Assembly (NCBI GenBank): GCA_023251255.1
Contig: JAHEZD010000016.1
Coordinates: forward strand, 1-64,000
Length of the DNA stretch: 64,000 nt
Source: Chitinophagaceae bacterium
GTDB lineage: Bacteria > Bacteroidota > Bacteroidia > Chitinophagales > Chitinophagaceae
Direction: 5' to 3'
Shown here: positions 1 through 64,000 of the stretch, one piece after another
Layout of the letters: the number at the start of each line of letters is the position of its first letter
Position numbering within the stretch: the first letter of the stretch is position 1
Position numbers and translations under genes: made by a program
The notes under the pieces: model-generated
What the model was told of the DNA's origin: nothing
What the model saw: only the letters and a program-made list of their open reading frames with translations
Databases searched by the model: none

Positions 1-118
1 ATCGCCAAACAGGCAACAGTTTAGCAGCAGGCTTGCAATAGGTGTGACGTAAAGGTACAGCAGCAACAAATGATGTTTGGAGGACGGTGGATATCAATTG
101 GCGTAACATGATATTCGT

Positions 119-180
119 TGCTGTTGTTGGTGTTCCTCCCAAAAAATATAAAAAAGAACGAACGCCTCCGTTGGGTGTAC
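119..180 (+). repeat. Dispersed repeat, copy 1
   Basis: The stretch shares the order TTGGTGTTCCTCC, an A-rich middle, then GAACGAACGCC with copies at about 2481-2545 and 3256-3325. The copies are diverged and all in the same orientation. No coding function is apparent. The other two copies bracket an AT-rich orphan gene. Confidence 0.5.
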
Positions 181-400
181 TGCTAAAGCTGCATTTTCAA
201 TTTTCACCAACGGAACTGGTGAGCCAGGATTTCGTTTATGTCATCCATCCTGCAGGTGGAAACCTGCCTTTGCCGGCAGGCAGGCACCATGCAGGGGCGG
301 CGTTTTTTAATTAAGTTCACAGGCAGGAACACCAGCAAACTACAGCTCCTCAATAGCTCTATCCATAATAATAGCCATTCTTTTAAAGGTTTGATTTTAT

Positions 401-408
401 TAGTTTTG
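401..408 (+). promoter_or_regulatory. Bacteroidota -7 promoter element (TAGTTTTG)
   Basis: TAGTTTTG matches the Bacteroidota primary-sigma -7 consensus TAnnTTTG. It ends four bases before the ATG at 413. Either the AraC transcript is almost leaderless or translation starts at the ATG at 452. Confidence 0.4.
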
Positions 409-412
409 TAGC

Positions 413-1279
413 ATGGCCGTTGATGTGTTAGCTGAAATTCCGGGGGTCAATATGGAGGACTTGAGGCTCAAAGGTTTCAAGGTGCATGAGCTTCCGGCAG
501 TGGTGGATATCCCCGTTCCGCGCGGCAGGCGTGATTATTATAAAATGGGCCTGGTGACGGGTGAAATGACGGTTGGTTACGGCAATCAGCTTTTAGCGTT
601 CCAGGATACGGTACTCTTTTTTGTTAATCCAAACGTGCCCCGTTCTGTGGTCCGCCGTTCTGCCAGCACGACCGGCTATGCATGTATTTTTACGGAAACT
701 TTTATTAAACGGAAGGAAATACTAAAGGAATCCCCCTTGTTCCATGTGGGCGATAGCCCGGTAATTCCACTCAACGGCGAGCAGGTGGTATTTATGACCG
801 GCATCTTTCAAAAGATGCTGGCGGTGTATAACGGTGATTACCCCTATAAGGGCGAACTGATCAGGAACTGTATCGAGCTGGTCATTCACGAAGCCTTGCG
901 GATACAGCCATCGAAAAACGCCTCGTCGGTTATTAATGCGGCAACCCGCATCACTCGTTTATTCATGGACATGCTGGAACGGCAGTTCCCCATTGAGCGG
1001 AGCAATGATCCACTTAGGCTGAGGACCGCAAAGGATTTTGCAGAAGGTCTTTCGGTTCATGTCAACTATTTGAACCGTAAGGTAAAGGAGGTAACGGGGA
1101 AACCCACTTCTGTACATATCGCGGAGCGGATCGCCGCCGAAGCGAAAGCCCTTTTGCAGCATACCGACTGGACTGTGGCAGATATTTCCTATGCCCTGGG
1201 CTTTGAATATCCCACCTATTTCAATAACTATTTTAAGAGGGTAACTGGTGTTACGCCCAAATCATTTAGAAAGGTTTGA
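413..1279 (+). CDS. AraC family transcriptional regulator
   Basis: A 288-residue DNA-binding regulator. The first ~180 residues form the variable sensor region. The C-terminal ~100 residues carry the double helix-turn-helix of the AraC family: DFAEGLSVHVNYLNRKVKE is the first HTH, and the end has the diagnostic WTVADISYALGFEYPTYF and FKRVTGVTPKSFR. The ATG at 413 is used, but the -7 element at 401-408 would also fit a start at 452 (MEDLRLKGF). The next gene, an epimerase in the same direction, begins 63 bp downstream and is the obvious candidate target or co-transcribed partner. The ligand is unknown. Confidence 0.9.
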   Translation: MAVDVLAEIPGVNMEDLRLKGFKVHELPAVVDIPVPRGRRDYYKMGLVTGEMTVGYGNQLLAFQDTVLFFVNPNVPRSVVRRSASTTGYACIFTETFIKRKEILKESPLFHVGDSPVIPLNGEQVVFMTGIFQKMLAVYNGDYPYKGELIRNCIELVIHEALRIQPSKNASSVINAATRITRLFMDMLERQFPIERSNDPLRLRTAKDFAEGLSVHVNYLNRKVKEVTGKPTSVHIAERIAAEAKALLQHTDWTVADISYALGFEYPTYFNNYFKRVTGVTPKSFRKV

Positions 1280-1342
1280 AAATCATACTTATTGGTTTGA
1301 TTGTCATTAGTGCTGTGCAGGTTCTGGTGGGAACTTTGGACC

Positions 1343-2203
1343 ATGAAAATATTAGTTACAGGCGCTACCGGAAAGGTAGGCAGTAGATTTGTTCCGCGCC
1401 TTTTAGCCAAAGGGCATGAAGTGAGCATCCTGGTACGTGATGCGGCGAAGGCCGCAGCATTAACGGCACTTGGTGCCAGGGCTGTTGTTGGTGATTTATT
1501 TAGTCCGGCTACTTTACCGCCCGCGGTGGAAGGCATGGAGACCGTGGTTCACCTAGCTGCGCTTTTTCGGACCTTTACCGATAATGAAGGTATTGTAAAG
1601 ACTAATCACGAGGGAACGGTAGCACTGGCCAATGCCGCCATGGGCGCAGGTGTGAAACGGTTTATTTTTGTAAGTACGGGCAATGTGTATAGTGCAGGCT
1701 ATAAACATCCTGCCAGGGAAGATGATCTGGTGAACATGGATGATCCGAGGCCCTATTCGTCCAGCAAAATCGCGGCGGAGCAGGCGCTTCTTACGCTTCA
1801 AAAAAACACGGACTTTGATGTCCGCATCCTGCGTTTAGGTTTTGTGTACGGCGACAGGGACCCACATATCGCAGAAATCATCCCATTGCTGAAAAAAATG
1901 AAGCGCCACTCCGGTTCAAGAATGCACATGGTCCACCATTTGGATGTTGCCCAGGCCTTGAACCTACTGCTGCATACCGATGGATTAGATGGGGAAATCT
2001 TTAATATCGCGGATCATGCGCCCATCACTTTGTATGAAATGGCTGTATCTGTGGGCAAGGCAGCGGACACTTTTGACCTGGAAGAACAGCCCTTGGTTGA
2101 CCCATTTGAAGGCATCATGGATATTTCAAAACTGCGGAGCAAAACTGGTTTCAGGCCACTGGTGCCCAGCTACTACGTAGCACGCGATCTGGATCTTTTG
2201 TAA
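1343..2203 (+). CDS. NAD-dependent epimerase/dehydratase (extended SDR)
   Basis: The 286-residue protein starts at the ATG at 1343, giving [16 protein letters not shown] with the Rossmann TGxxGxxG nucleotide-binding motif at residues 7-14. An in-frame TTG at 1301 would add 14 residues that do not look like SDR sequence. The active-site YSSSKIAAE (YxxxK) follows a DDPRP segment, as in extended SDRs acting on nucleotide sugars or similar hydroxy/keto substrates. It follows the AraC gene closely and may share its transcript. The exact substrate cannot be read from sequence. A perfect 14-bp hairpin at 2334-2369 is a plausible terminator. Confidence 0.85.
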
Positions 2204-2333
2204 TTTGGGCCAATCATCCACTAGGAAGTCGTTTCATTCTTAAAAAGAAGCCAATGATAGGACACCCAATATTGGGCTGATCTTCCATGACAATATTTTT
2301 TTTGCAGCAAATACAATGGCATTTCCATTAATG

Positions 2334-2375
2334 AACAACCCGCTAAAACAAATACTTTAGCGGGTTGTTTTGTTT
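2334..2375. terminator. Rho-independent terminator hairpin
   Basis: Perfect inverted repeat AACAACCCGCTAAA (2334-2347) and TTTAGCGGGTTGTT (2356-2369) with an 8-nt loop, followed on the + strand by a T-rich stretch. It may end the epimerase transcript, or have belonged to the minus-strand tRNA-like sequence beside it. Confidence 0.6.
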
Positions 2376-2376
2376 C

Positions 2377-2407
2377 AGCGAGAAAGAGGAATCGAACCCA
2401 CGACCTA
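2377..2407 (-). other. tRNA 3'-end-like fragment
   Basis: On the minus strand this reads AGGTCGTGGGTTCGATTCC and then a CTTTCTCGC tail. That resembles the variable loop, T-arm (GGTTCGATTCC) and 3' acceptor strand of a tRNA. The T-stem is imperfect (GTGGG against CCTCT), and no matching D-arm, anticodon arm or 5' acceptor strand lies at higher coordinates, so it is not an intact tRNA. tRNA 3' fragments are often left at the far end of integrated elements; that reading is inference. Confidence 0.35.
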
Positions 2408-2480
2408 AGTACTAATTTCCACGTTGTGTTGGACAATACAAATATTGTAAAATGAATTTCCTGTTAGCCATTTTCTATAA

Positions 2481-2545
2481 TTGGTTAGTGTTCCCTTCTA
2501 ACTACAAGCATAAAAAAGAACCACCGCCCCGGTGTGTTTTCCCTG
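2481..2545 (+). repeat. Dispersed repeat, copy 2
   Basis: Diverged copy of the repeat at 119-180 and 3256-3325 (order GGTTAGTGTTCCC, A-rich middle, GAACCACCGCC, GGTGTGTTTTCC). It lies upstream of the AT-rich orphan gene at 2705, and the next copy lies just after that gene. Confidence 0.45.
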
Positions 2546-2566
2546 CTCTCGTGAGATTGCCTATCA

Positions 2567-2658
2567 AATCGGAGGGCTATCCGTAGATTTCGAGCGGTTG
2601 CAAAGTGCCAAGCTATCTACGGATTTCCAATGAAAGCCAGTTTGTAACTGGCTAGAAC
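2567..2658 (+). repeat. Two-stem-loop dispersed repeat, copy 1
   Basis: Two inverted repeats in tandem: ATCCGTAG (2579-2586) with CTACGGAT (2617-2624), then AGCCAGTT (2635-2642) with AACTGGCT (2646-2653). Related copies, reverse-oriented, lie at 31803-31890 and about 33521-33598. The element ends 46 bp before the start of the AT-rich gene at 2705, and the 31.8-kb copy similarly lies upstream of an AT-rich gene. It could be a cassette recombination-site-like element or a structured leader; its function is unknown. Confidence 0.6.
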
Positions 2659-2704
2659 CTGTTATCTTGTCAACTGTCAAAAACAACATCTAACCACAGA
2701 AACG

Positions 2705-3175
2705 ATGGAATATTATAAGATAGTAGAGATATTTGATGGACATTATCAAGTGTTATTGGATTCTTTTGATAAGTTGAATCTATTCAGGATAATAGATAGA
2801 TCATATAAATATGTTTGGGGGATAGGGCACATTGAAAATGCTGTAGAATGGGCCAATTATAATGACTCCTTATATAGAAGCGAAATTGACACTAAAGTAT
2901 TGGCTAGAAATATTTCTATGGAATATTTGTTGAAAACAGAAGATTTTTTAAAACTTGTCCCTTCTATACACCAGACTGTTAAAATAATTCAGACAAATAT
3001 TGAGCCGCCCTACTTTTTAACTATTGAAAGATTAACTGGTAAAGGGAAATACGACTTATTGAGAGATAAAATAAACTATTTGTTTGAGTTGGAAATGCCA
3101 GGAGCATCGGATTATTCAACTATAATTAGTCCTGACAAAATGTTTTTAGAGGCACTCATTAAAGAATTTAGCTAG
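2705..3175 (+). CDS. Hypothetical AT-rich orphan protein
   Basis: A 156-residue protein with no family I recognise. It has no signal peptide or membrane segment. The sequence is rich in aromatic and charged residues (MEYYKIVEIF at the N-terminus, EMPGASDYSTIISPDKMF near the end). Its base composition is clearly more AT-rich than the flanking metabolic genes, which suggests transfer. It stands alone between repeat copies at 2481 and 3256, with the two-stem-loop repeat directly upstream, as in a single-gene cassette. It could be an immunity or accessory-function protein, but nothing proves this. Confidence 0.65.
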   Translation: MEYYKIVEIFDGHYQVLLDSFDKLNLFRIIDRSYKYVWGIGHIENAVEWANYNDSLYRSEIDTKVLARNISMEYLLKTEDFLKLVPSIHQTVKIIQTNIEPPYFLTIERLTGKGKYDLLRDKINYLFELEMPGASDYSTIISPDKMFLEALIKEFS

Positions 3176-3255
3176 AATGCTTTGTAGTTGATTGGTACGC
3201 TTGATACAAGAACGCCCAAATTTTAATTCTATGAAACCTATAGTTTGCATGTATT

Positions 3256-3325
3256 GTAGTTGGCTGGTGTTTCTCCTAAACGAAAGCACAAAAGGAACGA
3301 ACGCCTTGGTGTTTTCCACCAACCG
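3256..3325 (+). repeat. Dispersed repeat, copy 3
   Basis: Same-orientation copy of the repeat at 119 and 2481, with GGCTGGTGTTTCTCC, an A-rich middle, GGAACGAACGCC and then a small stem-loop TTGGTG...CACCAA. It begins about 80 bp after the stop codon of the AT-rich orphan gene, so that gene is bracketed by direct copies. Confidence 0.5.
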
Positions 3326-3570
3326 AACTTAGAAGGGATGCCTATCGGAATGGTTAAATACGTGTCTTTTGATAAATCACCATCGTTTCTTAGTTGCGCC
3401 ATAGTTTATCATCCTTTCTCCATTCCTCTTTTGTTGGGCAAATCCCAGTGCATGTACATCTATAAATCTTGCTGCTTCTGGACTCTGCTGCATCCCTGCT
3501 GACGTGCTTAACCTACCTCATTTGAACCACTGCAAACGCAAAATGAGCCCGCCTGTTTCGCCATTTTCCA

Positions 3571-3624
3571 TTTGTGGTAATTTTTTTGTGGTAAAAAAAT
3601 TTACCACAAAAAAATTACCACAAA
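3571..3624 (+). promoter_or_regulatory. 14-bp-period hairpin upstream of HTH gene (locus 1)
   Basis: A perfect 25-bp inverted repeat (3571-3595 and 3600-3624) with a 4-nt A loop. Each arm contains the word TGTGGTAA twice, starting at 3573 and 3587, so offset by 14 bases and separated by a T tract. Two related structures, each with a different word, lie at 39131-39262 and 58870-58912, and all three precede an HTH-protein gene or its remnant. It could be an operator for the HTH protein, a structured RNA, or a recombination/replication site. Confidence 0.75.
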
Positions 3625-3693
3625 TTTGGCAGCGCCAAACGGAACGTGAAAAACGACGCTAAGTAAATTGCTGTAATCAAATACGTCACGGTT

Positions 3694-4206
3694 ATGGCCT
3701 ATCCAAAAGAGTTACGCAAGCAATTGGGACTGTCACTAGCAGAAATGTCCACGCTTATCCACTGCGGGCAAAGCCTGCTTTCCATGGTAGAAATGGGCAA
3801 ACGGGAACTGCCTACCATTTGCCTTGGCCCACTATGGGCACTGGAAACTGCCGCAGCAGCGGCTACCGTGAGCAATAGCTCCCTGCCCAATGCGCCAGCA
3901 ACAATCAAGTGGCTGAAGCGGCAATTACGCAATGGCAGGGCCAGCAGGCAGCGGCTGCAACTGGAGCGGGAAAAACTGGAGGAGCAGGCGCAGCAGGTGG
4001 GCCACTGGCTTGAAACGGCGGTCCAATTGACTGCTAACCCATATTTTAACGGCGATGACCTGGCAGGCATGCAATTCCAGTTGTGCAAAAGGAAGGCGGA
4101 ACAGAAGCTGCAGCAACTGCAACTGTCGCAATACAGGGTGCAGGTAAAAGCTGCCACTTTGGATGCGAACATTGCAGCAGTGGAGGCATTGCTGGATGCT
4201 CCATGA
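3694..4206 (+). CDS. Small HTH protein with helical C-terminus (hairpin-associated, locus 1)
   Basis: 170 residues. Residues ~1-45 resemble an XRE/Cro-type helix-turn-helix (LRKQLGLSLAEMSTLIHCGQ, then LLSMVEMGKRELPT). From ~65 onward the protein is Ala/Gln/Leu/Lys-rich and predicted helical or coiled-coil (RQRLQLEREKLEEQAQQ). The start at 3694 lies 70 bp after the perfect hairpin with repeated TGTGGTAA words. A protein of the same layout occurs at 39283-39813, also behind a hairpin, and a decayed version at about 58950-59110. A DNA-binding role is inferred from the HTH; the target is probably the hairpin words. Its biological role is unknown. Confidence 0.75.
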   Translation: MAYPKELRKQLGLSLAEMSTLIHCGQSLLSMVEMGKRELPTICLGPLWALETAAAAATVSNSSLPNAPATIKWLKRQLRNGRASRQRLQLEREKLEEQAQQVGHWLETAVQLTANPYFNGDDLAGMQFQLCKRKAEQKLQQLQLSQYRVQVKAATLDANIAAVEALLDAP

Positions 4207-4325
4207 AAACAGTGGAAGCCTGCATTGTTGGCCATGTGCACAGCAGGCCCCGTTCATGAAGTGTACAATTTACTGGACAGTGCCTACCATGAAGGGCACA
4301 GCAGTTGCCTTCTGCCACTTGATTG

Positions 4326-5381
4326 ATGGTTACCATCCGTTTCCATTTTCCCCATCTACGGTACCCACCTGTACATTATCTTGCCACCGTGAACTACTTC
4401 CAGCTTTCATACTATGGTTTGGACTATGGCATCAGTGCCTATAAGCAGCTTCGTTTCATGAAGCAGTTCCTGAAACCCATTGTGGATAGGCATTGTGAGG
4501 CCCTTGACTATCCACTGTCCAAAAAGGAAAAGAAGAAAGTGGATTTTTATTATCCCCTGTTCAACCATATTGTCAACTGCGAAAACTATCTCTGCATCAA
4601 GGGCAGGAGGTTGACCCTGCAGGAATCGCAACGCCTTGCCATCATTTCAGCCATGGCCACTTTGTATGATGACCTGATTGATGAGGAGGACTGGGAGAAG
4701 GAACAGTATTTCCAGATCCTTGATAGAACATTGCCATTGGTACAGCAAACCCCCAAGGTGAAGCTCATTTTTGCTTTGGACAATGAACTCCAGCAGTATT
4801 GGCAGCCCACCCAAACCTATCGGGAGGCTTTGAAACTGGCCATTGAGTGGCAGGTAATTTCTGCAAGGCAATTGCAAACAGGTATTTCGCTCAAGGAAAT
4901 CCTGCATATCTCGGAAAAGAAATGTGGCAACAGTTCCCTGCTTTGGGCCAGCATTATGGACGAGGACTGGAAAGTAGAAGACCATCAATTTATCTATCAA
5001 TCCGGCTATGTGGGGCAAATAGTCAATGACCTGTTTGATGCTTTCAAGGACAGGGAAGATGGGGTATTTACAATTGTCCGAAAGTCAGGCTCGGTAGCTG
5101 GGTCAAAAGAAATTTTCCTGAGGGAATGCAGTAAGCTGCACCAGGCTATCCTGGGTTGCCATGTTCCCCAAAGCAGGAAGTTGAGGACCATCAGGCGCAT
5201 GGCATGCATCCATGCTTTTGCACTGGTTTCCCTGGAGCATTTGCAGGACGCAGAAAACAAATACGGGTTGCCAATGGATTGGGGCAGGGCCTTAAGAAGT
5301 GAACTGGTAACGGATATGGCTTTCTGGCGCAATAAGTTCAAGCTGCTGAAATATGCTTGTGCATTAGCTGAATTGAGGTAG
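4326..5381 (+). CDS. Class I isoprenoid-synthase-like enzyme
   Basis: The 351-residue all-helical protein carries two aspartate-rich motifs expected for Mg-diphosphate binding in the class I isoprenoid synthase (terpene cyclase/prenyltransferase) fold: DDLIDEED at residues 115-122 and NDLFDAFKDRED at 234-245. These would bind a prenyl diphosphate. The order and spacing fit the fold, but the sequence is far from standard polyprenyl synthases, so product and substrate are unknown. The start at 4326 follows an in-frame stop at 4320; a later ATG at 4458 would remove ~44 residues. No terpene or carotenoid genes are adjacent. A palindromic repeat follows the stop. Confidence 0.65.
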   Translation: MVTIRFHFPHLRYPPVHYLATVNYFQLSYYGLDYGISAYKQLRFMKQFLKPIVDRHCEALDYPLSKKEKKKVDFYYPLFNHIVNCENYLCIKGRRLTLQESQRLAIISAMATLYDDLIDEEDWEKEQYFQILDRTLPLVQQTPKVKLIFALDNELQQYWQPTQTYREALKLAIEWQVISARQLQTGISLKEILHISEKKCGNSSLLWASIMDEDWKVEDHQFIYQSGYVGQIVNDLFDAFKDREDGVFTIVRKSGSVAGSKEIFLRECSKLHQAILGCHVPQSRKLRTIRRMACIHAFALVSLEHLQDAENKYGLPMDWGRALRSELVTDMAFWRNKFKLLKYACALAELR

Positions 5382-5400
5382 GCATTACGAGTTTCCGGTA

Positions 5401-5513
5401 GTGACTCAGTTTGAAAAGTAAGTGTCAGCCTGAGCTTGTCGAAGGCGATTTTGTATCGTAATTCTAATTCGGTTTCGACAAGCTCAACCTGACAATAATT
5501 CAAACTGAGTCAC
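5401..5513. repeat. Palindromic repeat, GTGACTCAGTTTGA-ended subtype
   Basis: An imperfect ~113-bp palindrome. The ends GTGACTCAGTTTGA and TCAAACTGAGTCAC are perfect inverted copies; inside are GTCAGCCTGAGCTTGTCGAA and TTCGACAAGCTCAACCTGAC. A second member of this subtype lies at about 24431-24565. It sits between two same-strand genes and could form a hairpin in the transcript. Confidence 0.8.
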
Positions 5514-5526
5514 CACCGAGTTTCCT

Positions 5527-5534
5527 TATTTTTG
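5527..5534 (+). promoter_or_regulatory. Bacteroidota -7 promoter element (TATTTTTG)
   Basis: TATTTTTG matches TAnnTTTG and lies 10 bases before the ATG at 5545, giving a very short leader for the GlmU-like gene. Confidence 0.45.
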
Positions 5535-5544
5535 TGCTGTTGAT

Positions 5545-6714
5545 ATGGCAATTATCTTATTCGACAACCAGTTCAGGAAAAAACTTTCCCCTTTAACACT
5601 TACAAAAGCGGTTGCGGATTTACGTACCGGCATCTTGAGGAGGAAGGAATGGTGGCAATTGAGGACCAGTCAGCAAATATTCATTCATACCACCGATCAC
5701 CTCCAGTTATTGTATACGGCTATTCCAACTAGTGACCATATTTGGGTGGACGCTTCCTTGATCCCCGATGATGACATGCTGGACAGGATTGTTTCACTGG
5801 ACATGGATGAAGCATTGGCAGACGTGCAAGGATTGGTTGCAGGAAGGTTAACCATCGGTGCCACTCATTTTGACCGTTCCAATTCGTTGCAGCACTTCCA
5901 CCAGATAACCGACATTGCTTCGACCAGGAGGCTGGAGTACCCACAAGATGTTTTCCAATGGAACGATGAAGCCATCAGGAACGATTTCAAATTACTTACC
6001 CAGGGAAGGGCGAGCCAGCCTCTTTCTGTTACCAACCAGTTGATTTCAGCGGAGAACATCTTTCTTGAAGAAGGGGCCATGGTGGAGCACTGCCTGTTAA
6101 ATGCGGCAACTGGCCCCATTTATATTGGCAAGGATGCTACGCTTATGGAAGGGTGCATGGTACGTGGCCCTTTTGCTATTTGTGCGGGAGGCACTTTGAA
6201 GATGGGTGCAAAGGTTTATGGGGCCACCACGATCGGAACAAAAAGTGTTGGCGGTGGCGAAATAAAGAATTCCATTATTTCGGATTTCAGCAACAAGGCA
6301 CATGATGGTTACCTGGGCGATAGTGTAATAGGGGAGTGGTGCAACCTTGGAGCCGGTACCAGCAACAGCAATGTAAAAAATACCGGAGGGGAGGTCAAAC
6401 TGTGGAACCACCATTCGGGCAGCTATGAAATAGCTGGTCAGAAATGCGGGGTGATCATGGGCGACTATTCAAGAACCGCTATTAATTCATCGATCAATAC
6501 AGGCTCCATTATTGGTGTTTGCTGCAATGTTTTTGGCGAAGGCCTCCTGCCAAAGCTTATCCATGATTTTACTTGGGGAACAAAGGGACTTTCCAAATAT
6601 GAATTCAACAAGGCATTGCAGGACATCAGCAACTGGAAGAAAATGAAGCAAAAAGACCTGACCAAGGAGGAAATTACCGTGCTGGAATACATCTTTCAAA
6701 ACATTCAATCATAA
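5545..6714 (+). CDS. GlmU-like putative sugar nucleotidyltransferase
   Basis: The 389-residue cytoplasmic protein belongs to the Bacteroidota GlmU-like family. The N-terminal half begins MAIILFDNQFRKKLSPLTLTK and corresponds to a diverged nucleotidyltransferase domain. From ~180 onward comes a left-handed beta-helix of hexapeptide repeats (GPIYIGKDATLMEGCMV, GGTLKMGAKVYG, GEWCNLGAGTSNSN), the acyltransferase-type coil. The canonical LxxGxGTRM loop of true GlmU is not apparent, so uridylyltransferase activity is uncertain. Family knowledge suggests a role in nucleotide-sugar metabolism or cell-wall precursors. It has a TAnnTTTG promoter just upstream and is followed by tpiA 65 bp later. Confidence 0.85.
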   Translation: MAIILFDNQFRKKLSPLTLTKAVADLRTGILRRKEWWQLRTSQQIFIHTTDHLQLLYTAIPTSDHIWVDASLIPDDDMLDRIVSLDMDEALADVQGLVAGRLTIGATHFDRSNSLQHFHQITDIASTRRLEYPQDVFQWNDEAIRNDFKLLTQGRASQPLSVTNQLISAENIFLEEGAMVEHCLLNAATGPIYIGKDATLMEGCMVRGPFAICAGGTLKMGAKVYGATTIGTKSVGGGEIKNSIISDFSNKAHDGYLGDSVIGEWCNLGAGTSNSNVKNTGGEVKLWNHHSGSYEIAGQKCGVIMGDYSRTAINSSINTGSIIGVCCNVFGEGLLPKLIHDFTWGTKGLSKYEFNKALQDISNWKKMKQKDLTKEEITVLEYIFQNIQS

Positions 6715-6778
6715 CACCGCTTCCCTGTTCCCCACTTTGAAACCGGTGCGGAACAAAGAAGCCCAAAACAACAAGATC

Positions 6779-7540
6779 ATGCGTAAACAAATTGCTGCAG
6801 CCAACTGGAAAATGAACTGCACTTTAACCCAGGCCGAGGAACTGTTAAGCAAACTGGCTGCTGCTGAAATCAATGTGACGGAAAACCGTATCTCCGTGAT
6901 TGCAGTACCTGCTCCCTATTTGATACTGGCGCAACAGCAATTGGTGCACAAGGCAAATGTATTTGTAGCGGCACAGAACTGCTACTCCAAGAAAAGTGGT
7001 GCCTACACAGGGGAGACAAGTGTGGAAATGCTGCAGTCAATAGGGACAGCTTACGTACTGATTGGCCACTCCGAACGCCGTGAATATTTTCATGAAACCA
7101 ATAGCCTACTGGCCGATAAAGTGAACATAGCGTTGGAATACAATATAACGCCCATTTTTTGCTGCGGTGAGGCGCTGGACATACGGGAAGCCAATACCCA
7201 GAACGAGTTTGTGGGCAGGCAATTGGAAGAATCCCTTTTCCATTTAACTGCGGAGCAACTGCAAAAAGTGGTGATTGCCTATGAACCTATTTGGGCCATT
7301 GGTACAGGAAAAACTGCTAGTAGTGAACAGGCCCAAGAAATGCATGCCTATATACGCAGTGCCCTTGCCGCAAAATATGGTAGCAGTGTGGCGGACAGTA
7401 TTTCCATTTTATATGGCGGCAGCGTTAAGGGCAGCAACGCTGCGGAACTGTTTGCACAGCCCGATGTGGATGGTGGCCTGGTTGGTGGCGCTTCGCTGAA
7501 TGCAGAAGAATTTACTGCCATCATCAATGCGTTGAAGTAA
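6779..7540 (+). CDS. tpiA: Triosephosphate isomerase
   Basis: The 253-residue glycolytic enzyme interconverts dihydroxyacetone phosphate and glyceraldehyde 3-phosphate in the cytosol. All catalytic landmarks are present: NWKMN (Lys11), GHSERR (His97), AYEPIWAIGTG (Glu169, then the flexible loop) and the phosphate-binding YGGSVKGSNA near the end. The ATG at 6779 gives the family-standard MRKQIAAANWKMN; an upstream in-frame TTG would add 14 atypical residues. A hairpin with a T-run follows at 7599-7631. The convergent neighbour is lysC. Confidence 0.98.
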   Translation: MRKQIAAANWKMNCTLTQAEELLSKLAAAEINVTENRISVIAVPAPYLILAQQQLVHKANVFVAAQNCYSKKSGAYTGETSVEMLQSIGTAYVLIGHSERREYFHETNSLLADKVNIALEYNITPIFCCGEALDIREANTQNEFVGRQLEESLFHLTAEQLQKVVIAYEPIWAIGTGKTASSEQAQEMHAYIRSALAAKYGSSVADSISILYGGSVKGSNAAELFAQPDVDGGLVGGASLNAEEFTAIINALK

Positions 7541-7598
7541 CTATTGGAGAATGTACAGCACAATTGTTTGAATACAGGCAAGCGGCAATTTTTTTGAA

Positions 7599-7631
7599 GG
7601 GCGGAACCTATCATGGTTCTGCCCCTTTTTT
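7599..7631 (+). terminator. Rho-independent terminator of tpiA
   Basis: Stem GGGCGGAACC (7599-7608) and GGTTCTGCCC (7615-7624) with one G-T pair and a 6-nt loop, followed by a six-T run. It lies 59 bp after the tpiA stop. Confidence 0.75.
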
Positions 7632-7744
7632 GCTGGTAGTCCAAAACTTCTAAGAAATTGCCTAAAATGAATTTCAGGAATTTGCTATGCAAATTCAGTT
7701 GCTTCTTTTAGCCACGAATGACACTAATCTACACGAATTTTTTT

Positions 7745-9025
7745 TCACGAATTATTGCCGCAAGCGGCAGCATATAGCACCTGAACGGTTTCAGGTGTCT
7801 TTTGTGTGAGGATGATTTTTTTGTCGGCAATCATTTTTTCAAAGAGTGCTTGGTTATAATGCCGGATGGTAAGCAGCGACAGTCCTTTTTCTACCTGCAC
7901 ATCAAATACGGTAGATGCGGCGGCGGCCAACTGCTCTATCTTATCGCTCTTGTCATCCAGGCAAAGCTGTAAACTAATGGCACCTGTTTGTACAAGGTTG
8001 GGCTTGATTTTAAGTTGGGCAAAAATTTCATACAACTGTGCCATGGGCCTGTCGCCCACAAAACTGAAGTCCTGGCTGTGCAGGTGCATCAACGCTTGAT
8101 GCTGTTTTACCACAATGATTGGGGGCAGTCCCTTCACATGCTTTTTATGGATGACGGTTCCCGGTAACTGGGGGTCCAAGAAGCATTTTACATACATCGG
8201 GATTCCCTTGTTCTGTAAAGGCTTTATGGTTTTGGGATGTATTACCTGTGCACCATAATAGGCCATTTCAATGACTTCATCAAAATTGAGTTCACTGATC
8301 AATTGTGCATCGGGGAATTCCTTCGGGTCGGCATTCATGACTCCTTCCACATCCTTCCAGATGGTAAGGCTTTCTGCATTCAGTAAATTGGCAAAAATGG
8401 CTGCTGTATAATCGCTTCCTTCGCGGCCCAATGTGGTGCTTTCATTTTCATCTGTACAGCCTATAAAGCCTTGTGTGATGACAATACCTGTTTGAGTAAA
8501 CGTTTGGGTAATGATGGCCGTGTTCCTTGCAGTGATTTCAAAGTCCACATTGGCATCACGGAAATTGTTGTCTGTTCGGATAATGTCCCGCACGTCCCTC
8601 CATTCATTGTTGACTGCTGCCTCGTTGAGGTAATGGCTGATGATGCAGGTGCTGAGGAGTTCGCCCACACAAACAATCTGGTCATAGTAATAATCATATT
8701 TACGTACAGGCTTGTCATGCAGCAACCATTCCACTTCTGTAAAGAAGTCATTCAGTTGGTTCAAGCAGCCATTGTAATGGGTGACCAACAAATATTTTGC
8801 CGTGGTCAAGTGCTGGTTCTTCACCAGTTCAAACAATTGGAGGGCGTCGTCCTTCCTGCCCGCAAAAAAAGCTTCGGCCACTTTTTCCAAAGCATTGGTG
8901 GTTTTGCCCATGGCCGAAATAATGACCATCAATTGCTGGCCTTGGTATTCTTTGAGAATGGTAGCAATATTCTTTATCCTGTCTATTGAGTTGGCACTGG
9001 CCCCTCCGAATTTAAAAACCTTCAT
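7745..9025 (-). CDS. lysC: Aspartate kinase (monofunctional)
   Basis: The 426-residue enzyme phosphorylates L-aspartate with ATP, the first step to lysine, threonine and methionine. The N-terminal amino-acid-kinase domain has the diagnostic KFGGAS at residues 4-9, TLGREGSDYTAA in the middle and a DVEGVMNADPK segment. The C-terminal ~130 residues form ACT-type regulatory domains (FSFVGDRPMAQLYEIFAQLKI), through which family members sense lysine or threonine. There is no homoserine dehydrogenase fusion. It is convergent with tpiA and has no pathway partners nearby. Confidence 0.93.
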   Translation of the reverse strand: MKVFKFGGASANSIDRIKNIATILKEYQGQQLMVIISAMGKTTNALEKVAEAFFAGRKDDALQLFELVKNQHLTTAKYLLVTHYNGCLNQLNDFFTEVEWLLHDKPVRKYDYYYDQIVCVGELLSTCIISHYLNEAAVNNEWRDVRDIIRTDNNFRDANVDFEITARNTAIITQTFTQTGIVITQGFIGCTDENESTTLGREGSDYTAAIFANLLNAESLTIWKDVEGVMNADPKEFPDAQLISELNFDEVIEMAYYGAQVIHPKTIKPLQNKGIPMYVKCFLDPQLPGTVIHKKHVKGLPPIIVVKQHQALMHLHSQDFSFVGDRPMAQLYEIFAQLKIKPNLVQTGAISLQLCLDDKSDKIEQLAAAASTVFDVQVEKGLSLLTIRHYNQALFEKMIADKKIILTQKTPETVQVLYAAACGNNS

Positions 9026-9101
9026 GCTGAAATTTCAATGGGTGATATTGCAAATAGAAAAGTAAAAATCCAAATGCAAAAATGTTTTTGCACCAAAACA
9101 A

Positions 9102-9135
9102 AACAGTCCGCTATAAGGCGGACTGTTATTTCTTA
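9102..9135 (-). terminator. Bidirectional terminator between trxA and lysC
   Basis: Perfect 10-bp stem AACAGTCCGC (9102-9111) / GCGGACTGTT (9118-9127) with a 6-nt loop. On the minus strand it is followed by a T-rich run, as expected for the trxA terminator. Confidence 0.75.
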
Positions 9136-9151
9136 ATGACCCATCAATTAC

Positions 9152-9469
9152 TTATAAATGTGATTGGATTTTCTTGTCAAGCACACTTTTGGGTACGGCA
9201 CCAATTTGCTTGTCTACAATTTGGCCACCTTTAATGAAAAGGATAGCAGGAATGGAAGTGATACCATAATCAACACTGAGATTGGGGTTATTGTCCACGT
9301 TCACTTTGCCTACATTTACCTTGCCTTCATATTCCTTTGCCAATTCTTCTACTACAGGTCCAATTGCGCGGCAGGGACCACACCATTCTGCCCAGAAATC
9401 CACTACGGTTAATTTGTCGCTATCAAGAACAGTTGTTTTGAAATTTGCGTCTGTTAGTTCTAATGCCAT
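9152..9469 (-). CDS. trxA: Thioredoxin
   Basis: A classic 105-residue cytosolic thioredoxin that reduces protein disulfides. The WCGPC active site occupies residues 29-33, the cis-proline lies in TSIPAILF, and the length is standard. It is monocistronic: a -7 promoter element lies ~50 bp upstream on the minus strand (9519-9526), and a strong hairpin terminator follows at 9102-9127. Thioredoxin-reductase genes are not adjacent. Confidence 0.97.
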   Translation of the reverse strand: MALELTDANFKTTVLDSDKLTVVDFWAEWCGPCRAIGPVVEELAKEYEGKVNVGKVNVDNNPNLSVDYGITSIPAILFIKGGQIVDKQIGAVPKSVLDKKIQSHL

Positions 9470-9518
9470 GATATTTCGTTTAAATTTTTTGTTTGAAATG
9501 TTATTCGGGAAAAGAGTT

Positions 9519-9526
9519 CAAAAATA
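9519..9526 (-). promoter_or_regulatory. Bacteroidota -7 promoter element for trxA
   Basis: On the minus strand the bases read TATTTTTG, a match to TAnnTTTG, about 50 bases upstream of the trxA ATG. Confidence 0.5.
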
Positions 9527-9640
9527 AATCCAAGCTTTGGATTATGCTTAATTGACTTTTCCACTTGTGTGATTTATGACGAAACTGGCTGGTTTTACTG
9601 ACAAGGGGGCAGAAACAATTTTGCATCTCGTAAATTATTA

Positions 9641-9807
9641 ACTGATGTCAGGTTGAGCCTGCCTTTGCCGGCAGGCAGGCTTGTCGAAACCTGTTTGGAA
9701 ACCAGATCGCCTTCGGGTAGTTCGGCAAGCCCGCCTGAATGACAAGTCGGGCAGGCTCACTATGACAAGGCTGACATTGTTCCCACAATCTTTGCGTAAC
9801 AGCAGTT
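9641..9807. repeat. Palindromic REP-like repeat, ACTGATG-ended subtype
   Basis: A ~167-bp imperfect palindrome: ACTGATGTCAGGTTGAGCC at the left, GCTTGTCGAAACC inside, and CTGACATTGTTCCCACAATC with TTTGCGTAACAGCAGTT at the right. Related copies lie at about 19173, 21331, 24618 and 58668. This one fills the gap between trxA and the receiver gene. Confidence 0.8.
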
Positions 9808-9808
9808 A

Positions 9809-10285
9809 TTAAGAAAGGAGGCTTTGCCTTGCCAGGAATTCCAACTTGTCATTGGCATCAATTAGTTTATCGGTAAGTTCCACGTTCTGTTTGCGTAGCT
9901 GGTACAGTTCAAAAGCTTTGTACACAAAAATGCGCACATCCTCTTCCACCCATGGTTTGGGAAGGTACTTGTAGACCTGGCCTATATTGATGGCATCTAT
10001 TACGGCACTTATATCGGTATATCCTGTAATCAGGATCCTTATTGGTTCCGGATAAATGGGAATAATGGATTCGAAAAATTCAATGCCTGTCATTTTGGGC
10101 ATTCTTTGGTCGCTGAGTATTACATGAATGGGCTCTTCTTCAGTGCTTTCATCCAGGATTTTCCTTGCCTGCTCGGCAGATTCCGCAATGGAAACGTTGA
10201 ACATACGCCTAAAAGCAGCTTTAAATGACACAAGATTGTGTGCTTCGTCATCAATATACAAGACGTTAATATTTTTTTCTTCCAT
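9809..10285 (-). CDS. Single-domain response regulator with short C-terminal helix
   Basis: A CheY-like receiver. Counting from the MEEKNIN start at 10285, the phospho-acceptor is Asp59 in LSDQRMP; the acidic pair is in YIDDEAHN and the conserved lysine in KPW. An upstream in-frame ATG at 10297 adds four residues. The ~40-residue tail (LYQLRKQNVELTDKLIDANDK) is helical, with no DNA-binding or enzymatic output domain. Its receiver closely resembles that of the receiver-kinase hybrid at 13377, so both are probably phosphorylated by the kinase in the facing operon. It is divergently transcribed from that operon. Confidence 0.85.
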   Translation of the reverse strand: MEEKNINVLYIDDEAHNLVSFKAAFRRMFNVSIAESAEQARKILDESTEEEPIHVILSDQRMPKMTGIEFFESIIPIYPEPIRILITGYTDISAVIDAINIGQVYKYLPKPWVEEDVRIFVYKAFELYQLRKQNVELTDKLIDANDKLEFLARQSLLS

Positions 10286-10345
10286 GGTCATATACATAGG
10301 TTATTTGGTAAATGATAAGTTATGCAAAGAAAAGAACGCAAAATG

Positions 10346-10380
10346 TTTGCAATAATTATGGGAAGCCAGATATAGTTTTG
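10346..10380 (+). promoter_or_regulatory. Promoter of the signalling operon (TTTG / TAGTTTTG)
   Basis: TTTG at 10346-10349 and TAGTTTTG at 10373-10380, 23 bases apart, resemble the Bacteroidota -33/-7 pair. The operon's first ATG lies 61 bases further on. Confidence 0.5.
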
Positions 10381-10441
10381 CAGTATTTTACGTTATTATA
10401 GTCATTGAACTGACAATTAGACCATACAATAGAAGAACCAG

Positions 10442-11197
10442 ATGAACACCGATATCCGAATAAGGGCTTTTAGGGCAACTGATGATCCTGACACCTGCCA
10501 AAAATTTATTGAGGGTCACAGGACCGTTCTGGAGAACCATGGCATTACCAAAGTCACTTCTTCCAATAACGAGTGGGCCAAAAGTAATGCGGTTTTTGTG
10601 GTGGTGGTGGAAACATTGGATGGCGAAAAATTGTATGGCGGTTCAAGGGTACATGCTGCAGATGGCAAAACGCCTTTGCCCATAGAATCGGCCACAGAGG
10701 ATATGGACCCCAAAATAAATGAAGTGGTAGCACATCATGCACAAAACGGCACTGGGGAGCTATGCGGATTATGGAATTCAAGGGAGGTGGCAGGTTTGGG
10801 TGTGGGGAGTTTATTTGCATCGAGGGCGGCTGTGGTGATAGCCAGCCAGATAGGGCTGAACACCATGTTCTCCTTATGCTCCCCTGCAACAGTCCGGTTC
10901 AACCAATGGATCGGGAGCCAGGTATTGAAATCGGTAGGTAATGAGGGTACATTTTATTATCCCAAAATAGATCTCCTGGCCACTGCTGTTTTTTTGGACG
11001 ATGCCATCAGTTTGAACAATGCACATCCATCTGAAAGGGAAAAGATGCTGCATTTAAGGGACCATTTGAACTGCGTAATTACGGAACAGTCACCTTTCAA
11101 GAAAGTGGAAGTTAATGTGCATTATGATTTGGTGGTGGCTTCTGCAAGAAAGGATGAATTCCATATTAAAAAGCCTTTCATAAAAGAAGCTGTTTAA
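10442..11197 (+). CDS. GNAT-fold acyltransferase, autoinducer/N-acyl-amino-acid synthase-like
   Basis: The 251-residue protein opens MNTDIRIRAFRATDDPDTCQKF and carries a segment (CGLWNSREVAGLGVGSLFASRAAVVIASQIGLN) that resembles the acyl-CoA/ACP-binding region of GNAT proteins, especially the branch containing N-acyl-amino-acid and homoserine-lactone synthases. The assignment is from pattern, and the substrate is unknown. It is the first gene of a tight operon: its stop is 3 bp before the start of a 7TMR-DISM histidine kinase, followed by a receiver-kinase hybrid and a membrane protein. The context suggests it makes or modifies a small molecule sensed or controlled by the kinases (inference). 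Confidence 0.6.
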   Translation: MNTDIRIRAFRATDDPDTCQKFIEGHRTVLENHGITKVTSSNNEWAKSNAVFVVVVETLDGEKLYGGSRVHAADGKTPLPIESATEDMDPKINEVVAHHAQNGTGELCGLWNSREVAGLGVGSLFASRAAVVIASQIGLNTMFSLCSPATVRFNQWIGSQVLKSVGNEGTFYYPKIDLLATAVFLDDAISLNNAHPSEREKMLHLRDHLNCVITEQSPFKKVEVNVHYDLVVASARKDEFHIKKPFIKEAV

Positions 11198-11200
11198 TCA

Positions 11201-13366
11201 ATGAGATTTTTATTCCTAACCCTATTTGGTCTTGCCATTCAGTATGCTGCACTTGCGCAGGATACTATTTACCTTTCCAATACATCCGTTAACCAACCAA
11301 TAGGCAATAAGGTTACTGTATATGTGGACAGTTTCAGTAAGTACTCGAATGCCAGTATGCCCCCTGTATCCCTGTTTAAGAATTCAGGAGAGAAAGTGCC
11401 CACTTACCTAATGCCAAAGAACAATATTTGGTTGAGATTGGTGGTCAAGAATACATCCCCAAAAACTGATTATTTCCTTTTCAGTATCCAATATGCCAAT
11501 ATTCCCGAGCTGCAATTCTTTGAGAGGGACAGCCTAGGTGCGTTGAAGCCCACATTACTTACGGGAAGCAGCCATCCGTTTATCAGTAGAAATATAGAAG
11601 ATGCCAACTTTACGTATAAATTACATGTGAACCTGAACGACGTGCATGAATATTGGGTGCATATAAAGAGTACACACCCTGTGCAGTTGCCCATGTTTGT
11701 GCGCACACCTGTTCAGTACAACAAAGCCAGCATACAGGAAACGCTGATCATTGGATTGTATGCCGGCATCATCATGGCTATATTGTTCTATAATTTGTTC
11801 CTTTTCTTTTCCACAAAGGATACCAATTATTTGATGTACGTGCTGTACCTGTTCTCCTTATTAATTGCACAATTGACCTTTTCTGGATGGGTGTTCAAGT
11901 TTCTCTGGCCCAATAGCCCATCGTGGAACCAATATGCAGTTATTTTCACATCGTCCCTACCGGGCGTTACGGGGCTTATCTTTTCCTTGAAGTTCCTACA
12001 TGTAAAGCGCTATTCGAAATTCCTCTCGTACATCTATATTGGTGTAACAATACTGTACAGTTTTGTAGGTATTTTTTGCTTCCTGATGCCACATTCCGTT
12101 GGCTACGCCCTTTTAACTTACGGTGGCATTGCTGGTGGGCTGCTGCTGATTGTTTCGTCTGGGTACATTGCCTACAAAGGGTACAGGCCAGCTTATTACT
12201 ATTTTATTGCCTGGTTCCTGTTTGCATTGGGGAGGCAGGTGCTTTCATTGCGCAACCTGGACATATTGCCCTACAATGCATTTACCAGTTACATACTTTA
12301 TATCGGTTCCGCCCTGGAAGCCATACTACTTTCATTGGCATTGGCAGACAGGATAAACCTTCTTCAGAAAGAGAAGAACTTTTCCCAGGCAGAGGCGCTG
12401 AAAGTATCGCAGGAGAACGAAAAGCTGATCAAGGAGCAGAACATTGTTTTGGAAGGGAAAGTGGCCGAAAGGACGATGGAACTCACTGCTACCAATAACC
12501 AGCTTAACCAAACATTGACCGATCTGCAGGATGCACAGATCCAATTGGTGGAAGCGGAGAAAATGGCTTCACTGGGCCAGCTTACTGCTGGAATTGCCCA
12601 TGAAATAAATAACCCGATCAATTTTGTGAAGTCCAATATCAAGCCGCTGCAATTGGACATTAAGGACCTGATAGAAGTGATTGATGAATACGATAAACTG
12701 CATGCTACTGATGCAGCAGACGTTCCCCAGCAATTAAAGGGCATTGACAAGCTCAAGAAGAAAATTGATGTTGGTTATATAAAAACGGAAATTGTTAATT
12801 TAATGAAGGGCATTGAAGAAGGTGCCGAACGCACGGCAGAGATTGTACGGGGGTTGAGGACATTCAGCAGGTTGGATGAAGGTGAACTGAAGGTGGTGAA
12901 TATCCATGAGGGGATAGACTCAACATTGGTGCTATTGCGCAATATGGTGCCCTCCGATGTTGAGGTAGAAAGGAATTACCATGCAGTGGGCGATATCGAA
13001 TGCTACCCCGGTAAGCTCAACCAGGTATTCATGAACATTATCAGCAATGGTTTGCAGGCCATCAAGGAAAACAGCACCAGCGGTAATCCCGGCAAGATAA
13101 CCATTGGTACAAAAGATATTGGCAATGCCATTGAAATCAGCATCAAGGACACGGGAAAGGGAATGACGGAAGAAGTGAAGCACAAGATTTTTGATCCATT
13201 CTTCACGACCAAAGATGTAGGGGAGGGGACGGGTTTGGGACTTTCCATTGTATTCAAGATCATCCAAAAACATCAAGGTAAAATTGATGTAATAACTTCA
13301 CCCGGCAACGGTGCTGAATTTGTATTAACTTTATTCCATACTTTACCGCAATCTGCCATTGCATAA
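11201..13366 (+). CDS. 7TMR-DISM sensor histidine kinase
   Basis: The 721-residue membrane sensor kinase starts with a cleavable signal peptide ([10 protein letters not shown]). A ~160-residue extracytoplasmic 7TMR-DISM extracellular domain follows, which often binds carbohydrates or similar ligands. Seven hydrophobic helices span ~180-390. A cytoplasmic coiled coil (~400-455) leads to the kinase core: phospho-accepting His467 in [13 protein letters not shown]-box [16 protein letters not shown]1 DTGKGM and G2 GTGLGLSI. It sits 3 bp after the acyltransferase gene and 10 bp before the receiver-kinase gene, so the proteins are presumably co-expressed and phosphorelay partners. The ligand is unknown. 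Confidence 0.93.
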
Positions 13367-13376
13367 AACCTGCCCC

Positions 13377-14477
13377 ATGACCGATAACAGTGAAAAAATA
13401 AAGATATTGTACGTGGATGATGAGGGCAATAACCTCACGGCCTTTCAAGCAAGCTTTAGAAGGGACTATGAAATTTACACTGCAACTTCTGTGGCAGAAG
13501 GCATGAACATACTTACCGAACATGAGGTACATGTGATTGTGGCAGACCAGCGGATGCCAAGGGCAACTGGTGTTGAGTTTTTTAATATCATACGCAAAGC
13601 ATATCCCGATCCTGTTAGGATACTACTTACCGGATTTACTGATATAGAAGCCATCATTGATGCAATCAACCGGGGAGAAATATTCCGTTACCTGAAGAAA
13701 CCTTGGGATGAACTTGAAATTAGGACAGCTATCCAGAATGCCTATGAAGTATACCGTACAAGAAAGGAACTGAGCACAAAGATTGCCGAACTGGAAAAGG
13801 CAAATGATGAACTGAACCGTTTTGTATATAGTACTTCCCATGACCTTCGTTCACCTCTGGCAAGTATTATGGGCGTTCTCAATCTGGCCAAGATGGAGAA
13901 ATCTGTGGAGGACCCTAATGGTTATATGGGCATGATTGAAACCTGCGTGAACCGTATGGATATTTTCATTCATAAGATTATCGAATATTACAAGAGCATT
14001 CGGGTAGAGAATGTTTACGAAAACATAGATTTCAGGAAATTGATGCATGAATGCATTGAGATGTGCAAGATGCAGAACCCGAAGGTTGTATTTGATGTGA
14101 AAATAAACCAAACTGTATCGTTCAATGGTGATGAGTTCAGGTTGTCGGTTATCATGAACAACCTTATTTCCAATGCGGTGAAATACCAGAAACCGGAGGA
14201 GGACCATCCAACGGTGAAGATGAACGTGAACGTATACGAACACCAAGCGGAGATTGACATCGTGGACAATGGTGTTGGTATATTAAGTGACCATTTGAAA
14301 AACATTTTTAACATGTTTTTCCGCAGCAGCAATAATGTTACAGGATTGGGCATTGGCCTATATATAGTTAAGGAAGCCCTTACGAGAATTGGCGGTAATA
14401 TTTCCGTGGAATCCGAAAAGGGTATTGGAACGAGGTTCGTTGTTATAGTGCCGAACAAGAAACTAACTGATATTTAG
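13377..14477 (+). CDS. Receiver-histidine kinase hybrid
   Basis: The 366-residue soluble protein has an N-terminal receiver (acidic pair in YVDDEGNN, phospho-acceptor Asp57 in VADQRMP, KKPW lysine). A coiled coil around 130-148 follows, then a HisKA domain with His155 in STSHDLRSPLASI, and a HATPase domain (N-box NNLISNAVKYQ, DNGVGI, GLGIGLYIVKE). The order REC-HK suggests that phosphorylation of the receiver controls the kinase downstream, forming a relay with the membrane kinase encoded just upstream. The ATG at 13377 is chosen; an in-frame TTG at 13359 would overlap the previous gene. The stop codon abuts the next ATG. Confidence 0.92.
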   Translation: MTDNSEKIKILYVDDEGNNLTAFQASFRRDYEIYTATSVAEGMNILTEHEVHVIVADQRMPRATGVEFFNIIRKAYPDPVRILLTGFTDIEAIIDAINRGEIFRYLKKPWDELEIRTAIQNAYEVYRTRKELSTKIAELEKANDELNRFVYSTSHDLRSPLASIMGVLNLAKMEKSVEDPNGYMGMIETCVNRMDIFIHKIIEYYKSIRVENVYENIDFRKLMHECIEMCKMQNPKVVFDVKINQTVSFNGDEFRLSVIMNNLISNAVKYQKPEEDHPTVKMNVNVYEHQAEIDIVDNGVGILSDHLKNIFNMFFRSSNNVTGLGIGLYIVKEALTRIGGNISVESEKGIGTRFVVIVPNKKLTDI

Positions 14478-14972
14478 ATGGCCGCCACTACCCATAGGAG
14501 ACTGCTGTTCAGGATAAGGGCCCTGCTGGTATTTTTTGCAGTATCACTTGCCATCAGTGGCATTACCGCTTTCCCCATTGAAACGGAACTGCACTGGCTC
14601 TTGCAGCATCCCAGTTTGATTCCCGATATGATGGAAGGCTTTATCGGCAGGGCCTATGATGCCATTGCTACTACCAACAAAAATTATCCTTCACTGGCCT
14701 ATGGCTATGATTGGCTTGCTTTTGCACATATTGTTTTTGCATTGATGTTCATAGGGCCTTACAGGGACCCCGTGAAAAACATTTGGGTGATTGAATGGGC
14801 CATGCTGGCATGTGTGGCTATCTTCCCCGTTGCTTTCTTTGCTGGTCCAGTAAGGCAGATTCCTGTTTATTGGAGCTTGATTGATTGCAGCTTTGGGGTT
14901 ATCGGCATCATTCCTTTATGGATTTGCAGGAAATGGATCAAGCGATTGGAGGCACTCAATAATCAAGTATGA
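14478..14972 (+). CDS. Hypothetical four-helix membrane protein
   Basis: 164 residues with about four transmembrane segments (LLVFFAVSLAISGITAF, YDWLAFAHIVFALMFIG, WAMLACVAIFPVAFFAG, CSFGVIGIIPLWIC). The ATG directly follows the stop of the receiver-kinase gene with no spacer, so it is the last gene of the signalling operon. No catalytic motif is visible. The loop after helix 1 is rich in aromatic and acidic residues (MMEGFIGRAYDAIATTNKNY). It could be a signalling accessory or a transport component. Confidence 0.75.
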   Translation: MAATTHRRLLFRIRALLVFFAVSLAISGITAFPIETELHWLLQHPSLIPDMMEGFIGRAYDAIATTNKNYPSLAYGYDWLAFAHIVFALMFIGPYRDPVKNIWVIEWAMLACVAIFPVAFFAGPVRQIPVYWSLIDCSFGVIGIIPLWICRKWIKRLEALNNQV

Positions 14973-15134
14973 TTGTGATAAGGGGCTGATATGTATAAAT
15001 GTTTATGTTCTGTGAAAATTGTTCTACAAATAGGCCGGCCGGTCCTAGAATATGGTAACAACTTGTAAAAATTGATTGCCCCATTTCAAAAAGCCAGTAC
15101 AAGCTTTTACATTCGTTGGGCAAAAAAATACCTA

Positions 15135-15749
15135 TTGAAAAAAATACTCTTCCTCATTGCCTGTTGCTGCTGCACAGCAGCATTTGCTCAGGATACCTGT
15201 TACTTGAAAATTCATTTTCTATATGGTTCAAAACCGTTAAGGAAGTACAGGGATTCCGAAAAGAAATGGTTTGGTGGCGTACTTGGTGGGCATGTGGGCA
15301 TTGAGGGCGATACCAACAAGATTCTGAACTTTGTGCATACCGGCAGTTTCCACGTGTTCAGTGAAAAGAGCAATCGGCACAGCAAGTATACCATTCATGC
15401 ACCCAATGATTTCTATAGCATATTGAGCCATAATGACGACAGCGCCAAACGTACCATTGTGTATGTGCCCATAACAAAGCAGCAAAAACATGTTTTTGAC
15501 AGTATCCAGAATGCTTACCTCCAACAGACACCCTATGATTATGCCCTGTTTGGCATGAGGTGCGGTGCAGCTTCCTATGAAATACTCAGCAAATTGGATA
15601 TTCTACCAGCTTATTCTTATAGTAAGACCTATACAAAAATTTTCTATCCCAAAAAACTGAGAAGCAGGCTTTTGAAAAAAGCTGCCGAAAATGGATGGGC
15701 AGTGGAAACGCACAATGGCTGCCCCAAAAGGAAGTGGGAAGAGGATTAG
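15135..15749 (+). CDS. Secreted protein with possible NlpC/P60-like His-Cys motif
   Basis: A 204-residue exported protein. The TTG at 15135 gives MKKILFLIACCCCTAAFAQ, a good signal peptide, whereas the longer frame from 15072 adds 21 residues of non-signal sequence. The mature region has GGHVGIE (His53) and FGMRCGAASYEIL (Cys143), the sort of His...Cys arrangement found in permuted papain-fold (NlpC/P60, LRAT-like) hydrolases. This is inference from motif shape only. Its stop overlaps by four bases the convergent stop of the SRPBCC gene. Confidence 0.65.
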   Translation: MKKILFLIACCCCTAAFAQDTCYLKIHFLYGSKPLRKYRDSEKKWFGGVLGGHVGIEGDTNKILNFVHTGSFHVFSEKSNRHSKYTIHAPNDFYSILSHNDDSAKRTIVYVPITKQQKHVFDSIQNAYLQQTPYDYALFGMRCGAASYEILSKLDILPAYSYSKTYTKIFYPKKLRSRLLKKAAENGWAVETHNGCPKRKWEED

Positions 15750-16183
15750 GCTTCCTTTTCTTCCAATAATTTCTTCAGGCTATCCAGCACTTTGTTCCAG
15801 TTTTCCTCGGAGTGTTCCTTCATTTTATCATCAGGAATGTTTTCCTGCGTAATGGTAAGGTCGGTACAGCCTTCGCCTGCTGTGAGTATATAGGAAACGG
15901 TCACGTAATTTTCCGGCTTGTCTTCTATACCGGACATGGAGCTCCAGTAACTGTAACTGAACAGTTCATTGGGTATGGACTCCAGAATGGTACCTTTATC
16001 CTCATAAGTTTTGCCCTGCCATTCGCCTTTAAAGATCAATGGGCTTCCCACTTTCCAGTCGGAAATGGCATTTGTCCCAAAGAAATATTGTTTGATAATG
16101 GATGGGGTGGTCAATGCTTGCCATACTTTGGAAACGGGTACATCAATGGTTGTGCTTGCCTTGCCAGTTATATTGCTTTTCAT
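15746..16183 (-). CDS. SRPBCC (AHSA1-type) domain protein
   Basis: The 145-residue START-like fold protein has the AHSA1 features IDVPVSKVWQALTTPSIIKQYFFG, WKVGSPLIFKGEW and the terminal helix NWNKVLDSLKKLLEE. Such small proteins bind hydrophobic ligands or act as co-chaperone-like modules; the ligand is unknown. The ATG at 16183 (MKSNITGKAS) is preferred because the 18 residues before it in the open frame do not resemble the family. One of three SRPBCC genes in the window, not adjacent to the others. Confidence 0.85.
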   Translation of the reverse strand: MKSNITGKASTTIDVPVSKVWQALTTPSIIKQYFFGTNAISDWKVGSPLIFKGEWQGKTYEDKGTILESIPNELFSYSYWSSMSGIEDKPENYVTVSYILTAGEGCTDLTITQENIPDDKMKEHSEENWNKVLDSLKKLLEEKEA

Positions 16184-16320
16184 TTGATTGTTTTTCCTGT
16201 ACCTATGAAAAATTAATGCCAAGAATATTTTGTACATAAAAGGGTATCGGATAGACTGTTTGCCTAGTTTTTTCTACAACATTGTATATTCATGCTTCTA
16301 GCATAACTAAAAAACTTGTC

Positions 16321-17154
16321 TTGAAAAAATCCATTTATACGGTATTGTGCCTCTTGGCCTGTCTGTCGTTCAGTTGCTTGCATGCCCAGGAGGGGGCCAA
16401 GCCATTCCAGGTAATCGGTTTCTATACTGGCAGGAACGACCCCGCACATATAAGCTATGTACATGAGGCCAACAGATGGTTTGCAGGAATGGCAACCAAG
16501 CACAACTTCAGGTACGACTCCACCAGTAACTGGAACAACATGACCGATAGCTTTCTTGCCAGGTACCAAGTGGTTCTTTTCCTGGATACAAGGCCAGACT
16601 CCCTGGACCAGCGGGAGGCATTTGAGCGGTATATGAAGCATGGTGGGGCATGGATGGGTTTCCATTTTGCTGCATTTGCGTTATCCCCCTCCAGTTACCC
16701 TCAAAACTGGGACTGGTACCATAATGAATTCCTCGGCTCGGGTGAATACGGGGGCAATACATGGAGGCCTACGGGTGCCTTTTTACATGTGGAGGATACG
16801 AAGCATCCTTCCACAAGCAATTTGCCTGCACTGTTCAAATCATCACCCAATGAATGGTACAGATGGGAAAAGGACCTAAGGAACAACCCTGATATAAACA
16901 TCCTGCTTTCCATCGACTCCGCCAGTTTTCCTTTGGGCACTGGACCCAAGCAACATGAAATATGGCATAGTGGTTATTACCCTGTTGCGTGGAGCAACAA
17001 GCAATACAAAATGGTCTATGTGAACATGGGTCACAATGATATGGACTATGAACATGGTACCAACAAGGAACTTTCCTTAACTTTCGGCAATCAAATACAG
17101 GACCAGTTCATCCTTGACGCTTTACTATGGCTTGGCAGGAACAGAAGGAAATAG
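16321..17154 (+). CDS. ThuA-like domain secreted protein
   Basis: The TTG start at 16321 gives a 277-residue protein with a signal peptide (MKKSIYTVLCLLACLSFSC, cleavage near HAQ). The mature part matches the ThuA-like class I glutamine-amidotransferase fold: KPFQVIGFYTGRND, YQVVLFLDTRPDS, GGAWMGFHFAAF, WDWYHNEFLGS and KMVYVNMGHNDMDYE. ThuA-like proteins in Bacteroidota are often linked to sugar metabolism, but the exact reaction is not established. It could be a lipoprotein, since cysteines precede the predicted cleavage site. No sugar-utilisation genes are adjacent. Confidence 0.85.
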   Translation: MKKSIYTVLCLLACLSFSCLHAQEGAKPFQVIGFYTGRNDPAHISYVHEANRWFAGMATKHNFRYDSTSNWNNMTDSFLARYQVVLFLDTRPDSLDQREAFERYMKHGGAWMGFHFAAFALSPSSYPQNWDWYHNEFLGSGEYGGNTWRPTGAFLHVEDTKHPSTSNLPALFKSSPNEWYRWEKDLRNNPDINILLSIDSASFPLGTGPKQHEIWHSGYYPVAWSNKQYKMVYVNMGHNDMDYEHGTNKELSLTFGNQIQDQFILDALLWLGRNRRK

Positions 17155-17219
17155 TTCTGCACTCTCTTTGTGCATATTGAATACCAAGACTACATTCATC
17201 TACACGCTAAATATTGATT

Positions 17220-17581
17220 ATGAGAACAGCCTTTTTGCTATTCATCGGTTCGGTCCTGTTTTTCAAAACAGGAGCTTCCCAATCCAAGTTGGGCAATGTG
17301 GTCTCTGTATCCATTACTACCACAGATATTGATTCTTCTGTAGCTGTATATGAAAAATTGGGCTTCCCCCAAATTGCATCCAATACTTATCCTTTTCCAT
17401 GGGCACAGGTAAGCATTTCACTTTTCCTGCCATTACGTATTTTGGATTGGATACAGAAAAGCGGATACAGCAATTGAAGGATAAGGGGCTTACCAACTTC
17501 ACTGAAATCAGGGGCAAGAAAAATGTGAGCGTGAACACTTGGGAAGGCCAGCACTTCTTTATTTTTTCGTTGGGAATGTAG
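17220..17581 (+). pseudogene. Truncated, frameshifted VOC/glyoxalase-family gene
   Basis: The first frame begins at the ATG at 17220 with a signal-like start (MRTAFLLFIGSVLFF) and a VOC N-terminus (SVSITTTDIDSSVAVYEKLG), then leaves the family near 17415. A second frame, reading ITYFGLDTEKRIQQLKDKG and ending VNTWEGQHFFIFSLGM, continues the same fold. A frameshift with internal loss of sequence around 17405-17430 explains both. The second half of a typical VOC protein is also missing. Probably non-functional; a sequencing error cannot be excluded for the shift, but it would not restore the missing part. Confidence 0.65.
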
Positions 17582-17763
17582 GCTTCTTTCTGCTTTTGCA
17601 AAGCTCAATCCCCATCCGGGCCATGAATGGAACCCTTCGACAAACCCAGGATAAACTTGCCGAGAACGATGCCATTCATTCCCCTGCCCGTGATTAAACT
17701 CTCTTTTTTCCATATCAGCATTAGCAAGTATTTTCGCAACCTCATTTAAAAAATCAAATTACC

Positions 17764-19170
17764 ATGGCATACGATTTAGTTGTTATTGGCAGTGGACCAG
17801 GTGGCTATCCTGCTGCTATCCGTGCTTCACAGTTGGGTTTTAAAGTTGCTATTATAGAGAAGGAGCTACTGGGCGGTATCTGCCTGAACTGGGGCTGTAT
17901 CCCAACCAAAGCTTTGTTGAAGAGCGCACAAGTGAACGAATACCTGAAACATAGTACTGATTACGGTATCAACTCCACGGGTTCAGCAGATTTTGGTGCT
18001 GTGATCAAACGTAGCCGTGGTGTGGCCGATAAGATGAGCAAGGGCGTAACCTTCCTGATGAAGAAAAACAAGATTGATGTGATCATGGGCTATGGCAAAG
18101 TGAAGGGAAAGGGCCAAACCGAAGTAACAGCTGCTGATGGTAGCAAACAGGTTGTGGAGAGCAAGTTTATTGTGATTGCCACTGGTGGCCGCAGCCGTGA
18201 ACTGCCTAACCTGAAACAGGACGGGCAGAAAGTAATCGGTTACCGCGAAGCCATGTCATTGGCCACACAGCCGAAAAGCATGATCATTGTAGGTAGCGGC
18301 GCTATAGGAGTGGAGTTTGCTTATGTGTACAATAGCATGGGCACCAAAGTGACCATTGTGGAGTTCCTGCCAAGGATCGTTCCTGTGGAAGATGAGGACA
18401 TTTCCAAGGAACTGGAAAAGCAGTACAAGAAACAGGGCATTGAAATAATGACCAATTCTTCTGTGGAAAGTGTGGATACATCTGGTGAAGGTGTAAAGGC
18501 TGTGGTAAAGAAACAGGATGGCAGCACCATTACTTTGGAAGCCGATATCGTATTAAGTGCAGTAGGTGTGGTGGCCAACATTGAAAACATTGGCCTGGAA
18601 GAAACAGGCATCAAGTTCGAGAAAGGAAAGATCATTGTTGACAAATACCAACAGACTTCATTGCAGGGTGTATATGCCATTGGGGATTGCTCCCCGGGAC
18701 AGGCTTTGGCACACGTAGCTTCCAAAGAAGGCATCAATGCAGCAGAGCATATGGCCTATATGGAAAAGAAGCACAACCACTTACCTGAAGCCATTGATTA
18801 CAACAATGTACCGGGCTGTACGTATTGCACTCCTGAAATTTCCAGCGTGGGCTATACGGAGAAAGCTGCGAAGGATGCTGGTTATGAAATCAAGGTGGGT
18901 AAGTTCCCCTTTATTGCAAGTGGAAAAGCGGTTGCTGCCGGGGCTACAGAAGGGTTCGTCAAAGTAATCTTTGATGCTAAATATGGTGAGTTCCTAGGTT
19001 GCCACATGATTGGCAACAATGTAACCGATTTGATTGCAGAAGCTGTGGTAGCAAGGAAACTGGAAACAACATCACATGAAATACTCAATGCCATCCACCC
19101 GCACCCAACCATGAGCGAAGGTTTGAAGGAAGCTGTGGCTGCTGCTTATGGTGAAGCAATTGATATTTAA
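17764..19170 (+). CDS. lpdA: Dihydrolipoyl dehydrogenase
   Basis: The 468-residue FAD enzyme (E3) reoxidises lipoyl groups of 2-oxoacid dehydrogenase complexes with NAD+. It shows the FAD GSGPGGYPAAI motif at 9-19, the redox-active pair Cys40/Cys45 in GGICLNWGCIPTKALL, the NAD-binding VGSGAIGVEFA, the second FAD motif in YAIGDCSPG, and the catalytic HPHPTMSE near the C-terminus. The length is standard. E1/E2 genes are not in the window. A palindromic repeat begins three bases after its stop codon, and a hairpin terminator follows at 19354. Confidence 0.97.
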   Translation: MAYDLVVIGSGPGGYPAAIRASQLGFKVAIIEKELLGGICLNWGCIPTKALLKSAQVNEYLKHSTDYGINSTGSADFGAVIKRSRGVADKMSKGVTFLMKKNKIDVIMGYGKVKGKGQTEVTAADGSKQVVESKFIVIATGGRSRELPNLKQDGQKVIGYREAMSLATQPKSMIIVGSGAIGVEFAYVYNSMGTKVTIVEFLPRIVPVEDEDISKELEKQYKKQGIEIMTNSSVESVDTSGEGVKAVVKKQDGSTITLEADIVLSAVGVVANIENIGLEETGIKFEKGKIIVDKYQQTSLQGVYAIGDCSPGQALAHVASKEGINAAEHMAYMEKKHNHLPEAIDYNNVPGCTYCTPEISSVGYTEKAAKDAGYEIKVGKFPFIASGKAVAAGATEGFVKVIFDAKYGEFLGCHMIGNNVTDLIAEAVVARKLETTSHEILNAIHPHPTMSEGLKEAVAAAYGEAIDI

Positions 19171-19172
19171 TT

Positions 19173-19320
19173 ACTGATGTTACCGCAAAGCTTGTGGGAA
19201 TAATGTCAGCCTGAGGCCCTCGAAAGCAATCTGGTTTCCAAATAGGTTTCGACAAGCCCGCCTGAACGGACGGGCAGGCTCAACCTGACATCGGTATTTG
19301 ACATTTTGCGTGATATCAGT
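19173..19320. repeat. Palindromic REP-like repeat, ACTGATG-ended subtype
   Basis: A ~148-bp imperfect palindrome from ACTGATGTTACCGCAAAG to TTTTGCGTGATATCAGT, with GTCAGCCTGAGG and TTTCGACAAGCCCGCC inside. It is placed immediately after lpdA. Confidence 0.8.
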
Positions 19321-19353
19321 TAATAAATTAGGAGCAAAAGGAATATAACAAGA

Positions 19354-19392
19354 AACAGGCATTATCAATTGGTAATGCCTGTTCTTTTTTTG
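19354..19392 (+). terminator. Rho-independent terminator after lpdA
   Basis: Perfect 11-bp stem AACAGGCATTA (19354-19364) / TAATGCCTGTT (19373-19383), 8-nt loop, followed by CTTTTTTTGG. Confidence 0.8.
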
Positions 19393-19638
19393 GTTGGATT
19401 ATTCGAACAGGATGTTTGTAATTTTTACGATGCCACCCGTTAAGAAGGGCTTATTTTGTGAGGTTACTTAATGTTGATAGGGGTATCCTTTTAGCTGTCC
19501 TAACATTTGAAAGCTGGTATTGCTTCCTCGGAATTGGAAATAATACCCATTGAGTAAACAAGTACACCATTTATCTTTCAACATAAATTAGGGGGTGGTT
19601 ATTGAACAATCCTTCTATTTTTACTGCATAATCTTAAG
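19393..19638. other. Intergenic, nothing recognised
   Basis: AT-rich sequence between the lpdA terminator and the DUF1684 gene. No gene, repeat or clear consensus promoter was found. Confidence 0.5.
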
Positions 19639-20235
19639 ATGAAGCCAATCATAATTCTTGCTGCTACCATGCTGTTTTCAAGCGTTTCTTTCTCGCAGGA
19701 ACCTTATACGGACTCGATAAGGGCCTTCCAGAAGAAATATGTGGACGAGCTTTATACCATTATCAAAAAGGACACGGCATATATCAGGTTCTATCCGGTT
19801 AATCCATCCATGAAAGTGGTGGCCCGAGTGGAACTACTGGTCAATCAGAAACCGTTCAAAATGACCACTTCCTCAGGTACCAGTAAGGAAGCGGAGAAAT
19901 ATGCCCAACTCACTTTTACATTGCAAGGCCGTGAGCATAAACTGTTTGCTTACCAGTTGCTTTCATTAAAGAACAGCCAATCAACTGCCCACCTTTTTTT
20001 CGTTCCTTTTGTGGACAATACTTCCAACAATGAAAGTTATGGTGGTGGCAGGTATATTGATTTTGAAACGGTGGATATTCAAAACAGTACGCTGGTTATC
20101 GATTTCAACAAAGCTTACAATCCTTACTGTGCTTTTGTACCGGGATATAATTGTCCCATTCCACCCAAGGAGAATACGTTGAGCATACCTGTAAAAGCTG
20201 GTGAACGCTATTGGAAGGAGAAGTTTGTGCATTAG
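19639..20235 (+). CDS. DUF1684 family secreted protein
   Basis: 198 residues with a signal peptide (MKPIIILAATMLFSSVSFSQ). The mature region carries the DUF1684 signature: YGGGRYIDFETV, DFNKAYNPYCAFVPGYNCPIPPKEN and a final AGERYW. The motif with conserved Cys, Pro and Asn residues defines the family, which is common in Bacteroidota and has no established biochemical function. It appears monocistronic; the following gene is another secreted protein in the same direction 180 bp away. Confidence 0.9.
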   Translation: MKPIIILAATMLFSSVSFSQEPYTDSIRAFQKKYVDELYTIIKKDTAYIRFYPVNPSMKVVARVELLVNQKPFKMTTSSGTSKEAEKYAQLTFTLQGREHKLFAYQLLSLKNSQSTAHLFFVPFVDNTSNNESYGGGRYIDFETVDIQNSTLVIDFNKAYNPYCAFVPGYNCPIPPKENTLSIPVKAGERYWKEKFVH

Positions 20236-20416
20236 GATGGGATAATATTGGCACGGATCATTATGTGCCTTATTCGTGTAATTCATGGCAACCAGTCTGT
20301 CATGGATGGTAGTCCGGGAACCGGTTTTCATAACTTTCGACTAATCCCCAAAAACAGGAAATTGTGGGCAACTTTTAACCTCGTGTAAACATTGGCTTGG
20401 GGTACTTTGCAAGGCT

Positions 20417-21304
20417 ATGAAAAAACTGTTTTCATTCTTGCTGACCATTTATATACTGTGTTCCATGTCGCTACATGCCCAAACTGTAGCAGGCCATTGG
20501 TATGGCGTGGGCAAAGTGGATTTGCCGGGCAGCAGCAATGTTTATATGAGCGAGTTTATCCTTACCCAAAAGGGCAAGCAGGTAACCGGTTTCTTCAATT
20601 ATTATTTCAGGGACAGTTTGTTCAGCAACAAGGTCACAGGTAGCTTTGATGCAGCCACCCGTAGGCTTGTCATCAATCCCACCACGTTGATCCACCACAG
20701 TTCCACCAGTACGGTTACCGGTATCGATTGCCCAATGAGTGGCGAGTTTATTTTACGCGTAGCAAGGGCCGAATCTGTTTTGACTGGTGTAATGGTGAGC
20801 AATAAGGATTACAGGTTTACCTGCCCACCGGTCAACTTTAAACTGAAGATTGCAACGGATTCCATTACCCCGCAGCCATCCAAAGTGGATACGGTAAAGC
20901 TGAAGCCAGCTAGGAGGGATGTTAGGCCCGCGGAAAAGACAAAGCATGTAGAGTTCGCCAAAAGGGAAAAGAATTATATCAAGGAAATAGAAGTGACCAG
21001 CGATGTACTGCAATTGGAGTTCTATGATAATGGTTCCATTGACAACGATTCCATCACGGTTTTCTTCAACGATAGTATGGTGGTTTCAAAAGCCATGCTC
21101 AATTATAAGGCAATCACCATTAATGTAAATATGGATGATGGCCTCGACTTCAATGAACTGGCCATGTTTGCGGAAAGTGTGGGTACCATTCCTCCCAATA
21201 CTGCTTTGTTGGTAATCCATGATGGCAACAAGCGGTACGATGTTTTAATGAGCAGCGATTTTGAGAAGACAGCTACTATAAAGCTTGTTCGGAAGAAAGA
21301 ATAG
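20417..21304 (+). CDS. Hypothetical secreted two-domain protein
   Basis: 295 residues beginning with a signal peptide (MKKLFSFLLTIYILCSMSLHAQ). Residues ~23-150 form a beta-rich region (GHWYGVGKVDLPG, GKQVTGFFNYYF) resembling a lipocalin-like or calycin fold. A Lys/Arg/Pro-rich linker (~155-190) leads to a second beta-rich domain (LQLEFYDNGSIDNDSITVFFND, PPNTALLVIHDGN). The second domain has the pattern of Bacteroidota extracellular beta-sandwich modules. No function is known. Confidence 0.8.
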   Translation: MKKLFSFLLTIYILCSMSLHAQTVAGHWYGVGKVDLPGSSNVYMSEFILTQKGKQVTGFFNYYFRDSLFSNKVTGSFDAATRRLVINPTTLIHHSSTSTVTGIDCPMSGEFILRVARAESVLTGVMVSNKDYRFTCPPVNFKLKIATDSITPQPSKVDTVKLKPARRDVRPAEKTKHVEFAKREKNYIKEIEVTSDVLQLEFYDNGSIDNDSITVFFNDSMVVSKAMLNYKAITINVNMDDGLDFNELAMFAESVGTIPPNTALLVIHDGNKRYDVLMSSDFEKTATIKLVRKKE

Positions 21305-21330
21305 GGGTAACCTAATGTGTTATGATAGTA

Positions 21331-21502
21331 ACTGATGTTACGCAAAATGTCAAATGCTGATGTCAGGTTGAGCCTGCCCGTCCGTTCAGGCGGGCTTGTC
21401 GAAACCTGCTTGAAAACTGAAATCGCCTTCGGGTAGTTCGGCAAGCTCACTATGACATCCCTCAGGCTGACATTATTCCCACAATCTTTGCGTAACATCA
21501 GT
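21331..21502. repeat. Palindromic REP-like repeat, ACTGATG-ended subtype
   Basis: A ~172-bp element between two convergent genes. The ends ACTGATGTTACGCAAA and TTTGCGTAACATCAGT are perfect inverted copies (16 bp), making this the best-preserved member. The interior holds GTCAGGTTGAGCC, GGCTTGTCGAAACC and TCGCCTTCGGGTAGTTCGGC. Confidence 0.85.
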
Positions 21503-21519
21503 AAAATAAATTGCGCTTG

Positions 21520-21993
21520 CTAATAGCTTACCAATTCGGCATTCAATTTTTTTGCCAGCCCTTCCGCCCCCCATTTCATGACCATATCATGGTTGTACTG
21601 GAATGCAGGTTTCAATAGGAATGAAAACCAGTTCATCCATATTTTATTGGTGATTACGTTCCAGTTGTACTGCACGTAAGTGATGCCATCTTTCTGTTCA
21701 AAGAACCAGGTGCCGTTCCCTTCCAGTTCGCCAAAGGCAATACCCGCAAGCTTTTTGTAATCTTCTCTTTCTGTCAAGCGCATGTTGAAGGCAAGTTTGT
21801 AGGGCAGTGCACTTTTCCAGGTATATTCCCTAACGCTATCGATGCCACGTGCATCACCCTTTTGCAGTTCTTCCACGGCCAATACGCCCTTCCACCAGTT
21901 GGGCCAATCGAGTGAATCATAAATAGCATCCCATATCGGTTCCAAAGGCGCCCTGAACTGCCATTTGGTGACGAATGAATATTCCGTTGCCAT
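21520..21993 (-). CDS. SRPBCC family protein
   Basis: 157 residues from the ATG at 21993 (MATEYSFVTKWQFRAP). The sequence PLEPIWDAIYDSLDWPNWWKGV is the usual START/SRPBCC opening, and NGTWFFEQKDGITYVQYNWNV the central beta strands; the last helix is MVMKWGAEGLAKKLN. Family members bind hydrophobic ligands; the ligand here is unknown. The 27 residues upstream in the same frame are Cys/Arg-rich and not family-like, so they are excluded. Confidence 0.85.
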   Translation of the reverse strand: MATEYSFVTKWQFRAPLEPIWDAIYDSLDWPNWWKGVLAVEELQKGDARGIDSVREYTWKSALPYKLAFNMRLTEREDYKKLAGIAFGELEGNGTWFFEQKDGITYVQYNWNVITNKIWMNWFSFLLKPAFQYNHDMVMKWGAEGLAKKLNAELVSY

Positions 21994-22095
21994 AAGGATT
22001 TTTGTGTTTATATACGAAGTAAGAACAATTTTGGTTGTCGCAGCCCTACATGAGAATCTAAAAAAGCAACCCATTGCAAGCCATAAAGAATATGT

Positions 22096-22397
22096 CTATA
22101 ATTCCTTTCCCTTGACAACCAGCGACGATTGAATGGATTGCTTCTTTAAATGCAAAAAACGTTTCCTTTCGTTATCCTGCAGGAAACTTTCAAAATCAGC
22201 TTCCGTGCCGAACTGGATCAAATGCAGTTCGTAAGGGCTTTCCATATTGCACAGGATGATTTCATTGTGGGATGGTCTTAAACGCAGCAGCAATTGCCCA
22301 TTGTATTTTGATATAATGGGCAGTACCCTACTTCAAACTGGTGGAAAATTGCTTCCTGGCCTTCTTTGAGATAGATAAGTTGGGTTATGTAAATCAT
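22096..22397 (-). pseudogene. Frameshifted DUF1330-like gene
   Basis: Two minus-strand frames together make one ~100-residue protein of the small dimeric alpha/beta-barrel (DUF1330/EthD-like) type. The first, from the ATG at 22397, reads MIYITQLIYLKEGQEAIFHQF; the second continues LPIISKYNGQLLLRLRPS, then SPYELHLIQFGTEADFESF to VVKGKEL. The switch is near 22330, in a GTAGGGTA tract, and needs a one-base change. Either a recent pseudogene or a base-calling error. It lies 5 bp after the GNAT gene at 22403 on the same strand. Confidence 0.65.
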
Positions 22398-22402
22398 GCT
22401 GT

Positions 22403-22936
22403 TTATTGAATGAACTCCTTTTCCAATATCGAATAAAAATAATTATCAACCCATTGGCCCCTGATGGGCAGTATTTCCCTTTTTCTTCCTTCCCTTGTGA
22501 AGCCCGCTTTTTCCAGTACACGGATGGAAGCCATGTTGCCCACGGCACAACCAGCTTCAATCCTGTGGAGTTGCAGGGTTCCAAAGCCCAGTTTCAATAC
22601 TTCCTGCAGGGCTTCGATTGTATAGCCCTTGCCCCAGTACGTTGGATGCGTTTTGTACCAGATTTCTGCGCTCCGGTAATTTGGTTTGCCCATGTTCAAT
22701 CCAATCAGTCCAATGAACGCCTGGGTGCTTTTCAGCTCCATACAATAAACATACAGTGAATTTGCTTTTTGTCTACCGGTCCATTCCAGTAATAGTTGCT
22801 CCGTGGTTTCAATAGATTCCGGAATACCCAATGTGTTGAACTCATCCACCGCCGGTAGGGAATGGAGCTGGTGGATGGCTTGCAGGTAATCAGGCGATAG
22901 TACTGTGAGATGAAGACGAAGGGTTTGAAGCGACAT
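22403..22936 (-). CDS. GNAT acetyltransferase (RimJ/RimL-like)
   Basis: The 177-residue protein has the layout of ribosomal-protein-alanine-acetyltransferase relatives: TLRLHLTVLSPDYL at the start, GLIGLNMGKPNYRSAEIWYKTHPTYWGKGYTIEAL with the acetyl-CoA-binding YWGKGY turn, then HRIEAGCAVGNMASIRVLEKAGFTREGRKRE. Members acetylate protein N-termini or small amines; the substrate is not predictable. It is followed closely by the frameshifted DUF1330-like gene and preceded by the DNA methyltransferase gene 137 bp away. Confidence 0.9.
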   Translation of the reverse strand: MSLQTLRLHLTVLSPDYLQAIHQLHSLPAVDEFNTLGIPESIETTEQLLLEWTGRQKANSLYVYCMELKSTQAFIGLIGLNMGKPNYRSAEIWYKTHPTYWGKGYTIEALQEVLKLGFGTLQLHRIEAGCAVGNMASIRVLEKAGFTREGRKREILPIRGQWVDNYFYSILEKEFIQ

Positions 22937-23073
22937 GTAAGATTATTTATTCTTGAATTTTCTGTTGGCCTCGGCTTCTTTCCGGTAATCTGTCAGAAGC
23001 ATGTGCCAATGGTTGGAGCTTGGATATGTTTATGGAAGGTTTCCGTGCTGGAGCCATCTTGAAAACTAGCTTT

Positions 23074-24342
23074 TCATCCAATTTTTTTGATCAAAGAGGC
23101 ACCAATCTTTTCAATAACGCCCACTACCAGTGCATTGCCCATGAAGAAGGCCCTTTTCGCATCGGAAATCCCGCTCAGGTTGGTATGGTCATCCGGGAAC
23201 ATGTTCAACCTTTCCAGTTCAATGGGGGAGAGCCTTCTGTAACCTTTTGCTGTTTGGATAACGTGTTTGAACCTGGAGGGGGAAGCACCTCCCTCGCCCG
23301 TTATGATGGTCCTGGAAGGCTTGTCCAAAGGGTCCGGAAAAATCATTCCGCCCTCGCTGTAGTTGTATTCAAAGCCTGCTGCATTCTTCCGCAGTTCCTT
23401 TTTGGCCCCCTTCAAATAGGCCCATTTTTCAAGGTCCTTTTCTTTGATATAGAACTCCTCCGTTACTTCCCCATTTTGTATGAGGTCTTTAAGAAGGGTG
23501 TAATTGCCTTCATAATTTGGCCGGGTTTTCATCGTGGTCACTTGACCATCGATCATGATACCTGCATTTTCGAACATACCAACTGTTTTGCCCAAATTGA
23601 AGTTCTTGGAAATGGCCACAATGCTCCCTTTCAGTTCAAATTGGGTTGGGGAGGCCTGTCTCTTGGGGATTACGTGGAATGCAGTTGCCAGTACACCTTC
23701 TTCCAATATCCATTCGCTGTGGGAAGTGTTCTTTATTGCACCGTAAATGGATGTTCCTTCCAGGTAGGCCAATATGAAAATCCTCCTCCTCCTTTGTGGC
23801 ATACCAAATTCTGCAGCATTGATCACCCTCCATTCAACAGCATAGCCCAGATCATTTAAACTTTTTAGGATGATGGCAAAGTCCCTTCCCTTTTGCTTGG
23901 AAGGCGAAATCAGGAGCCTGTCCACATTTTCCAGGAAAAGGTACTTGGGTTTATGCTCCTTCTCGCTTACTATTTTGTGGATGGACCACCACAGAACGCC
24001 TTTCTTCCCAATGAGGCCCTTTGAGTTTTTTAGTGAGGTGGCCACTGAATAGTCCTGACAGGGAAATCCCCCAACCAATAGGTCATGGTCAGGTATGGTG
24101 GAAATATCCACAGACGAAATATCTTCATTAGAATGTGCCTCCTTACCGAAACGTTTCTCATAAACCAATGAAGCATGCTGTATTTTGGTGGATGGCTCCC
24201 ATTGGTTGCTCCAAACAATTTGGTAAGGCGATTGCAAAGTTTTCCTGTATCCTGATGAAGCGGATTTCCCTTTCCAGCCTTCAAGACCAAGCCTAAAGCC
24301 CCCCACGCCAGCAAACAGCTCCGCTACTTTTATCTTACCCAT
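23074..24342 (-). CDS. DNA (cytosine-5) methyltransferase, solitary
   Basis: A 422-residue C5 methyltransferase. Motif I is ELFAGVGGFRLGLE; motif IV is GGFPCQDYS with catalytic Cys95; motif VI is ENV at 138-140; motif VIII is QRRRR at 183-187; motif X is the terminal MGNALVVGVIEKIG. A ~140-residue variable region before the C-terminal motifs should be the target-recognition domain. All motifs are intact, so it is probably active. No restriction endonuclease, Vsr or controller gene is next to it, so it looks like an orphan (regulatory or protective) enzyme or a relic of a restriction system. The recognition sequence cannot be read from sequence. Confidence 0.93.
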   Translation of the reverse strand: MGKIKVAELFAGVGGFRLGLEGWKGKSASSGYRKTLQSPYQIVWSNQWEPSTKIQHASLVYEKRFGKEAHSNEDISSVDISTIPDHDLLVGGFPCQDYSVATSLKNSKGLIGKKGVLWWSIHKIVSEKEHKPKYLFLENVDRLLISPSKQKGRDFAIILKSLNDLGYAVEWRVINAAEFGMPQRRRRIFILAYLEGTSIYGAIKNTSHSEWILEEGVLATAFHVIPKRQASPTQFELKGSIVAISKNFNLGKTVGMFENAGIMIDGQVTTMKTRPNYEGNYTLLKDLIQNGEVTEEFYIKEKDLEKWAYLKGAKKELRKNAAGFEYNYSEGGMIFPDPLDKPSRTIITGEGGASPSRFKHVIQTAKGYRRLSPIELERLNMFPDDHTNLSGISDAKRAFFMGNALVVGVIEKIGASLIKKIG

Positions 24343-24430
24343 GCTCTAGGGGGATTTGTCATTTTTATCCATATAGTCCCAACGAATGTAAAAGCAAATT
24401 ACTAAAGCAGTAACAAGATTGTTTACGATA

Positions 24431-24565
24431 GTGACTCCTTTTGAATAATCGAGTTGTTAGCCTGAGCCCTGAATAGTCGGGATTTGCAACCTGTCGAAGG
24501 CGGTTTCCTATCGTAATTCTAATTCGGTTTCGACAAGCTCAACCTGACAATTTATCAAATTAGAC
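24431..24565. repeat. Palindromic repeat, GTGACTC-ended subtype
   Basis: Related to 5401-5513: it shares the left end GTGACTC, the interior TATCGTAATTCTAATTCGG and TTCGACAAGCTCAACCTGAC. The right end has decayed. Confidence 0.75.
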
Positions 24566-24572
24566 GCATAAA

Positions 24573-24608
24573 AAAACAGTCACCTATTGGTAGTTAGGTG
24601 ACTGTTTT
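24573..24608. terminator. Bidirectional terminator downstream of topA
   Basis: Perfect 14-bp stem AAAACAGTCACCTA (24573-24586) / TAGGTGACTGTTTT (24595-24608) with an 8-nt loop and T-rich flanks in both directions. Confidence 0.8.
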
Positions 24609-24617
24609 TATTTATTC

Positions 24618-24742
24618 GCTGATGTTGCGCAAAGATTGTGGGAATAATGTCAGACTGAGGCCCTCGAAGGCAATCTGGCTTCCAAACAGGTTTCGACAAG
24701 CTCAACCTGACATCAGTATTTCACATTTTGCGCCACATCAGT
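24618..24742. repeat. Palindromic REP-like repeat, ACTGATG-ended subtype
   Basis: A ~125-bp member with left end GCTGATGTTGCGCAAAG, right end TTTTGCGCCACATCAGT, and interior GTCAGACTGAGG / TTTCGACAAGCTCAACCTGA. It sits directly beyond the 3' end of topA. Confidence 0.8.
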
Positions 24743-24752
24743 TATTCAAATG

Positions 24753-27311
24753 TTATGCTTTTTTCTTTGCTGCTTTTTTTGCTGCTGCTTTTTTGGGGGC
24801 AGCCTTGGCCTTTTTCTTGAATGCATCAGGTACCTGCAGTTCTATCATCTTCTTCACATCCTCCAAAGGCACAGTGGTCAGTTCCTCTGGCGTGTACTTG
24901 GTATCGTCTGCCTTCTTGGTAATCTTCAGCATTTTCTTGCCAAACTTGATATAGGGCCCCCAGCGGCCATTTTCAATGGAAATCTTTTCGGAAGGCCAGT
25001 TCTGTATGTAGCGGTTGGCTTCCTTGTTTACCTTGGCTTCAATCAGTTCATTGATTTCGGCCTGGCTCAGGTTGTCAAAATTGTAGCGTCTTGGTACATT
25101 GATGTACAGGTCGTTCCACTTGATGAATGGACCGAACCTGCCCTTGCCCTTGGTCACAGGTAGCTCTTCATAGTGGGCAATAGGTGCATCGGCCAATTGC
25201 TTTTCTTTCAGCAGTTCAATGGCCCTGTCCAGTTCCATGGTGTTCAGGTCTTCACCCCTTGGAATGGAGATGAACTGTTCGCCCAATTTGATATAGGGGC
25301 CGAACCTCCCCACATTTACACTCAGTTCCTGGCCTTCGTATTCGCCCAAGGTCCTTGGCAGTTTGAACAGGTCCATTGCTTCATCAAAAGTGATGGTTTC
25401 AATGCTCTGGTTCTGGTTCAGTTTGGCAAAGCGTGGCTTTTCCTCATCTTCTGCATGTCCTATCTGTACCATGGCACCGTAGCGTCCCATACGGGCAATC
25501 ACTTTCTTGCCCGTGGCTTCGTCTGTACCCAGTTCACGTTCGCCTTTGGCACGTTCCGCATTTTCCAGTGTATGCTCAATGTTCTCGTGGAAGGGCTTGT
25601 AGAAGCCGTCAATCATATTGCCCCACTGCATTTTGCCATCGGCTATTTCATCAAATTCCTGTTCAATCTTTGCGGTGAAACCAAAGTCCATCACCTTGCT
25701 GAAATACTGTTTCAGGAAGTCGGTTACCACAATGCCCAGATCGGTGGGGAACAGTTTGTTCTTCTCGGCACCGGTATTCTCCTGCAGTAGCTGTTTCTCT
25801 ATGTTATTGGTAGGGGTGAGGCGCAATAGGTTGGCATTTCTTTTCACCCCTTCCTTGTCGCGTTTCTCCACATAGTTCCTTTTGATGATGGTGGAGATGG
25901 TGGGCGCATAAGTGGAAGGGCGGCCAATGCCCAGTTCTTCCAGTTTCTTCACCAAGCTGGCTTCTGCATAACGTGGTGCAGGACGGCTGAACTTTTCAGC
26001 AGCTACCATTTCCCTGTACTCCAGTTGCTGGCCAATGCTCAATGGGGGCAGTATGCCCTCTGTATCTTCCTCATCTTCATCATCACGGCCTTCCATGTAC
26101 ACTTTCAGGAAGCCATCAAATTTCATTACTTCACCAGTAGCGGCCAATTGCTCACGGTTGGTGCTGATATCAATCTTGGCCGTTGTTTTTTCAAATGCAG
26201 CATCGCTCATCTGCGAAGCGATGGTCCTGCGCCAGATCAGTTCATACAGACGTTTGGTTTCCTCATCATCGTCTGTTTTATTGTTCATGTAAGTGGGGCG
26301 TATGGCTTCATGCGCTTCCTGTGCGGAGTCGTTCTTGTTCTTGTACTTGCGTTGCTGGTAGTAGTTGTCGCCATAGGCAGAGCTGATCTGTTTATGGATA
26401 TCCGTCATGGCCGTTTCGCTCAGGTTCACACTATCCGTACGCATATAGGTAATCTTACCGCTTTCGTACAATCGCTGTGCAATCAACATGGTCTTGCTAA
26501 CACTGTAACCCAGCTTCCGGGCGGCTTCCTGTTGCAGGGTAGAGGTGGTGAAAGGGGCGGCAGGTGTGCGCTTGGCGGGCTTCACCTGTATGTCTGCCAC
26601 TTTGTAATTGGCTCCTTTGCAGCTTTCCAGGAACTGCTGTGCATCTTCTTGAGCGGATACTTTTGAAGGGCCATCTGCTTTGAAGGTCACCAACCGTCCA
26701 TTGATATCATTGGCCGCAAAAGTGGCGTCTATTTTATAACTGCTTTCCGATACGAAGTTGTTGATCTCCCTTTCCCTGTCCACTATCAGGCGCACGGCCA
26801 CACTCTGCACACGGCCGGCACTCAGGCTGCGCTGCATACCAATCTTGCGCCACAGTACGGGGCTTAGTTCAAAACCCACCAACCTGTCCAGCACACGCCT
26901 TGCTTGCTGTGCATTGACCAGGTCCATATTGATCCTGCGGGGATTGTCCACTGCCTTGCGGATGGCAGGAGCGGTAATTTCATGGAACACGATACGCTTG
27001 GTTTCCTTTGGATCGAGACCGAGTACTTCCGCTAGGTGCCAACTGATGCTTTCCCCTTCGCGGTCCTCATCGGATGCCAGCCAAACCTCCTTTCCTTTGG
27101 ACAGTTTCTTCAGGTCGTTGACCACTTTCAGTTTATCATCTGGCACTTTGTACCTGGGCTTGTAGTTCTGGGTAAGGTCAATGCCCATATCATCCTTTTC
27201 AAGGTCGCGAATGTGGCCATAACAGCTCCTCACTTCAAAATTGCTTCCCAGTATCTTCTCAATCGTCTTGGCCTTTGCAGGCGACTCCACTATCAATAGG
27301 TTCTTTGCCAT
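24753..27311 (-). CDS. topA: DNA topoisomerase I (type IA)
   Basis: The 852-residue enzyme relaxes negative supercoils. TOPRIM landmarks are LLIVESPAKAKTIEKIL at the start and ASDEDREGESISWHL at 79-93; the active-site Tyr289 is in GKITYMRTDS. The C-terminal third has topoisomerase C-terminal repeats (MGRYGAMVQIG, VGRFGPYIKLG, KGRFGPFIKWN, NGRWGPYIKFG) in place of zinc fingers. It ends in a Lys/Ala-rich tail (KKAAAKKAAKKKA) likely to bind DNA non-specifically. It is convergent with nothing and is followed by repeats and a strong terminator. Confidence 0.97.
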   Translation of the reverse strand: MAKNLLIVESPAKAKTIEKILGSNFEVRSCYGHIRDLEKDDMGIDLTQNYKPRYKVPDDKLKVVNDLKKLSKGKEVWLASDEDREGESISWHLAEVLGLDPKETKRIVFHEITAPAIRKAVDNPRRINMDLVNAQQARRVLDRLVGFELSPVLWRKIGMQRSLSAGRVQSVAVRLIVDREREINNFVSESSYKIDATFAANDINGRLVTFKADGPSKVSAQEDAQQFLESCKGANYKVADIQVKPAKRTPAAPFTTSTLQQEAARKLGYSVSKTMLIAQRLYESGKITYMRTDSVNLSETAMTDIHKQISSAYGDNYYQQRKYKNKNDSAQEAHEAIRPTYMNNKTDDDEETKRLYELIWRRTIASQMSDAAFEKTTAKIDISTNREQLAATGEVMKFDGFLKVYMEGRDDEDEEDTEGILPPLSIGQQLEYREMVAAEKFSRPAPRYAEASLVKKLEELGIGRPSTYAPTISTIIKRNYVEKRDKEGVKRNANLLRLTPTNNIEKQLLQENTGAEKNKLFPTDLGIVVTDFLKQYFSKVMDFGFTAKIEQEFDEIADGKMQWGNMIDGFYKPFHENIEHTLENAERAKGERELGTDEATGKKVIARMGRYGAMVQIGHAEDEEKPRFAKLNQNQSIETITFDEAMDLFKLPRTLGEYEGQELSVNVGRFGPYIKLGEQFISIPRGEDLNTMELDRAIELLKEKQLADAPIAHYEELPVTKGKGRFGPFIKWNDLYINVPRRYNFDNLSQAEINELIEAKVNKEANRYIQNWPSEKISIENGRWGPYIKFGKKMLKITKKADDTKYTPEELTTVPLEDVKKMIELQVPDAFKKKAKAAPKKAAAKKAAKKKA

Positions 27312-27541
27312 GTTCTGCTTCTAATAATTTTTGTGACCAGCTTTTTCATTGCTGTTTCCTCTCTTACTGCTTATTTTAAACGCCAAATTTCCACCCCAAA
27401 CAGTTTCTTCGATGGTGCAATATTAGTTTAATCGTTCAAAATGCAAAAAAGTCTGATAATTAGGTAGCTATCTGTTTAAGTAACTGTCAGGTTCCCGGTA
27501 AAAAAGCAAACGGCGAAGCCATCATCTATAATAAGGTGATA

Positions 27542-27772
27542 TCAGCCGGCTTTCTTTTGCTGCCTCAACATATAAAGGTAGAGGCTCTCCACTTTGGCCC
27601 TTGCCCAAGGGGTCTTCCTCAAGAAGGTCAAACTGGATTTGATGCTGGGATTGCTCTTGAAGCAATTGATGCTGATTTTGACGGCCAGTTCCTCCCAGCC
27701 AAAATAGGTGACCATTTCGGTGAGTATGGCTTCCAGCGTTTTGCCATGCAATGGGTCTTTTGATGCTGACAT
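27542..27772 (-). CDS. VF530 family DNA-binding protein
   Basis: The 76-residue protein matches the small VF530 family: DPLHGKTLEAILTEMVTYFGWEELA, then CFKSNPSIKSSLTFLRKTPWARAKVESLYL. The family is described as DNA-binding with a compact helical fold; its cellular role is not established. The length is typical. It lies between topA and the DEAD-box helicase, all on the minus strand, but with gaps over 140 bp, so co-transcription is not certain. Confidence 0.9.
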   Translation of the reverse strand: MSASKDPLHGKTLEAILTEMVTYFGWEELAVKISINCFKSNPSIKSSLTFLRKTPWARAKVESLYLYMLRQQKKAG

Positions 27773-27811
27773 GGGGTATTCTTTTGTTAACGGTGTCGTA
27801 TGTTGAATTTT

Positions 27812-27890
27812 ATGTCAGGGCAAGTTTGTCGAAACAGCACAGTACCGTATTAAGCCACCTTCGACAGGCTCAGGCTGACATTCATGGTGA
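27812..27890. repeat. Short palindromic repeat fragment
   Basis: An imperfect palindrome with TGTCAGGGCAAGTTTGTCGAAA and CTTCGACAGGCTCAGGCTGACA. It is the core of the REP-like family without the ACTGATG ends. Confidence 0.6.
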
Positions 27891-27913
27891 GGAAGGCGTC
27901 TTTCTTCCATTGT

Positions 27914-29245
27914 TTATTTTTTCTTCTGTCCCCTGGTAATGGGCTTGCCGTATTTCTTCATCATCTTTTCCTTCCTGCTTTCCTTGAAATGCACTTTGCT
28001 GTTCTTGGCAGACTTTTCATGGAAGGCAGCACCACGTTCCTCTTTCTTTGGAAGTTTGGGCTGTATGATCTTCATGAACACTTTGGGCTTCTCGTCTTCC
28101 GTGAGTTCAGTGGAGATAACCAAATGGTCCGGCAATGGTGCAATGGGTATTTCATATTTCATCAGGGCCTCAATGGCTTCCTGCTGCGGTTTTTCCTTTT
28201 CCGTAATGAAAGTGATGGCAATACCTTTTTTGTCGAACCTGCCGGTTCTGCCAATACGGTGGATGTAGTTTTCGGGAACCTCCGGCGTATCAAAGTTGAT
28301 GACATGCGTTACCTCCGAAATATCAATGCCCCTTGCCACGATATCCGTGGCAATGATGAAGCGGTAATTGCCTTCCTGGAACTGCTTTACCGTATTGAAC
28401 CGGTGGTTCTGCTCCTTGTTGGAATGTATTACCCCCGCCGTGCCCGGGAACTTTGCTTCCAGTTGTTCATATAACTGGTCGGCCAGGCTCTTGGTGGCGG
28501 CAAATACCAGCACTTTGGTCATGGTTTTATCTTCTGTCAGCAGCAGTTCCAGCAGGTTGACTTTCGTGTAGAAATTGGGAACCCGGTAGGCCGTTTGGAT
28601 GATATTCTCCAGTGGGGTGCCCGTGGGGGCAGCTTCCACCCTGATCGGGTCATTGAAATAATCCTGCATCAATGCTTCCACTTCGTCCGTAATGGTGGCG
28701 GAGAACAGCAGGTTCTGCCTTTTCTGTGGCAGCAGGTCCAGTATGTTCTTGATCTGTGTGCGGAAGCCCAGGTTCAGCATTTCGTCCATTTCATCTATTA
28801 CCAGCCGTTTGATGGTCTTTGTTTTGAAGGCACCGTTCATGGCCAGGTCAAACAGCCTTCCGGGGGTGGCCACCAGCACGTCCACACCATTCTCCAGTTC
28901 CAGTGCCTGGGTGTTGATATTGGCACCGCCATACACACCCACGGCAATGACGTTCATGAACTGCGTCAGTTCCTTTACGGATTTCACCACCTGTGCCACC
29001 AGTTCCCTTGTAGGTACCACAATGAGCACCTGCGGGGACTTGTCCTTGCTGAACTTCCATAGCCGCAAGCAGGGGAGCAGGTAGGCAAAAGTTTTGCCCG
29101 TACCTGTTTGGGCTATGCCGCAAACATCCCTGCCCGACATTACAACGGGGAATACGCGGTGCTGTATGGTAGTGGGATTGGTATAGCCAAGATTGTCCAG
29201 TGCGTTCAGCAAAGGGGCATTCAAATTCAAATCAGTAAACGTCAT
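27914..29245 (-). CDS. DEAD-box family RNA helicase
   Basis: A 443-residue ATP-dependent RNA helicase starting at the ATG at 29245 (MTFTDLNLNAPLLNALDNLGY). The Q motif is at ~20-30, motif I AQTGTGKT at 45-52, and the PTREL and TPGR motifs follow; SAT is motif III, and HRIGRTGR motif VI. Motif II reads DEMD instead of the usual DEAD. The C-terminal ~70 residues are basic (KEERGAAFHEKSAKNSKVHF, MKKYGKPITRGQKKK), typical of RNA-binding tails. RhlE-like roles in ribosome assembly or RNA decay are likely. Seven residues preceding the chosen start in the open frame are excluded. Confidence 0.93.
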   Translation of the reverse strand: MTFTDLNLNAPLLNALDNLGYTNPTTIQHRVFPVVMSGRDVCGIAQTGTGKTFAYLLPCLRLWKFSKDKSPQVLIVVPTRELVAQVVKSVKELTQFMNVIAVGVYGGANINTQALELENGVDVLVATPGRLFDLAMNGAFKTKTIKRLVIDEMDEMLNLGFRTQIKNILDLLPQKRQNLLFSATITDEVEALMQDYFNDPIRVEAAPTGTPLENIIQTAYRVPNFYTKVNLLELLLTEDKTMTKVLVFAATKSLADQLYEQLEAKFPGTAGVIHSNKEQNHRFNTVKQFQEGNYRFIIATDIVARGIDISEVTHVINFDTPEVPENYIHRIGRTGRFDKKGIAITFITEKEKPQQEAIEALMKYEIPIAPLPDHLVISTELTEDEKPKVFMKIIQPKLPKKEERGAAFHEKSAKNSKVHFKESRKEKMMKKYGKPITRGQKKK

Positions 29246-29437
29246 AGCTGCAAAAATAGGCTGCAATGTAGTTTTTAATTATTAAGGAGGGGTTTATGGA
29301 CCTGCAAGGCTGCTTGTAGGTGCTTTGAAAGTAGGGGATATACGGATGAAGGCAGCGCCATTCCAAACAGTCTTTCATTGCCAATTCGTCAGATCACCAT
29401 AATACAAACCCATATAAGCTGGCAGCTTTAATCTACA

Positions 29438-30010
29438 CTACACCAAACTATCACGCTTTGGATTTAGATAATCAAACTGATTGTCTTCAAAAAGCTGTTC
29501 CAAAGCTTCATATCCTTTCTCAATTTTAAAATCCCTTTCTTTTTTTGTAATCGGAATAAACCAATAGCAATGTATTTCTTGTTCACCGTAGTTAAATATT
29601 TCTAATTTTTCTCCGTCAAGATATGGCAAAGAAATAAAGCCATGGTCACATTTTGAATTGTCCAACCACGGTTGCCCGATGTTAACCGTGTGGTGTAAGT
29701 TAAGTGGTAATCCATTTCTGTGGTATGATGTGCAAACAGTCAAAAGTTCAACTAATAATTTATCTGACTTTGGTGAATAAACAACCAACTCAATCAGATT
29801 GTCATCAAGTCTGTCAACCGACATACCAACGGTGCAATAACAGAACATTTGGTGCCTATCATTATGAGGAAATTCTAAAATGAAAAAGTCTTTGTGAAGT
29901 TTATTTGGTGGTCCTTGTTGAAGTGTCAAACGCTTGCCTTTCACGCCGAAATAAGTTTCGTAATGTCGGTTCAGATTGTCAACATAGTTTTTTGTATCAA
30001 ATGGTTGCAT
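29438..30010 (-). CDS. Suppressor-of-fused (SUFU) domain protein
   Basis: A 190-residue AT-rich gene product. The C-terminal part fits the SUFU domain: TVNIGQPWLDNSKCDHGFISLPYLDG, then CYWFIPITKKERDFKIEKGYEALEQLF and a final Asn-Pro-Lys-Arg. In bacteria SUFU domains are common among immunity proteins of contact-dependent or polymorphic toxin systems, and no toxin gene is adjacent here. The base composition is lower in G+C than the neighbouring helicase and map genes, suggesting acquisition. It is a lone gene on the minus strand. Confidence 0.75.
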   Translation of the reverse strand: MQPFDTKNYVDNLNRHYETYFGVKGKRLTLQQGPPNKLHKDFFILEFPHNDRHQMFCYCTVGMSVDRLDDNLIELVVYSPKSDKLLVELLTVCTSYHRNGLPLNLHHTVNIGQPWLDNSKCDHGFISLPYLDGEKLEIFNYGEQEIHCYWFIPITKKERDFKIEKGYEALEQLFEDNQFDYLNPKRDSLV

Positions 30011-30086
30011 GTTAGTCTATAAAAACTGCTGCTTATGTATAAGGTTTCGCGATGTGGGGGTAAATCAAGACTCATTTGCCCAGCCC

Positions 30087-30851
30087 TCAATTCCATATTC
30101 CATTCATCTCTGTCAAAATAATTGGTTTGCCATCAGTAACCACAATGGTATGTTCATGCTGTGCCATAAAGCCGCCCTTGTTTCCCACCATTGTCCAGCC
30201 ATCTTGCAAGGTTTCAGCATAGGTGGATGTTGTTGTTATAAATGTTTCAATGGCCACTACCGCATTTTTCTTGAACCTGGTATGGTTAAACCTGTCCCTG
30301 AAATTGGCTATTGCATGCGGTTCTTCGTGAAGGCTCCTGCCTATTCCATGTCCTGTTAGGTTCTTGATTACTTTGTAGCCCCTTTTCTTGGCTTCGGTTT
30401 CCATTAAGAACCCAATGTCGGCAATGCGGACGCCGCCCTTTATGTTGTGGATGGCTTTATGCAGGATCTGTTTGGAGGCTTCAATCAGTTTCTGGTGCTG
30501 GTTGATATCCGTGCCCAGCACAAATGATCCCCCGTTGTCCGACCAAAAACCATCCAGTTCTGCTGAAACGTCAATATTGATTAAATCACCTTCATGAAGG
30601 ATTTTCTTGTGGGATGGTATGCCATGGCAAAATTCATTGTTCACGCTTATGCAGGTGCAGCCAGGAAAACCATAAGTTACATAGGGTGCTGATTTGGCCC
30701 CTAGGTCATTCAGGATCTGTCCGCCAAAGTTGTCCAGTTCCTTTGTGGTCATGCCCGGTTGGGCAAAGTTCCTCATTTCCTTCAAGGTGTAGGCAACTGC
30801 TTCGCTGGCCTTTTGCATGCCGATTAGTTCTGCCTCTTTTGTTATGGACAT
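30087..30851 (-). CDS. map: Methionine aminopeptidase, type I
   Basis: The 254-residue metallo-enzyme removes N-terminal Met from nascent proteins. It has the pita-bread fold motifs: NNEFCHGIPS (His76), INIDVSAELDGFWSDNGG (metal ligands Asp94 and Asp105), GHGIGRSLHEEPHA (His ligand), AIETF (Glu ligand) and the final QHEHTIVVTDGKP (Glu ligand). There is no N-terminal zinc-binding extension, consistent with type Ia. It is not beside the ribosomal-protein operon where map often sits. Confidence 0.95.
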   Translation of the reverse strand: MSITKEAELIGMQKASEAVAYTLKEMRNFAQPGMTTKELDNFGGQILNDLGAKSAPYVTYGFPGCTCISVNNEFCHGIPSHKKILHEGDLINIDVSAELDGFWSDNGGSFVLGTDINQHQKLIEASKQILHKAIHNIKGGVRIADIGFLMETEAKKRGYKVIKNLTGHGIGRSLHEEPHAIANFRDRFNHTRFKKNAVVAIETFITTTSTYAETLQDGWTMVGNKGGFMAQHEHTIVVTDGKPIILTEMNGIWN

Positions 30852-31071
30852 ATTTTTTTTCTTTGGTTAAAGATTCGTCGTGTTGTTTTATCGCCTGATT
30901 GCTTGGGTTCGGTGCTAGCTGTTATGCTGTACTTTTAAATGTCAACCCTGAATTAAAGCCCGTTTGAAAATACAAGGTTGAAGTTAACAACAAAAGCTAT
31001 ATGGAATTACGAGTGATGGATGCAATGCTGATAGGAGGGATGAAGCTGAGTGTTAAACTGCCTGTCTAAAA

Positions 31072-31641
31072 CTACCATAATTTCCACCAAGGTTTAGTGT
31101 TTGTAGTTTTGCTGTCCCGATCGCTAATTGTGTTGAGCATTTCTTTTATCCGCCTTTCTGCTTCTGTCTTTGTGATACCATTGTAATAGTCATAAACGAA
31201 TGGATGGTCAAAGTCTTCATGTGGTACAATGTATGGTCGATTATTTCCTGTTCCTGTAAAAACTGTTGTTGGAATACTGCCTCCACTAAAGTCATAGTCG
31301 GGCAAATCATTGCTTAACCAACCAAAATATGTTGTTTCGTGATTTTCATTATTAAAATTGTCCGAATAATCTTGGAAGCTCTTGTCACTCAACGAAACCC
31401 AAAGCCCATATTCAAGATCATCGCAATGATCAATGATTTTTTGTGTCAAAGTGCAACGAATAAATCTGTCTGTTTGGTCTGAATATGTAATAACGCAAAA
31501 GTCTTTGTCAAGCTTCCCAATATTTTCCTTGTCGTCCTTGGATAATGTGTCATAGCTCGTCGGCGATATATAAGCCAATGCAGGCCATTCTTCATGTTCT
31601 TTTCCACAACAGCTACAAGTATATTTTATAATTTCTGCCAT
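31072..31641 (-). CDS. DUF2199 domain protein
   Basis: 189 residues. The N-terminus has the DUF2199 zinc-ribbon-like start YTCSCCGKEHEEWPALAYISP, followed by the acidic DKDFCVITYSDQTDRFIRCTL and the ligand-like GLWVSLSDKSF and YFGWLSNDLPDY. The function is unknown. The gene is AT-rich and isolated. Upstream in the same orientation (31803-31890) lies the same two-stem-loop repeat that precedes the AT-rich orphan at 2705, which supports a shared, cassette-like mode of arrival. Confidence 0.85.
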   Translation of the reverse strand: MAEIIKYTCSCCGKEHEEWPALAYISPTSYDTLSKDDKENIGKLDKDFCVITYSDQTDRFIRCTLTQKIIDHCDDLEYGLWVSLSDKSFQDYSDNFNNENHETTYFGWLSNDLPDYDFSGGSIPTTVFTGTGNNRPYIVPHEDFDHPFVYDYYNGITKTEAERRIKEMLNTISDRDSKTTNTKPWWKLW

Positions 31642-31905
31642 TGATTCTCCTTGTCAAATTTTGGAAGGAATGTGCCTTGATAAAATGCTATCAACACAAA
31701 GATTGCCGCTATTGGCTTCAATTCCAAAAACAATTGGCTCTTAACCATCAACGGTTACTACCTGCACTTTCTGTTCTTTCTTGTTGTTTTCGAAGCTTGT
31801 TTTAACCAGTTACAAACTGGCTTCCATAACCGATCCGTAGTTGGCTTCTCACTTTGGCTCTACTCAAACTACGGATAGCAGCTCCGATTAAATGATGGAA
31901 GAACA
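31642..31905. other. Intergenic with structured repeat
   Basis: The gap between two same-strand genes. It holds the two-stem-loop repeat at 31803-31890 (minus orientation) and a segment at about 31710-31800 (AAAAACAATTGGCT, CTTTCTGTTCTTT) also found at about 33450-33510. Confidence 0.6.
31803..31890 (-). repeat. Two-stem-loop dispersed repeat, copy 2
   Basis: Reverse-oriented relative of 2567-2658: AACCAGTT/AACTGG stem (31804-31820) and ATCCGTAG (31833-31840) / CTACGGAT (31869-31876). It lies about 160 bp upstream of the DUF2199 gene, in the same orientation as that gene. Confidence 0.65.
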
Positions 31906-32337
31906 CTACTGAGAACTGCTAGCCTCAACCCCATACCGTATTGCCGCTTGGAGAATATCAGTGTTTATGTCTTTCAGTGCCTTGAACTTTATGCAATACC
32001 CGCTCACGCTTGCCTTGCCTATGTTTTTTCCAAAGGTTTGGGCCAAATAGGTCTTGTCTTCGATACCAAGGACATAGACAGAAATCCCCGTTGTGTTGGC
32101 ACTCATGCCAATTTGATAAAACTCCTTGCTTGTTCCATCAGCATATTGTATGGTGTAGGAGCCATATCCAATATTGGGATTGGAGACAATTTTGCCTTCA
32201 CTGTTCCTGCCATCCAGGAACCATAATTTACCTGCTGGCATTACCTGCAGCATGATGAGGTGCAATGCTCGCATGTCGCTGGATTTTGGTTCAGGTTGGC
32301 TGGTAATATAGTTGTTGATTTGTTCCTGTACGTTCAT
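31906..32337 (-). CDS. DUF1801 (YdhG-like) family protein
   Basis: A 143-residue protein of the DUF1801 family, with INNYITSQPEPKSSDMRALHLIMLQVMP at the start and PNIGYGSYTIQYADG and KTYLAQTFGKNIGKASVSGYCIKFK later. Members have a small alpha/beta fold and are sometimes linked to iron or frataxin-like roles, but no activity is established. It is monocistronic, with 126 bp to the next gene. Confidence 0.8.
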   Translation of the reverse strand: MNVQEQINNYITSQPEPKSSDMRALHLIMLQVMPAGKLWFLDGRNSEGKIVSNPNIGYGSYTIQYADGTSKEFYQIGMSANTTGISVYVLGIEDKTYLAQTFGKNIGKASVSGYCIKFKALKDINTDILQAAIRYGVEASSSQ

Positions 32338-32463
32338 GTGGATATAAAATTAGGGGTTGCTTGGTTTACCTTTCATCCCGTAGCTATCGGATTGCTTTCT
32401 TTTTACTCCATGTGATTGTAAACTTCCTTTCCATCCTTCAGCTTCCCTTGCCAACCGGCGGGC

Positions 32464-32967
32464 TCAGGACCGTTTTGATAAAGCCGCCAACAGGTTTTCC
32501 AAGTTGACCATTGACATCTTGAACCCTTCTGTGAAGCCCATTTCAATCATCTTCTCCATGCGGTCAAGGGATTCATTATAAATAGTGATATGCACGGTTG
32601 TTATTCCGTCCTGTTCGCTAAAAGTGTAATCCCAATCAGAACCAGGCAATTCGGGGTTTTCATCCTTGTCCGCAAAAGCATTGAACATTTTGAAATGGGT
32701 TTTCGGACTAATGGAAGTATATTTCTGGATTGCCCACCGCTCTTGGCCTTCCGGGCTTACCATGGCATAAAATCTCCGCCCGCCCACTTTGAAATCCATG
32801 AATTTTGTTTTTGATGACCATGGTTTGGGTGCCACCCATTGGTCAAGGATTTCCGCTTTGGTAAAGGCATCCCATACCAGTGAAAGGTCGGCATCAAATT
32901 CCCTGGTGATGGATACCGTTTTTGTGGCTTTGTCCACGGTAAAATCAAATAGCAAGTTGTTCATCAT
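32464..32967 (-). CDS. SRPBCC/AHSA1 domain protein, co-operonic with ArsR regulator
   Basis: 167 residues from the ATG at 32967 ([20 protein letters not shown]). The START-like features are [46 protein letters not shown] and a terminal amphipathic helix ([20 protein letters not shown]). Its start codon overlaps the stop of the upstream ArsR-type regulator in an ATGA, so translation is coupled. ArsR/AHSA1 gene pairs are common in Bacteroidota; the ligand is unknown. Confidence 0.9.
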
Positions 32968-33284
32968 TTTTTTTGTTTTTTTATGGTGGATAATACATTG
33001 TCCAATTGATTGAACTGGGTTTCCCATATTTTCCTGAACTGGGCCAACCAGTTGTCAATCTCCTGCATTTTTTTTGGATTGAAGTGATAGTAAATTTCCC
33101 TACCAGACTGCTCTGGCTTGATCAATTGGCATTCCTGCAATACTTTAATATGTTTTGATACTGCCTGTCGGCTCATATCAAATTTCTCTGCCATTGCATT
33201 TGGTGTCAATGCTTGAATGGCAATTAAGGTTAGGATAGCCCTACGTGTTGGGTCGGCTATGGCCTGGAATATGTCCTGTTTCAT
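32964..33284 (-). CDS. ArsR-family winged-helix repressor
   Basis: A 106-residue winged-helix regulator: [19 protein letters not shown] is the family signature start, [21 protein letters not shown] the recognition HTH, and [19 protein letters not shown] the wing and dimerisation helix. No cysteine-rich metal site is present, so it belongs to the non-metal branch. The ATG at 33284 (MKQDIFQ) is chosen; a TTG two codons earlier is possible. It forms a translationally coupled pair with the AHSA1 gene and probably controls it. Confidence 0.92.
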
Positions 33285-33520
33285 TTTCAATAGTTAATTA
33301 CGCAACCTTCAGGTTGCAAATATATATGCAACTTCTGAGTTGCGCAAACTTATTTGCAATTATTTTGTGGAGGTAAAATGTCGGTGAGTTTTGGTTGTTG
33401 TGGGAGGGACATTGCAATGATGCTTAACAGAGAGATTACTACTATTGGCTGAGAGTTCAAAAACAATTGGCTGTTAATACCACCTGAACTTTCTTTTCTT
33501 TGTCGTTGTTTCCGAAGCAT

Positions 33521-33598
33521 GTTTAGCCAGTTACAAACTGGTTTCCATAACCGATGCGCATTTTTACCTTGCACAAAACTCTATGGATAGAAATCGGC
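33521..33598 (-). repeat. Two-stem-loop dispersed repeat, copy 3 (partial)
   Basis: Contains AGCCAGTT (33525-33532) / AACTGG stem and TCCATAACCGAT as in the 31.8-kb copy; the second stem has decayed (CTATGGATAG at 33581-33590). Its flank at 33440-33510 (AAAAACAATTGGCT) also matches the 31.7-kb copy. Confidence 0.55.
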
Positions 33599-33616
33599 AT
33601 TAAAAAGCAGCTTAAC

Positions 33617-34384
33617 ATGAAAGTAGAGAACCTCAGGCCAAATAATCGGGTTGCAGCCTATGTAGAAAGGATACTGGTAATAGAAAATTACCCGATTACG
33701 GCTCCGTTCTCATTGCCCCTATTTGCCAATGGTTTACCAACACTGGTTTTCAAATCGGTAAAGGGAACCATCGGGAACAGTTCCACTACCCATCTTACGC
33801 TGTTCGGGCAGACCATCCTCCCCGAGGCATTGACTTTTGCAGAAGGCTTTGTATTGATTGCCTATTTTTTCAAGCCTTATGCTTTGATTCCAATATTCAA
33901 TGTATCAGCACAGGAATTGACGGATAAACCAATTGACCTGCATTTGTTGGCACCAAAGAAAACCATGGAACTGCAGGAACAATTGCTCAATGCTGGTAGC
34001 ACAACAAACATGATTGGCCTATTGGATAATTATGTTTTCCATTTAATGTGCAATGCTGCAACGGACTGCTCCATCATTGAATATGCTGCCACAAAAATTG
34101 CACACGCCCCTACAAGGGATATATTGACGCTGGTGCAAAAGGAACTGCATATAACCGAAAGGACATTCCAAAGGATGTTTGAAAGGAATATTGGCATTGC
34201 CCCCAATCTTTATAGGCGCATCTGCCAATTCAATTCGGCCTTTCAGCAATTGAACAATAGGAACTTCGATAAGCTATCGGATATTGCTTTTGAAAACGGC
34301 TATGCAGACCAGAGCCACTATATCCGTTCGTTCAAGGAGTTTACCAACCTCACACCCAAGGACTACCTCAATTTTGGTTCATAG
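33617..34384 (+). CDS. AraC family transcriptional regulator
   Basis: 255 residues from the ATG at 33617 (MKVENLRPNNRVAAYVER). The N-terminal ~130 residues are a cupin-like or DUF6597-type sensor. The C-terminal AraC DNA-binding region runs LVQKELHITERTFQRMFERNIGIAPN, then FDKLSDIAFENGYADQSHYIRSFKEF and LTPKDYLNFGS. It sits upstream of a VOC-family gene that has its own promoter and that may be its target. The 21 residues before the ATG in the open frame come from the repeat. Confidence 0.9.
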   Translation: MKVENLRPNNRVAAYVERILVIENYPITAPFSLPLFANGLPTLVFKSVKGTIGNSSTTHLTLFGQTILPEALTFAEGFVLIAYFFKPYALIPIFNVSAQELTDKPIDLHLLAPKKTMELQEQLLNAGSTTNMIGLLDNYVFHLMCNAATDCSIIEYAATKIAHAPTRDILTLVQKELHITERTFQRMFERNIGIAPNLYRRICQFNSAFQQLNNRNFDKLSDIAFENGYADQSHYIRSFKEFTNLTPKDYLNFGS

Positions 34385-34416
34385 CCATCAAGTGGATAAT
34401 GTCGGTTCCGTTCTAT

Positions 34417-34444
34417 TTTGACCTGATTGCCGAATATAGTTTTG
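34417..34444 (+). promoter_or_regulatory. Promoter of the VOC gene (TTTG / TAGTTTTG)
   Basis: TTTG (34417-34420) and TAGTTTTG (34437-34444) resemble the Bacteroidota promoter pair, though the 16-base spacing is slightly short. It lies about 30 bases before the ATG at 34475. Confidence 0.4.
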
Positions 34445-34474
34445 CCAAACATTATTCATTTAAAAAGCAAGAAA

Positions 34475-34897
34475 ATGACAAATCAAATGTATCCCTGTTT
34501 ATGGTTTGATGGACAGGCCAAAGCAGCAGCAGACCATTACTGCTCCATTTTCAAAAACTCAAGCATCACCGCAGAGAACCCCATTGTGGTAACCTTTGAG
34601 CTGAACGGAAATAAGTTCATGGGTTTGAATGGAGGCCCCAAGTACACATTCACCCCTGCCACTTCCTTTGTGATTGAATGCCAGACACAGGAGGAAATTG
34701 ATTATTATTGGGAAAAGCTGGGGGCAGGGGGCAGGTATGACCAGTGTGGTTGGCTTGATGACAAATTCGGGGTGTCATGGCAGGTTGTTCCTTCAGTCCT
34801 GCACGAGTTAATGGCCGACCCTGATAGAGCCCCAAGGGTAATGGGCGCATTTATGAAGATGTCAAAATTTGATATCCAAACTTTAATGGATGCCTAA
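34475..34897 (+). CDS. VOC family protein (PhnB/3-demethylubiquinone methyltransferase-like)
   Basis: 140 residues from the ATG at 34475 (MTNQMYPCLWFDGQAKAAADHYCSIF). It has the usual PhnB-type sequence: a CLWFDGQAKAAADHYCSIF helix, TFELNGNKFMGLNGGP, ECQTQEEIDYYWEKLG, GRYDQCGWLDDKFGVSWQVVP and a terminal MGAFMKMSKFDI. These vicinal-oxygen-chelate fold proteins act on varied substrates; despite the database name, the fold does not support a methyltransferase. The substrate is unknown. Confidence 0.9.
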   Translation: MTNQMYPCLWFDGQAKAAADHYCSIFKNSSITAENPIVVTFELNGNKFMGLNGGPKYTFTPATSFVIECQTQEEIDYYWEKLGAGGRYDQCGWLDDKFGVSWQVVPSVLHELMADPDRAPRVMGAFMKMSKFDIQTLMDA

Positions 34898-35040
34898 ATA
34901 GGTACCTAACTAAATCAATCCTCACTTCCATAAGAACCGCTGGGCCCTTTAGTTCAGTGGTTTTTCTTTATAAGGTTGCAATGGGTACCCGCAAAACCTA
35001 TCTTTAGCTTTTGATTTACCCGATTTAAACTTTGACATGG

Positions 35041-35619
35041 ATGGCAGCAGCACCTGATTTTGACATTGGCCCCACTGGACCTGTTTCCAAAGCGTTTATG
35101 GAAAGGAATATACGGACCTTCAATCAGGCAACTGACTTTGTTAGGCAATTGGCTTATTACCGTAATGCCGACAAGGGCAACCTGTTGACCGTATTCACGG
35201 ATAACTGTGGCACTTGCAGTACCAAGCACGCCTTACTCAAACAATTGGCAGATGAAAACCATTGCGAAGGACTGCAATTGATGGTTGGCCTTTTCAGGAT
35301 GAACGGGACCAATACGCCTGAAGTTTCAGCAACACTTGCCGTTAACCAACTTGACTATATTCCCGAAGCCCATTGCTACCTAATGTATAAGGGCCAAATC
35401 CTGGACTATACGAAACAGGGTGCCGACCCCTCCAATTTTATAGAAGACCTGATTGAGGAAAAGGAGATTGCAGTAACGCAAATCAATGGGTACAAAGTGG
35501 ACTACCATAGAAGCTATTTGATAACTTGGCTCAGCCAAAACGGTCCAATCAATTTATCGCTGAACGATATTTGGGCAATCAGGGAGCAATGCATTCAGGA
35601 CCTTGCTCGAACAGTTTAA
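35041..35619 (+). CDS. Transglutaminase-like protein
   Basis: 192 residues from the ATG at 35041 (MAAAPDFDIGPTGPVSKAFM). A plausible Cys-His-Asp triad is visible: Cys59 in DNCGTCSTKHALLKQLA, His111 in YIPEAHCYLMYKG and Asp122 in LDYT, in the order of transglutaminase-like cysteine enzymes. The fold assignment is inference from motif order. There is no signal peptide. It is monocistronic between the VOC and GNAT genes. The likely role is peptide or amide processing. Confidence 0.6.
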   Translation: MAAAPDFDIGPTGPVSKAFMERNIRTFNQATDFVRQLAYYRNADKGNLLTVFTDNCGTCSTKHALLKQLADENHCEGLQLMVGLFRMNGTNTPEVSATLAVNQLDYIPEAHCYLMYKGQILDYTKQGADPSNFIEDLIEEKEIAVTQINGYKVDYHRSYLITWLSQNGPINLSLNDIWAIREQCIQDLARTV

Positions 35620-35797
35620 AGAAAGTAGAAAACGATTGGTGGTAAAGCATGGTCATTTAACAATTGTAGATAGATGGTACTTATTGCATGATAGGCCCTT
35701 GCGCCTTTACAATTCCATTTATATTTGACACAGGGTTTTGCACGCACCGCAGAACCCTAATCCTTAACATATACTAACTATTCAGGTAAATAACCTT

Positions 35798-36253
35798 ATG
35801 ATATCTTTCAGGAAGATCGAGGAAAAAGACGGTCCCTTTATTCAAAAGCTCTACCGCAGCACGCGGGAAAGGGAACTGGACCAAACCAACTGGCCGGAAG
35901 ACCAGAAACACATGTTCATTGTGATGCAACTGATTGCGCAGTTGGCAGATTATGAAAAAAAGTTCAAGGATGCCAGCTACCAGTTGATACTCTATAAGAA
36001 GGAGCCAGCAGGGCGTTTGTACCTTTGGGAATCGGAGCGTGAAATCCGGATCATTGATATGTCGTTGTTACCTGCATTCCAAGGTAAGGGGATCGGGAAG
36101 GATATTTTGAGCAATATCATCCAGGAGGCCAAGCAGAAAAATAAAATTGCCTCCTTATACGTAACCGTAGACCATCCCGCCAAGAAAATGTACGAGCGTA
36201 TTGGCTTCAAAAAGGTGAGCGGTACGCTTACGCATGAGTATATGGAAGCTTAG
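35798..36253 (+). CDS. GNAT family N-acetyltransferase
   Basis: A 151-residue acetyl-CoA-dependent transferase: ISFRKIEEKDGPFIQKLYRST at the start, AGRLYLWESEREIRIIDMSLLPAFQGKGIGKDILSNI with the QGKGIG acetyl-CoA-binding turn, and a KKMYERIGFKKV tail. The substrate is unknown. It appears monocistronic. Confidence 0.92.
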   Translation: MISFRKIEEKDGPFIQKLYRSTRERELDQTNWPEDQKHMFIVMQLIAQLADYEKKFKDASYQLILYKKEPAGRLYLWESEREIRIIDMSLLPAFQGKGIGKDILSNIIQEAKQKNKIASLYVTVDHPAKKMYERIGFKKVSGTLTHEYMEA

Positions 36254-36284
36254 AAGCTAATCAATAAAACATAAACCTTATTGT

Positions 36285-36360
36285 CACAAGGAGCCTGTCG
36301 AAATGCGACTAACGAAATCTGTCTTCGTGAGATTGCCTTCGAGGGCCTCAGGCTGACAAC
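36285..36360. repeat. Short palindromic repeat fragment
   Basis: Contains GGAGCCTGTCGAAATG and CCTTCGAGGGCCTCAGGCTGACA, the REP-like core without outer ends. It lies between convergent genes. Confidence 0.55.
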
Positions 36361-36384
36361 CCTCTACAAACCAAGTTCAGTTAG

Positions 36385-36810
36385 TCAATAATTGGGGAAC
36401 CCATCCAGCCATGTTTTGGTAGCTGTTTCAAAAAGATGTGTACTGCTGCCATTGGTAATGACCAGGAAGGCCACATCCAGATAAGCGTTGTAATTGATGA
36501 CCTGTGTAATCACCGCATCGTTCAATACAACAGCCATTTCCTTGCACTCCACAATCATCCATGGTTGGTCATTTTTGTACACCACAATATCATAGCGTTT
36601 CTTGATGTCCTTGGTCTTTATTTCCTTTTCCACTGAAATCAGGCTGATTGGGTATTGCTTTACCTGTACCAACCATTGCAGGAAATTCTGCCGCACCCAT
36701 TCTTCCGGCGTGAGCCTTGTCCACTGCTTCCTCACTTCATCGAAAATGAATTCTTTGTTGCCTTCTTCCTTGATGCGGAAATTGTGTTGGGGATAAGCTA
36801 CTTTTATCAT
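36385..36810 (-). CDS. HsdR N-terminal-like (PD-(D/E)XK) nuclease domain protein
   Basis: A 141-residue stand-alone domain resembling the N-terminus of type I restriction subunit HsdR. The PD-(D/E)XK-type core is KRYDIVVYKNDQPWMIVECKE (Asp, then Glu-x-Lys), preceded by EEWVRQNFLQWLV. Such short proteins are widespread in Bacteroidota and are annotated by domain only; they lack the helicase motor of HsdR. No hsdS or hsdM genes are present, so a classical type I system is excluded. Confidence 0.85.
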   Translation of the reverse strand: MIKVAYPQHNFRIKEEGNKEFIFDEVRKQWTRLTPEEWVRQNFLQWLVQVKQYPISLISVEKEIKTKDIKKRYDIVVYKNDQPWMIVECKEMAVVLNDAVITQVINYNAYLDVAFLVITNGSSTHLFETATKTWLDGFPNY

Positions 36811-36903
36811 TAAACTGACGGTGGATGGTTGACGGTGGACGGTAACATACCCCTATAGGAACGGGCTATCCGTTTGCTCAAATATCATAACTTTAAAATA
36901 AAA
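36811..36903. other. GACGGTGGA-rich repeat, left flank of four-helix gene
   Basis: Contains GACGGTGGATGGTTGACGGT followed by GGACGGTAAC at about 36816-36845, a tandem run of GACGGTGGA/TTGACGGT words. An inverted relative (CATCCATAGGTTGCGGTCAA, then ACGGTCCAC and GGTCAACCGTCAA) follows the next gene, so the gene is bracketed by inverted copies. Confidence 0.55.
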
Positions 36904-37263
36904 ATGGCATTTAAGTTTGAATCATTGAAAGTCTGGCAATCATCGCTGGTACTTGGTGAGAAAATAAATTTGCTTACAGAAGGGTTTCCCCAAAAAGAGA
37001 TCTACAACTTGAATGCACAAATCAGGAGGGCGGCAGATAGCATCGGACTGAATATTGCAGAAGGTTCTACAGGCCATTCAAATGCAGAGCAGATAAGGTT
37101 CCTTGTTTTTGCTAACCGCTCCACATTGGAAGTCGTGGCCTGTTTAATAAAAGCAAAGCTCCGCAATTATGTAAATGAAGTTACCTTCGCCGAATTATAC
37201 AGCGATTGTGAAGCGCTATCCAAAATGCTTAATGCCTTTATCAATAGCTTAAGCAAGCAATAA
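36904..37263 (+). CDS. Four-helix-bundle (S23/IVP-like) protein
   Basis: A 119-residue protein of the 23S-rRNA-intervening-sequence-protein family: FKFESLKVWQSSLVLGEKIN, LNAQIRRAADSIGLNIAEGSTGHS and a terminal helix. Family members include the avd accessory protein of diversity-generating retroelements, but most lone chromosomal copies have no known function. There is no reverse transcriptase in the window, so a retroelement role is not supported. The gene is bracketed by inverted GACGGTGGA-type repeats, suggesting a repeat-associated unit. Confidence 0.9.
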   Translation: MAFKFESLKVWQSSLVLGEKINLLTEGFPQKEIYNLNAQIRRAADSIGLNIAEGSTGHSNAEQIRFLVFANRSTLEVVACLIKAKLRNYVNEVTFAELYSDCEALSKMLNAFINSLSKQ

Positions 37264-37335
37264 GTAATAATCGTTATCAACCATCCATAGGTTGCGGTCA
37301 AACGGTCCACAGTCTATGGTCAACCGTCAATTAAT
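37264..37335. repeat. GACGGTGGA-rich repeat, right flank of four-helix gene
   Basis: CATCCATAGGTTGCGGTCAA, then ACGGTCCACAGTCTATGGTC and AACCGTCAA, broadly the inverse of the segment at 36816-36845. It directly precedes the AMP nucleosidase ATG. Confidence 0.5.
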
Positions 37336-38106
37336 ATGAAGACAAAAGAAGAAATCGTACAGAACTGGCTGCCCCGTTATACAGGAGAGAAACTCGAAAA
37401 TTTCGGTAAATATATACTGCTGACCAACTTCAGCAACTATGTGGAAATGTTCGCCCAATGGAACAAGGTGGAAGTGGTGGGCAGGGACAGGCCCATGCAA
37501 TGTGCCACAGCAGACGGCATCACCATCATCAACTTTGGTATGGGCAGCCCCGGTGCAGCTACGGTGATGGACCTACTGAGTGCCATACACCCCGAAGCAG
37601 TCCTGTTCCTGGGCAAATGCGGTGGGCTCAAGAAACGCAATAAGATTGGTGACCTGATACTGCCCATAGCAGCCATAAGGGGGGAGGGTACGTCCAACGA
37701 TTACTTCCCGGCAGAAGTTCCGGCACTGCCTGCCTTCGCTCTGCAGAAAGCCATCTCCACCACCATTCGTGAATATGAAGTGGATTACTGGACAGGTACC
37801 GTGTACACCACCAACCGCCGCGTGTGGGAACATGATGAGGAGTTCAAGGAGAAACTGACCATTATGCGGGCATACGCCATCGATATGGAAACAGCCACCA
37901 TCTTCACGGTTGGTTTCTATAACAAGATCCCTACGGGCGCCCTGTTGCTGGTAAGCGATAACCCCATGATACCGGAAGGTGTGAAAACAGAGGCCAGCGA
38001 TAAGGTCGTTACATCGGGCTTTGTGGAAAAGCATATCAAGATCGGTATCGACTCCTTGAAGCAATTGATCAACAATGGTGCAACGGTTAGGCACTTGAAG
38101 TTCTAA
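37336..38106 (+). CDS. amn: AMP nucleosidase (short form)
   Basis: A 256-residue enzyme expected to cleave AMP to adenine and ribose 5-phosphate. It shows the nucleoside-phosphorylase-fold core: TIINFGMGSPGAATVMDLLS, AVLFLGKCGGLKKRNKIGDL and AYAIDMETATIFTVGFYNKI, with the Met-Glu purine-site signature. It lacks the ~200-residue N-terminal regulatory domain of the E. coli enzyme; this short form is usual in Bacteroidota. A strong terminator follows immediately. Confidence 0.9.
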   Translation: MKTKEEIVQNWLPRYTGEKLENFGKYILLTNFSNYVEMFAQWNKVEVVGRDRPMQCATADGITIINFGMGSPGAATVMDLLSAIHPEAVLFLGKCGGLKKRNKIGDLILPIAAIRGEGTSNDYFPAEVPALPAFALQKAISTTIREYEVDYWTGTVYTTNRRVWEHDEEFKEKLTIMRAYAIDMETATIFTVGFYNKIPTGALLLVSDNPMIPEGVKTEASDKVVTSGFVEKHIKIGIDSLKQLINNGATVRHLKF

Positions 38107-38120
38107 TGATACCATGAACC

Positions 38121-38148
38121 GGCCCTGAATTTTCAGGGCCTTTTTATT
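38121..38148 (+). terminator. Rho-independent terminator of amn
   Basis: Perfect 8-bp stem GGCCCTGA (38121-38128) / TCAGGGCC (38133-38140), 4-nt loop, followed by TTTTTATT. It lies 14 bp after the stop. Confidence 0.85.
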
Positions 38149-39004
38149 GCAATAAACTGTTCACCACCTCTGTCCAGTACAGCAACCTTTCATTGAACAG
38201 TTGCTTTGCCTCATAGATGATGGCCTGGTGATGGGTGACCACATAACGCATGGTGGTATTGTCCGAATAACCACTGATGTTCTGGGAGAACAATAGGTCC
38301 AGTGCCGTAGCATTGCCAAAAATGGCTTTCAGGTCTTCCAGTTTGGCCATATCGTTCACATTGCTGCTGTTCATCAATGGCAATATGTGTTCATGGTAAA
38401 CCTTCCTCACCATATCCTGAATGGCTAACCCCTTTTCCACGGCCAGGTTATCCTTTGCAGGGTTCTCGTAATTGAAGAAACTGCCATCGAACAGGGTGGT
38501 CAGTTCATAGTTATCGCCCGTATGGTAGCTGCTGTTGAAGAAATACTTATCTGGAAGCACAAAGCAGAACCTGCCTGTTTCACTATGGTTCAAAGCATTG
38601 AACCAATCTTCCAGCGGCAGTGGCCACTGTTTGTTGATGGCAGGGTCCAGTACATAGGTCTCCGTCCTGCCATCATGCGCCACCCTGACCATCGGTGCCA
38701 CATGGTAGCTCCATTCCAGCAGCCCATTGGGGGAGAGGTGCTTTTCGTCCTGCCTGCTCACCATGCCCGCATTGTCCAGGAACAGTGCTGCAGGTGCAAA
38801 CAACCATACTTTACAATGGTCAATATTGAATTTCTTCTGCAGTACCAGGCTCATGATCTGTGCCCGCTGCTGGCAGCCACCATGGGGGAACCCGAATTCA
38901 ATGGCCCAATCATTGGCCAGGCTATTGAATGCCGTTTCTATCAGCGGCATTTGGTAGGACTGCAATAAATCAATAGCTGCGTATGGTAAATAAGTTGGCT
39001 GCAT
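38144..39004 (-). CDS. Protein-glutamine glutaminase-like protein
   Basis: A 286-residue protein matching the protein-glutaminase family by triad: Cys44 in GFPHGGCQQRAQIMSL, His101 in EWSYHVAPMVRV and Asp120 in TYVLDPAINKQWPL. Such enzymes deamidate glutamine side chains of proteins. There is no recognisable signal peptide, so it may act in the cytoplasm or leave by another route. The long C-terminal part (~150-286) has no known domain. It is convergent with amn. Confidence 0.8.
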   Translation of the reverse strand: MQPTYLPYAAIDLLQSYQMPLIETAFNSLANDWAIEFGFPHGGCQQRAQIMSLVLQKKFNIDHCKVWLFAPAALFLDNAGMVSRQDEKHLSPNGLLEWSYHVAPMVRVAHDGRTETYVLDPAINKQWPLPLEDWFNALNHSETGRFCFVLPDKYFFNSSYHTGDNYELTTLFDGSFFNYENPAKDNLAVEKGLAIQDMVRKVYHEHILPLMNSSNVNDMAKLEDLKAIFGNATALDLLFSQNISGYSDNTTMRYVVTHHQAIIYEAKQLFNERLLYWTEVVNSLLQ

Positions 39005-39130
39005 TAAAACGGGGGAATGTGGAAGCGTAATTGCTTCTGTGCAAGTATAGGGAATAAAATGGAGCGGACTCTATAATATTAAGAAGTCCGGGGGAAGTGA
39101 TTGCAGACCTGCCGCATTTTTTAACTAAAA

Positions 39131-39262
39131 AATAAATGTCCTCAAATTTTTTGTCCTCAAAAAAAATAGGACATTTAAAGTGAGGACATTTGTGTTCCCA
39201 ATAAATGTCCTCATTTTTTTGTCCTCAAAATAAAAAGGGCATTTAAATGAGGACATTTTTTG
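39131..39262 (+). promoter_or_regulatory. Duplicated 14-bp-period hairpin upstream of HTH gene (locus 2)
   Basis: Two tandem units. Unit 1 (about 39131-39192) has TGTCCTCA at 39137 and 39152 and inverted words AGGACA and TGAGGACA. Unit 2 (about 39203-39262) has TGTCCTCA at 39206 and 39220 (14 apart) and GGGCATTT and TGAGGACA. The arms and T-tract spacers mirror the hairpin at 3571-3624, but with a different word. The right arm ends 20 bp before the HTH start codon, a position suited to an operator or leader RNA. Confidence 0.75.
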
Positions 39263-39282
39263 TCAACCTAAAAAAGAAAGCG

Positions 39283-39813
39283 ATGATTGACAACATATCA
39301 CTGGCAGCGGAAATTCGGGAACTCACCGGCATCAGTAAACGGGAACTGGCAAAATGGTTTGATATGGATCAAAGTGCATTGAGCAAGTCCAATTTGGGCC
39401 ACCGTGGCATACCGCTACATGCTGGGAGCCTTGAAGTGGATATGCATGCAGCCATGCGGAAGCTGGTAATAAATGAAGTTCCAGCAATGGATACGGTGAA
39501 TAAAGACAAAATACTTAACCATGCCATCCAGTGCCGTAGACGGTACACCCTCCTGCAATTTAAACTGGATAAAATGAAACATGCTTACAAGCAGGCAGTT
39601 ACCCGGCTTGCGCTAATGGAAACCAATCCACCCAATAGACACTTACCTGAACCGGTTAGGCAAAACTGGATAGAGAGCCAATGCTACTACGCCAAAAAGA
39701 TAATGGAGGACACTGGATGGTATGCCCAAACACAAATAACCATAAGGATGGCGGTGCTGGAAAGGGAGGCTGAGCTTTATGAAGCGGCTGCAAATACAAT
39801 CATAAACCAGTGA
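39283..39813 (+). CDS. Small HTH protein with helical C-terminus (hairpin-associated, locus 2)
   Basis: 176 residues from the ATG at 39283 (MIDNISLAAEIRELTGISKRE). The N-terminal ~55 residues are a helix-turn-helix (TGISKRELAKWFDMDQSALSK); the rest is helical and basic (HAIQCRRRYTLLQFKLDKMK, YYAKKIMED). The architecture matches the protein at 3694, although sequence identity is low, and both follow a hairpin with paired repeat words. An in-frame ATG at 39247 lies inside the hairpin arm and is unlikely to be the start. DNA-binding is inferred; the role is unknown. Confidence 0.7.
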   Translation: MIDNISLAAEIRELTGISKRELAKWFDMDQSALSKSNLGHRGIPLHAGSLEVDMHAAMRKLVINEVPAMDTVNKDKILNHAIQCRRRYTLLQFKLDKMKHAYKQAVTRLALMETNPPNRHLPEPVRQNWIESQCYYAKKIMEDTGWYAQTQITIRMAVLEREAELYEAAANTIINQ

Positions 39814-39836
39814 AGAAAAAGATGAGGACCAGCATT

Positions 39837-39962
39837 TTAAACTGATTCATCCAGTTTCTCTTCGCTTTCTATCTTCACTTGGTTGTACAATTGTTCAATT
39901 TTTTCCATGGGCACAGTTTGGCCTTCCAACCGCATAGTGTTGTAAACGGACGTAACTACCAT
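39837..39962 (-). CDS. Small VbhA-like antitoxin candidate, orphan
   Basis: 41 residues from the ATG at 39962 (MVVTSVYNTMRLEGQTVPME). The segment NTMRLEGQTVPMEKIEQL resembles the inhibitory helix region of VbhA-like antitoxins to Fic proteins (consensus about RLEG...). The full open frame from a TTG at 40028 would add 22 residues. No Fic-domain gene is adjacent, so it may be an orphan, a fragment or a chance resemblance. Confidence 0.35.
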   Translation of the reverse strand: MVVTSVYNTMRLEGQTVPMEKIEQLYNQVKIESEEKLDESV

Positions 39963-40105
39963 TTTCTTAACGCAATCTAGATTGCCGAAGCACTTGTATG
40001 TTTGCCTGATTGTCGTACTATAATGCAAAATAGCTATTCCTAAATTTATATAATGGAGTAAAATAAAGGCAGTACAGTCAATTCGGTAAATCTTATCTTA
40101 GTCCA

Positions 40106-40471
40106 ATGAATTGCTTATTTGCTTTGTTTATGGTGTTCAATGCTTATGCTTCGCCAAGGGAGCCCAGTTATCAAACGAATACAGGGAACAGTACCTATAC
40201 AGATTCATTTTATTACCACTACAATTTGCTTGATTCCATTTCAAAGGCTCCTAGTTGCCCTTCCGATAATAGCTGTGAAGTTTCTGTAAGGTATTGTGAA
40301 AGGGTTACGGATATCAAAGCCCATCCTGACAGTGATTGCTTTTTTCGTTATTGCTTCACAAAAATGGATTTACTAAATTGGCTTAATTGGTACAAGGAAC
40401 ACAACATTAATAAGGGCTTGAAATATTTCTCAAAGCCCCGTCCATCACTGCCGAAAGCACTGAAGCCTTAA
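40106..40471 (+). CDS. Orphan protein A of a tandem paralogous pair
   Basis: 121 residues with a hydrophobic start (MNCLFALFMVFNAYA) that could be a short signal peptide or anchor. It has no known domain. The next gene, at 40546, encodes a recognisable paralogue: both share TDSFYYHY/LDSFYYHY, a VRY.E..T.I.AH segment, a phenylalanine-threonine MDL.NW..WYK block and an LPK/TPLKP-type end. The pair is 75 bp apart in the same direction. Local duplication of an unknown, possibly immunity or surface, protein family is the simplest reading. Confidence 0.65.
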   Translation: MNCLFALFMVFNAYASPREPSYQTNTGNSTYTDSFYYHYNLLDSISKAPSCPSDNSCEVSVRYCERVTDIKAHPDSDCFFRYCFTKMDLLNWLNWYKEHNINKGLKYFSKPRPSLPKALKP

Positions 40472-40545
40472 ACTTAGGTATTGGTTAACATATGCCGCAA
40501 CAGTCATGAAATTGAAAAGCTTATAATTGGAATCAATTTACCTAT

Positions 40546-40887
40546 ATGAATTACTTTTTGGCTCTCTATATTTTATTCAATAGTTATAATGCCCCAAAAG
40601 GCAGCCACAATGGGCCATCCCCCGTTGTTGAAATCAACACCCATCTCGATTCATTCTACTACCATTACAAAAAGCTGTCACTTGCAACAGATAGGTACTA
40701 CAACGGAGTCAAGTACATGCCATCTGTGCGGTACCTTGAAAAGTTCACAGGTATTGTGGCGCACAGTGGCGGGGATTATGTTGGTTGGTATTCATTTACA
40801 GGAATGGACTTAACCAATTGGTCAGGCTGGTATAAAAAGAACTATTCAAAAATACATCCACTATTGCCCACACCATTAAAGCCTTAA
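40546..40887 (+). CDS. Orphan protein B of a tandem paralogous pair
   Basis: 113 residues starting MNYFLALYILFNSYNAP, similar to the neighbour at 40106 in length, hydrophobic start, LDSFYYHYKKL block, VRYLEKFTGIVAH block and DLTNWSGWYKKN block. No known domain. Three cysteines present in the first paralogue (CPSDNSCEV, YCERV) are missing here, so disulfide status differs. A hairpin at 40985-41010 may terminate the pair. Confidence 0.65.
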   Translation: MNYFLALYILFNSYNAPKGSHNGPSPVVEINTHLDSFYYHYKKLSLATDRYYNGVKYMPSVRYLEKFTGIVAHSGGDYVGWYSFTGMDLTNWSGWYKKNYSKIHPLLPTPLKP

Positions 40888-41117
40888 CAAGGTTAGCGGG
40901 GAAACACGAAGAAAACTCAATACAGCAGTTTGAATTGGTTCGGTCATTGTGAAAAGCATTATCCAATCAAGAGCGCAGTAACCGCTGACGGGGCTGGAAG
41001 CCGCCGTCAGGGTTAAAAAACAAGTACAGTTTTGTGATGTTCAAATAGACAGGGCCGACTGTTTACCTGATTCATTATCCATAATTCCTTCCCACATTTA
41101 CGATAGCCCCCAAACCT

Positions 41118-41125
41118 TACCTTTG
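41118..41125 (+). promoter_or_regulatory. Bacteroidota -7 promoter element for prfC
   Basis: TACCTTTG matches TAnnTTTG exactly and lies 86 bases before the prfC ATG. The leader then includes the hairpin at 41150-41185. Confidence 0.45.
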
Positions 41126-41149
41126 CCGCCATTTAGCAAATAGGGGATG

Positions 41150-41185
41150 GGTAATGGTTCATGGTAGAAGCCATGAACCATTACC
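41150..41185 (+). promoter_or_regulatory. Perfect leader hairpin before prfC
   Basis: GGTAATGGTTCATGG (41150-41164) and CCATGAACCATTACC (41171-41185) form a perfect 15-bp stem with a 6-nt loop. It ends 26 bases before the ATG. A further ATGAACCATGAAC word follows. It could affect prfC expression, or be a member of the GGTTGACC/GGTTCATGG-type repeat family. Confidence 0.6.
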
Positions 41186-41211
41186 TATGAACCATGAACT
41201 TCCTCTGAACA

Positions 41212-42798
41212 ATGAAATACGAAAAAGAAGTAAGCCGCCGCAGGACCTTTGCCATCATTTCCCACCCGGATGCGGGCAAGACCACGCTGACAGAGAAACT
41301 GCTGCTGTTTGGCGGTGCCATCCAAACGGCGGGTGCGGTAAAGAGCAACAAGATAAAGAAGCATGCCACGAGTGACTTCATGGAAATTGAGCGCCAGCGT
41401 GGTATATCCGTGGCCACCTCCGTGATGACCTTTGAATACAAGGACAACCTGATCAACCTGCTGGACACGCCCGGTCACAAGGACTTTGCGGAGGATACCT
41501 ACCGGACACTGACGGCGGTGGACAGTGTGATACTGGTGATAGACAGTGTGAACGGTGTGGAAGACCAGACGCGGCGGCTGGTGGAAGTGTGCCGCATGAG
41601 GGACACACCCATCATTGTGTTCGTGAACAAAATGGACCGTGATGGCAAGAACCGTTTTGACCTGATGGAGGAAGTGGAGAACGAACTGAAGCTGAGCCTG
41701 CACCCCATGACCTTCCCCATTAACAGTGGCAAGGATTTCAAGGGGGTGTACAATTTGTTTGACAAAACATTGTGCCTCTTCACTGCCAGTACCAAGGCGG
41801 ATGATGAGGATACCATTGATATTGCCGATTTGAGCGATGAGGTACTGGATGCCAAAGTAGGGGAGCGGGATGCCAATACCCTGCGGGAGGATGTGGAACT
41901 GATTGAAGGTGTATATGGGGACCTGAACGTGGCGGATTACCTGGCAGGCAAGATCTGCCCTGTGTTCTTCGGCAGTGCCGTGAACAATTTTGGTGTGAAG
42001 GAAATGCTGGACACTTTTATACAGGTGGCACCAAGGCCCTTGTGCAGGCAGACCAGTGCCAGGGAGGTTTGTCCAGATGAGGACAAGTTCAGTGGTTTCG
42101 TATTCAAGATACATGCCAACCTGGACCCCAAGCATCGGGACAGGATTGCCTTTATGCGGGTATGCAGTGGCAGGTTCGAAAGGAACAAGTACTACCACCA
42201 TGTACGCATGGACAAGGATGTGCGGTTCAGCAATCCCTATTCCTTTTTGGCGAGGAGCAAGGACGTAATTGAGGATGCTTACCCTGGTGATGTAATAGGC
42301 CTGTTTGATACGGGCAACTTCAAAATAGGGGATACCCTGACGGAAGGGGAGAACTTTTTCTATACGGGCATACCCACTTTCTCACCCGAGATATTCAAGG
42401 AACTGGTGAACAAGGACCCTATGAAAACCAAGCAGTTGGAGAAGGGTGTCCAACAATTAACCGATGAAGGGGTGGCGCAGTTGTTTACCCAGTTTGGCGG
42501 CAACCGGAAGATCATTGGCTGCGTGGGCGACCTGCAGTTTGAAGTGATCCAGTACCGCCTCCTGCATGAATATGGGGCTGCCTGCGAATTCAGGACCCTG
42601 CCTTATTACAAAGCTTGCTGGCTGACGAGCAAGGATCCGAACAAACTGGGCGAGTTCCTCCGCTTCAAGCAGCAGAACAGTGGTGAGGACAAGGATGGCA
42701 ACCCTATTTACCTGGCACAGAGCGAATGGTTCCTGAACACGGAAATCAGCAATAACCCGGATATACAGTTCCATTTCACGAACGAGGTGAACAAGTAG
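41212..42798 (+). CDS. prfC: Peptide chain release factor 3
   Basis: The 528-residue GTPase recycles RF1/RF2 from the ribosome after termination. The G domain is intact: G1 [21 protein letters not shown], the [14 protein letters not shown] switch region, G3 DTPGHKDF and G4 NKMDRDGK. Domain II starts near residue 300 ([23 protein letters not shown]), and the C-terminal domain III ends at an FTNEVNK tail. The length is standard. A hairpin and a consensus promoter lie upstream. Not part of an obvious operon. Confidence 0.97.
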
Positions 42799-42877
42799 GG
42801 CTGATGTATGATGTGTGATGGCTGATTTTTGATCTATGATTTGGGCAACCTAATTAAAAAGTATTTACATTAGAGGA

Positions 42878-44053
42878 ATGATAACGCAGATAGATATATC
42901 CAACTTCCGTAGTATAAAAAAGCAAAGTATTCCTCTAAAGAAGTTGAATATTCTGTATGGTGCCAATGGGAGTGGGAAGAGCAGTGTGGGGTATGCGCCT
43001 TATGTAATGAGAAATTTTTTTGTTAATCCAAATCAAAAAGTCGATTCTTTATTTAATCTTGGATTTATAAACTTGGGAGGGATAAAAAATGTGCTTAATG
43101 AAGGGGAAGAGAATAGGATTCCCTCAATAGAAATTGGTGTTGATATATATGGTAGCTATATAATTAACCCTAAGTATCCAAGCACTGTTTGTTATTATTC
43201 TCTAATTATTGACGATAACATCTTTTCGCAAATAGGATTTAAGTTTAATGAGCTTGAAGAATATATGGCAGTTGATATCCCATACTCTTTAACAGGCAAT
43301 AGAGAGCTTTCTTTTGATGGGATGAAATTTATCTGGAATGGGCTCACATTTGAAAGTTTAAGTAATAACAATGAAGCGTTTAACTATGCTAGAGCTTGGA
43401 ACTCTGCATTTGAGACTATAAAAACAATTGAAATTATCTCTGTTCGCCGTGGTTTCTTCAACCCATTGTTCTCCACAGAACAGCCAACAGAAGAGTCTTT
43501 ATTTGCTATGCAAATAAGAAATGAGGGATTAAATTTTGAAAGCAAGATTGACCATTATTTCAAGAAAGTATTCAATAAAAGCTTCCGTTTTGTAGCCATC
43601 CCTGGTTCCACATCTTTCTACCTCAAAACACAGAATTCAAAAGGCCATACAACAGATTTGGTAAATGAAGGTTTTGGCGTGAACCAAACAGTGTATATGC
43701 TGGCAAAGCTTCTGAAGAAAAGTACTTCATTGGCTTTTATTGAAGAACCGGAAATCCATTTGCACCCTTCTGCACAGGCAAAACTGGTAGATGCGTTTAC
43801 GGAGATTATCCAAAAAGAAGATAAGCAGATATTCCTTTCCACCCATAGTGAAAACATAGTATCAACCGTACTGGCGAAAATTGCTGCAGGTGAATTAAGC
43901 AAGGATGATGTACAGTTTTACTTGGCCAAATATGAAGATGGCGAAACCAAGATTATACCGCAGGAAGTAAATGATAAAGGACAAATAGAAGGAGGCCTAA
44001 TGAACTTCATGGAAACAGAGTTAGCTAATTTGAAAACTTTGTTAGGAGTGTAG
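42878..44053 (+). CDS. AAA family ATPase (OLD/ABC-type), first gene of pair
   Basis: The 391-residue protein opens MITQIDISNFRSIKKQSIPL and has Walker A GANGSGKSS at 28-36, the ABC-type signature region GFGVNQTVYML, Walker B LAFIEEPEIHLHP at about 284-296 and a switch FLSTHSENI. This is the OLD/RecF-like ATPase pattern seen in many anti-phage systems. No TOPRIM nuclease domain is fused. The 5' two-thirds are much more AT-rich than the 3' third and the neighbours, which hints at recombination. The next gene, a possible PIN-like nuclease, starts 4 bp after the stop. Confidence 0.9.
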   Translation: MITQIDISNFRSIKKQSIPLKKLNILYGANGSGKSSVGYAPYVMRNFFVNPNQKVDSLFNLGFINLGGIKNVLNEGEENRIPSIEIGVDIYGSYIINPKYPSTVCYYSLIIDDNIFSQIGFKFNELEEYMAVDIPYSLTGNRELSFDGMKFIWNGLTFESLSNNNEAFNYARAWNSAFETIKTIEIISVRRGFFNPLFSTEQPTEESLFAMQIRNEGLNFESKIDHYFKKVFNKSFRFVAIPGSTSFYLKTQNSKGHTTDLVNEGFGVNQTVYMLAKLLKKSTSLAFIEEPEIHLHPSAQAKLVDAFTEIIQKEDKQIFLSTHSENIVSTVLAKIAAGELSKDDVQFYLAKYEDGETKIIPQEVNDKGQIEGGLMNFMETELANLKTLLGV

Positions 44054-44056
44054 TGT

Positions 44057-44527
44057 ATGGCAAGAGGCTGGCATTTAACAATAGATGAATGGTTCTACTA
44101 CCATTTCAATAATGAGGAATTGCTGCCCGTAACTTCCAAGCTCTTCTTTTCCATTTTTGAGGTCTGCGATAAAATTGTACTCAAAAGGAGCACCCCACTG
44201 GCCCAGAAATTCCATGCGTTGGTGGAGGCATCCATTATGTACCCACCCAAACAGAGGATGGCGGTGCAATCCTTGATGCGCCTGTTCCTACAGAACTCCA
44301 ATAAGGTGGAATGGATTGACGATGAGATGGATTTGGAGGAGGAGATAGAACGGCAATTGCCGAGACATGATGTTTACTTGGTGAAAATGTGCCTACAAAC
44401 AACTGACAGGATTTTTGTTACCACAGATAGGAAATTACATGATGCCATCTTGGCCTTGAAGGCTGTCCTGAATATCGAGGTCCACTTGGCAGACGATTTC
44501 ATGAAATTATACCCATCCATAAAATAA
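44057..44527 (+). CDS. PIN-like nuclease-domain candidate, partner of the ATPase
   Basis: 156 residues, starting 4 bp after the ATPase stop and therefore probably translated with it. The end has a pattern like the distal PIN-domain signature (LPRHDVYLVKMCLQTTDRIFVTTDRKLHDAI), with aspartates spaced as for metal ligands, and the N-terminal part lists acidic residues in a helical setting (EWIDDEMDLEEEIERQ). PIN assignment is tentative. An ATPase-nuclease pairing would suit a DNA/RNA-degrading defence or repair module. The N-terminal acidic ligand expected of a canonical PIN domain is not clear. Confidence 0.55.
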   Translation: MARGWHLTIDEWFYYHFNNEELLPVTSKLFFSIFEVCDKIVLKRSTPLAQKFHALVEASIMYPPKQRMAVQSLMRLFLQNSNKVEWIDDEMDLEEEIERQLPRHDVYLVKMCLQTTDRIFVTTDRKLHDAILALKAVLNIEVHLADDFMKLYPSIK

Positions 44528-44534
44528 CCCCACC

Positions 44535-45248
44535 ATGAAGCGTTTGTTAATCGCCATTTGCTGTGCTGCTTTTGTTATTACGGCCGGAGCCCAGACCCAA
44601 GCAAGGGCAGCCCTTGATGAAAATACCGTTGTAAAGGACACAACGGGCATGCAGTACCCCTATATTGTTTGGAGGAAGATGCTGTCAAGTGGTGAATACA
44701 CCCTGAAGCAGATCAACCGTGCCAATTTGCAGGACGGGTTCCTGATCATCAAGCTATCGGAAGAGGAGAAACAGAAAAGGAGCGAAAGGGCCCCGAAACC
44801 TACCGAAAGCAAGTTCTTTACCACAGGTAAGGATATTTCCAACTTCAAGGAAAGGGATATAGATGGCACTAAATGGAACCTCAAGCACCTGAAGGGCAAA
44901 GTGGTGGTCATGAACTTCTGGTTCATTAATTGTGCCCCGTGCCGGCAGGAAATGCCCGAACTGAACAAGGTAGTGGAGGAGTACAAAAATGACAGCAGCG
45001 TGGTGTTCCTTTCTTTCTGCCTCGATGAAAAAAGCAGCATCCAGCATTTCCTGGCTTCCAATCCTTTCAACTATAAAATAGTGGACAATGCACGGTATAT
45101 TGCCGAGCAGTACAAGGTCAGTTCCTATCCAACGCATGTGGTGCTGGACAAGGAGGGCAAAGTGCAGTACCATACTTCCGGGCTGGCTTCCGGCACGGTG
45201 CCCTGGTTGAAGAAGACCATTGCATCACTGACCAAACAGCCCGGTTAA
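44535..45248 (+). CDS. TlpA-like exported thioredoxin-fold protein
   Basis: 237 residues with a signal peptide (MKRLLIAICCAAFVITAGAQ). After a ~100-residue N-terminal region comes a thioredoxin-like domain with active site CAPC in NFWFINCAPCRQEMPELN and a cis-Pro in SSYPTHVVLDKEG. TlpA/ResA-type proteins reduce disulfides or act in cytochrome maturation outside the cytoplasm. The gene lies directly upstream of the ypdA-like reductase and both may share a transcript, though one protein is exported and the other cytosolic. Confidence 0.9.
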   Translation: MKRLLIAICCAAFVITAGAQTQARAALDENTVVKDTTGMQYPYIVWRKMLSSGEYTLKQINRANLQDGFLIIKLSEEEKQKRSERAPKPTESKFFTTGKDISNFKERDIDGTKWNLKHLKGKVVVMNFWFINCAPCRQEMPELNKVVEEYKNDSSVVFLSFCLDEKSSIQHFLASNPFNYKIVDNARYIAEQYKVSSYPTHVVLDKEGKVQYHTSGLASGTVPWLKKTIASLTKQPG

Positions 45249-45258
45249 ATAGACACTT

Positions 45259-46224
45259 ATTCAACAGCATATATACGATACCATCATTATTGGTGCAGGC
45301 CCCATTGGGCTTGCCTGCGGCCTGGCAGCCAAGGCCAAGGGCCTGGACTACCTGATCATTGAAAAGGGCTGCTTGGTAAACTCGCTGTACAACTACCCGG
45401 TGAACATGGCTTTCTTCTCCACTTCGGAGCGGCTGGAAATTGGCAATGTTCCCTTTGTGAGCAACAATGCCAAGCCAACCAGGAGCGAAGCACTGGAGTA
45501 TTACAGAAGGGTAGCCGCATCAGCAGGGCTGGCCATCCATTATTTTGAGGAAGTGCTGAAAGTGGAGCAGGGCAACATTCATGCAGTGGTCACGTCAAAG
45601 CAGGTTTACCATGCCAGGCACATCATCATTGCTACAGGCTTCTATGGCATTCCCTATCTACTGAATGTAAAAGGGGAGGAGCTGCCCAAGGTTACCCACT
45701 ATTATAAGGACCCGCATTTCTATGCTTTCCAAAAGGTACTGGTGGTGGGAGCCAATAATTCTGCAGTGGATGCAGCATTGGAAACATGGCGCAAAGGTGC
45801 CGAGGTAACCATGGTCATCAGGAACGAGACCATTGGCAGGCGTGTGAAATACTGGGTAAAGCCCGATATGGAAAACCGGATCAAGGAAAATTCCATTCAG
45901 GCCTATTTCAGTTCAAGTGTGGTGGAGATAAGGGAACAGGAGGTGGATATCCAAACACCCAACGGCCTGATAACGATTGAAAATGATTGGGTGATTGCTG
46001 CTACGGGCTACCAGCCCGATCTATCCTTCCTCAGCAAGATTGGCATTGAGCTTTCGGCTGACGGTATACGGAAGCCCTACTATGACCCCGATACGCACGA
46101 AACCAATATCAAGGGCATTTATTTGGCAGGTGTCATTTGTGGCGGCATGGATACGCATAGCCTGTTCATAGAAAACTCAAGGGAACATGCAGGGAAGATT
46201 GTGGGGCATATAATAGTTCAATAG
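45259..46224 (+). CDS. ypdA: YpdA-like bacillithiol disulfide reductase, ATT start
   Basis: A ~321-residue FAD/NADPH oxidoreductase that reduces bacillithiol disulfide. FAD motif YDTIIIGAGPIGLACG (about 7-22), then IEKGCLVNSLYNYPVNMAFF as in YpdA, NADPH motif VLVVGANNSAVDAAL and the terminal GIYLAGVICGGMDTHSLFIENSREHA. Homology extends upstream to about 45259, but the frame there has no ATG, GTG or TTG before an in-frame stop at 45250. The ATT at 45259 (reading IQQHIYDTIII) is the best candidate start, or the start codon was lost. A TTG at 45373 would delete the FAD-binding loop. bshC is in this window, consistent with bacillithiol use. Confidence 0.8.
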   Translation: MQQHIYDTIIIGAGPIGLACGLAAKAKGLDYLIIEKGCLVNSLYNYPVNMAFFSTSERLEIGNVPFVSNNAKPTRSEALEYYRRVAASAGLAIHYFEEVLKVEQGNIHAVVTSKQVYHARHIIIATGFYGIPYLLNVKGEELPKVTHYYKDPHFYAFQKVLVVGANNSAVDAALETWRKGAEVTMVIRNETIGRRVKYWVKPDMENRIKENSIQAYFSSSVVEIREQEVDIQTPNGLITIENDWVIAATGYQPDLSFLSKIGIELSADGIRKPYYDPDTHETNIKGIYLAGVICGGMDTHSLFIENSREHAGKIVGHIIVQ

Positions 46225-46449
46225 TTCACAAGTTTCAAGGTTTACTAAAGCATACCTCAAAAGTCAAAGAGAATGTCATGCTGAGCCTGTCGAAGCAATT
46301 TTTGATTGAACCCCCACTTGAAACACATTTCGACAAACTCAATGTGACAACTTGCAGGACTTTTGAGATATGCCCTCGTTCAAATGTTCAATAGTCGGGA
46401 CAACCGTAGGGGATATTGATGGGTATGTTCCTGAATAGGATGGATTGGA
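46225..46449. other. Intergenic with palindromic repeat
   Basis: Contains the palindromic repeat at about 46268-46355 between convergent genes; nothing else recognised. Confidence 0.5.
46268..46355. repeat. Palindromic repeat, diverged
   Basis: GTCATGCTGAGCCTGTCGAAGC and TTTCGACAAACTCAATGTGACA as inverted ends. It is a diverged core-only copy of the REP-like family. Confidence 0.6.
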
Positions 46450-46878
46450 TTAGAACAGTTTCATGCCGAAGTGGCCAATGGTGGTGAATACTGCACACCT
46501 GATGAGCACACCTAAACAGCACCACGCAGCCAGCCTGTGCATGTTTACATTGAAGCCCACGCCAACGGCTATACTTACAGGGGCACCTACTGTCATGGTA
46601 CCAACAAGCCCCAATCCTACAATGCCGAACCTGTCCCAGAGCTTATGTGCCAAATTGGGTTTCTTTTCCTTGATAACCGTTTTCGGTTTCCGGTACCGTG
46701 CAAGGAAGGCTTCAATTTTCTCGCCCAAAAAAGCGGCCACAAAAACACCGAGGATGCCGCCAATCAAGCTTGCCACAAAAATGAGCCAGGGCGATAAACC
46801 AAACGCAAAGCCAGTAGGTATGGCTGCATAAATTTCAAATGTGGCAAGGCCAGCAACGGTGAATATTTTATAGATCAT
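46450..46878 (-). CDS. Small membrane protein, Sm_multidrug_ex-like
   Basis: 142 residues from the ATG at 46878 (MIYKIFTVAGLATFEIYAAIPTG), with three to four hydrophobic helices and a conserved EIYAAIPTGFAFG motif resembling the COG2426/PF06695 'small multidrug export' family. A basic loop (RKPKTVIKEKKPNLAHKLWDRFG) connects the two halves. The name is historical; transport has not been firmly shown for the family. Its upstream region is the acn terminator, so its promoter must lie within about 60 bp. Confidence 0.7.
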   Translation of the reverse strand: MIYKIFTVAGLATFEIYAAIPTGFAFGLSPWLIFVASLIGGILGVFVAAFLGEKIEAFLARYRKPKTVIKEKKPNLAHKLWDRFGIVGLGLVGTMTVGAPVSIAVGVGFNVNMHRLAAWCCLGVLIRCAVFTTIGHFGMKLF

Positions 46879-46914
46879 GACAGGGATTGTTAGCAATGGT
46901 AAACTTAAAAAAAT

Positions 46915-46950
46915 AAAAAATCCCGTTACTTTTTTGTAACGGGATTTTTT
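46915..46950. terminator. Bidirectional terminator downstream of aconitase
   Basis: Perfect 15-bp stem AAAAAATCCCGTTAC (46915-46929) / GTAACGGGATTTTTT (46936-46950) with a T6 loop; T-run on both strands. Confidence 0.9.
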
Positions 46951-46996
46951 ATCATTATTCCCTCTAGCCATTCCCCACTTACCACTCACTATACGG

Positions 46997-49264
46997 TTAC
47001 CCAGCTACCTGCTTCCTGATAATGTTCAGTGCCGCACCAGCCTTGAACCATTCAATCTGCTGCTGGTTGTAGGTATGGTTTGCCTGTACCACATCGGTAC
47101 CGCCATCTGTATGGTGGAACACGAGGGCCAGTGGTTTACCGGGCGTGAATTCAGTCAGTCCCAATACATCAATGGTATCATCTTCCTGGATCTTGTCATA
47201 GTCTTCCTTGTTGGCAAAAGTGAGTGCCAGCATGCCCTGCTTCTTCAGGTTGGTTTCATGTATACGTGCAAAGGACTTGGTGAGTACCACACGCACGCCC
47301 AAATGGCGGGGTTCCATAGCCGCATGCTCACGGGAGGAGCCTTCGCCATAGTTTTCATCGCCCACCACAATGGTTCCTATACCAGCAGCTTTGTAGGCAC
47401 GTTGCGTATCCGGTACCGGACCATATTCGCCAGTCAGTTCATTCTTTACATTGTCTGTTTTCTCGTTGTAGAAGTTCACTGCACCAATAAGCATGTTATT
47501 GGAGATATTGTCCAAGTGGCCACGGAACTTCAACCAGGGGCCCGCCATGGAAATATGGTCGGTGGTACATTTCCCCTTGGCCTTGATCAGCAGCTTCAAG
47601 CCTTTCAGGTCTATTCCTTCCCAAGCTTCAAAAGGTTCCAGCAACTGCAGCCTTTTGCTCTTCGGGTCAACGACCACACTTACGGTGCTTCCATCTTCGG
47701 CCGGGGCCTGGTAGCCGGCATCTTCCACTGCAAAACCCTGTGGTGGAAGTTCCTGACCAGTTGGTTCGTCAAGCATTACCTGCTCGCCCTTGTCATTGGT
47801 CAGTGTATCCGTTAGGGGATTGAAGTTCAGGTCGCCCGCAATGGCCAGCGCCGTTACCAGTTCAGGTGAACCAACAAAAGCATAGGTATTGGGGTTGCCA
47901 TCGGCACGTTTGGCAAAATTCCTATTGAAGCTATGTACAATGGTGTTCTTCTCCTTTTTCTCCGCACCAACCCTGTCCCACATACCGATACATGGACCAC
48001 AGGCATTGGCAAAAACAGTGGCACCAATTTTCTCGAACACATCCAGGAAGCCATCACGCTCAATGGTATAGCGAACCTGCTCCGAACCGGGGGTAATGGT
48101 GTATTCGGCCTTGGTTTTCAGTCCTTTGGCGGTTACCTGTTTTGCCAGGGAAACCGCACGGCTAATATCTTCATAGGAACTGTTGGTACAGGATCCGATC
48201 AGTCCCACTTCAATCTTGGTAGGCCAGCCATTGGCTGCGGCCACTTCCTTCATCTTGGAAATGGGGGTGGCCAAATCCGGTGTGAACGGACCGTTCAAAT
48301 GTGGTTCCAGTTCGCTCAGGTTGATTTCGATCACTTCATCATAATAGGTTGCAGGATTGGCCAATACTTCAGGATCGGCATTCAGGTATTCCTTAACGGC
48401 ATCCGCTGCGGCTGCAACATCTGCGCGTCCGGTGGAAGCCAGGTAACGGCTCATGCTTTCATCATAGCCGAAAGTGGAAGTGGTGGCACCAATTTCAGCG
48501 CCCATATTGCAAATGGTGCCCTTACCGGTGCAGCTCATGGCGGCAGCACCCTCACCAAAATATTCAACAATGGCACCCGTTCCGCCCTTTACAGTGAGGA
48601 TACCGGCCACTTTCAGTATAACGTCCTTAGGGGCAGTCCAGCCACTTAATTTTCCTGTTAGTTTTATACCAATCAATTTGGGCCATTTCAGTTCCCAAGG
48701 AAGGCCAGCCATTACATCGCAGGCATCCGCACCGCCCACACCAATGGCAATCATGCCCAGTCCACCCGCATTTACGGTATGGCTGTCGGTACCGATCATC
48801 ATACCGCCGGGGAATGCATAGTTTTCCAGCACCACTTGGTGTATGATACCTGCACCCGGTTTCCAGAAACCGATGCCGTACTTATTGGATACAGAAGCCA
48901 GGAAATCATATACTTCCTTGCTTTCTGCATTGGCTACCTGCAGGTCCAGCTTGGCTTCAACCTTAGCGGTAATCAAGTGGTCGCAATGCACGGTGCTGGG
49001 CACGGCCACCTTGGGCCGCCCTGCCTGCATGAACTGCAACAAGGCCATTTGTGCAGTGGCATCCTGCATGGCCACACGGTCCGGTGCAAAATCAACATAG
49101 CTCTTGCCACGGCCAAAGTTTTCCAGCTTCATGTCGCTGTGCAGGTGCGAGAACAGGATTTTTTCACTCAAGGTTAAAGGTCTGCCCAATGCTTCCCTTG
49201 CTGCATCTACTTTTGCAGGCATTTCGGCATATACCTTCTTGATCATTTCAATGTCAAAAGCCAT
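46997..49264 (-). CDS. acn: Aconitate hydratase (mitochondrial-type)
   Basis: A 755-residue 4Fe-4S TCA-cycle enzyme that isomerises citrate to isocitrate. Cluster ligands are in GSCTNSS and [13 protein letters not shown]; substrate-binding segments include [23 protein letters not shown] and the C-terminal [17 protein letters not shown]. The length and the MIGTDSHT pattern resemble the mitochondrial/AcnA-m type common in Bacteroidota rather than AcnB. Monocistronic, with a strong terminator downstream. Confidence 0.96.
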
Positions 49265-49464
49265 AAGGTTATACTATTTTAGGAATTAAGAATTACAAAG
49301 TTGTTGGTGTGCAACCAGCGAAAGGGGATGCCTTTATTTTTGTGGTTGCGGCGAATTTACAGTAAAAGAAAAATTTGATAAAATGTGTTTTGTGGATTTA
49401 TCGAATTGATTTCATTAAATTGCATATAAGTAAGCCCCCATACTTATAAAAACACTTAAACACT

Positions 49465-49686
49465 ATGCGAAAATTACGGGCATTTCTGGAACTGCATGCT
49501 TTTGGGGTATGTTCAGCCATGGGAGACAGACTGGGGATTGCGTCCTCGAGGATAAGGATGTGGTTCATTTACATTTCCTTCCTAACGATGGGATCACCTG
49601 TGATTGTTTATATGGTCCTTGCATTTTTCATCAATATCAGGAAATACATTTACAATGCAAAAAGGAACCCTTTACGTTACTGGTAA
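49465..49686 (+). CDS. PspC domain protein
   Basis: The 73-residue protein has the PspC arrangement: FGVCSAMGDRLGIASSRIRMWFIYISFLTMGSPVIVYMVLAFF, i.e. a short N-terminal segment followed by a membrane helix. PspC domains sit in the inner membrane and act in phage-shock or envelope-stress signalling. Its neighbour, starting 25 bp later, is an AraC-type regulator. Whether they form one unit is not known. Confidence 0.85.
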   Translation: MRKLRAFLELHAFGVCSAMGDRLGIASSRIRMWFIYISFLTMGSPVIVYMVLAFFINIRKYIYNAKRNPLRYW

Positions 49687-49710
49687 TTCCCTGTTTGCTT
49701 TTATAACTTT

Positions 49711-50727
49711 TTGAAAACCCAATCCAAATTCCCCTTGCTTAAAATAGAATACGACCAAACCGACTATGAAGAAATGCTGAAGCATATGGCAAAATGCTTC
49801 AACAGTAAAGTGAAAGATGGCTATATGTACCTGCCCAAGGAATTTGGGGAGGGCTACATGCGGCTCATTTCGTTGCCCAATGGCCTGCAGGCAATGATTT
49901 CCGATTATACCCTGCACCAGGATGTATTGATCCAGCGCAAGAAAATTGCAGCGGATTTCTTCACGCTGCGCTTTGATGAGGCTTTCACGCCCAATATGCC
50001 CGATACGCCCGTTTCCAAAAAGGAGGTGAAGGACCAAGGAGGTACAAAAAGCGCCGTATTCTTAATGAGTACCAAGTTTGACTGGCTTTTCCTTACCACA
50101 CAGGGCACAAGGGTAAAAGGCGTGAACCTCGTGTTCAGCCGCGAATGGCTGGAAACCTTCTTGGGTGTTGAGAAAGTGGGCGGTATCATCAAGAAGTACC
50201 TGAGCCTCAAGATGAGTGCCTTCAATTACGAGCCACTGGATACGGAATACAAGCGCATCATGGGGGAGGTCATCAATCCGTCTGCCGACAAGGTTTTCGA
50301 AACCCTGGTGATACAGAACAGGATCATGCTCCTGCTGGAAAGGTTCTTTACAAGGATCTACAAGAAGATGAGCAACTCCAATTACGATGTGAAGATTTCC
50401 AATGATGACCTGGAAAGGCTGATGGTGGTGGAATCCGAACTGGTAAAGGATTTCTCCTTGGTACCCCCCGGCATTCCCAAATTGGCAAGGATGGCTGCCA
50501 TGAGCCCATCCAAGCTCAAGACCACTTTCAGGGAGATTTACGGTCTTCCAATTTACCAATATTACCAGAAACACCGGATGAACAAGGCCAAGGCCATGCT
50601 GCTATCGCAAAAATACAATGTGAAGGAAGTGGGCATGGATGTGGGCTACAGCAACCTCAGCAATTTTGCCAAGGCTTTCAAAAAATCTTTTGACCAACTG
50701 CCAAGCGATATACTGAACAACAAGTAA
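49711..50727 (+). CDS. AraC family transcriptional regulator, paralogue 1
   Basis: A 338-residue regulator starting at the TTG at 49711 (MKTQSKFPLLKIEYDQTDYEE). The N-terminal ~220 residues are a sensor, and the C-terminal AraC domain runs SLVPPGIPKLARMAAMSPSKLKTTFREIYG, then KYNVKEVGMDVGYSNLSNFAKAFKKSFDQLPSD. It is followed, 42 bp later, by a homologue with the same plan, so the pair arose by duplication. It is close to the PspC gene. Confidence 0.92.
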   Translation: MKTQSKFPLLKIEYDQTDYEEMLKHMAKCFNSKVKDGYMYLPKEFGEGYMRLISLPNGLQAMISDYTLHQDVLIQRKKIAADFFTLRFDEAFTPNMPDTPVSKKEVKDQGGTKSAVFLMSTKFDWLFLTTQGTRVKGVNLVFSREWLETFLGVEKVGGIIKKYLSLKMSAFNYEPLDTEYKRIMGEVINPSADKVFETLVIQNRIMLLLERFFTRIYKKMSNSNYDVKISNDDLERLMVVESELVKDFSLVPPGIPKLARMAAMSPSKLKTTFREIYGLPIYQYYQKHRMNKAKAMLLSQKYNVKEVGMDVGYSNLSNFAKAFKKSFDQLPSDILNNK

Positions 50728-50769
50728 AGCACGTTATAGATACAGTTTGAAATCCTAAGCATTGAAAAA

Positions 50770-51795
50770 TTGTATCCTGTGACTGAAATCCAACTTGATG
50801 TACCAGACTATGTTGCATTGCACCATCGGTTAGCTGCAACCTTGAAAGCTCCCCTTAAAGACAATTTCCTTACCGTGCCGCAAGCATTCGGCAATGGCTG
50901 GGCCTGGGCAGAGAAATTGAGCAATGGCATGACGGTCATGTCGTCCGACATGCGGTTCAGCAAGGACATTGCTTTTAATAGCCTGGCCAATCTTGAACAG
51001 CATTATTCATTGCAGTTCAATGAAGTAAGTTCCGAGAAACCGGAAGTGCTCCCTTCCAAGATCAATAAGAACGGCAAGCAGGTAATCATGCTGCAGTCCT
51101 ATGTACTGCTGTCAAATACACTGTCCCCATCCACACTTATATTGCCAGCAGGGGTGCGGATGCGCAGCCTCAAGCTCTTCTTTACCAAGCAGCAGTTGCT
51201 GCAATTGATGGATGCCGTTTCTGCGGAGAAGGTCATCAACAATTATTTTGCCCCCGCCATTGTAAAGGAAATTCCCGAAATCATTGATGTGGAGTACCGC
51301 CCCATTTTGGATGAGCTGCTGGAACAGCAGATCAAGCAGCCGCTCCGTATCAACTATATACAGAACAGGGCTTTATTGTTGTTGGAGAAATTTATTGAAA
51401 AACAAGTAGTTAGAAATAATGCCCCTGTTTTAAAAGCTAGATTGGGCGAAAGCGAAGTGGAGCGTTTGATGCAGGCCGAATCATTATTGGTAAAGGATTA
51501 TTCTACCGCCCCACCAACCATCAGCAAGCTTTCCCGGATCTGTGCCATGAGCGCCACGAAACTGAAAAACGACTTCAAGTCCTTATACGGTGTGCCCATT
51601 TATGAATATTTCCAGAAGAACAGGTTGGCCAAGGCAAAATCCGTTCTGCTGGAAGGCAATTACAATATCAAGGAAGTGGGCATGATGGTGGGCTATACCA
51701 ACCTCAGCCATTTTGCTGCAGCTTTCAAAAAGGAATTTGGTGTGCTGCCCAGTGAAATGATGGCCAAGGATGGGGTCTTGATGTATGCCATGTAG
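50770..51795 (+). CDS. AraC family transcriptional regulator, paralogue 2
   Basis: 341 residues from the TTG at 50770 (MYPVTEIQLDVPDYVALHHR). The AraC DNA-binding end is TAPPTISKLSRICAMSATKLKNDFKSLYG with NYNIKEVGMMVGYTNLSHFAAAFKKEFGVLP, closely matching paralogue 1. The sensor half has diverged more than the DNA-binding half, which suggests a different ligand. The TTG start is used by both members of the pair. Confidence 0.9.
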   Translation: MYPVTEIQLDVPDYVALHHRLAATLKAPLKDNFLTVPQAFGNGWAWAEKLSNGMTVMSSDMRFSKDIAFNSLANLEQHYSLQFNEVSSEKPEVLPSKINKNGKQVIMLQSYVLLSNTLSPSTLILPAGVRMRSLKLFFTKQQLLQLMDAVSAEKVINNYFAPAIVKEIPEIIDVEYRPILDELLEQQIKQPLRINYIQNRALLLLEKFIEKQVVRNNAPVLKARLGESEVERLMQAESLLVKDYSTAPPTISKLSRICAMSATKLKNDFKSLYGVPIYEYFQKNRLAKAKSVLLEGNYNIKEVGMMVGYTNLSHFAAAFKKEFGVLPSEMMAKDGVLMYAM

Positions 51796-51949
51796 GTCTC
51801 TTCTTCATAAGAGGTTGTTTAAAAGAATGTTTACGATTACCAGTATAGGGCAATCTGTGTATTTCCTATCGGAAGGTGCATTATATCTAAAAACGGTATT
51901 TACAATTAACCAGTGCAGTAAAATCTGTATATTTTAATTCGTTGGCGGA

Positions 51950-52100
51950 GTTGATTTTCCTTCGCCTTTGAAGTTCAAAATAGAATAATGCGTCAATAGG
52001 TACAATAGATTCATTGTCCCTTGTCTGAAGCCGAAGGGCAATGATGTACTACCTATTTACGCTGATTTTGGAAGAATTAACTCCGCCACCAGGTTATTTT
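51950..52100. repeat. Long bulged inverted repeat
   Basis: GGCGGAGTTGATTTTCC on the left pairs with GGAAGAATTAACTCCGCC on the right. Inside, AATAGGTACAATAGATTCATTG pairs with CAATGATGTACTACCTATT around an AAGGG/CCCTT core. The left arm has a ~25-base bulge absent from the right. This ~150-bp structure could be a MITE-like element or a structured RNA. No second copy was seen in the window. Confidence 0.6.
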
Positions 52101-52204
52101 AACCTTGATCCATATTCAGTGTTTTTTTGCGGAGGATGGAAGAAAGAGTAAGTTCCTTAAAATTGCTTTCCTTATAAATTGGTAATTCCGTTCTTAATGG
52201 GATT

Positions 52205-52560
52205 CTTACTTTTTTGTTCCCGCAGAATGCGGGACCACAAAAAAGTAAGGCAAAAAAAGTCTAGGCAAACACAATGGCTCCGCCTGTTTTGCCGGCCAGC
52301 GCTGCCCTAAGTGTAGCCCGCTGTGTTTTATTGCTGGATGGTTAGGCTTTTTGGATTGATTACGTATATGGAAGAGTGGTGTGCATCTTCCAGCACTGCA
52401 TCCGTTTCTTTGGAAAAATTATTCCTGCGGAATTTTTCCAATTCCGATTGCATCAGAACCAAAACGGATGAGGTGCTTATGAGCAGCCTGCACGGGATGT
52501 GGGATTGAAGGATTACTGCATTAATGGCCAATGACTGATTTCCGAATTTATAGCAATGGG
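52205..52560. repeat. ~300-bp dispersed element, copy 1
   Basis: Begins with the hairpin CTTACTTTTTTGT / ACAAAAAAGTAAG around a CCCGCA-TGCGGG inner stem. It then shares blocks with 63642-63950 in the same order: ATGGCTCCGCC, GCCAGCGCTGCCCTA, GCATCCGTTTCTTT, AATTCCGATTGCATC, AACGGATGAGGTGCTTATG and TGCATTAATGGCCAATGACTG. It encodes no protein. Confidence 0.85.
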
Positions 52561-52621
52561 CCGATTTCCGATGTGGCTTTGTGATTTTTGCGGGGGATTC
52601 AACCCCTTTTTTAAACAGCTT

Positions 52622-53968
52622 CTAAAAAACAGGGCTTACCCCAACATAATTGTGCGGGGTGATGGCTTTCAGCTCCTTCTTGATGGCTGCACTTACTTTG
52701 AGGCCAGCAATAAATCCATGGATGGCCGCTTTATCAATCTTGCTATTGCCCCTTGTTAGGTCCTTCAAGGCTTCATAGGGATTGGGGTAGTTTTCCCTGC
52801 GGAGGATGGTCTGTATGGCTTCTGCCACCACGGCCCAGTTGTTCTCCAGGTCCTCCTTCAGTTTGGCCTCGTTCAGTACCAGTTTGCCCAGCCCTTTTTC
52901 CAATGACTTCAATGCAATGATGGTATGGGCCACCGGTACCCCGATATTCCGGAGCACGGTGGAATCGGTCAGGTCCCGCTGCATCCTCGATAGGGGCAGT
53001 TTGGCTGAAAGGTGTTCCAGCAGGGCATTGGCCATGCCCAGGTTGCCTTCCGCATTCTCGAAATCAATGGGGTTTACCTTATGTGGCATGGCAGAGGAGC
53101 CCACTTCGCCCTTCTTGGTTTTCTGCTTGAAATAGTCCATGCTGATATAGGTCCAAATGTCCCTGCACAGGTCGATCAATATATTGTTGATGCGCTTGAT
53201 GGCATCAAAATGTGCGGCCAGGTTATCGTAATGTTCGATCTGCGTGGTAAACTGCAACCGCTGCAGTCCCAGTGTCCCTTCCACAAATTCATTGCCCAGT
53301 GCCACCCAGTCCTTTTTGGGGAATGCCACTTGGTGTGCGTTGAAATTGCCCGTTGCCCCTCCAAACTTTGCGGAGAAGGGTATATAGCTCAGCAGTTCCA
53401 CCTGGCTGTTCAGCCTTTCCACAAACACCATGATTTCCTTGCCCAAGCGGGTAGGGCTGGCTGGCTGGCCATGGGTACGGGCCAGCATGGGCACGTTCTT
53501 CCAATCAATGGCCAGTTCGGCCAGGCTTGCCTGCGCATTGATGATGGCGGGCAGCAGTTCATGTTCCATGCTGTGCTTCCAGCTCAGGGGGATGGAGGTA
53601 TTGTTGATATCCTGCGACGTCAGCCCGAAATGCACCCATTCCTTCAGCTCGCCAATACCGGCCCTGTCCAATTGCTCCTTCAGGAAGTACTCCACCGCTT
53701 TCACATCGTGGTTGGTAATGGATTCCACCTGCTTTACCTGCTGTGCATTGTCCAAACTGAAATCCTCGATCACCGAACGCAGGGCCTGCCTTGCCTTTGC
53801 AGGGAGCTTGAAGAACTTCTTATCGGCCAGGAAGAAGAAATACTCCACTTCCACCATTACCCGGTACTTGATGAGGGCATATTCCGAGAAGTATTCGTCC
53901 AAGTGTGCTACCTGTTTCCTGTAGCGTCCGTCAATAGGGGAGATAGCCGTGAGGTTGTTCAGTTCCAT
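52622..53968 (-). CDS. purB: Adenylosuccinate lyase
   Basis: A 448-residue purine enzyme that eliminates fumarate from adenylosuccinate and from SAICAR. It has the SSAMPHKVNPIDFENAEGN signature of the superfamily catalytic loop (containing the catalytic Ser), the LTSQDINNTSIPL segment and the THGQPASPTRLG loop with the catalytic His. The length matches the E. coli-type subfamily. It is divergent from mqnA across a ~137-bp gap. Confidence 0.97.
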   Translation of the reverse strand: MELNNLTAISPIDGRYRKQVAHLDEYFSEYALIKYRVMVEVEYFFFLADKKFFKLPAKARQALRSVIEDFSLDNAQQVKQVESITNHDVKAVEYFLKEQLDRAGIGELKEWVHFGLTSQDINNTSIPLSWKHSMEHELLPAIINAQASLAELAIDWKNVPMLARTHGQPASPTRLGKEIMVFVERLNSQVELLSYIPFSAKFGGATGNFNAHQVAFPKKDWVALGNEFVEGTLGLQRLQFTTQIEHYDNLAAHFDAIKRINNILIDLCRDIWTYISMDYFKQKTKKGEVGSSAMPHKVNPIDFENAEGNLGMANALLEHLSAKLPLSRMQRDLTDSTVLRNIGVPVAHTIIALKSLEKGLGKLVLNEAKLKEDLENNWAVVAEAIQTILRRENYPNPYEALKDLTRGNSKIDKAAIHGFIAGLKVSAAIKKELKAITPHNYVGVSPVF

Positions 53969-54105
53969 GAAGAAGATTAATTGGTTAAGCGTTTGAAAGT
54001 TTACTTGTTCACCAGTTCACAGTTTTTTCGATAGCGGAAACTTGTGGACATTTGAACTTTGAAACTTGTTGAACTTGCCTTTCTTTGCGGGCAAATCTAA
54101 ATGAA

Positions 54106-54840
54106 TTGAAGAAGATTAAGGTAGGTGCTGTAAGTTATTTAAACACAAAACCGCTGCTCTTTGGTGTAAAACGCAGCGGGCTGATGGACAGGATAGAACT
54201 GGTGGAAGATTACCCCAGCCATATTGCGGCCATGTTGCTGAACGATGAAATTGATGTGGGACTGGTACCCGTGGCCATCATTCCCAAACTGGCAGAAGCA
54301 CATATCATTACATCCTATTGCATAGGGGCGGAGCAGGAAGTGGGCAGTGTATGCCTTTTCAGTGAAGTGGGCATGGAAAGGATAGAGCGGGTGCTACTGG
54401 ATTACCAGAGCAGGACTTCCGTGAACCTCTGCAAGGTGCTGCTGAAGCACCACTGGAAAATGGACGTGGAATTTGTTGATGCCGCAACCGATTTCCGCTC
54501 GCAGATAAAAGGCACCACGGCCGGTGTGGTGATTGGCGACAGGGCCTTTGAGCAAAGGAAGATCTCGCCCTACATTTATGACCTGGCTGCTGCATGGAGG
54601 GATTTCACGGGCCTGCCCTTTGTATTTGCAGCATGGGTGGCCAATAAGCAACTGGATGAGGGTTTCATTGATGCCTTCAACAGGGCCAATGGTTACGGTA
54701 TCCATCATATTGAGGAGGTGGTGGCCGAGAACCCCTATGATCTGTACAACCTGAAAAAATACTACACGGAGAATATCAGTTATGAACTGACCGAGCAGAA
54801 GAAGGAAGGCCTGGACATGTTCCTGCGCTTTTTGCAGTAG
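54106..54840 (+). CDS. mqnA: Menaquinone biosynthesis protein MqnA (chorismate dehydratase)
   Basis: A 244-residue enzyme of the futalosine pathway that dehydrates chorismate to 3-enolpyruvylbenzoate. Conserved segments are KVGAVSYLNTKPLLFG, DVGLVPVAIIPKL, SYCIGAEQEVGSVCLFS and AGVVIGDRAFEQR, typical of the periplasmic-binding-protein-like MqnA fold. The TTG at 54106 gives MKKIKVGAVSYLN as in homologues; a TTG at 54085 would add seven residues. Other mqn genes are not in the window. Its presence implies menaquinone made by the futalosine route. Confidence 0.93.
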   Translation: MKKIKVGAVSYLNTKPLLFGVKRSGLMDRIELVEDYPSHIAAMLLNDEIDVGLVPVAIIPKLAEAHIITSYCIGAEQEVGSVCLFSEVGMERIERVLLDYQSRTSVNLCKVLLKHHWKMDVEFVDAATDFRSQIKGTTAGVVIGDRAFEQRKISPYIYDLAAAWRDFTGLPFVFAAWVANKQLDEGFIDAFNRANGYGIHHIEEVVAENPYDLYNLKKYYTENISYELTEQKKEGLDMFLRFLQ

Positions 54841-54845
54841 AACAG

Positions 54846-55727
54846 CTAGTCAAGGAATTCGGCGCCGTAGTTTTTCCTCCCGATCCTGATCAGTTGTGAC
54901 CTGGTGGATGCCAGGTTGAACTGGTTGATGTAGAAATGGTACTTATAATAGCCCCCAATGCTGATTAACATGAAGTGCAAAACGGGCAGCGGGGAAAATT
55001 TCCGGAATTTAAGCACCTGGTCAAAAAGCCATATCCTGTAATTGGATACCAAAAAGAACACATGGCTTTTGTTGAAGTAGGACAATTGCACAATTTTGGC
55101 CTGCTTGATGGTTTCATCCTCCTCACTGGTAAAAATGTTCACGGTAGAAACCAAGTTGCCCTGGTCTGCGGTTAGCAGGTCAATGTATTCTATTGTAGAA
55201 AGTGGCTGCTTGGTTTGCCCGTGTATGAAGTAGAAGGACTTGCCCACATCCAGCAGGACCCATTTCTGCAGTTCGTCGCTGTAGACCTCATTGAACACAT
55301 GGCCAAATGTGCCGTACAGTTTTTCGGATAGGCTCCATTCCCTTACTGGTACATCGTTCAGCACGCAGAAGTTGATCATCAACTGGGAAAAGTCACTGCA
55401 TACCCCGCCCTGGTGTGCCTTCATGATGGCCAGGGTTTCTGCAGAGGAGTATCCCAGTCCCCTTCCGCCGGTATAGGAGGACCTCATGAACCTGGCAATG
55501 GCGATTGCTTTATTGAAACTGCCTTTTTCCGGACAGGCTATCTTGCTGTTCTCTGCTATGAATGATGGGGGTATGCTCCGTTTGCTGTTGTAGTTATTGA
55601 TGGCCTCGTCCAGGAAAATTTGGCGGCTTGGTTTCCTTGTAATCACAAAACAGCGGAAAAAATGGAAAAATGGATGCCTTTTAAGGAGCCTTTTGAAGGA
55701 TTTATAGCTTTTTTTGATGGAATCCAT
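54846..55727 (-). CDS. Transglutaminase-like domain protein
   Basis: 293 residues from the ATG at 55727 (MDSIKKSYKSFKRLLKRHP); ATGs at 55769 and 55826 would lengthen it. A transglutaminase-like core is visible: Cys in AHQGGVCSDFSQLMINFC, His in GTFGHVFNEVYSDELQKWVLLDV with the Asp in the same strand. The remaining ~130 residues have no known domain. Its stop lies 5 bp from the mqnA stop, tail to tail. It may act in cell-surface glycan or peptide processing together with the neighbouring GT2 (inference). Confidence 0.75.
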   Translation of the reverse strand: MDSIKKSYKSFKRLLKRHPFFHFFRCFVITRKPSRQIFLDEAINNYNSKRSIPPSFIAENSKIACPEKGSFNKAIAIARFMRSSYTGGRGLGYSSAETLAIMKAHQGGVCSDFSQLMINFCVLNDVPVREWSLSEKLYGTFGHVFNEVYSDELQKWVLLDVGKSFYFIHGQTKQPLSTIEYIDLLTADQGNLVSTVNIFTSEEDETIKQAKIVQLSYFNKSHVFFLVSNYRIWLFDQVLKFRKFSPLPVLHFMLISIGGYYKYHFYINQFNLASTRSQLIRIGRKNYGAEFLD

Positions 55728-55904
55728 TAAAAAGATTAATTGCGTATATGATGCAATATAGCGATCCATCGTTGCATTATAAAAAATAAGTAATGGTTTG
55801 CGTTCCTTATCCGTCTCTAAGGCCAACAGGTGGCTCCCATTCTGTGCAGGTCGGAGGGTTTATTATCCACCGTTGCACCCACTTGCAGGCCCTATCGGTC
55901 CAAA

Positions 55905-56834
55905 CTATGCCTTGGAGGGCGAGAGGAAACCTTCAATGACCCACCACCTGAACTTTATTAACATGGCCATCTTGGAAGGCTGTCCCTGAAAAAGGTAGAG
56001 CATGCCGTAAGCGATGGCAAAACCCAGTTTCAGCAGGTACTCCATGAACTTCTGGGTGAGCTTGATGAACGAGTCCTTGTTCATGATCCTTTCGCTGCCA
56101 CCAATGCCCATGCTGTGGCGTTTCACATAGGCCTTGTCGAACTTGTTGCCTTCCACATGGTGGTGCACAATGACCTGCGGCAGGTAGTACACTTCTTCCT
56201 TGGCCCTGAGCAGTTTCAGGTACATGGCTTTTTCTTCCCCGGCCATCAGGCTCTTGCCGCTCCTGCCGAGGCTGCCGTCAAAATAGCCGTATTTTTCGAA
56301 GGCCGTTTTCCTGAAATGCATATTGGCGCCCGATGGGTAGCGTACGCCCTGCATCCGGAAAACCTTGGGCCCCTGGTCATAATTGCCGATCAGCCCCCAA
56401 AAGTATTTGCCGAACCAGTCTGCTACTGGTACCAGGAACTTGGGCACGATGCGCCCACCTGTGGACATGGCCTTGGGATTGGCCCCGTAAAAACGGACAA
56501 TCTCCGTAAGCCAGTTCCTTTCTGCCAGGCAGTCATCATCAATATAGGCAACGATTTCCCCAGTTGCCTCTTCTGCACACCTTGTTCTGGTAAAACCTAC
56601 ACCCTGCCTTGTTTCCAGCACATAACGGAAGTGCAGTTCCGGAAAAAGCTGGGGGACCTGTTGGCAGAGCGCAGCGGTACTGTCGGTACTGTTATTGTCC
56701 ACCACCAGCACTTCAAACCCGGTCTTGGGAAAATCAAGTTCGGCAATGCTTGCCAGGCATAGCTGCAGCAGTTTTGCACGGTTAAAAGTGCAAATGGCAA
56801 TGGTGGCTTTATATTTTCTGTTGGTTACTTCCAT
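55905..56834 (-). CDS. Glycosyltransferase family 2
   Basis: 309 residues with a GT-A fold: ATIAICTFNRAKLLQLCLASI at the start, FEVLVVDNNSTDST, the metal-binding DDD in AYIDDDCLAERNWLTE, then GGRIVPKF, MHFRKTAFEKYGYFDGSLGRSG and the helical C-terminus. It transfers a sugar from an NDP donor, most likely to an envelope glycan; donor and acceptor cannot be told. It lies upstream of the transglutaminase-like gene in the same direction, with 177 bp between them. Confidence 0.92.
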   Translation of the reverse strand: MEVTNRKYKATIAICTFNRAKLLQLCLASIAELDFPKTGFEVLVVDNNSTDSTAALCQQVPQLFPELHFRYVLETRQGVGFTRTRCAEEATGEIVAYIDDDCLAERNWLTEIVRFYGANPKAMSTGGRIVPKFLVPVADWFGKYFWGLIGNYDQGPKVFRMQGVRYPSGANMHFRKTAFEKYGYFDGSLGRSGKSLMAGEEKAMYLKLLRAKEEVYYLPQVIVHHHVEGNKFDKAYVKRHSMGIGGSERIMNKDSFIKLTQKFMEYLLKLGFAIAYGMLYLFQGQPSKMAMLIKFRWWVIEGFLSPSKA

Positions 56835-57133
56835 TTTTTTTGTGGGGTCGGCGGGCTAAGGCAAATATAGGGAGAGGGGTTAATTGTGGAGGAGGGGGCG
56901 TTAATTAGTTATCCCGATGTTTTATCGGGAGGTTAATTGGTTAATTGGTGGGAGAAAGACGGAGATGGTTGACCATGGACGGTGGGGAGGAGGAATTGGT
57001 TATTTGGCTATCGGATGAAGGAAAGTATGTCAGGTTGGGTACCAAATGTTTGCTTTGCAAATAAGCACATTGAACCTGCCTTTGCCGGTAGGCAAGCCTG
57101 CCTACCGGCAAAGGCAGGGATGGCAGGTTAGGT

Positions 57134-57212
57134 TGACCACAAAGACTCAAAGGACACAAAGGAAAAAACGCAGTTTTTTAATCTTGGTGTTCTTGGTGCC
57201 TTTGTGGTAGTA
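57134..57212. repeat. 'accacaaagac' hairpin repeat, copy 1
   Basis: The arms ACCACAAAGACTCAAAGG and CTTGGTGCCTTTGTGGT surround an A/T-rich centre; a second copy lies at 61562-61639. This type of palindrome occurs in many unrelated bacterial genomes. Confidence 0.65.
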
Positions 57213-57344
57213 TGAAAATCATTTGTGTACAAATGGTTTTCAACATCAGTATTGGTTAATTCGTGGGAGAAGGACAGGAGTGGGATGGAGCCTAAATAAA
57301 TTCGCCATCGTTATCAAACTTTCAATAAATTCTGAAAATTTAAT

Positions 57345-57352
57345 TATCTTTG
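57345..57352 (+). promoter_or_regulatory. Bacteroidota -7 promoter element for ndh
   Basis: TATCTTTG matches TAnnTTTG and lies 19 bases before the ATG. The -33 box is poor (TTTC around 57320). Confidence 0.5.
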
Positions 57353-57371
57353 TTCCCAAATTAAGCACAAC

Positions 57372-58664
57372 ATGAAAATAGTCATTGTAGGTGGTGGGTT
57401 TGCCGGTCTGAAGCTGGCAAGGATGCTGAGCAATAAAGATGGATTTGAAGTTACCCTGATTGACAAGAACAATTACCACCAGTTCCAGCCATTGTTCTAC
57501 CAAGTGGCCACGGCCGGTCTGGATGCCAGCAATATTTCCTTTCCCTTAAGGAAAGTGTTCCATAAAAGCAGGAATATCCGGTTCAGGCTGGCGGAGGTGA
57601 GGGAAATTGTGCAGGCAGAAAACAAGCTGGTGACCGATATCGGTGATTTCCACTACGACCAGTTGGTGCTGGCCACGGGTGCCGATACCAATTTCTTCGG
57701 CAACAAGGAACTGCAGGAAAAGGCCTTTCCCATGAAGAGCACAGTGGAGGCGCTTCAATTGAGGCAGCGGCTGCTGCACAATTTTGAGGATGCGCTGATG
57801 GCAAAGGATGTGGAGCAGTTGCGCAGCATTCTGAGCGTGGTGGTGGTGGGCGGCGGACCTACGGGCGTGGAAGTAAGTGGTGCCATAGCCGAAATGAAGA
57901 AATATGTGCTGCCCAAGGACTATCCGGAACTGGATTTCAGGGCCATGAAGATCTACCTGCTGGAGGGTTCCCCCAAAACTTTGGGCAATATGAGCGAGAA
58001 AAGCAGCAAGGATTCTTCCCGCTACCTGCAGAAGCTAGGCGTGGAAGTGCTGACCGGTACCGTTGTGGAAAGCTACAATGGCGAGCAGGTCATTTTGAAG
58101 AACGGGAATGCCATCGGGGCCAAAACGGTGATCTGGGCGGCCGGGATCAAGGGGAATGTACCTACGGGGATAGACAGCAATTCAATCGTGCGGGGAAACA
58201 GGATCAAAGTGGACAGGACCAATAAGATTCAGGGATTTACGAATATTTATGCCTTGGGCGATGTGGCCTATATGGAAACGCCCAAGTATCCCCATGGGCA
58301 TCCACAAGTGGCCAATGTGGCCATTAACCAGGCCAAGACACTTGGCCATAATTTCGAGCGGATGCTGAACGGCAATAGCCATAACCTGCTGGAATTCGAG
58401 TACCACGATAAGGGCAGCATGGCCACGGTGGGCCGGAACCTGGCCGTGGTGGACATGCCGGCACCCAAGCTGCATTTCAGGGGATTCCTGGCCTGGCTCA
58501 TCTGGATGGGCCTGCATCTGTTCCTGCTGGTGGGCGTCAAGAACCGGGTGCAGGTTTTTGTGAACTGGATCTATAACTATATTACGTATGACCAGAACCT
58601 GCGGCTGATATTCCGGATTTTCTACCGTGGGGAACACCCGAAGGAAAATAATACTGCTAAATGA
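57372..58664 (+). CDS. ndh: Type II NADH dehydrogenase (NDH-2-like)
   Basis: A 430-residue non-pumping NADH:quinone oxidoreductase on the inner face of the membrane. FAD motif IVGGGFAGLKLA (5-16), NADH motif VVVGGGPTGVEVSGAIAEM, and the YALGDVAY motif binding FAD. The C-terminal ~60 residues contain the hydrophobic membrane segment GFLAWLIWMGLHLFLLVGV and end KENNTAK. It would feed electrons to the menaquinone made via MqnA. It has its own promoter at 57345 and is followed by a palindromic repeat. Confidence 0.93.
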   Translation: MKIVIVGGGFAGLKLARMLSNKDGFEVTLIDKNNYHQFQPLFYQVATAGLDASNISFPLRKVFHKSRNIRFRLAEVREIVQAENKLVTDIGDFHYDQLVLATGADTNFFGNKELQEKAFPMKSTVEALQLRQRLLHNFEDALMAKDVEQLRSILSVVVVGGGPTGVEVSGAIAEMKKYVLPKDYPELDFRAMKIYLLEGSPKTLGNMSEKSSKDSSRYLQKLGVEVLTGTVVESYNGEQVILKNGNAIGAKTVIWAAGIKGNVPTGIDSNSIVRGNRIKVDRTNKIQGFTNIYALGDVAYMETPKYPHGHPQVANVAINQAKTLGHNFERMLNGNSHNLLEFEYHDKGSMATVGRNLAVVDMPAPKLHFRGFLAWLIWMGLHLFLLVGVKNRVQVFVNWIYNYITYDQNLRLIFRIFYRGEHPKENNTAK

Positions 58665-58667
58665 TTT

Positions 58668-58835
58668 ACTGATGTCAGGTTGAGCCTGCCGGCAAAGGCA
58701 GGCAGGCCTGTCGAAACCTATTTGGAAACGAAATCGCCTTCGGGTAGTTCGGCAAGCCCGCCTGAATGGCAAGTCGGGCAGGCTCACTATGACCTCAGGC
58801 TGACATTATTCCCATAATCTTTGCGTAACATGAGT
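58668..58835. repeat. Palindromic REP-like repeat, ACTGATG-ended subtype
   Basis: A ~168-bp element, left end ACTGATGTCAGGTTGAGCC and right end TTTGCGTAACATGAGT. It is very similar to the copy at 9641-9807 (shared TCGCCTTCGGGTAGTTCGGC and AAGTCGGGCAGGCTCACTAT). It lies directly after ndh. Confidence 0.8.
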
Positions 58836-58869
58836 CACTAATCGTCATTTGTACAAAACGAACAGAAAA

Positions 58870-58912
58870 AAAATGCGACACTTTTTTTGCGACATTTTAA
58901 AATGTCGCATTT
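58870..58912 (+). promoter_or_regulatory. 14-bp-period hairpin (locus 3, decayed)
   Basis: The word TGCGACA at 58874 recurs at 58888 (14 apart) after a T-tract; 58888-58909 is a perfect 22-bp palindrome of TGCGACATTTT and its complement. The outer partner present at locus 1 is missing and only T-rich sequence remains. A decayed HTH gene follows at about 58950. Confidence 0.65.
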
Positions 58913-58949
58913 TTTTTGAAATTTTTTTGACGGCTTCCGGGCAGAATTG

Positions 58950-59113
58950 CAAATCAGTACGATTATCAGTCAAGTCCAACAACGAAATGGTTTCAGCCAG
59001 CAGGAACTGGTGACTTTGCTATAGCCAGTAATTTTAGGTTCCCAAACGAAATACAGCAATGAACAGATGCTTACCAACGGACTCCATGGCCAGAGTTCCA
59101 TCAAATCTAGACA
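58950..59113 (+). pseudogene. Decayed hairpin-associated HTH gene (locus 3)
   Basis: One frame from about 58950 reads ISQVQQRNGFSQQELVTLL and then a stop, matching the start of an XRE-type HTH. Another frame about 70 bp later gives AMNRCLPTDSMARVPSNL, resembling the MxKGKRxLPTxxL motif that follows the HTH at locus 1 (VEMGKRELPT). A frameshift and nonsense changes have destroyed the gene. Its presence behind a locus-3 hairpin makes the hairpin-HTH association recurrent. Confidence 0.5.
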
Positions 59114-59429
59114 GTTGACTGGACAGGTGAATAATTGAAAGGTCGTTCTGGCGTTGACTTTAGGCAGATGATGCTCAAATTCAATCGTTCAAAATTAACT
59201 GATAATTAATATTATGTTAAGTACTTACGGAGGCATGTTTTTATGTTTTTCTTTTTCCCCTACGCTTCCCGTACGAGATTGTCGAGGACGTATCGTGTAG
59301 AAGATTGAAGCGTATAAATTAAACAGGCTTCATATAGTTGCAATAGCTCCTTAATTGTATCTCCCACTTGCGATAAATAAAATCTACATTTGGTTTATTA
59401 GATTAATAAACCAAGTACGCTGCAAGTTT
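59114..59429. other. AT-rich gene-free stretch
   Basis: AT-rich sequence between the decayed HTH remnant and the first island gene. Nothing recognisable apart from a general drop in G+C. Confidence 0.4.
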
Positions 59430-59834
59430 ATGAGCCACCAACAGCATTACGAATTCCTTTCCAAATTGGGAAATGAAAAATTGCAGGAATTGGAAGACTA
59501 CTTAGTAAGAAACAAGATTGAGCGTACAGATTCAATTTTTGAGTTTTCCAAACGAATACATGGAGGTATTGAATTTCTAATTGGAACTACAAGAGTGTTT
59601 ATTTACTTTAAATGCAGCTCAGTTAGTAAAAAATGCAATTTTTACACTTATGAAATACAATTGAACCCTTCCAGCTACGGTTCAACAAAAATGAACCGTT
59701 TAGAGGAAATGGATATTCAGTTTGATTACGACCTTATTGAATTTCCAAATAGCCCAGAAATTAGGGTTGGTAATCATTTAGGTTGGCAATATGCCTATCT
59801 AAACGGTGTTTCAAGGGTTATAAAAGAGATATAA
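59430..59834 (+). CDS. Hypothetical AT-rich island protein
   Basis: 134 residues from the ATG at 59430 (MSHQQHYEFLSKLGNEKLQE). It has no known domain: an N-terminal helix, then a beta-rich region (IEFLIGTTRVFIYFKCSSV, KCNFYTYEIQLNPSSYGS). The base composition is well below the core genes. The next gene starts 5 bp after its stop codon and encodes a membrane protein, so the two probably work together. Function unknown. Confidence 0.65.
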   Translation: MSHQQHYEFLSKLGNEKLQELEDYLVRNKIERTDSIFEFSKRIHGGIEFLIGTTRVFIYFKCSSVSKKCNFYTYEIQLNPSSYGSTKMNRLEEMDIQFDYDLIEFPNSPEIRVGNHLGWQYAYLNGVSRVIKEI

Positions 59835-59839
59835 TAACT

Positions 59840-60403
59840 ATGGAAGAAAAAGAAATTTGGTATAATCCTGAAAACACTTCAAAACTATCCGAGGCGGATG
59901 CTAAATTCATTTTCGAGCAAGCTGAAAAGCAATTAAAAGAAACATCTGATGTAGCAGCTACTGTTGTTACACGAACAACAACTCTTTGCACAGTAGTGGC
60001 CGCAGTATTAATTGGATTAATAGGGTTTACAATTAGTAAAATAGATACCCTACCCTTAACCAATAAAATTTTGCTTACTTGCTATATCGGCATAGCGTAT
60101 TTATTGATTTTGGTAATACACCTTGCCAACAATTTAAAGGGTAAGGCTTATTACATAATTGGAGGCGAACCAAAGTCTCTGTTTATCGATACTTTTCTTG
60201 AAACAGAAGAATCGCAAAGAATGACAAGATTCTATTTCAATGAATTTGTCGAGTACCAAAAAAGAATATCAATAAATAAAGCCACCAACATAGAAAGGTG
60301 GCGGCTTTATCATAAATGCGTAAATGCTGTTGCATATTTACCAGCAGGGTTAATAGTAATCTATCTACTTCTCTCCCTCTTCACTGCTTGTTCTTGCTCC
60401 TAA
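59840..60403 (+). CDS. Hypothetical membrane protein with ~3 TM helices (AT-rich island)
   Basis: 187 residues from the ATG at 59840 (MEEKEIWYNPENTSKLSEAD). After a ~45-residue cytosolic start come two TM helices (LCTVVAAVLIGLIGFTI, LLTCYIGIAYLLILVIH), a ~75-residue soluble loop, then a third TM (LPAGLIVIYLLLSLFTA). Small cytosolic domains flanking a few TM helices are a layout seen in effector proteins of several bacterial defence systems, but no cyclase or nuclease partner is recognised, so that remains speculation. It overlaps the end of a small antisense gene. Confidence 0.7.
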   Translation: MEEKEIWYNPENTSKLSEADAKFIFEQAEKQLKETSDVAATVVTRTTTLCTVVAAVLIGLIGFTISKIDTLPLTNKILLTCYIGIAYLLILVIHLANNLKGKAYYIIGGEPKSLFIDTFLETEESQRMTRFYFNEFVEYQKRISINKATNIERWRLYHKCVNAVAYLPAGLIVIYLLLSLFTACSCS

Positions 60404-60592
60404 TATATCATTATCAAGTCCCTTGGTAATGATACTAGTGCTTGAGGTATCTATTACATCCCACTTTCTTATTATCTCCTCTCTATTAACAGTTTTGCCA
60501 AGTTCCTCCCATGAACTACGTTCATGTAACGGCTGTATTCTTGGCTGCTCCTGTGGTTGCTGCGGTTTCTTGTCTTCTTCTTCGTTAGGCAT
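60365..60592 (-). CDS. Small acidic, Gln/Pro-rich protein (AT-rich island)
   Basis: 75 residues, ATG at 60592. The start is low-complexity and acidic/polar (PNEEEDKKPQQPQEQPRIQP); the rest reads like a real protein (REEIIRKWDVIDTSSTSIITKG). No known domain. It converges with, and overlaps by 39 bp, the membrane-protein gene. Its coding status is plausible but not certain. Confidence 0.4.
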   Translation of the reverse strand: MPNEEEDKKPQQPQEQPRIQPLHERSSWEELGKTVNREEIIRKWDVIDTSSTSIITKGLDNDILGARTSSEEGEK

Positions 60593-61024
60593 AAAATAAA
60601 GTTTAGTTTGTTATAAAATCTAAGGTTGCTCGCTAGGCTCCCAACTCTTGGTTTTTTCCTTTCAGGAAAATGAAAAGGTTGCTCCGCCCTTCGGAAAAAG
60701 GAAAACAGAAAACCAGCCCCTGCCACCCGTGCTAGGATGGCAGGGAAAATTTAGCCATCCTGCACCACAGAATCTGCCACACATAGGCATAATATTGAGT
60801 TATATCAAAATGGATCTATCTTTTTAGGTTGCCATGAAAAATGGCAACAGCAAACCGAAGGTAATACCATTTCCAATATAACTGACTTTTGTGTTAAGTG
60901 TATTGGTTTAGACGAAATATTGAAATATTCACTTGAACCCTTTCTTAGTTTACTGATTAAATCCTATGAAGATTTGGCACAATCTTTTTATTGCCTTTTA
61001 AGACATTTCCTTGACCTTAAAACA
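60593..61024. other. Gene-free stretch
   Basis: 432 bases without a confident gene. A stem-loop near 60710-60750 (CCTGCCA...TGGCAGG) may be a terminator. The segment from 60920 is open in the frame of the next gene but does not resemble HTH sequence, so it is left out. Confidence 0.5.
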
Positions 61025-61264
61025 ATGACCATGGAAATCTTAAACGACAGGCAATACCTTAAAAGCCTTGGTGCGCATATCAGGAAGCTGCGCAGCACCA
61101 AGTTCAAGAGTATCAAGGAGATGGCGGGCATGTGTAATATGGAATGTGCCAGGATATCGAGAATTGAATCGGGTAATGCCAATATTACCATGCTGACTTT
61201 ACTGTCCTTGGCAGCCTGTTTGGAAATGCCGATTTCGAAACTGCTGGATTTTCCTTTTAGGTAA
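61025..61264 (+). CDS. XRE-family helix-turn-helix protein
   Basis: 79 residues from the ATG at 61025 (a second ATG lies two codons on). A single HTH domain occupies nearly all of the protein: LGAHIRKLRSTKFKSIKEMAG, CARISRIESGNANITMLTLLS, and a CLEMPISKLLD tail. It is a typical small Cro/C1-type regulator. The G+C content is like the core genome. It does not follow a hairpin of the type described at 3.6, 39.1 and 58.9 kb. Confidence 0.8.
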   Translation: MTMEILNDRQYLKSLGAHIRKLRSTKFKSIKEMAGMCNMECARISRIESGNANITMLTLLSLAACLEMPISKLLDFPFR

Positions 61265-61315
61265 TTGAAATTTTTTCTGGTGACCACCGCCTTCGACAAG
61301 CTCAGGCTGACATCC

Positions 61316-61459
61316 TTCTTCGTACGTAAACTTCTGCTTCGAAAAAGGATTGGGATCGTTTGAAATTCATTCGGTTACCTGCTCAGGCAGACATTATTCT
61401 TCGTAAACTTCTGCTTCGAAGAAGGATTGGTATGGTTTGAAATTCCTTCGGTTACTGCC
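61316..61459. repeat. Imperfect tandem duplication (~65-bp unit)
   Basis: Unit 1 (61316-61380) and unit 2 (61397-61459) share TTCTTCGTA, AAACTTCTGCTTCGAA, AAGGATTGG, GTTTGAAATTC and TTCGGTTAC in the same order, with a few changes and a 4-base difference. Confidence 0.7.
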
Positions 61460-61561
61460 TTCGATAGTAGTTCGACAAGCCATGCCTAACGGCAGCAGGT
61501 AAACTGCTAATGACAGTTATTGCAAAGCGCTGATACCATTTGTGAACAAATGCTTTTTATT

Positions 61562-61639
61562 TTACCACCAAGACTCAAAGGCACTAAGTTTTAAAAAAAA
61601 CGAAGTTTTTTTCCTTTGTGTCTTCGTGCCTTAGTGGTA
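61562..61639. repeat. 'accacaaagac' hairpin repeat, copy 2
   Basis: ACCACCAAGACTCAAAGGC and GCCTTAGTGGT form the arms around an A/T-rich centre with TTTCCTTTGTGTCTTCGTG. Companion of 57134-57212. Confidence 0.65.
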
Positions 61640-61771
61640 AACCCGATGGCTATCGGGTGTCATCCCTGCCCTTGCCGGCAGGCAGGTTCAATAGCTTGTT
61701 TGCGAAGCAAACATGGATTACTCACTATGACATCGTTCAGGCTGGCATTTCATTTGGGCTGCTTGTACAAT

Positions 61772-63364
61772 TTATTCCACAACCGTAAAGGCTGTATTGA
61801 AAATGGAGGATGCCTGGTAGATATCCTGCAGCCAGTGCTTTCCCGTGACTGCATAGTAAGTGGAGAAATTACCTACCCTTTCCTGCAGGTTATTGCCGGG
61901 GAACAGTTGGTGCTTGATCTGTTCAATCTGGGCCTGCTGTTCGGTGAACTTCCTTTTCTCTGCCCGCAGCATTTTCTTTTCCAATGCTCCCAGTTTCTTG
62001 AACGCTTGGGTTTTTAAGGCTTCCGTGTGGCGGGCAAGTGGGCCATCCACTTTTCCGGCAGTGGTAGCCAGTTGGGCATAGAACCTGACCAGTTCTTCCA
62101 TTTCCTTGGCCAGGGAAAGTTGGTTGGCCGATGCGTTGGTGACGAGGTTATTGGTCAGTTCAAGCGCAGTCTTAAATAAATCGGTATAGGATAAATTTAG
62201 TTTGTTAATCAATCGTTTAGACTTGCTATCGATTAATAGGAATGAGTTCCGCAGCATGAGGAGCGGGTAAGGTACCTGTGCGGCTTCAAAGACCTTTTTG
62301 AGTTCCAACCAGTAGGCCAGTTCCCCTCCTCCACCTATAAAGGCAATATTGGGCAGTATGGTCTCCTGGAAAAGGCCCCTGAGGATCACATTGGCACTGA
62401 ACCGTTCGGGAAAACTGGTCAATTCCTGCAATATCCCTTCCCTGCTCCATTCCAAGTTTAAAGCAGGTACTATATATCTAAGTCCTTTTAATTCAATGCG
62501 TTCCCTTTTATCATTGATTAAATAAAACAGGTTCAAATCCCTCCCCCCTGCCTGTACCTTGTAACTTCTCCCCAGTGCGGCAATGGTGGCTGCTACTGCT
62601 TGATGGGAGAACCTTTGCTCCACTTCCTGCTGGATAACGGGATTAAAACTTCTTTTCAATTCGGGATTATCGGGAATGACCACCAATAAACCGAATGTGG
62701 CAAACAGTTCGTTCACCAGTTCCAAAGTGGCCTGCTGGATGGTCTTGCCCTCGGTATAGGTTTTCCTGAAAAGGTTGACCAGTTCGGGGCCAAAGTCCTG
62801 CACGCCTATTTGTCCGTTAATGGTATCGATCAATTGCAGTAGGGCCCTGTCCACTTTCATCCTGCCCACGGCCCCTGTTTGGTCCGTTTGCCAAACCAGC
62901 TTCTCCCCGTTCAGGTGGATATGGCCCAGTTCATCCAGATCGGCATCCTCGCTGCCCATGTAGTAAACGGGAACAAAATGGTAGCCGGGCAGTTCTTCCT
63001 TGAGCCCATCTGCCATTTTAATGGTATGGATGATCTTATAGATAAAGTACAGGGGGCCCGTGAAAATATTGGGCTGGTGTGCAGTGGTAACCGTAAATGT
63101 ATCAGGACTGAGCAGCGACTGGATATTCTCCTGCTGCTTGCTGCTGAGTGGCAGCCCTGCGTACTGCTTTTCCAGTTCCCTTACCAGCAGGGGCCGATTG
63201 GTACTGAATGCCTGCCTGGCCCTGATGGATGCTTTGATGCCTTGCAAGGAGACCGGGTGCTGGTAAAAAGGTTGTAATTGTTGGCTTTGATGGAGGTAAT
63301 CAATCACTATATTGGAGAAGGAGCCTGTATGTTCGTAAGGAATATGGGTGCAGTGTATTTCCAT
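61772..63364 (-). CDS. bshC: Putative cysteine ligase BshC (bacillithiol biosynthesis)
   Basis: A 530-residue protein expected to add cysteine to GlcN-malate in the last step of bacillithiol synthesis. It carries the BshC features TVTTAHQPNIFTGPLYFIYKI, the HFVPVYYMGSEDADLDELGHI Rossmann-like segment, NVILRGLFQETILPNIAFIGGGGELAYWLELK and a helical coiled region (~390-490). The length is standard. bshA and bshB are not in the window, but a ypdA-like gene at 45.3 kb supports bacillithiol use. Monocistronic. Confidence 0.95.
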   Translation of the reverse strand: MEIHCTHIPYEHTGSFSNIVIDYLHQSQQLQPFYQHPVSLQGIKASIRARQAFSTNRPLLVRELEKQYAGLPLSSKQQENIQSLLSPDTFTVTTAHQPNIFTGPLYFIYKIIHTIKMADGLKEELPGYHFVPVYYMGSEDADLDELGHIHLNGEKLVWQTDQTGAVGRMKVDRALLQLIDTINGQIGVQDFGPELVNLFRKTYTEGKTIQQATLELVNELFATFGLLVVIPDNPELKRSFNPVIQQEVEQRFSHQAVAATIAALGRSYKVQAGGRDLNLFYLINDKRERIELKGLRYIVPALNLEWSREGILQELTSFPERFSANVILRGLFQETILPNIAFIGGGGELAYWLELKKVFEAAQVPYPLLMLRNSFLLIDSKSKRLINKLNLSYTDLFKTALELTNNLVTNASANQLSLAKEMEELVRFYAQLATTAGKVDGPLARHTEALKTQAFKKLGALEKKMLRAEKRKFTEQQAQIEQIKHQLFPGNNLQERVGNFSTYYAVTGKHWLQDIYQASSIFNTAFTVVE

Positions 63365-64000
63365 GCTGTAATTCAGGGTACGAAATAAGCGGATTTATTT
63401 GATTGGCTGAAACCGCTTGTCAACGATACTCCGTAAATCGAAATAAAAACCTCATCCTCGGCGGTCTCCCGAAAAAATCCAATCGTGTGACACATTTTTT
63501 TTAAGGAGTAATTATCAACTGTATTGGTGAGTACTTTTTCTTCCTTTCTTTTGGCTCTTAAGTAACTGATTGATGCATGACTAGTCAGCGGTTCCATTTT
63601 AGACAGCTTTTGAGTGAAAGGCATTGTCGTTCTAATGGGCATGTCCTTTTTTTTCTTGATAAAAAAAAGTACCAAAAAAAATCAAGGACAACCCGATGGC
63701 TCCGCCCGTTTGTCCGCCAGCGCTGCCCTAGGTGTAACAGGCTGTATTTTATTGCTGGGTAGCTGTGCTTTTGTTTAACTGCTTGGTTACTTGAAACTTT
63801 TGTTCAGCAGTGCATCCGTTTCTTTGTCCCGCATTCTGCGGCGGGACAATTCCGATTGCATCGGAACCCAAACGGATGAGGTGCTTATGGACATGCTGCA
63901 CGGGATTGAAGGATTGCCGCATTAATGGCCAATGACTGATTGCCGATTGTCCTCTCCTGAAGGAGAAGGAGGCCATGCTGTATTTCATTGATGTGGCCCA
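63365..64000. other. Gene-free stretch with dispersed element
   Basis: 636 bases without a supported gene. A frame at 63373-63675 (minus) has no known domain and partly overlaps the element. The second ~300-bp dispersed element copy starts at 63642 and nearly reaches the window end. Confidence 0.6.
63642..63950. repeat. ~300-bp dispersed element, copy 2
   Basis: Copy of 52205-52560: a hairpin start with poly-T/poly-A (TGTCC and GGACA arms), then ATGGCTCCGCCC, CCAGCGCTGCCCTA, GCATCCGTTTCTTTG, AATTCCGATTGCATC, AACGGATGAGGTGCTTATG and GCATTAATGGCCAATGACTG. Confidence 0.85.

Follow-up and report, generated by a model that had tools for sequence, protein, structure and literature searches.

What is the function of the repeated short words that stand just upstream of a helix-turn-helix gene in this window (the whole 64 kb stretch analysed here), and why does the same layout recur with different words? 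The sequence-only reading had placed the word TGTCCTCA at 39137, 39152, 39206 and 39220, and all four starts were borne out. Of the inverted copies, one begins at 39166 with two mismatches and the others at 39181 and 39248. The resulting array (about 39137-39255, assigned to neither strand) contains two quads of the word TGTCCTCA/TGAGGACA, with one damaged word in each half, and is predicted to serve the downstream gene as binding array and operator. Words of its first half are spaced 15, 14 and 15 bp start to start, and three of the seven solo copies of this array elsewhere in the genome show the full layout of 15, 14, 15, then 26, then 15, 14, 15, or are one base off. The downstream gene (39283-39813, plus strand) encodes a helix-turn-helix protein of 176 aa with a helical C-terminal part, identified by family search, homologue alignment and structure model. 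The ORF list opens its frame at 39247, within the last array word; the likely start codon is the ATG at 39283, favoured by homologue alignment, which lies 27 bp from the end of the array.

Paired words before a helix-turn-helix gene or its remnant were confirmed at all three window loci (39137, 3571 and 58874). The second locus has a perfect single quad of the word TTTGTGGTAA/TTACCACAAA (3571-3624, assigned to neither strand), found by pattern match and by the quad detector, followed by a gene for a paralogous helix-turn-helix protein of 170 aa (3694-4206, plus strand), whose Pfam HTH_3 match is above the cut-off (23.8 vs 23 bits). At the third, three of the four words of a TGCGACA array were found by pattern match (58874-58915, assigned to neither strand), the remnant of a TGCGACA locus; the decayed leader and start of a family gene follow (58916-59010, plus strand), recognized because the DNA, together with the array, is 72% identical over 149 bp to L057, an intact TGCGACA locus. 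When the detector was run over the 64 kb window with 7-mers and up to 2 mismatches, two quads were returned, and dinucleotide shuffles (one for each of 36 scanned sequences, 731,568 bp together) gave none at up to 2 mismatches.

The host genome harbors 25 full-length copies of the protein family. A single-sequence search returned 6 copies and a profile 31 matches, four of which are fragments at contig ends. Contigs C178, C56, C152 and C113 of the draft assembly end within family genes, which form two near-identical pairs (98% and 96%); the assembly breaks at family genes, and the copy number may be undercounted. One genome of the same genus (G002) has five copies, and no full-length copy was found in the other eight same-genus genomes searched. 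With an improved profile, the best 8 candidates per genome being scored, full-length homologues were detected in other genera of Chitinophagaceae, and 40 of these, from six genera, were taken. Scanning named genomes turned up six loci in Niabella aurantiaca, N. pedocola, a Niabella MAG and a Sphingobacteriales MAG, Niabella being a member of Chitinophagaceae; two short helix-turn-helix matches in Veillonella from the same scan were set aside. Genome G275, of a second genus, has at least 8 family genes and at least 53 array-model hits and perhaps represents a separate amplification of the family. Phage and plasmid records contained no match to one family member and viral contigs none to another, each search being a single query from a divergent family. 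No description of such a protein-array system was found in the titles and opening lines of abstracts covered by our literature search, and we regard the helix-turn-helix family as undescribed.

Most of these genes share a layout upstream. A quad consists of one word present twice at 14-15 bp, followed by the reverse complement of the same word, also twice. Our detector sought this order (W..W..R..R) in the 320 nt upstream, using 7-mers, offsets of 12-17 and at most 3 mismatches in all; the partial rows L032 and L034 were excluded from every upstream count. Quads were found upstream of 26 of the 33 copies of the genus (28 from the host genome, three of them fragments, and 5 from G002; three of the 26 positives are gene fragments), against 2 of 660 dinucleotide shuffles. 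Among the 40 homologues of other genera, which are independent of the detector design and include two with almost no upstream DNA, 24 have a quad, against 5 of 800 shuffles. The six named-genome loci all have one, at least four of them overlapping the 40-homologue set. Both offsets are 14 or 15 in 48 of the 50 quad-positive copies and equal in 43. No proximal quad was detected in 7 of the 33 genus copies or in 16 of the 40 homologues (two of the 16 being those almost without upstream DNA), so the association of gene and paired words expected by the sequence-only reading holds for part of the family only. Many of these negatives have words in looser order. Among the seven of the genus, L009 and L025 have arrays elsewhere (in L009 5' of a neighbouring gene for a likely membrane protein; in L025 a weak array about 2 kb upstream, whose relation to L025 is uncertain), and the rest have only degenerate words or none.

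Some individual arrays have further peculiarities. Upstream of L177 a unit of about 42 bp with GGTATCAA/TTGATACC occurs in three tandem copies. L229:1698-2165 holds three kinds of array (TGTTAAG, TGTCAAG and ATGTCAC) within 500 bp, and a broken family gene follows from about 2429. In the TGCGACA arrays (L212-L226, L056 and L057) the spacers swap A-tracts and T-tracts independently in each arm, the words being constant.

The eight genome places with exact TGTCCTCA pairs (the window and seven more) allow words and spacers to be compared. Of their 55 words, 47 are exact; arrays of like layout (six of the eight places are comparable, as groups of four and two) are 97% identical in the words and 42% in the spacers. 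The 97% is somewhat favoured by selection, as up to 2 mismatches were accepted and one exact pair per place was required; this bias is far smaller than the gap. Because words are kept while spacers drift, the array looks like a protein-binding DNA site and not an RNA hairpin.

Structure models point to a DNA-binding protein. The model of a Niabella member (mean pLDDT 85) has a helix-turn-helix domain and then a long helical hairpin, and the window protein (39283) is modelled similarly at lower confidence (mean pLDDT 75), with helices at residues 7-15, 19-25, 30-37, 48-61, 74-114, 125-143 and 146-175. With the N-terminal domain of the Niabella model, the best Foldseek matches are C.BclI, C.Kpn2I, HipB and C.AhdI, with P22 c2 lower. 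These XRE-type matches have a probability of about 1 over some 46 residues, with E-values of only 0.05-0.4 and none at 0.001 or better; the model thus suggests a lambda-repressor-like fold, at weak E-values. Four proteins were scanned with Pfam, where the HTH_3 cut-off is 23 bits: P0002 (23.8) and L003 (32.4) pass, L006 (21.0) falls below, and the main protein of the window (39247 frame) has no match at E 1. Assigning a function from the C-terminal fold was abandoned: what it resembles, at Z 9-12, are generic coiled coils and helical bundles, and these scores fall within the background for helical proteins; at such Z a helical hairpin finds countless unrelated partners.

The words change together with the recognition helix, as the sequence-only reading had suggested. 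The words of 50 copies were aligned by sequence alone, without protein data, and their motif consists of variable positions followed by a conserved ACAA. Leaving out three gene fragments and L014 gave 46 word sets, and removing two near-identical copies gave the 44 used here. Among the 22 best columns, the strongest pair is the first recognition-helix residue (helix 3; the first residue of the third helix in the Niabella model) with word position 3 (z 9.0, n=44). Arginine at this residue goes with G in 23 of 23 copies and glutamine with A in 6 of 6, while 20 of the 21 non-Arg copies are without G (Fisher 1.2e-11), the exception being L050, which combines proline with G. Arg-G and Gln-A are classic contacts. 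When a tree is built from the C-terminal part alone, each of its 8 independent contrasts agrees with the code. The paralogue at 3694-4206 has glutamine at the code position, and its word has A at position 3. Summed over four word positions, column 32 ranks first and the code column second, and helix-turn-helix columns overall are only slightly above C-terminal ones (2.5 vs 1.9). A second, looser rule relates residue 30 to word position 5 (Met-C 25, Met-T 3, Leu-T 3, Arg-G 3, and others). Twelve of 15 copies outside the code test obey the code and L142, L159 and L009 break it; their words were picked out by eye before the residues were looked at, a procedure that allows some choice. The family proteins very likely recognise their words, judging from sequence. 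Together with the quad counts, the code supports the earlier proposal of a family of loci in which regulator and site diverge jointly and the 14-15 bp period is kept.

The gene neighbourhoods revealed no constant partner. Around 30 family loci the commonest neighbour is a protein of 136-158 aa, present at 7, and the next, a likely membrane protein, is present at 4; the toxin-antitoxin-like role left open by the sequence-only reading therefore finds no support. Seven recurring neighbour proteins were scanned with no Pfam match, and four with no PADLOC match. The 136-158 aa protein (L053:9077-9487, minus strand; L056:10035-10484; L060:3833-4243; L061:10834-11310; L063:9090-9500; L067:9209-9631, minus strand; L058:8960-9385, minus strand) appears by eye to be a coiled coil, starts like MSYSV..L.TVADCD and had no Pfam match among the four scanned. 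The other neighbour has about 200 aa and, by eye, a likely membrane segment at either end; it lies upstream of four family genes (L053:10158-10976, minus strand; L060:2673-3269; L062:328-912; L067:10160-10771, minus strand), which belong to one subfamily and are without a proximal array.

From two pairs of similar genes it can be seen that little more than the array and the gene is copied. L007 and L008 are 93% identical over 687 bp covering array and gene, with unrelated flanks, and L027 and L028 are 80% identical over 671 bp, again covering array and gene. These alignments give good support to the view that array-plus-gene units were copied to unrelated places and then diverged.

Many arrays have no gene. 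Exact TGCGACA pairs occur at 19 genome places, 15 of which have neither a family gene nor the window remnant, and a reversed-pattern control for exact pairs found none in the genome. In array-model searches the best 150 of some 400 to 4,400 first-look candidates per genome were scored, and all array numbers from them are lower bounds. A covariance model of eight arrays gave at least 140 hits at E 0.01 in its own genome, corresponding to 79 spans at about 72 places. Every one of the 40 model-found places inspected contains a quad; 39 of them fall outside ORFs longer than 130 aa, and a family gene is present in the stretch around one. A 298 kb sample of contigs picked by number contained 6 arrays in 4 stretches, with one weak gene match, and three shuffles of it contained none; if this sample is typical, the genome has about 120 arrays. 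Of 88 array places in 1.24 Mb of the genome, a selection deliberately weighted towards arrays, 20 have a family gene or fragment no further than 1.6 kb away; the other 68 have none so near. The TGCGACA class accounts for 16 of the 88, three of them with a gene, and the words TGTACCA, TGTGCCA, TGTAACC and TGAGACA were seen without any gene. Most array places read are without a family gene nearby, which goes part of the way towards what the sequence-only reading had counted against its proposal; across genomes, arrays do accompany the family. Flanking DNA was compared for 65 solo loci: 34 match another solo locus there and 22 match a gene locus, some matches being perhaps nearby repeats, and four of the loci are 94-98% alike over about 250 bp. 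Gene remnants were found by tblastn beside 0 of 62 solo arrays (controls, 2 of 75), so that solo arrays are mostly not demonstrable as relics. One locus (L254) has a short gene start beside its array, and another (L218) shares leader DNA with gene loci. The 124 neighbour proteins of solo arrays, once clustered, formed no recurring family and no group above 3; an apparently common neighbour of about 775 aa was rejected, being due to ORFs cut at stretch ends. An avoidance of divergent promoters was also discarded: of the first 22 solo loci, those with both neighbours showed none by eye, but 8 of 38 in the next set were divergent.

We consider it probable that the family comprises autoregulated, mutually insulated repressors which spread as array-plus-gene units, and that arrays are kept or spread without the gene. 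An array beside the gene, a fixed pitch, words that are kept while spacers drift, and word changes that track recognition-helix changes can all be read from the sequences. The gene product would be a lambda-repressor-type helix-turn-helix protein whose C-terminal helical hairpin probably oligomerises. Several copies would bind side by side on four (or twice four) words of 8-9 bp that are spaced at a 14-15 bp pitch and split evenly between the two orientations, and their assembly may be cooperative through the coiled coil. Because the quad lies at a median of 108 to 56 bp upstream of the start codon, the proteins likely repress their own genes, through the array. Units of about 690 bp, array and gene, were copied to unrelated places, and the copies diverge in recognition helix and word together and would thereby become insulated from their siblings. 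Solo intergenic arrays may be relics of decayed units, independently copied arrays or further sites of the cognate protein; what they do is the least secure part of the explanation. The 68 gene-free places, with their lack of a recurring neighbour family, are not accounted for by simple autoregulation, and the copies without a proximal quad, the three further copies that break the code and the proline of L050 also count against the explanation.

The gene-free places could alternatively indicate dispersed REP/BIME- or MITE-like repeats that spread alone or with another enzyme, while the helix-turn-helix proteins control or exploit the spread or merely travel along. The shared flanks of solo loci, the four that are nearly alike, the 15 gene-free TGCGACA pair places and the presence of three Y1 transposase (Y1_Tnp) genes in the genome agree with this. 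However, two such genes are also present in G013, a relative without arrays among its best 150 candidates, no nuclease or transposase domain was found in the family protein by Pfam, and the tetranucleotide tags GTAG and CGTC stand at the foot of 0 and 2 of 62 solo arrays, which is no enrichment over chance windows (59 and 11 of 620). Words are also kept far better than spacers, and the residue-to-word code ties the arrays to the protein. We therefore hold this alternative to be unlikely, if by no means negligible.

A role in organising or silencing the chromosome, with proteins bridging distant arrays via the coiled coil like site-specific nucleoid proteins, seems improbable to us. It would fit the many intergenic arrays of some words, as in the TGCGACA class, the lack of a recurring neighbour family and the long helical hairpin of the model, although such hairpins, as noted above, are matched by countless unrelated proteins. 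With the best 150 candidates scored per genome, array-model hits at E 0.001 were present in 8 of 10 genomes with the family and in 0 of 12 without it, and numbered at least 130 in the host genome, at least 53 in G275 and 0-5 in the other eight with the family, a range that would be odd for a core function. The model (R1) represents the 14-bp class and misses 15-bp arrays. One of the two genomes it missed, G335, has 15-bp arrays at 3 of 5 genes according to the detector, and the other, G283, has two genes with looser words only.

Far less credible are bidirectional intrinsic terminators, with a stem flanked by A and T tracts: the arrays are palindromes in intergenic spaces, many with poly-A/poly-T edges, but terminators need no direct word repetition, 14-15 bp pitch, poor spacer pairing or residue-to-word code, and 8 of the 38 places whose two neighbours were read are flanked by divergent genes. 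As to a structured RNA leader or an RNA hairpin recognised by the protein, which the sequence-only reading had entertained, the arms of each word pair can fold and six arrays (L013, L017, L026, L035, L036 and L170) are fully complementary in their spacers too, but spacers in the 43 of 50 arrays where they are equal in length pair little better than spacers from different copies (0.485 vs 0.411). The word pairs of eight arrays contain no G-U, which is weak evidence as the detector scores G-U as a mismatch; these arrays were chosen for symmetry, so that neither this absence nor the covariation score is independent. We rejected structured RNA, to which we give almost no credence, because spacers pair poorly and because they drift much more than the words do, including in solo arrays that are remote from the genes.

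The repressor explanation has a bolder form, which we advance tentatively as somewhat less probable than not. Protein and array would form a self-propagating family whose units copy around the genome and use the residue-to-base code to escape their siblings, leaving behind or seeding dozens of gene-free arrays that the cognate protein still binds, all without a transposase of their own. If this were true, the chromosome would carry protein-array systems, some tens of them, each insulated from the others. A single genome provides about 25 natural regulator-site pairs, all of one fold and with many words, and relatives provide dozens more; a DNA recognition code may therefore be readable from nature and directly testable. 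The pairs could also be a source of mutually insulated regulators for use in the laboratory. Solo arrays pose the question of how a short array spreads and stays nearly word-perfect without an adjoining gene.

The family resembles the XRE/HTH_3 repressors of the lambda/434/P22 type and the C proteins that control restriction-modification in its helix-turn-helix fold and in the site adjoining its own gene. In the 434 and lambda repressors the variable first residue of helix 3 reads the site, and in our family the same residue tracks it. The family departs from these repressors in its fixed W-W-R-R array at 14-15 bp pitch and its long C-terminal helical hairpin, in having 25 paralogues with many words within a single genome alongside dozens of solo arrays, and in the lack of a neighbour at more than 7 of 30 loci. 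Excerpts from work on REP/BIME/REPIN repeats with RAYT transposases describe dispersed intergenic short palindromes, some linked to one protein family (PMC3116915, PMC2817692, PMC3733652). The arrays are likewise palindromic and dispersed between genes, but their words are family-specific, with phased direct repeats within each arm, and the cognate protein is a helix-turn-helix protein in which no transposase domain was found. According to an excerpt, most, not all, REPs carry a GTAG or CGTC tag at the foot of the palindrome (PMC3733652), and the arrays are set apart because this tag is not enriched. Divergence of paralogues together with their sites, as in our family, is described for the expanded LacI-family regulons, again in an excerpt (PMC4052901); unlike those, most members here have no recurring neighbour gene, and array-plus-gene units are copied to new places. 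Among known kinds, XRE repressors and their operators come nearest, and REP-type repeats do so for the dispersed arrays.
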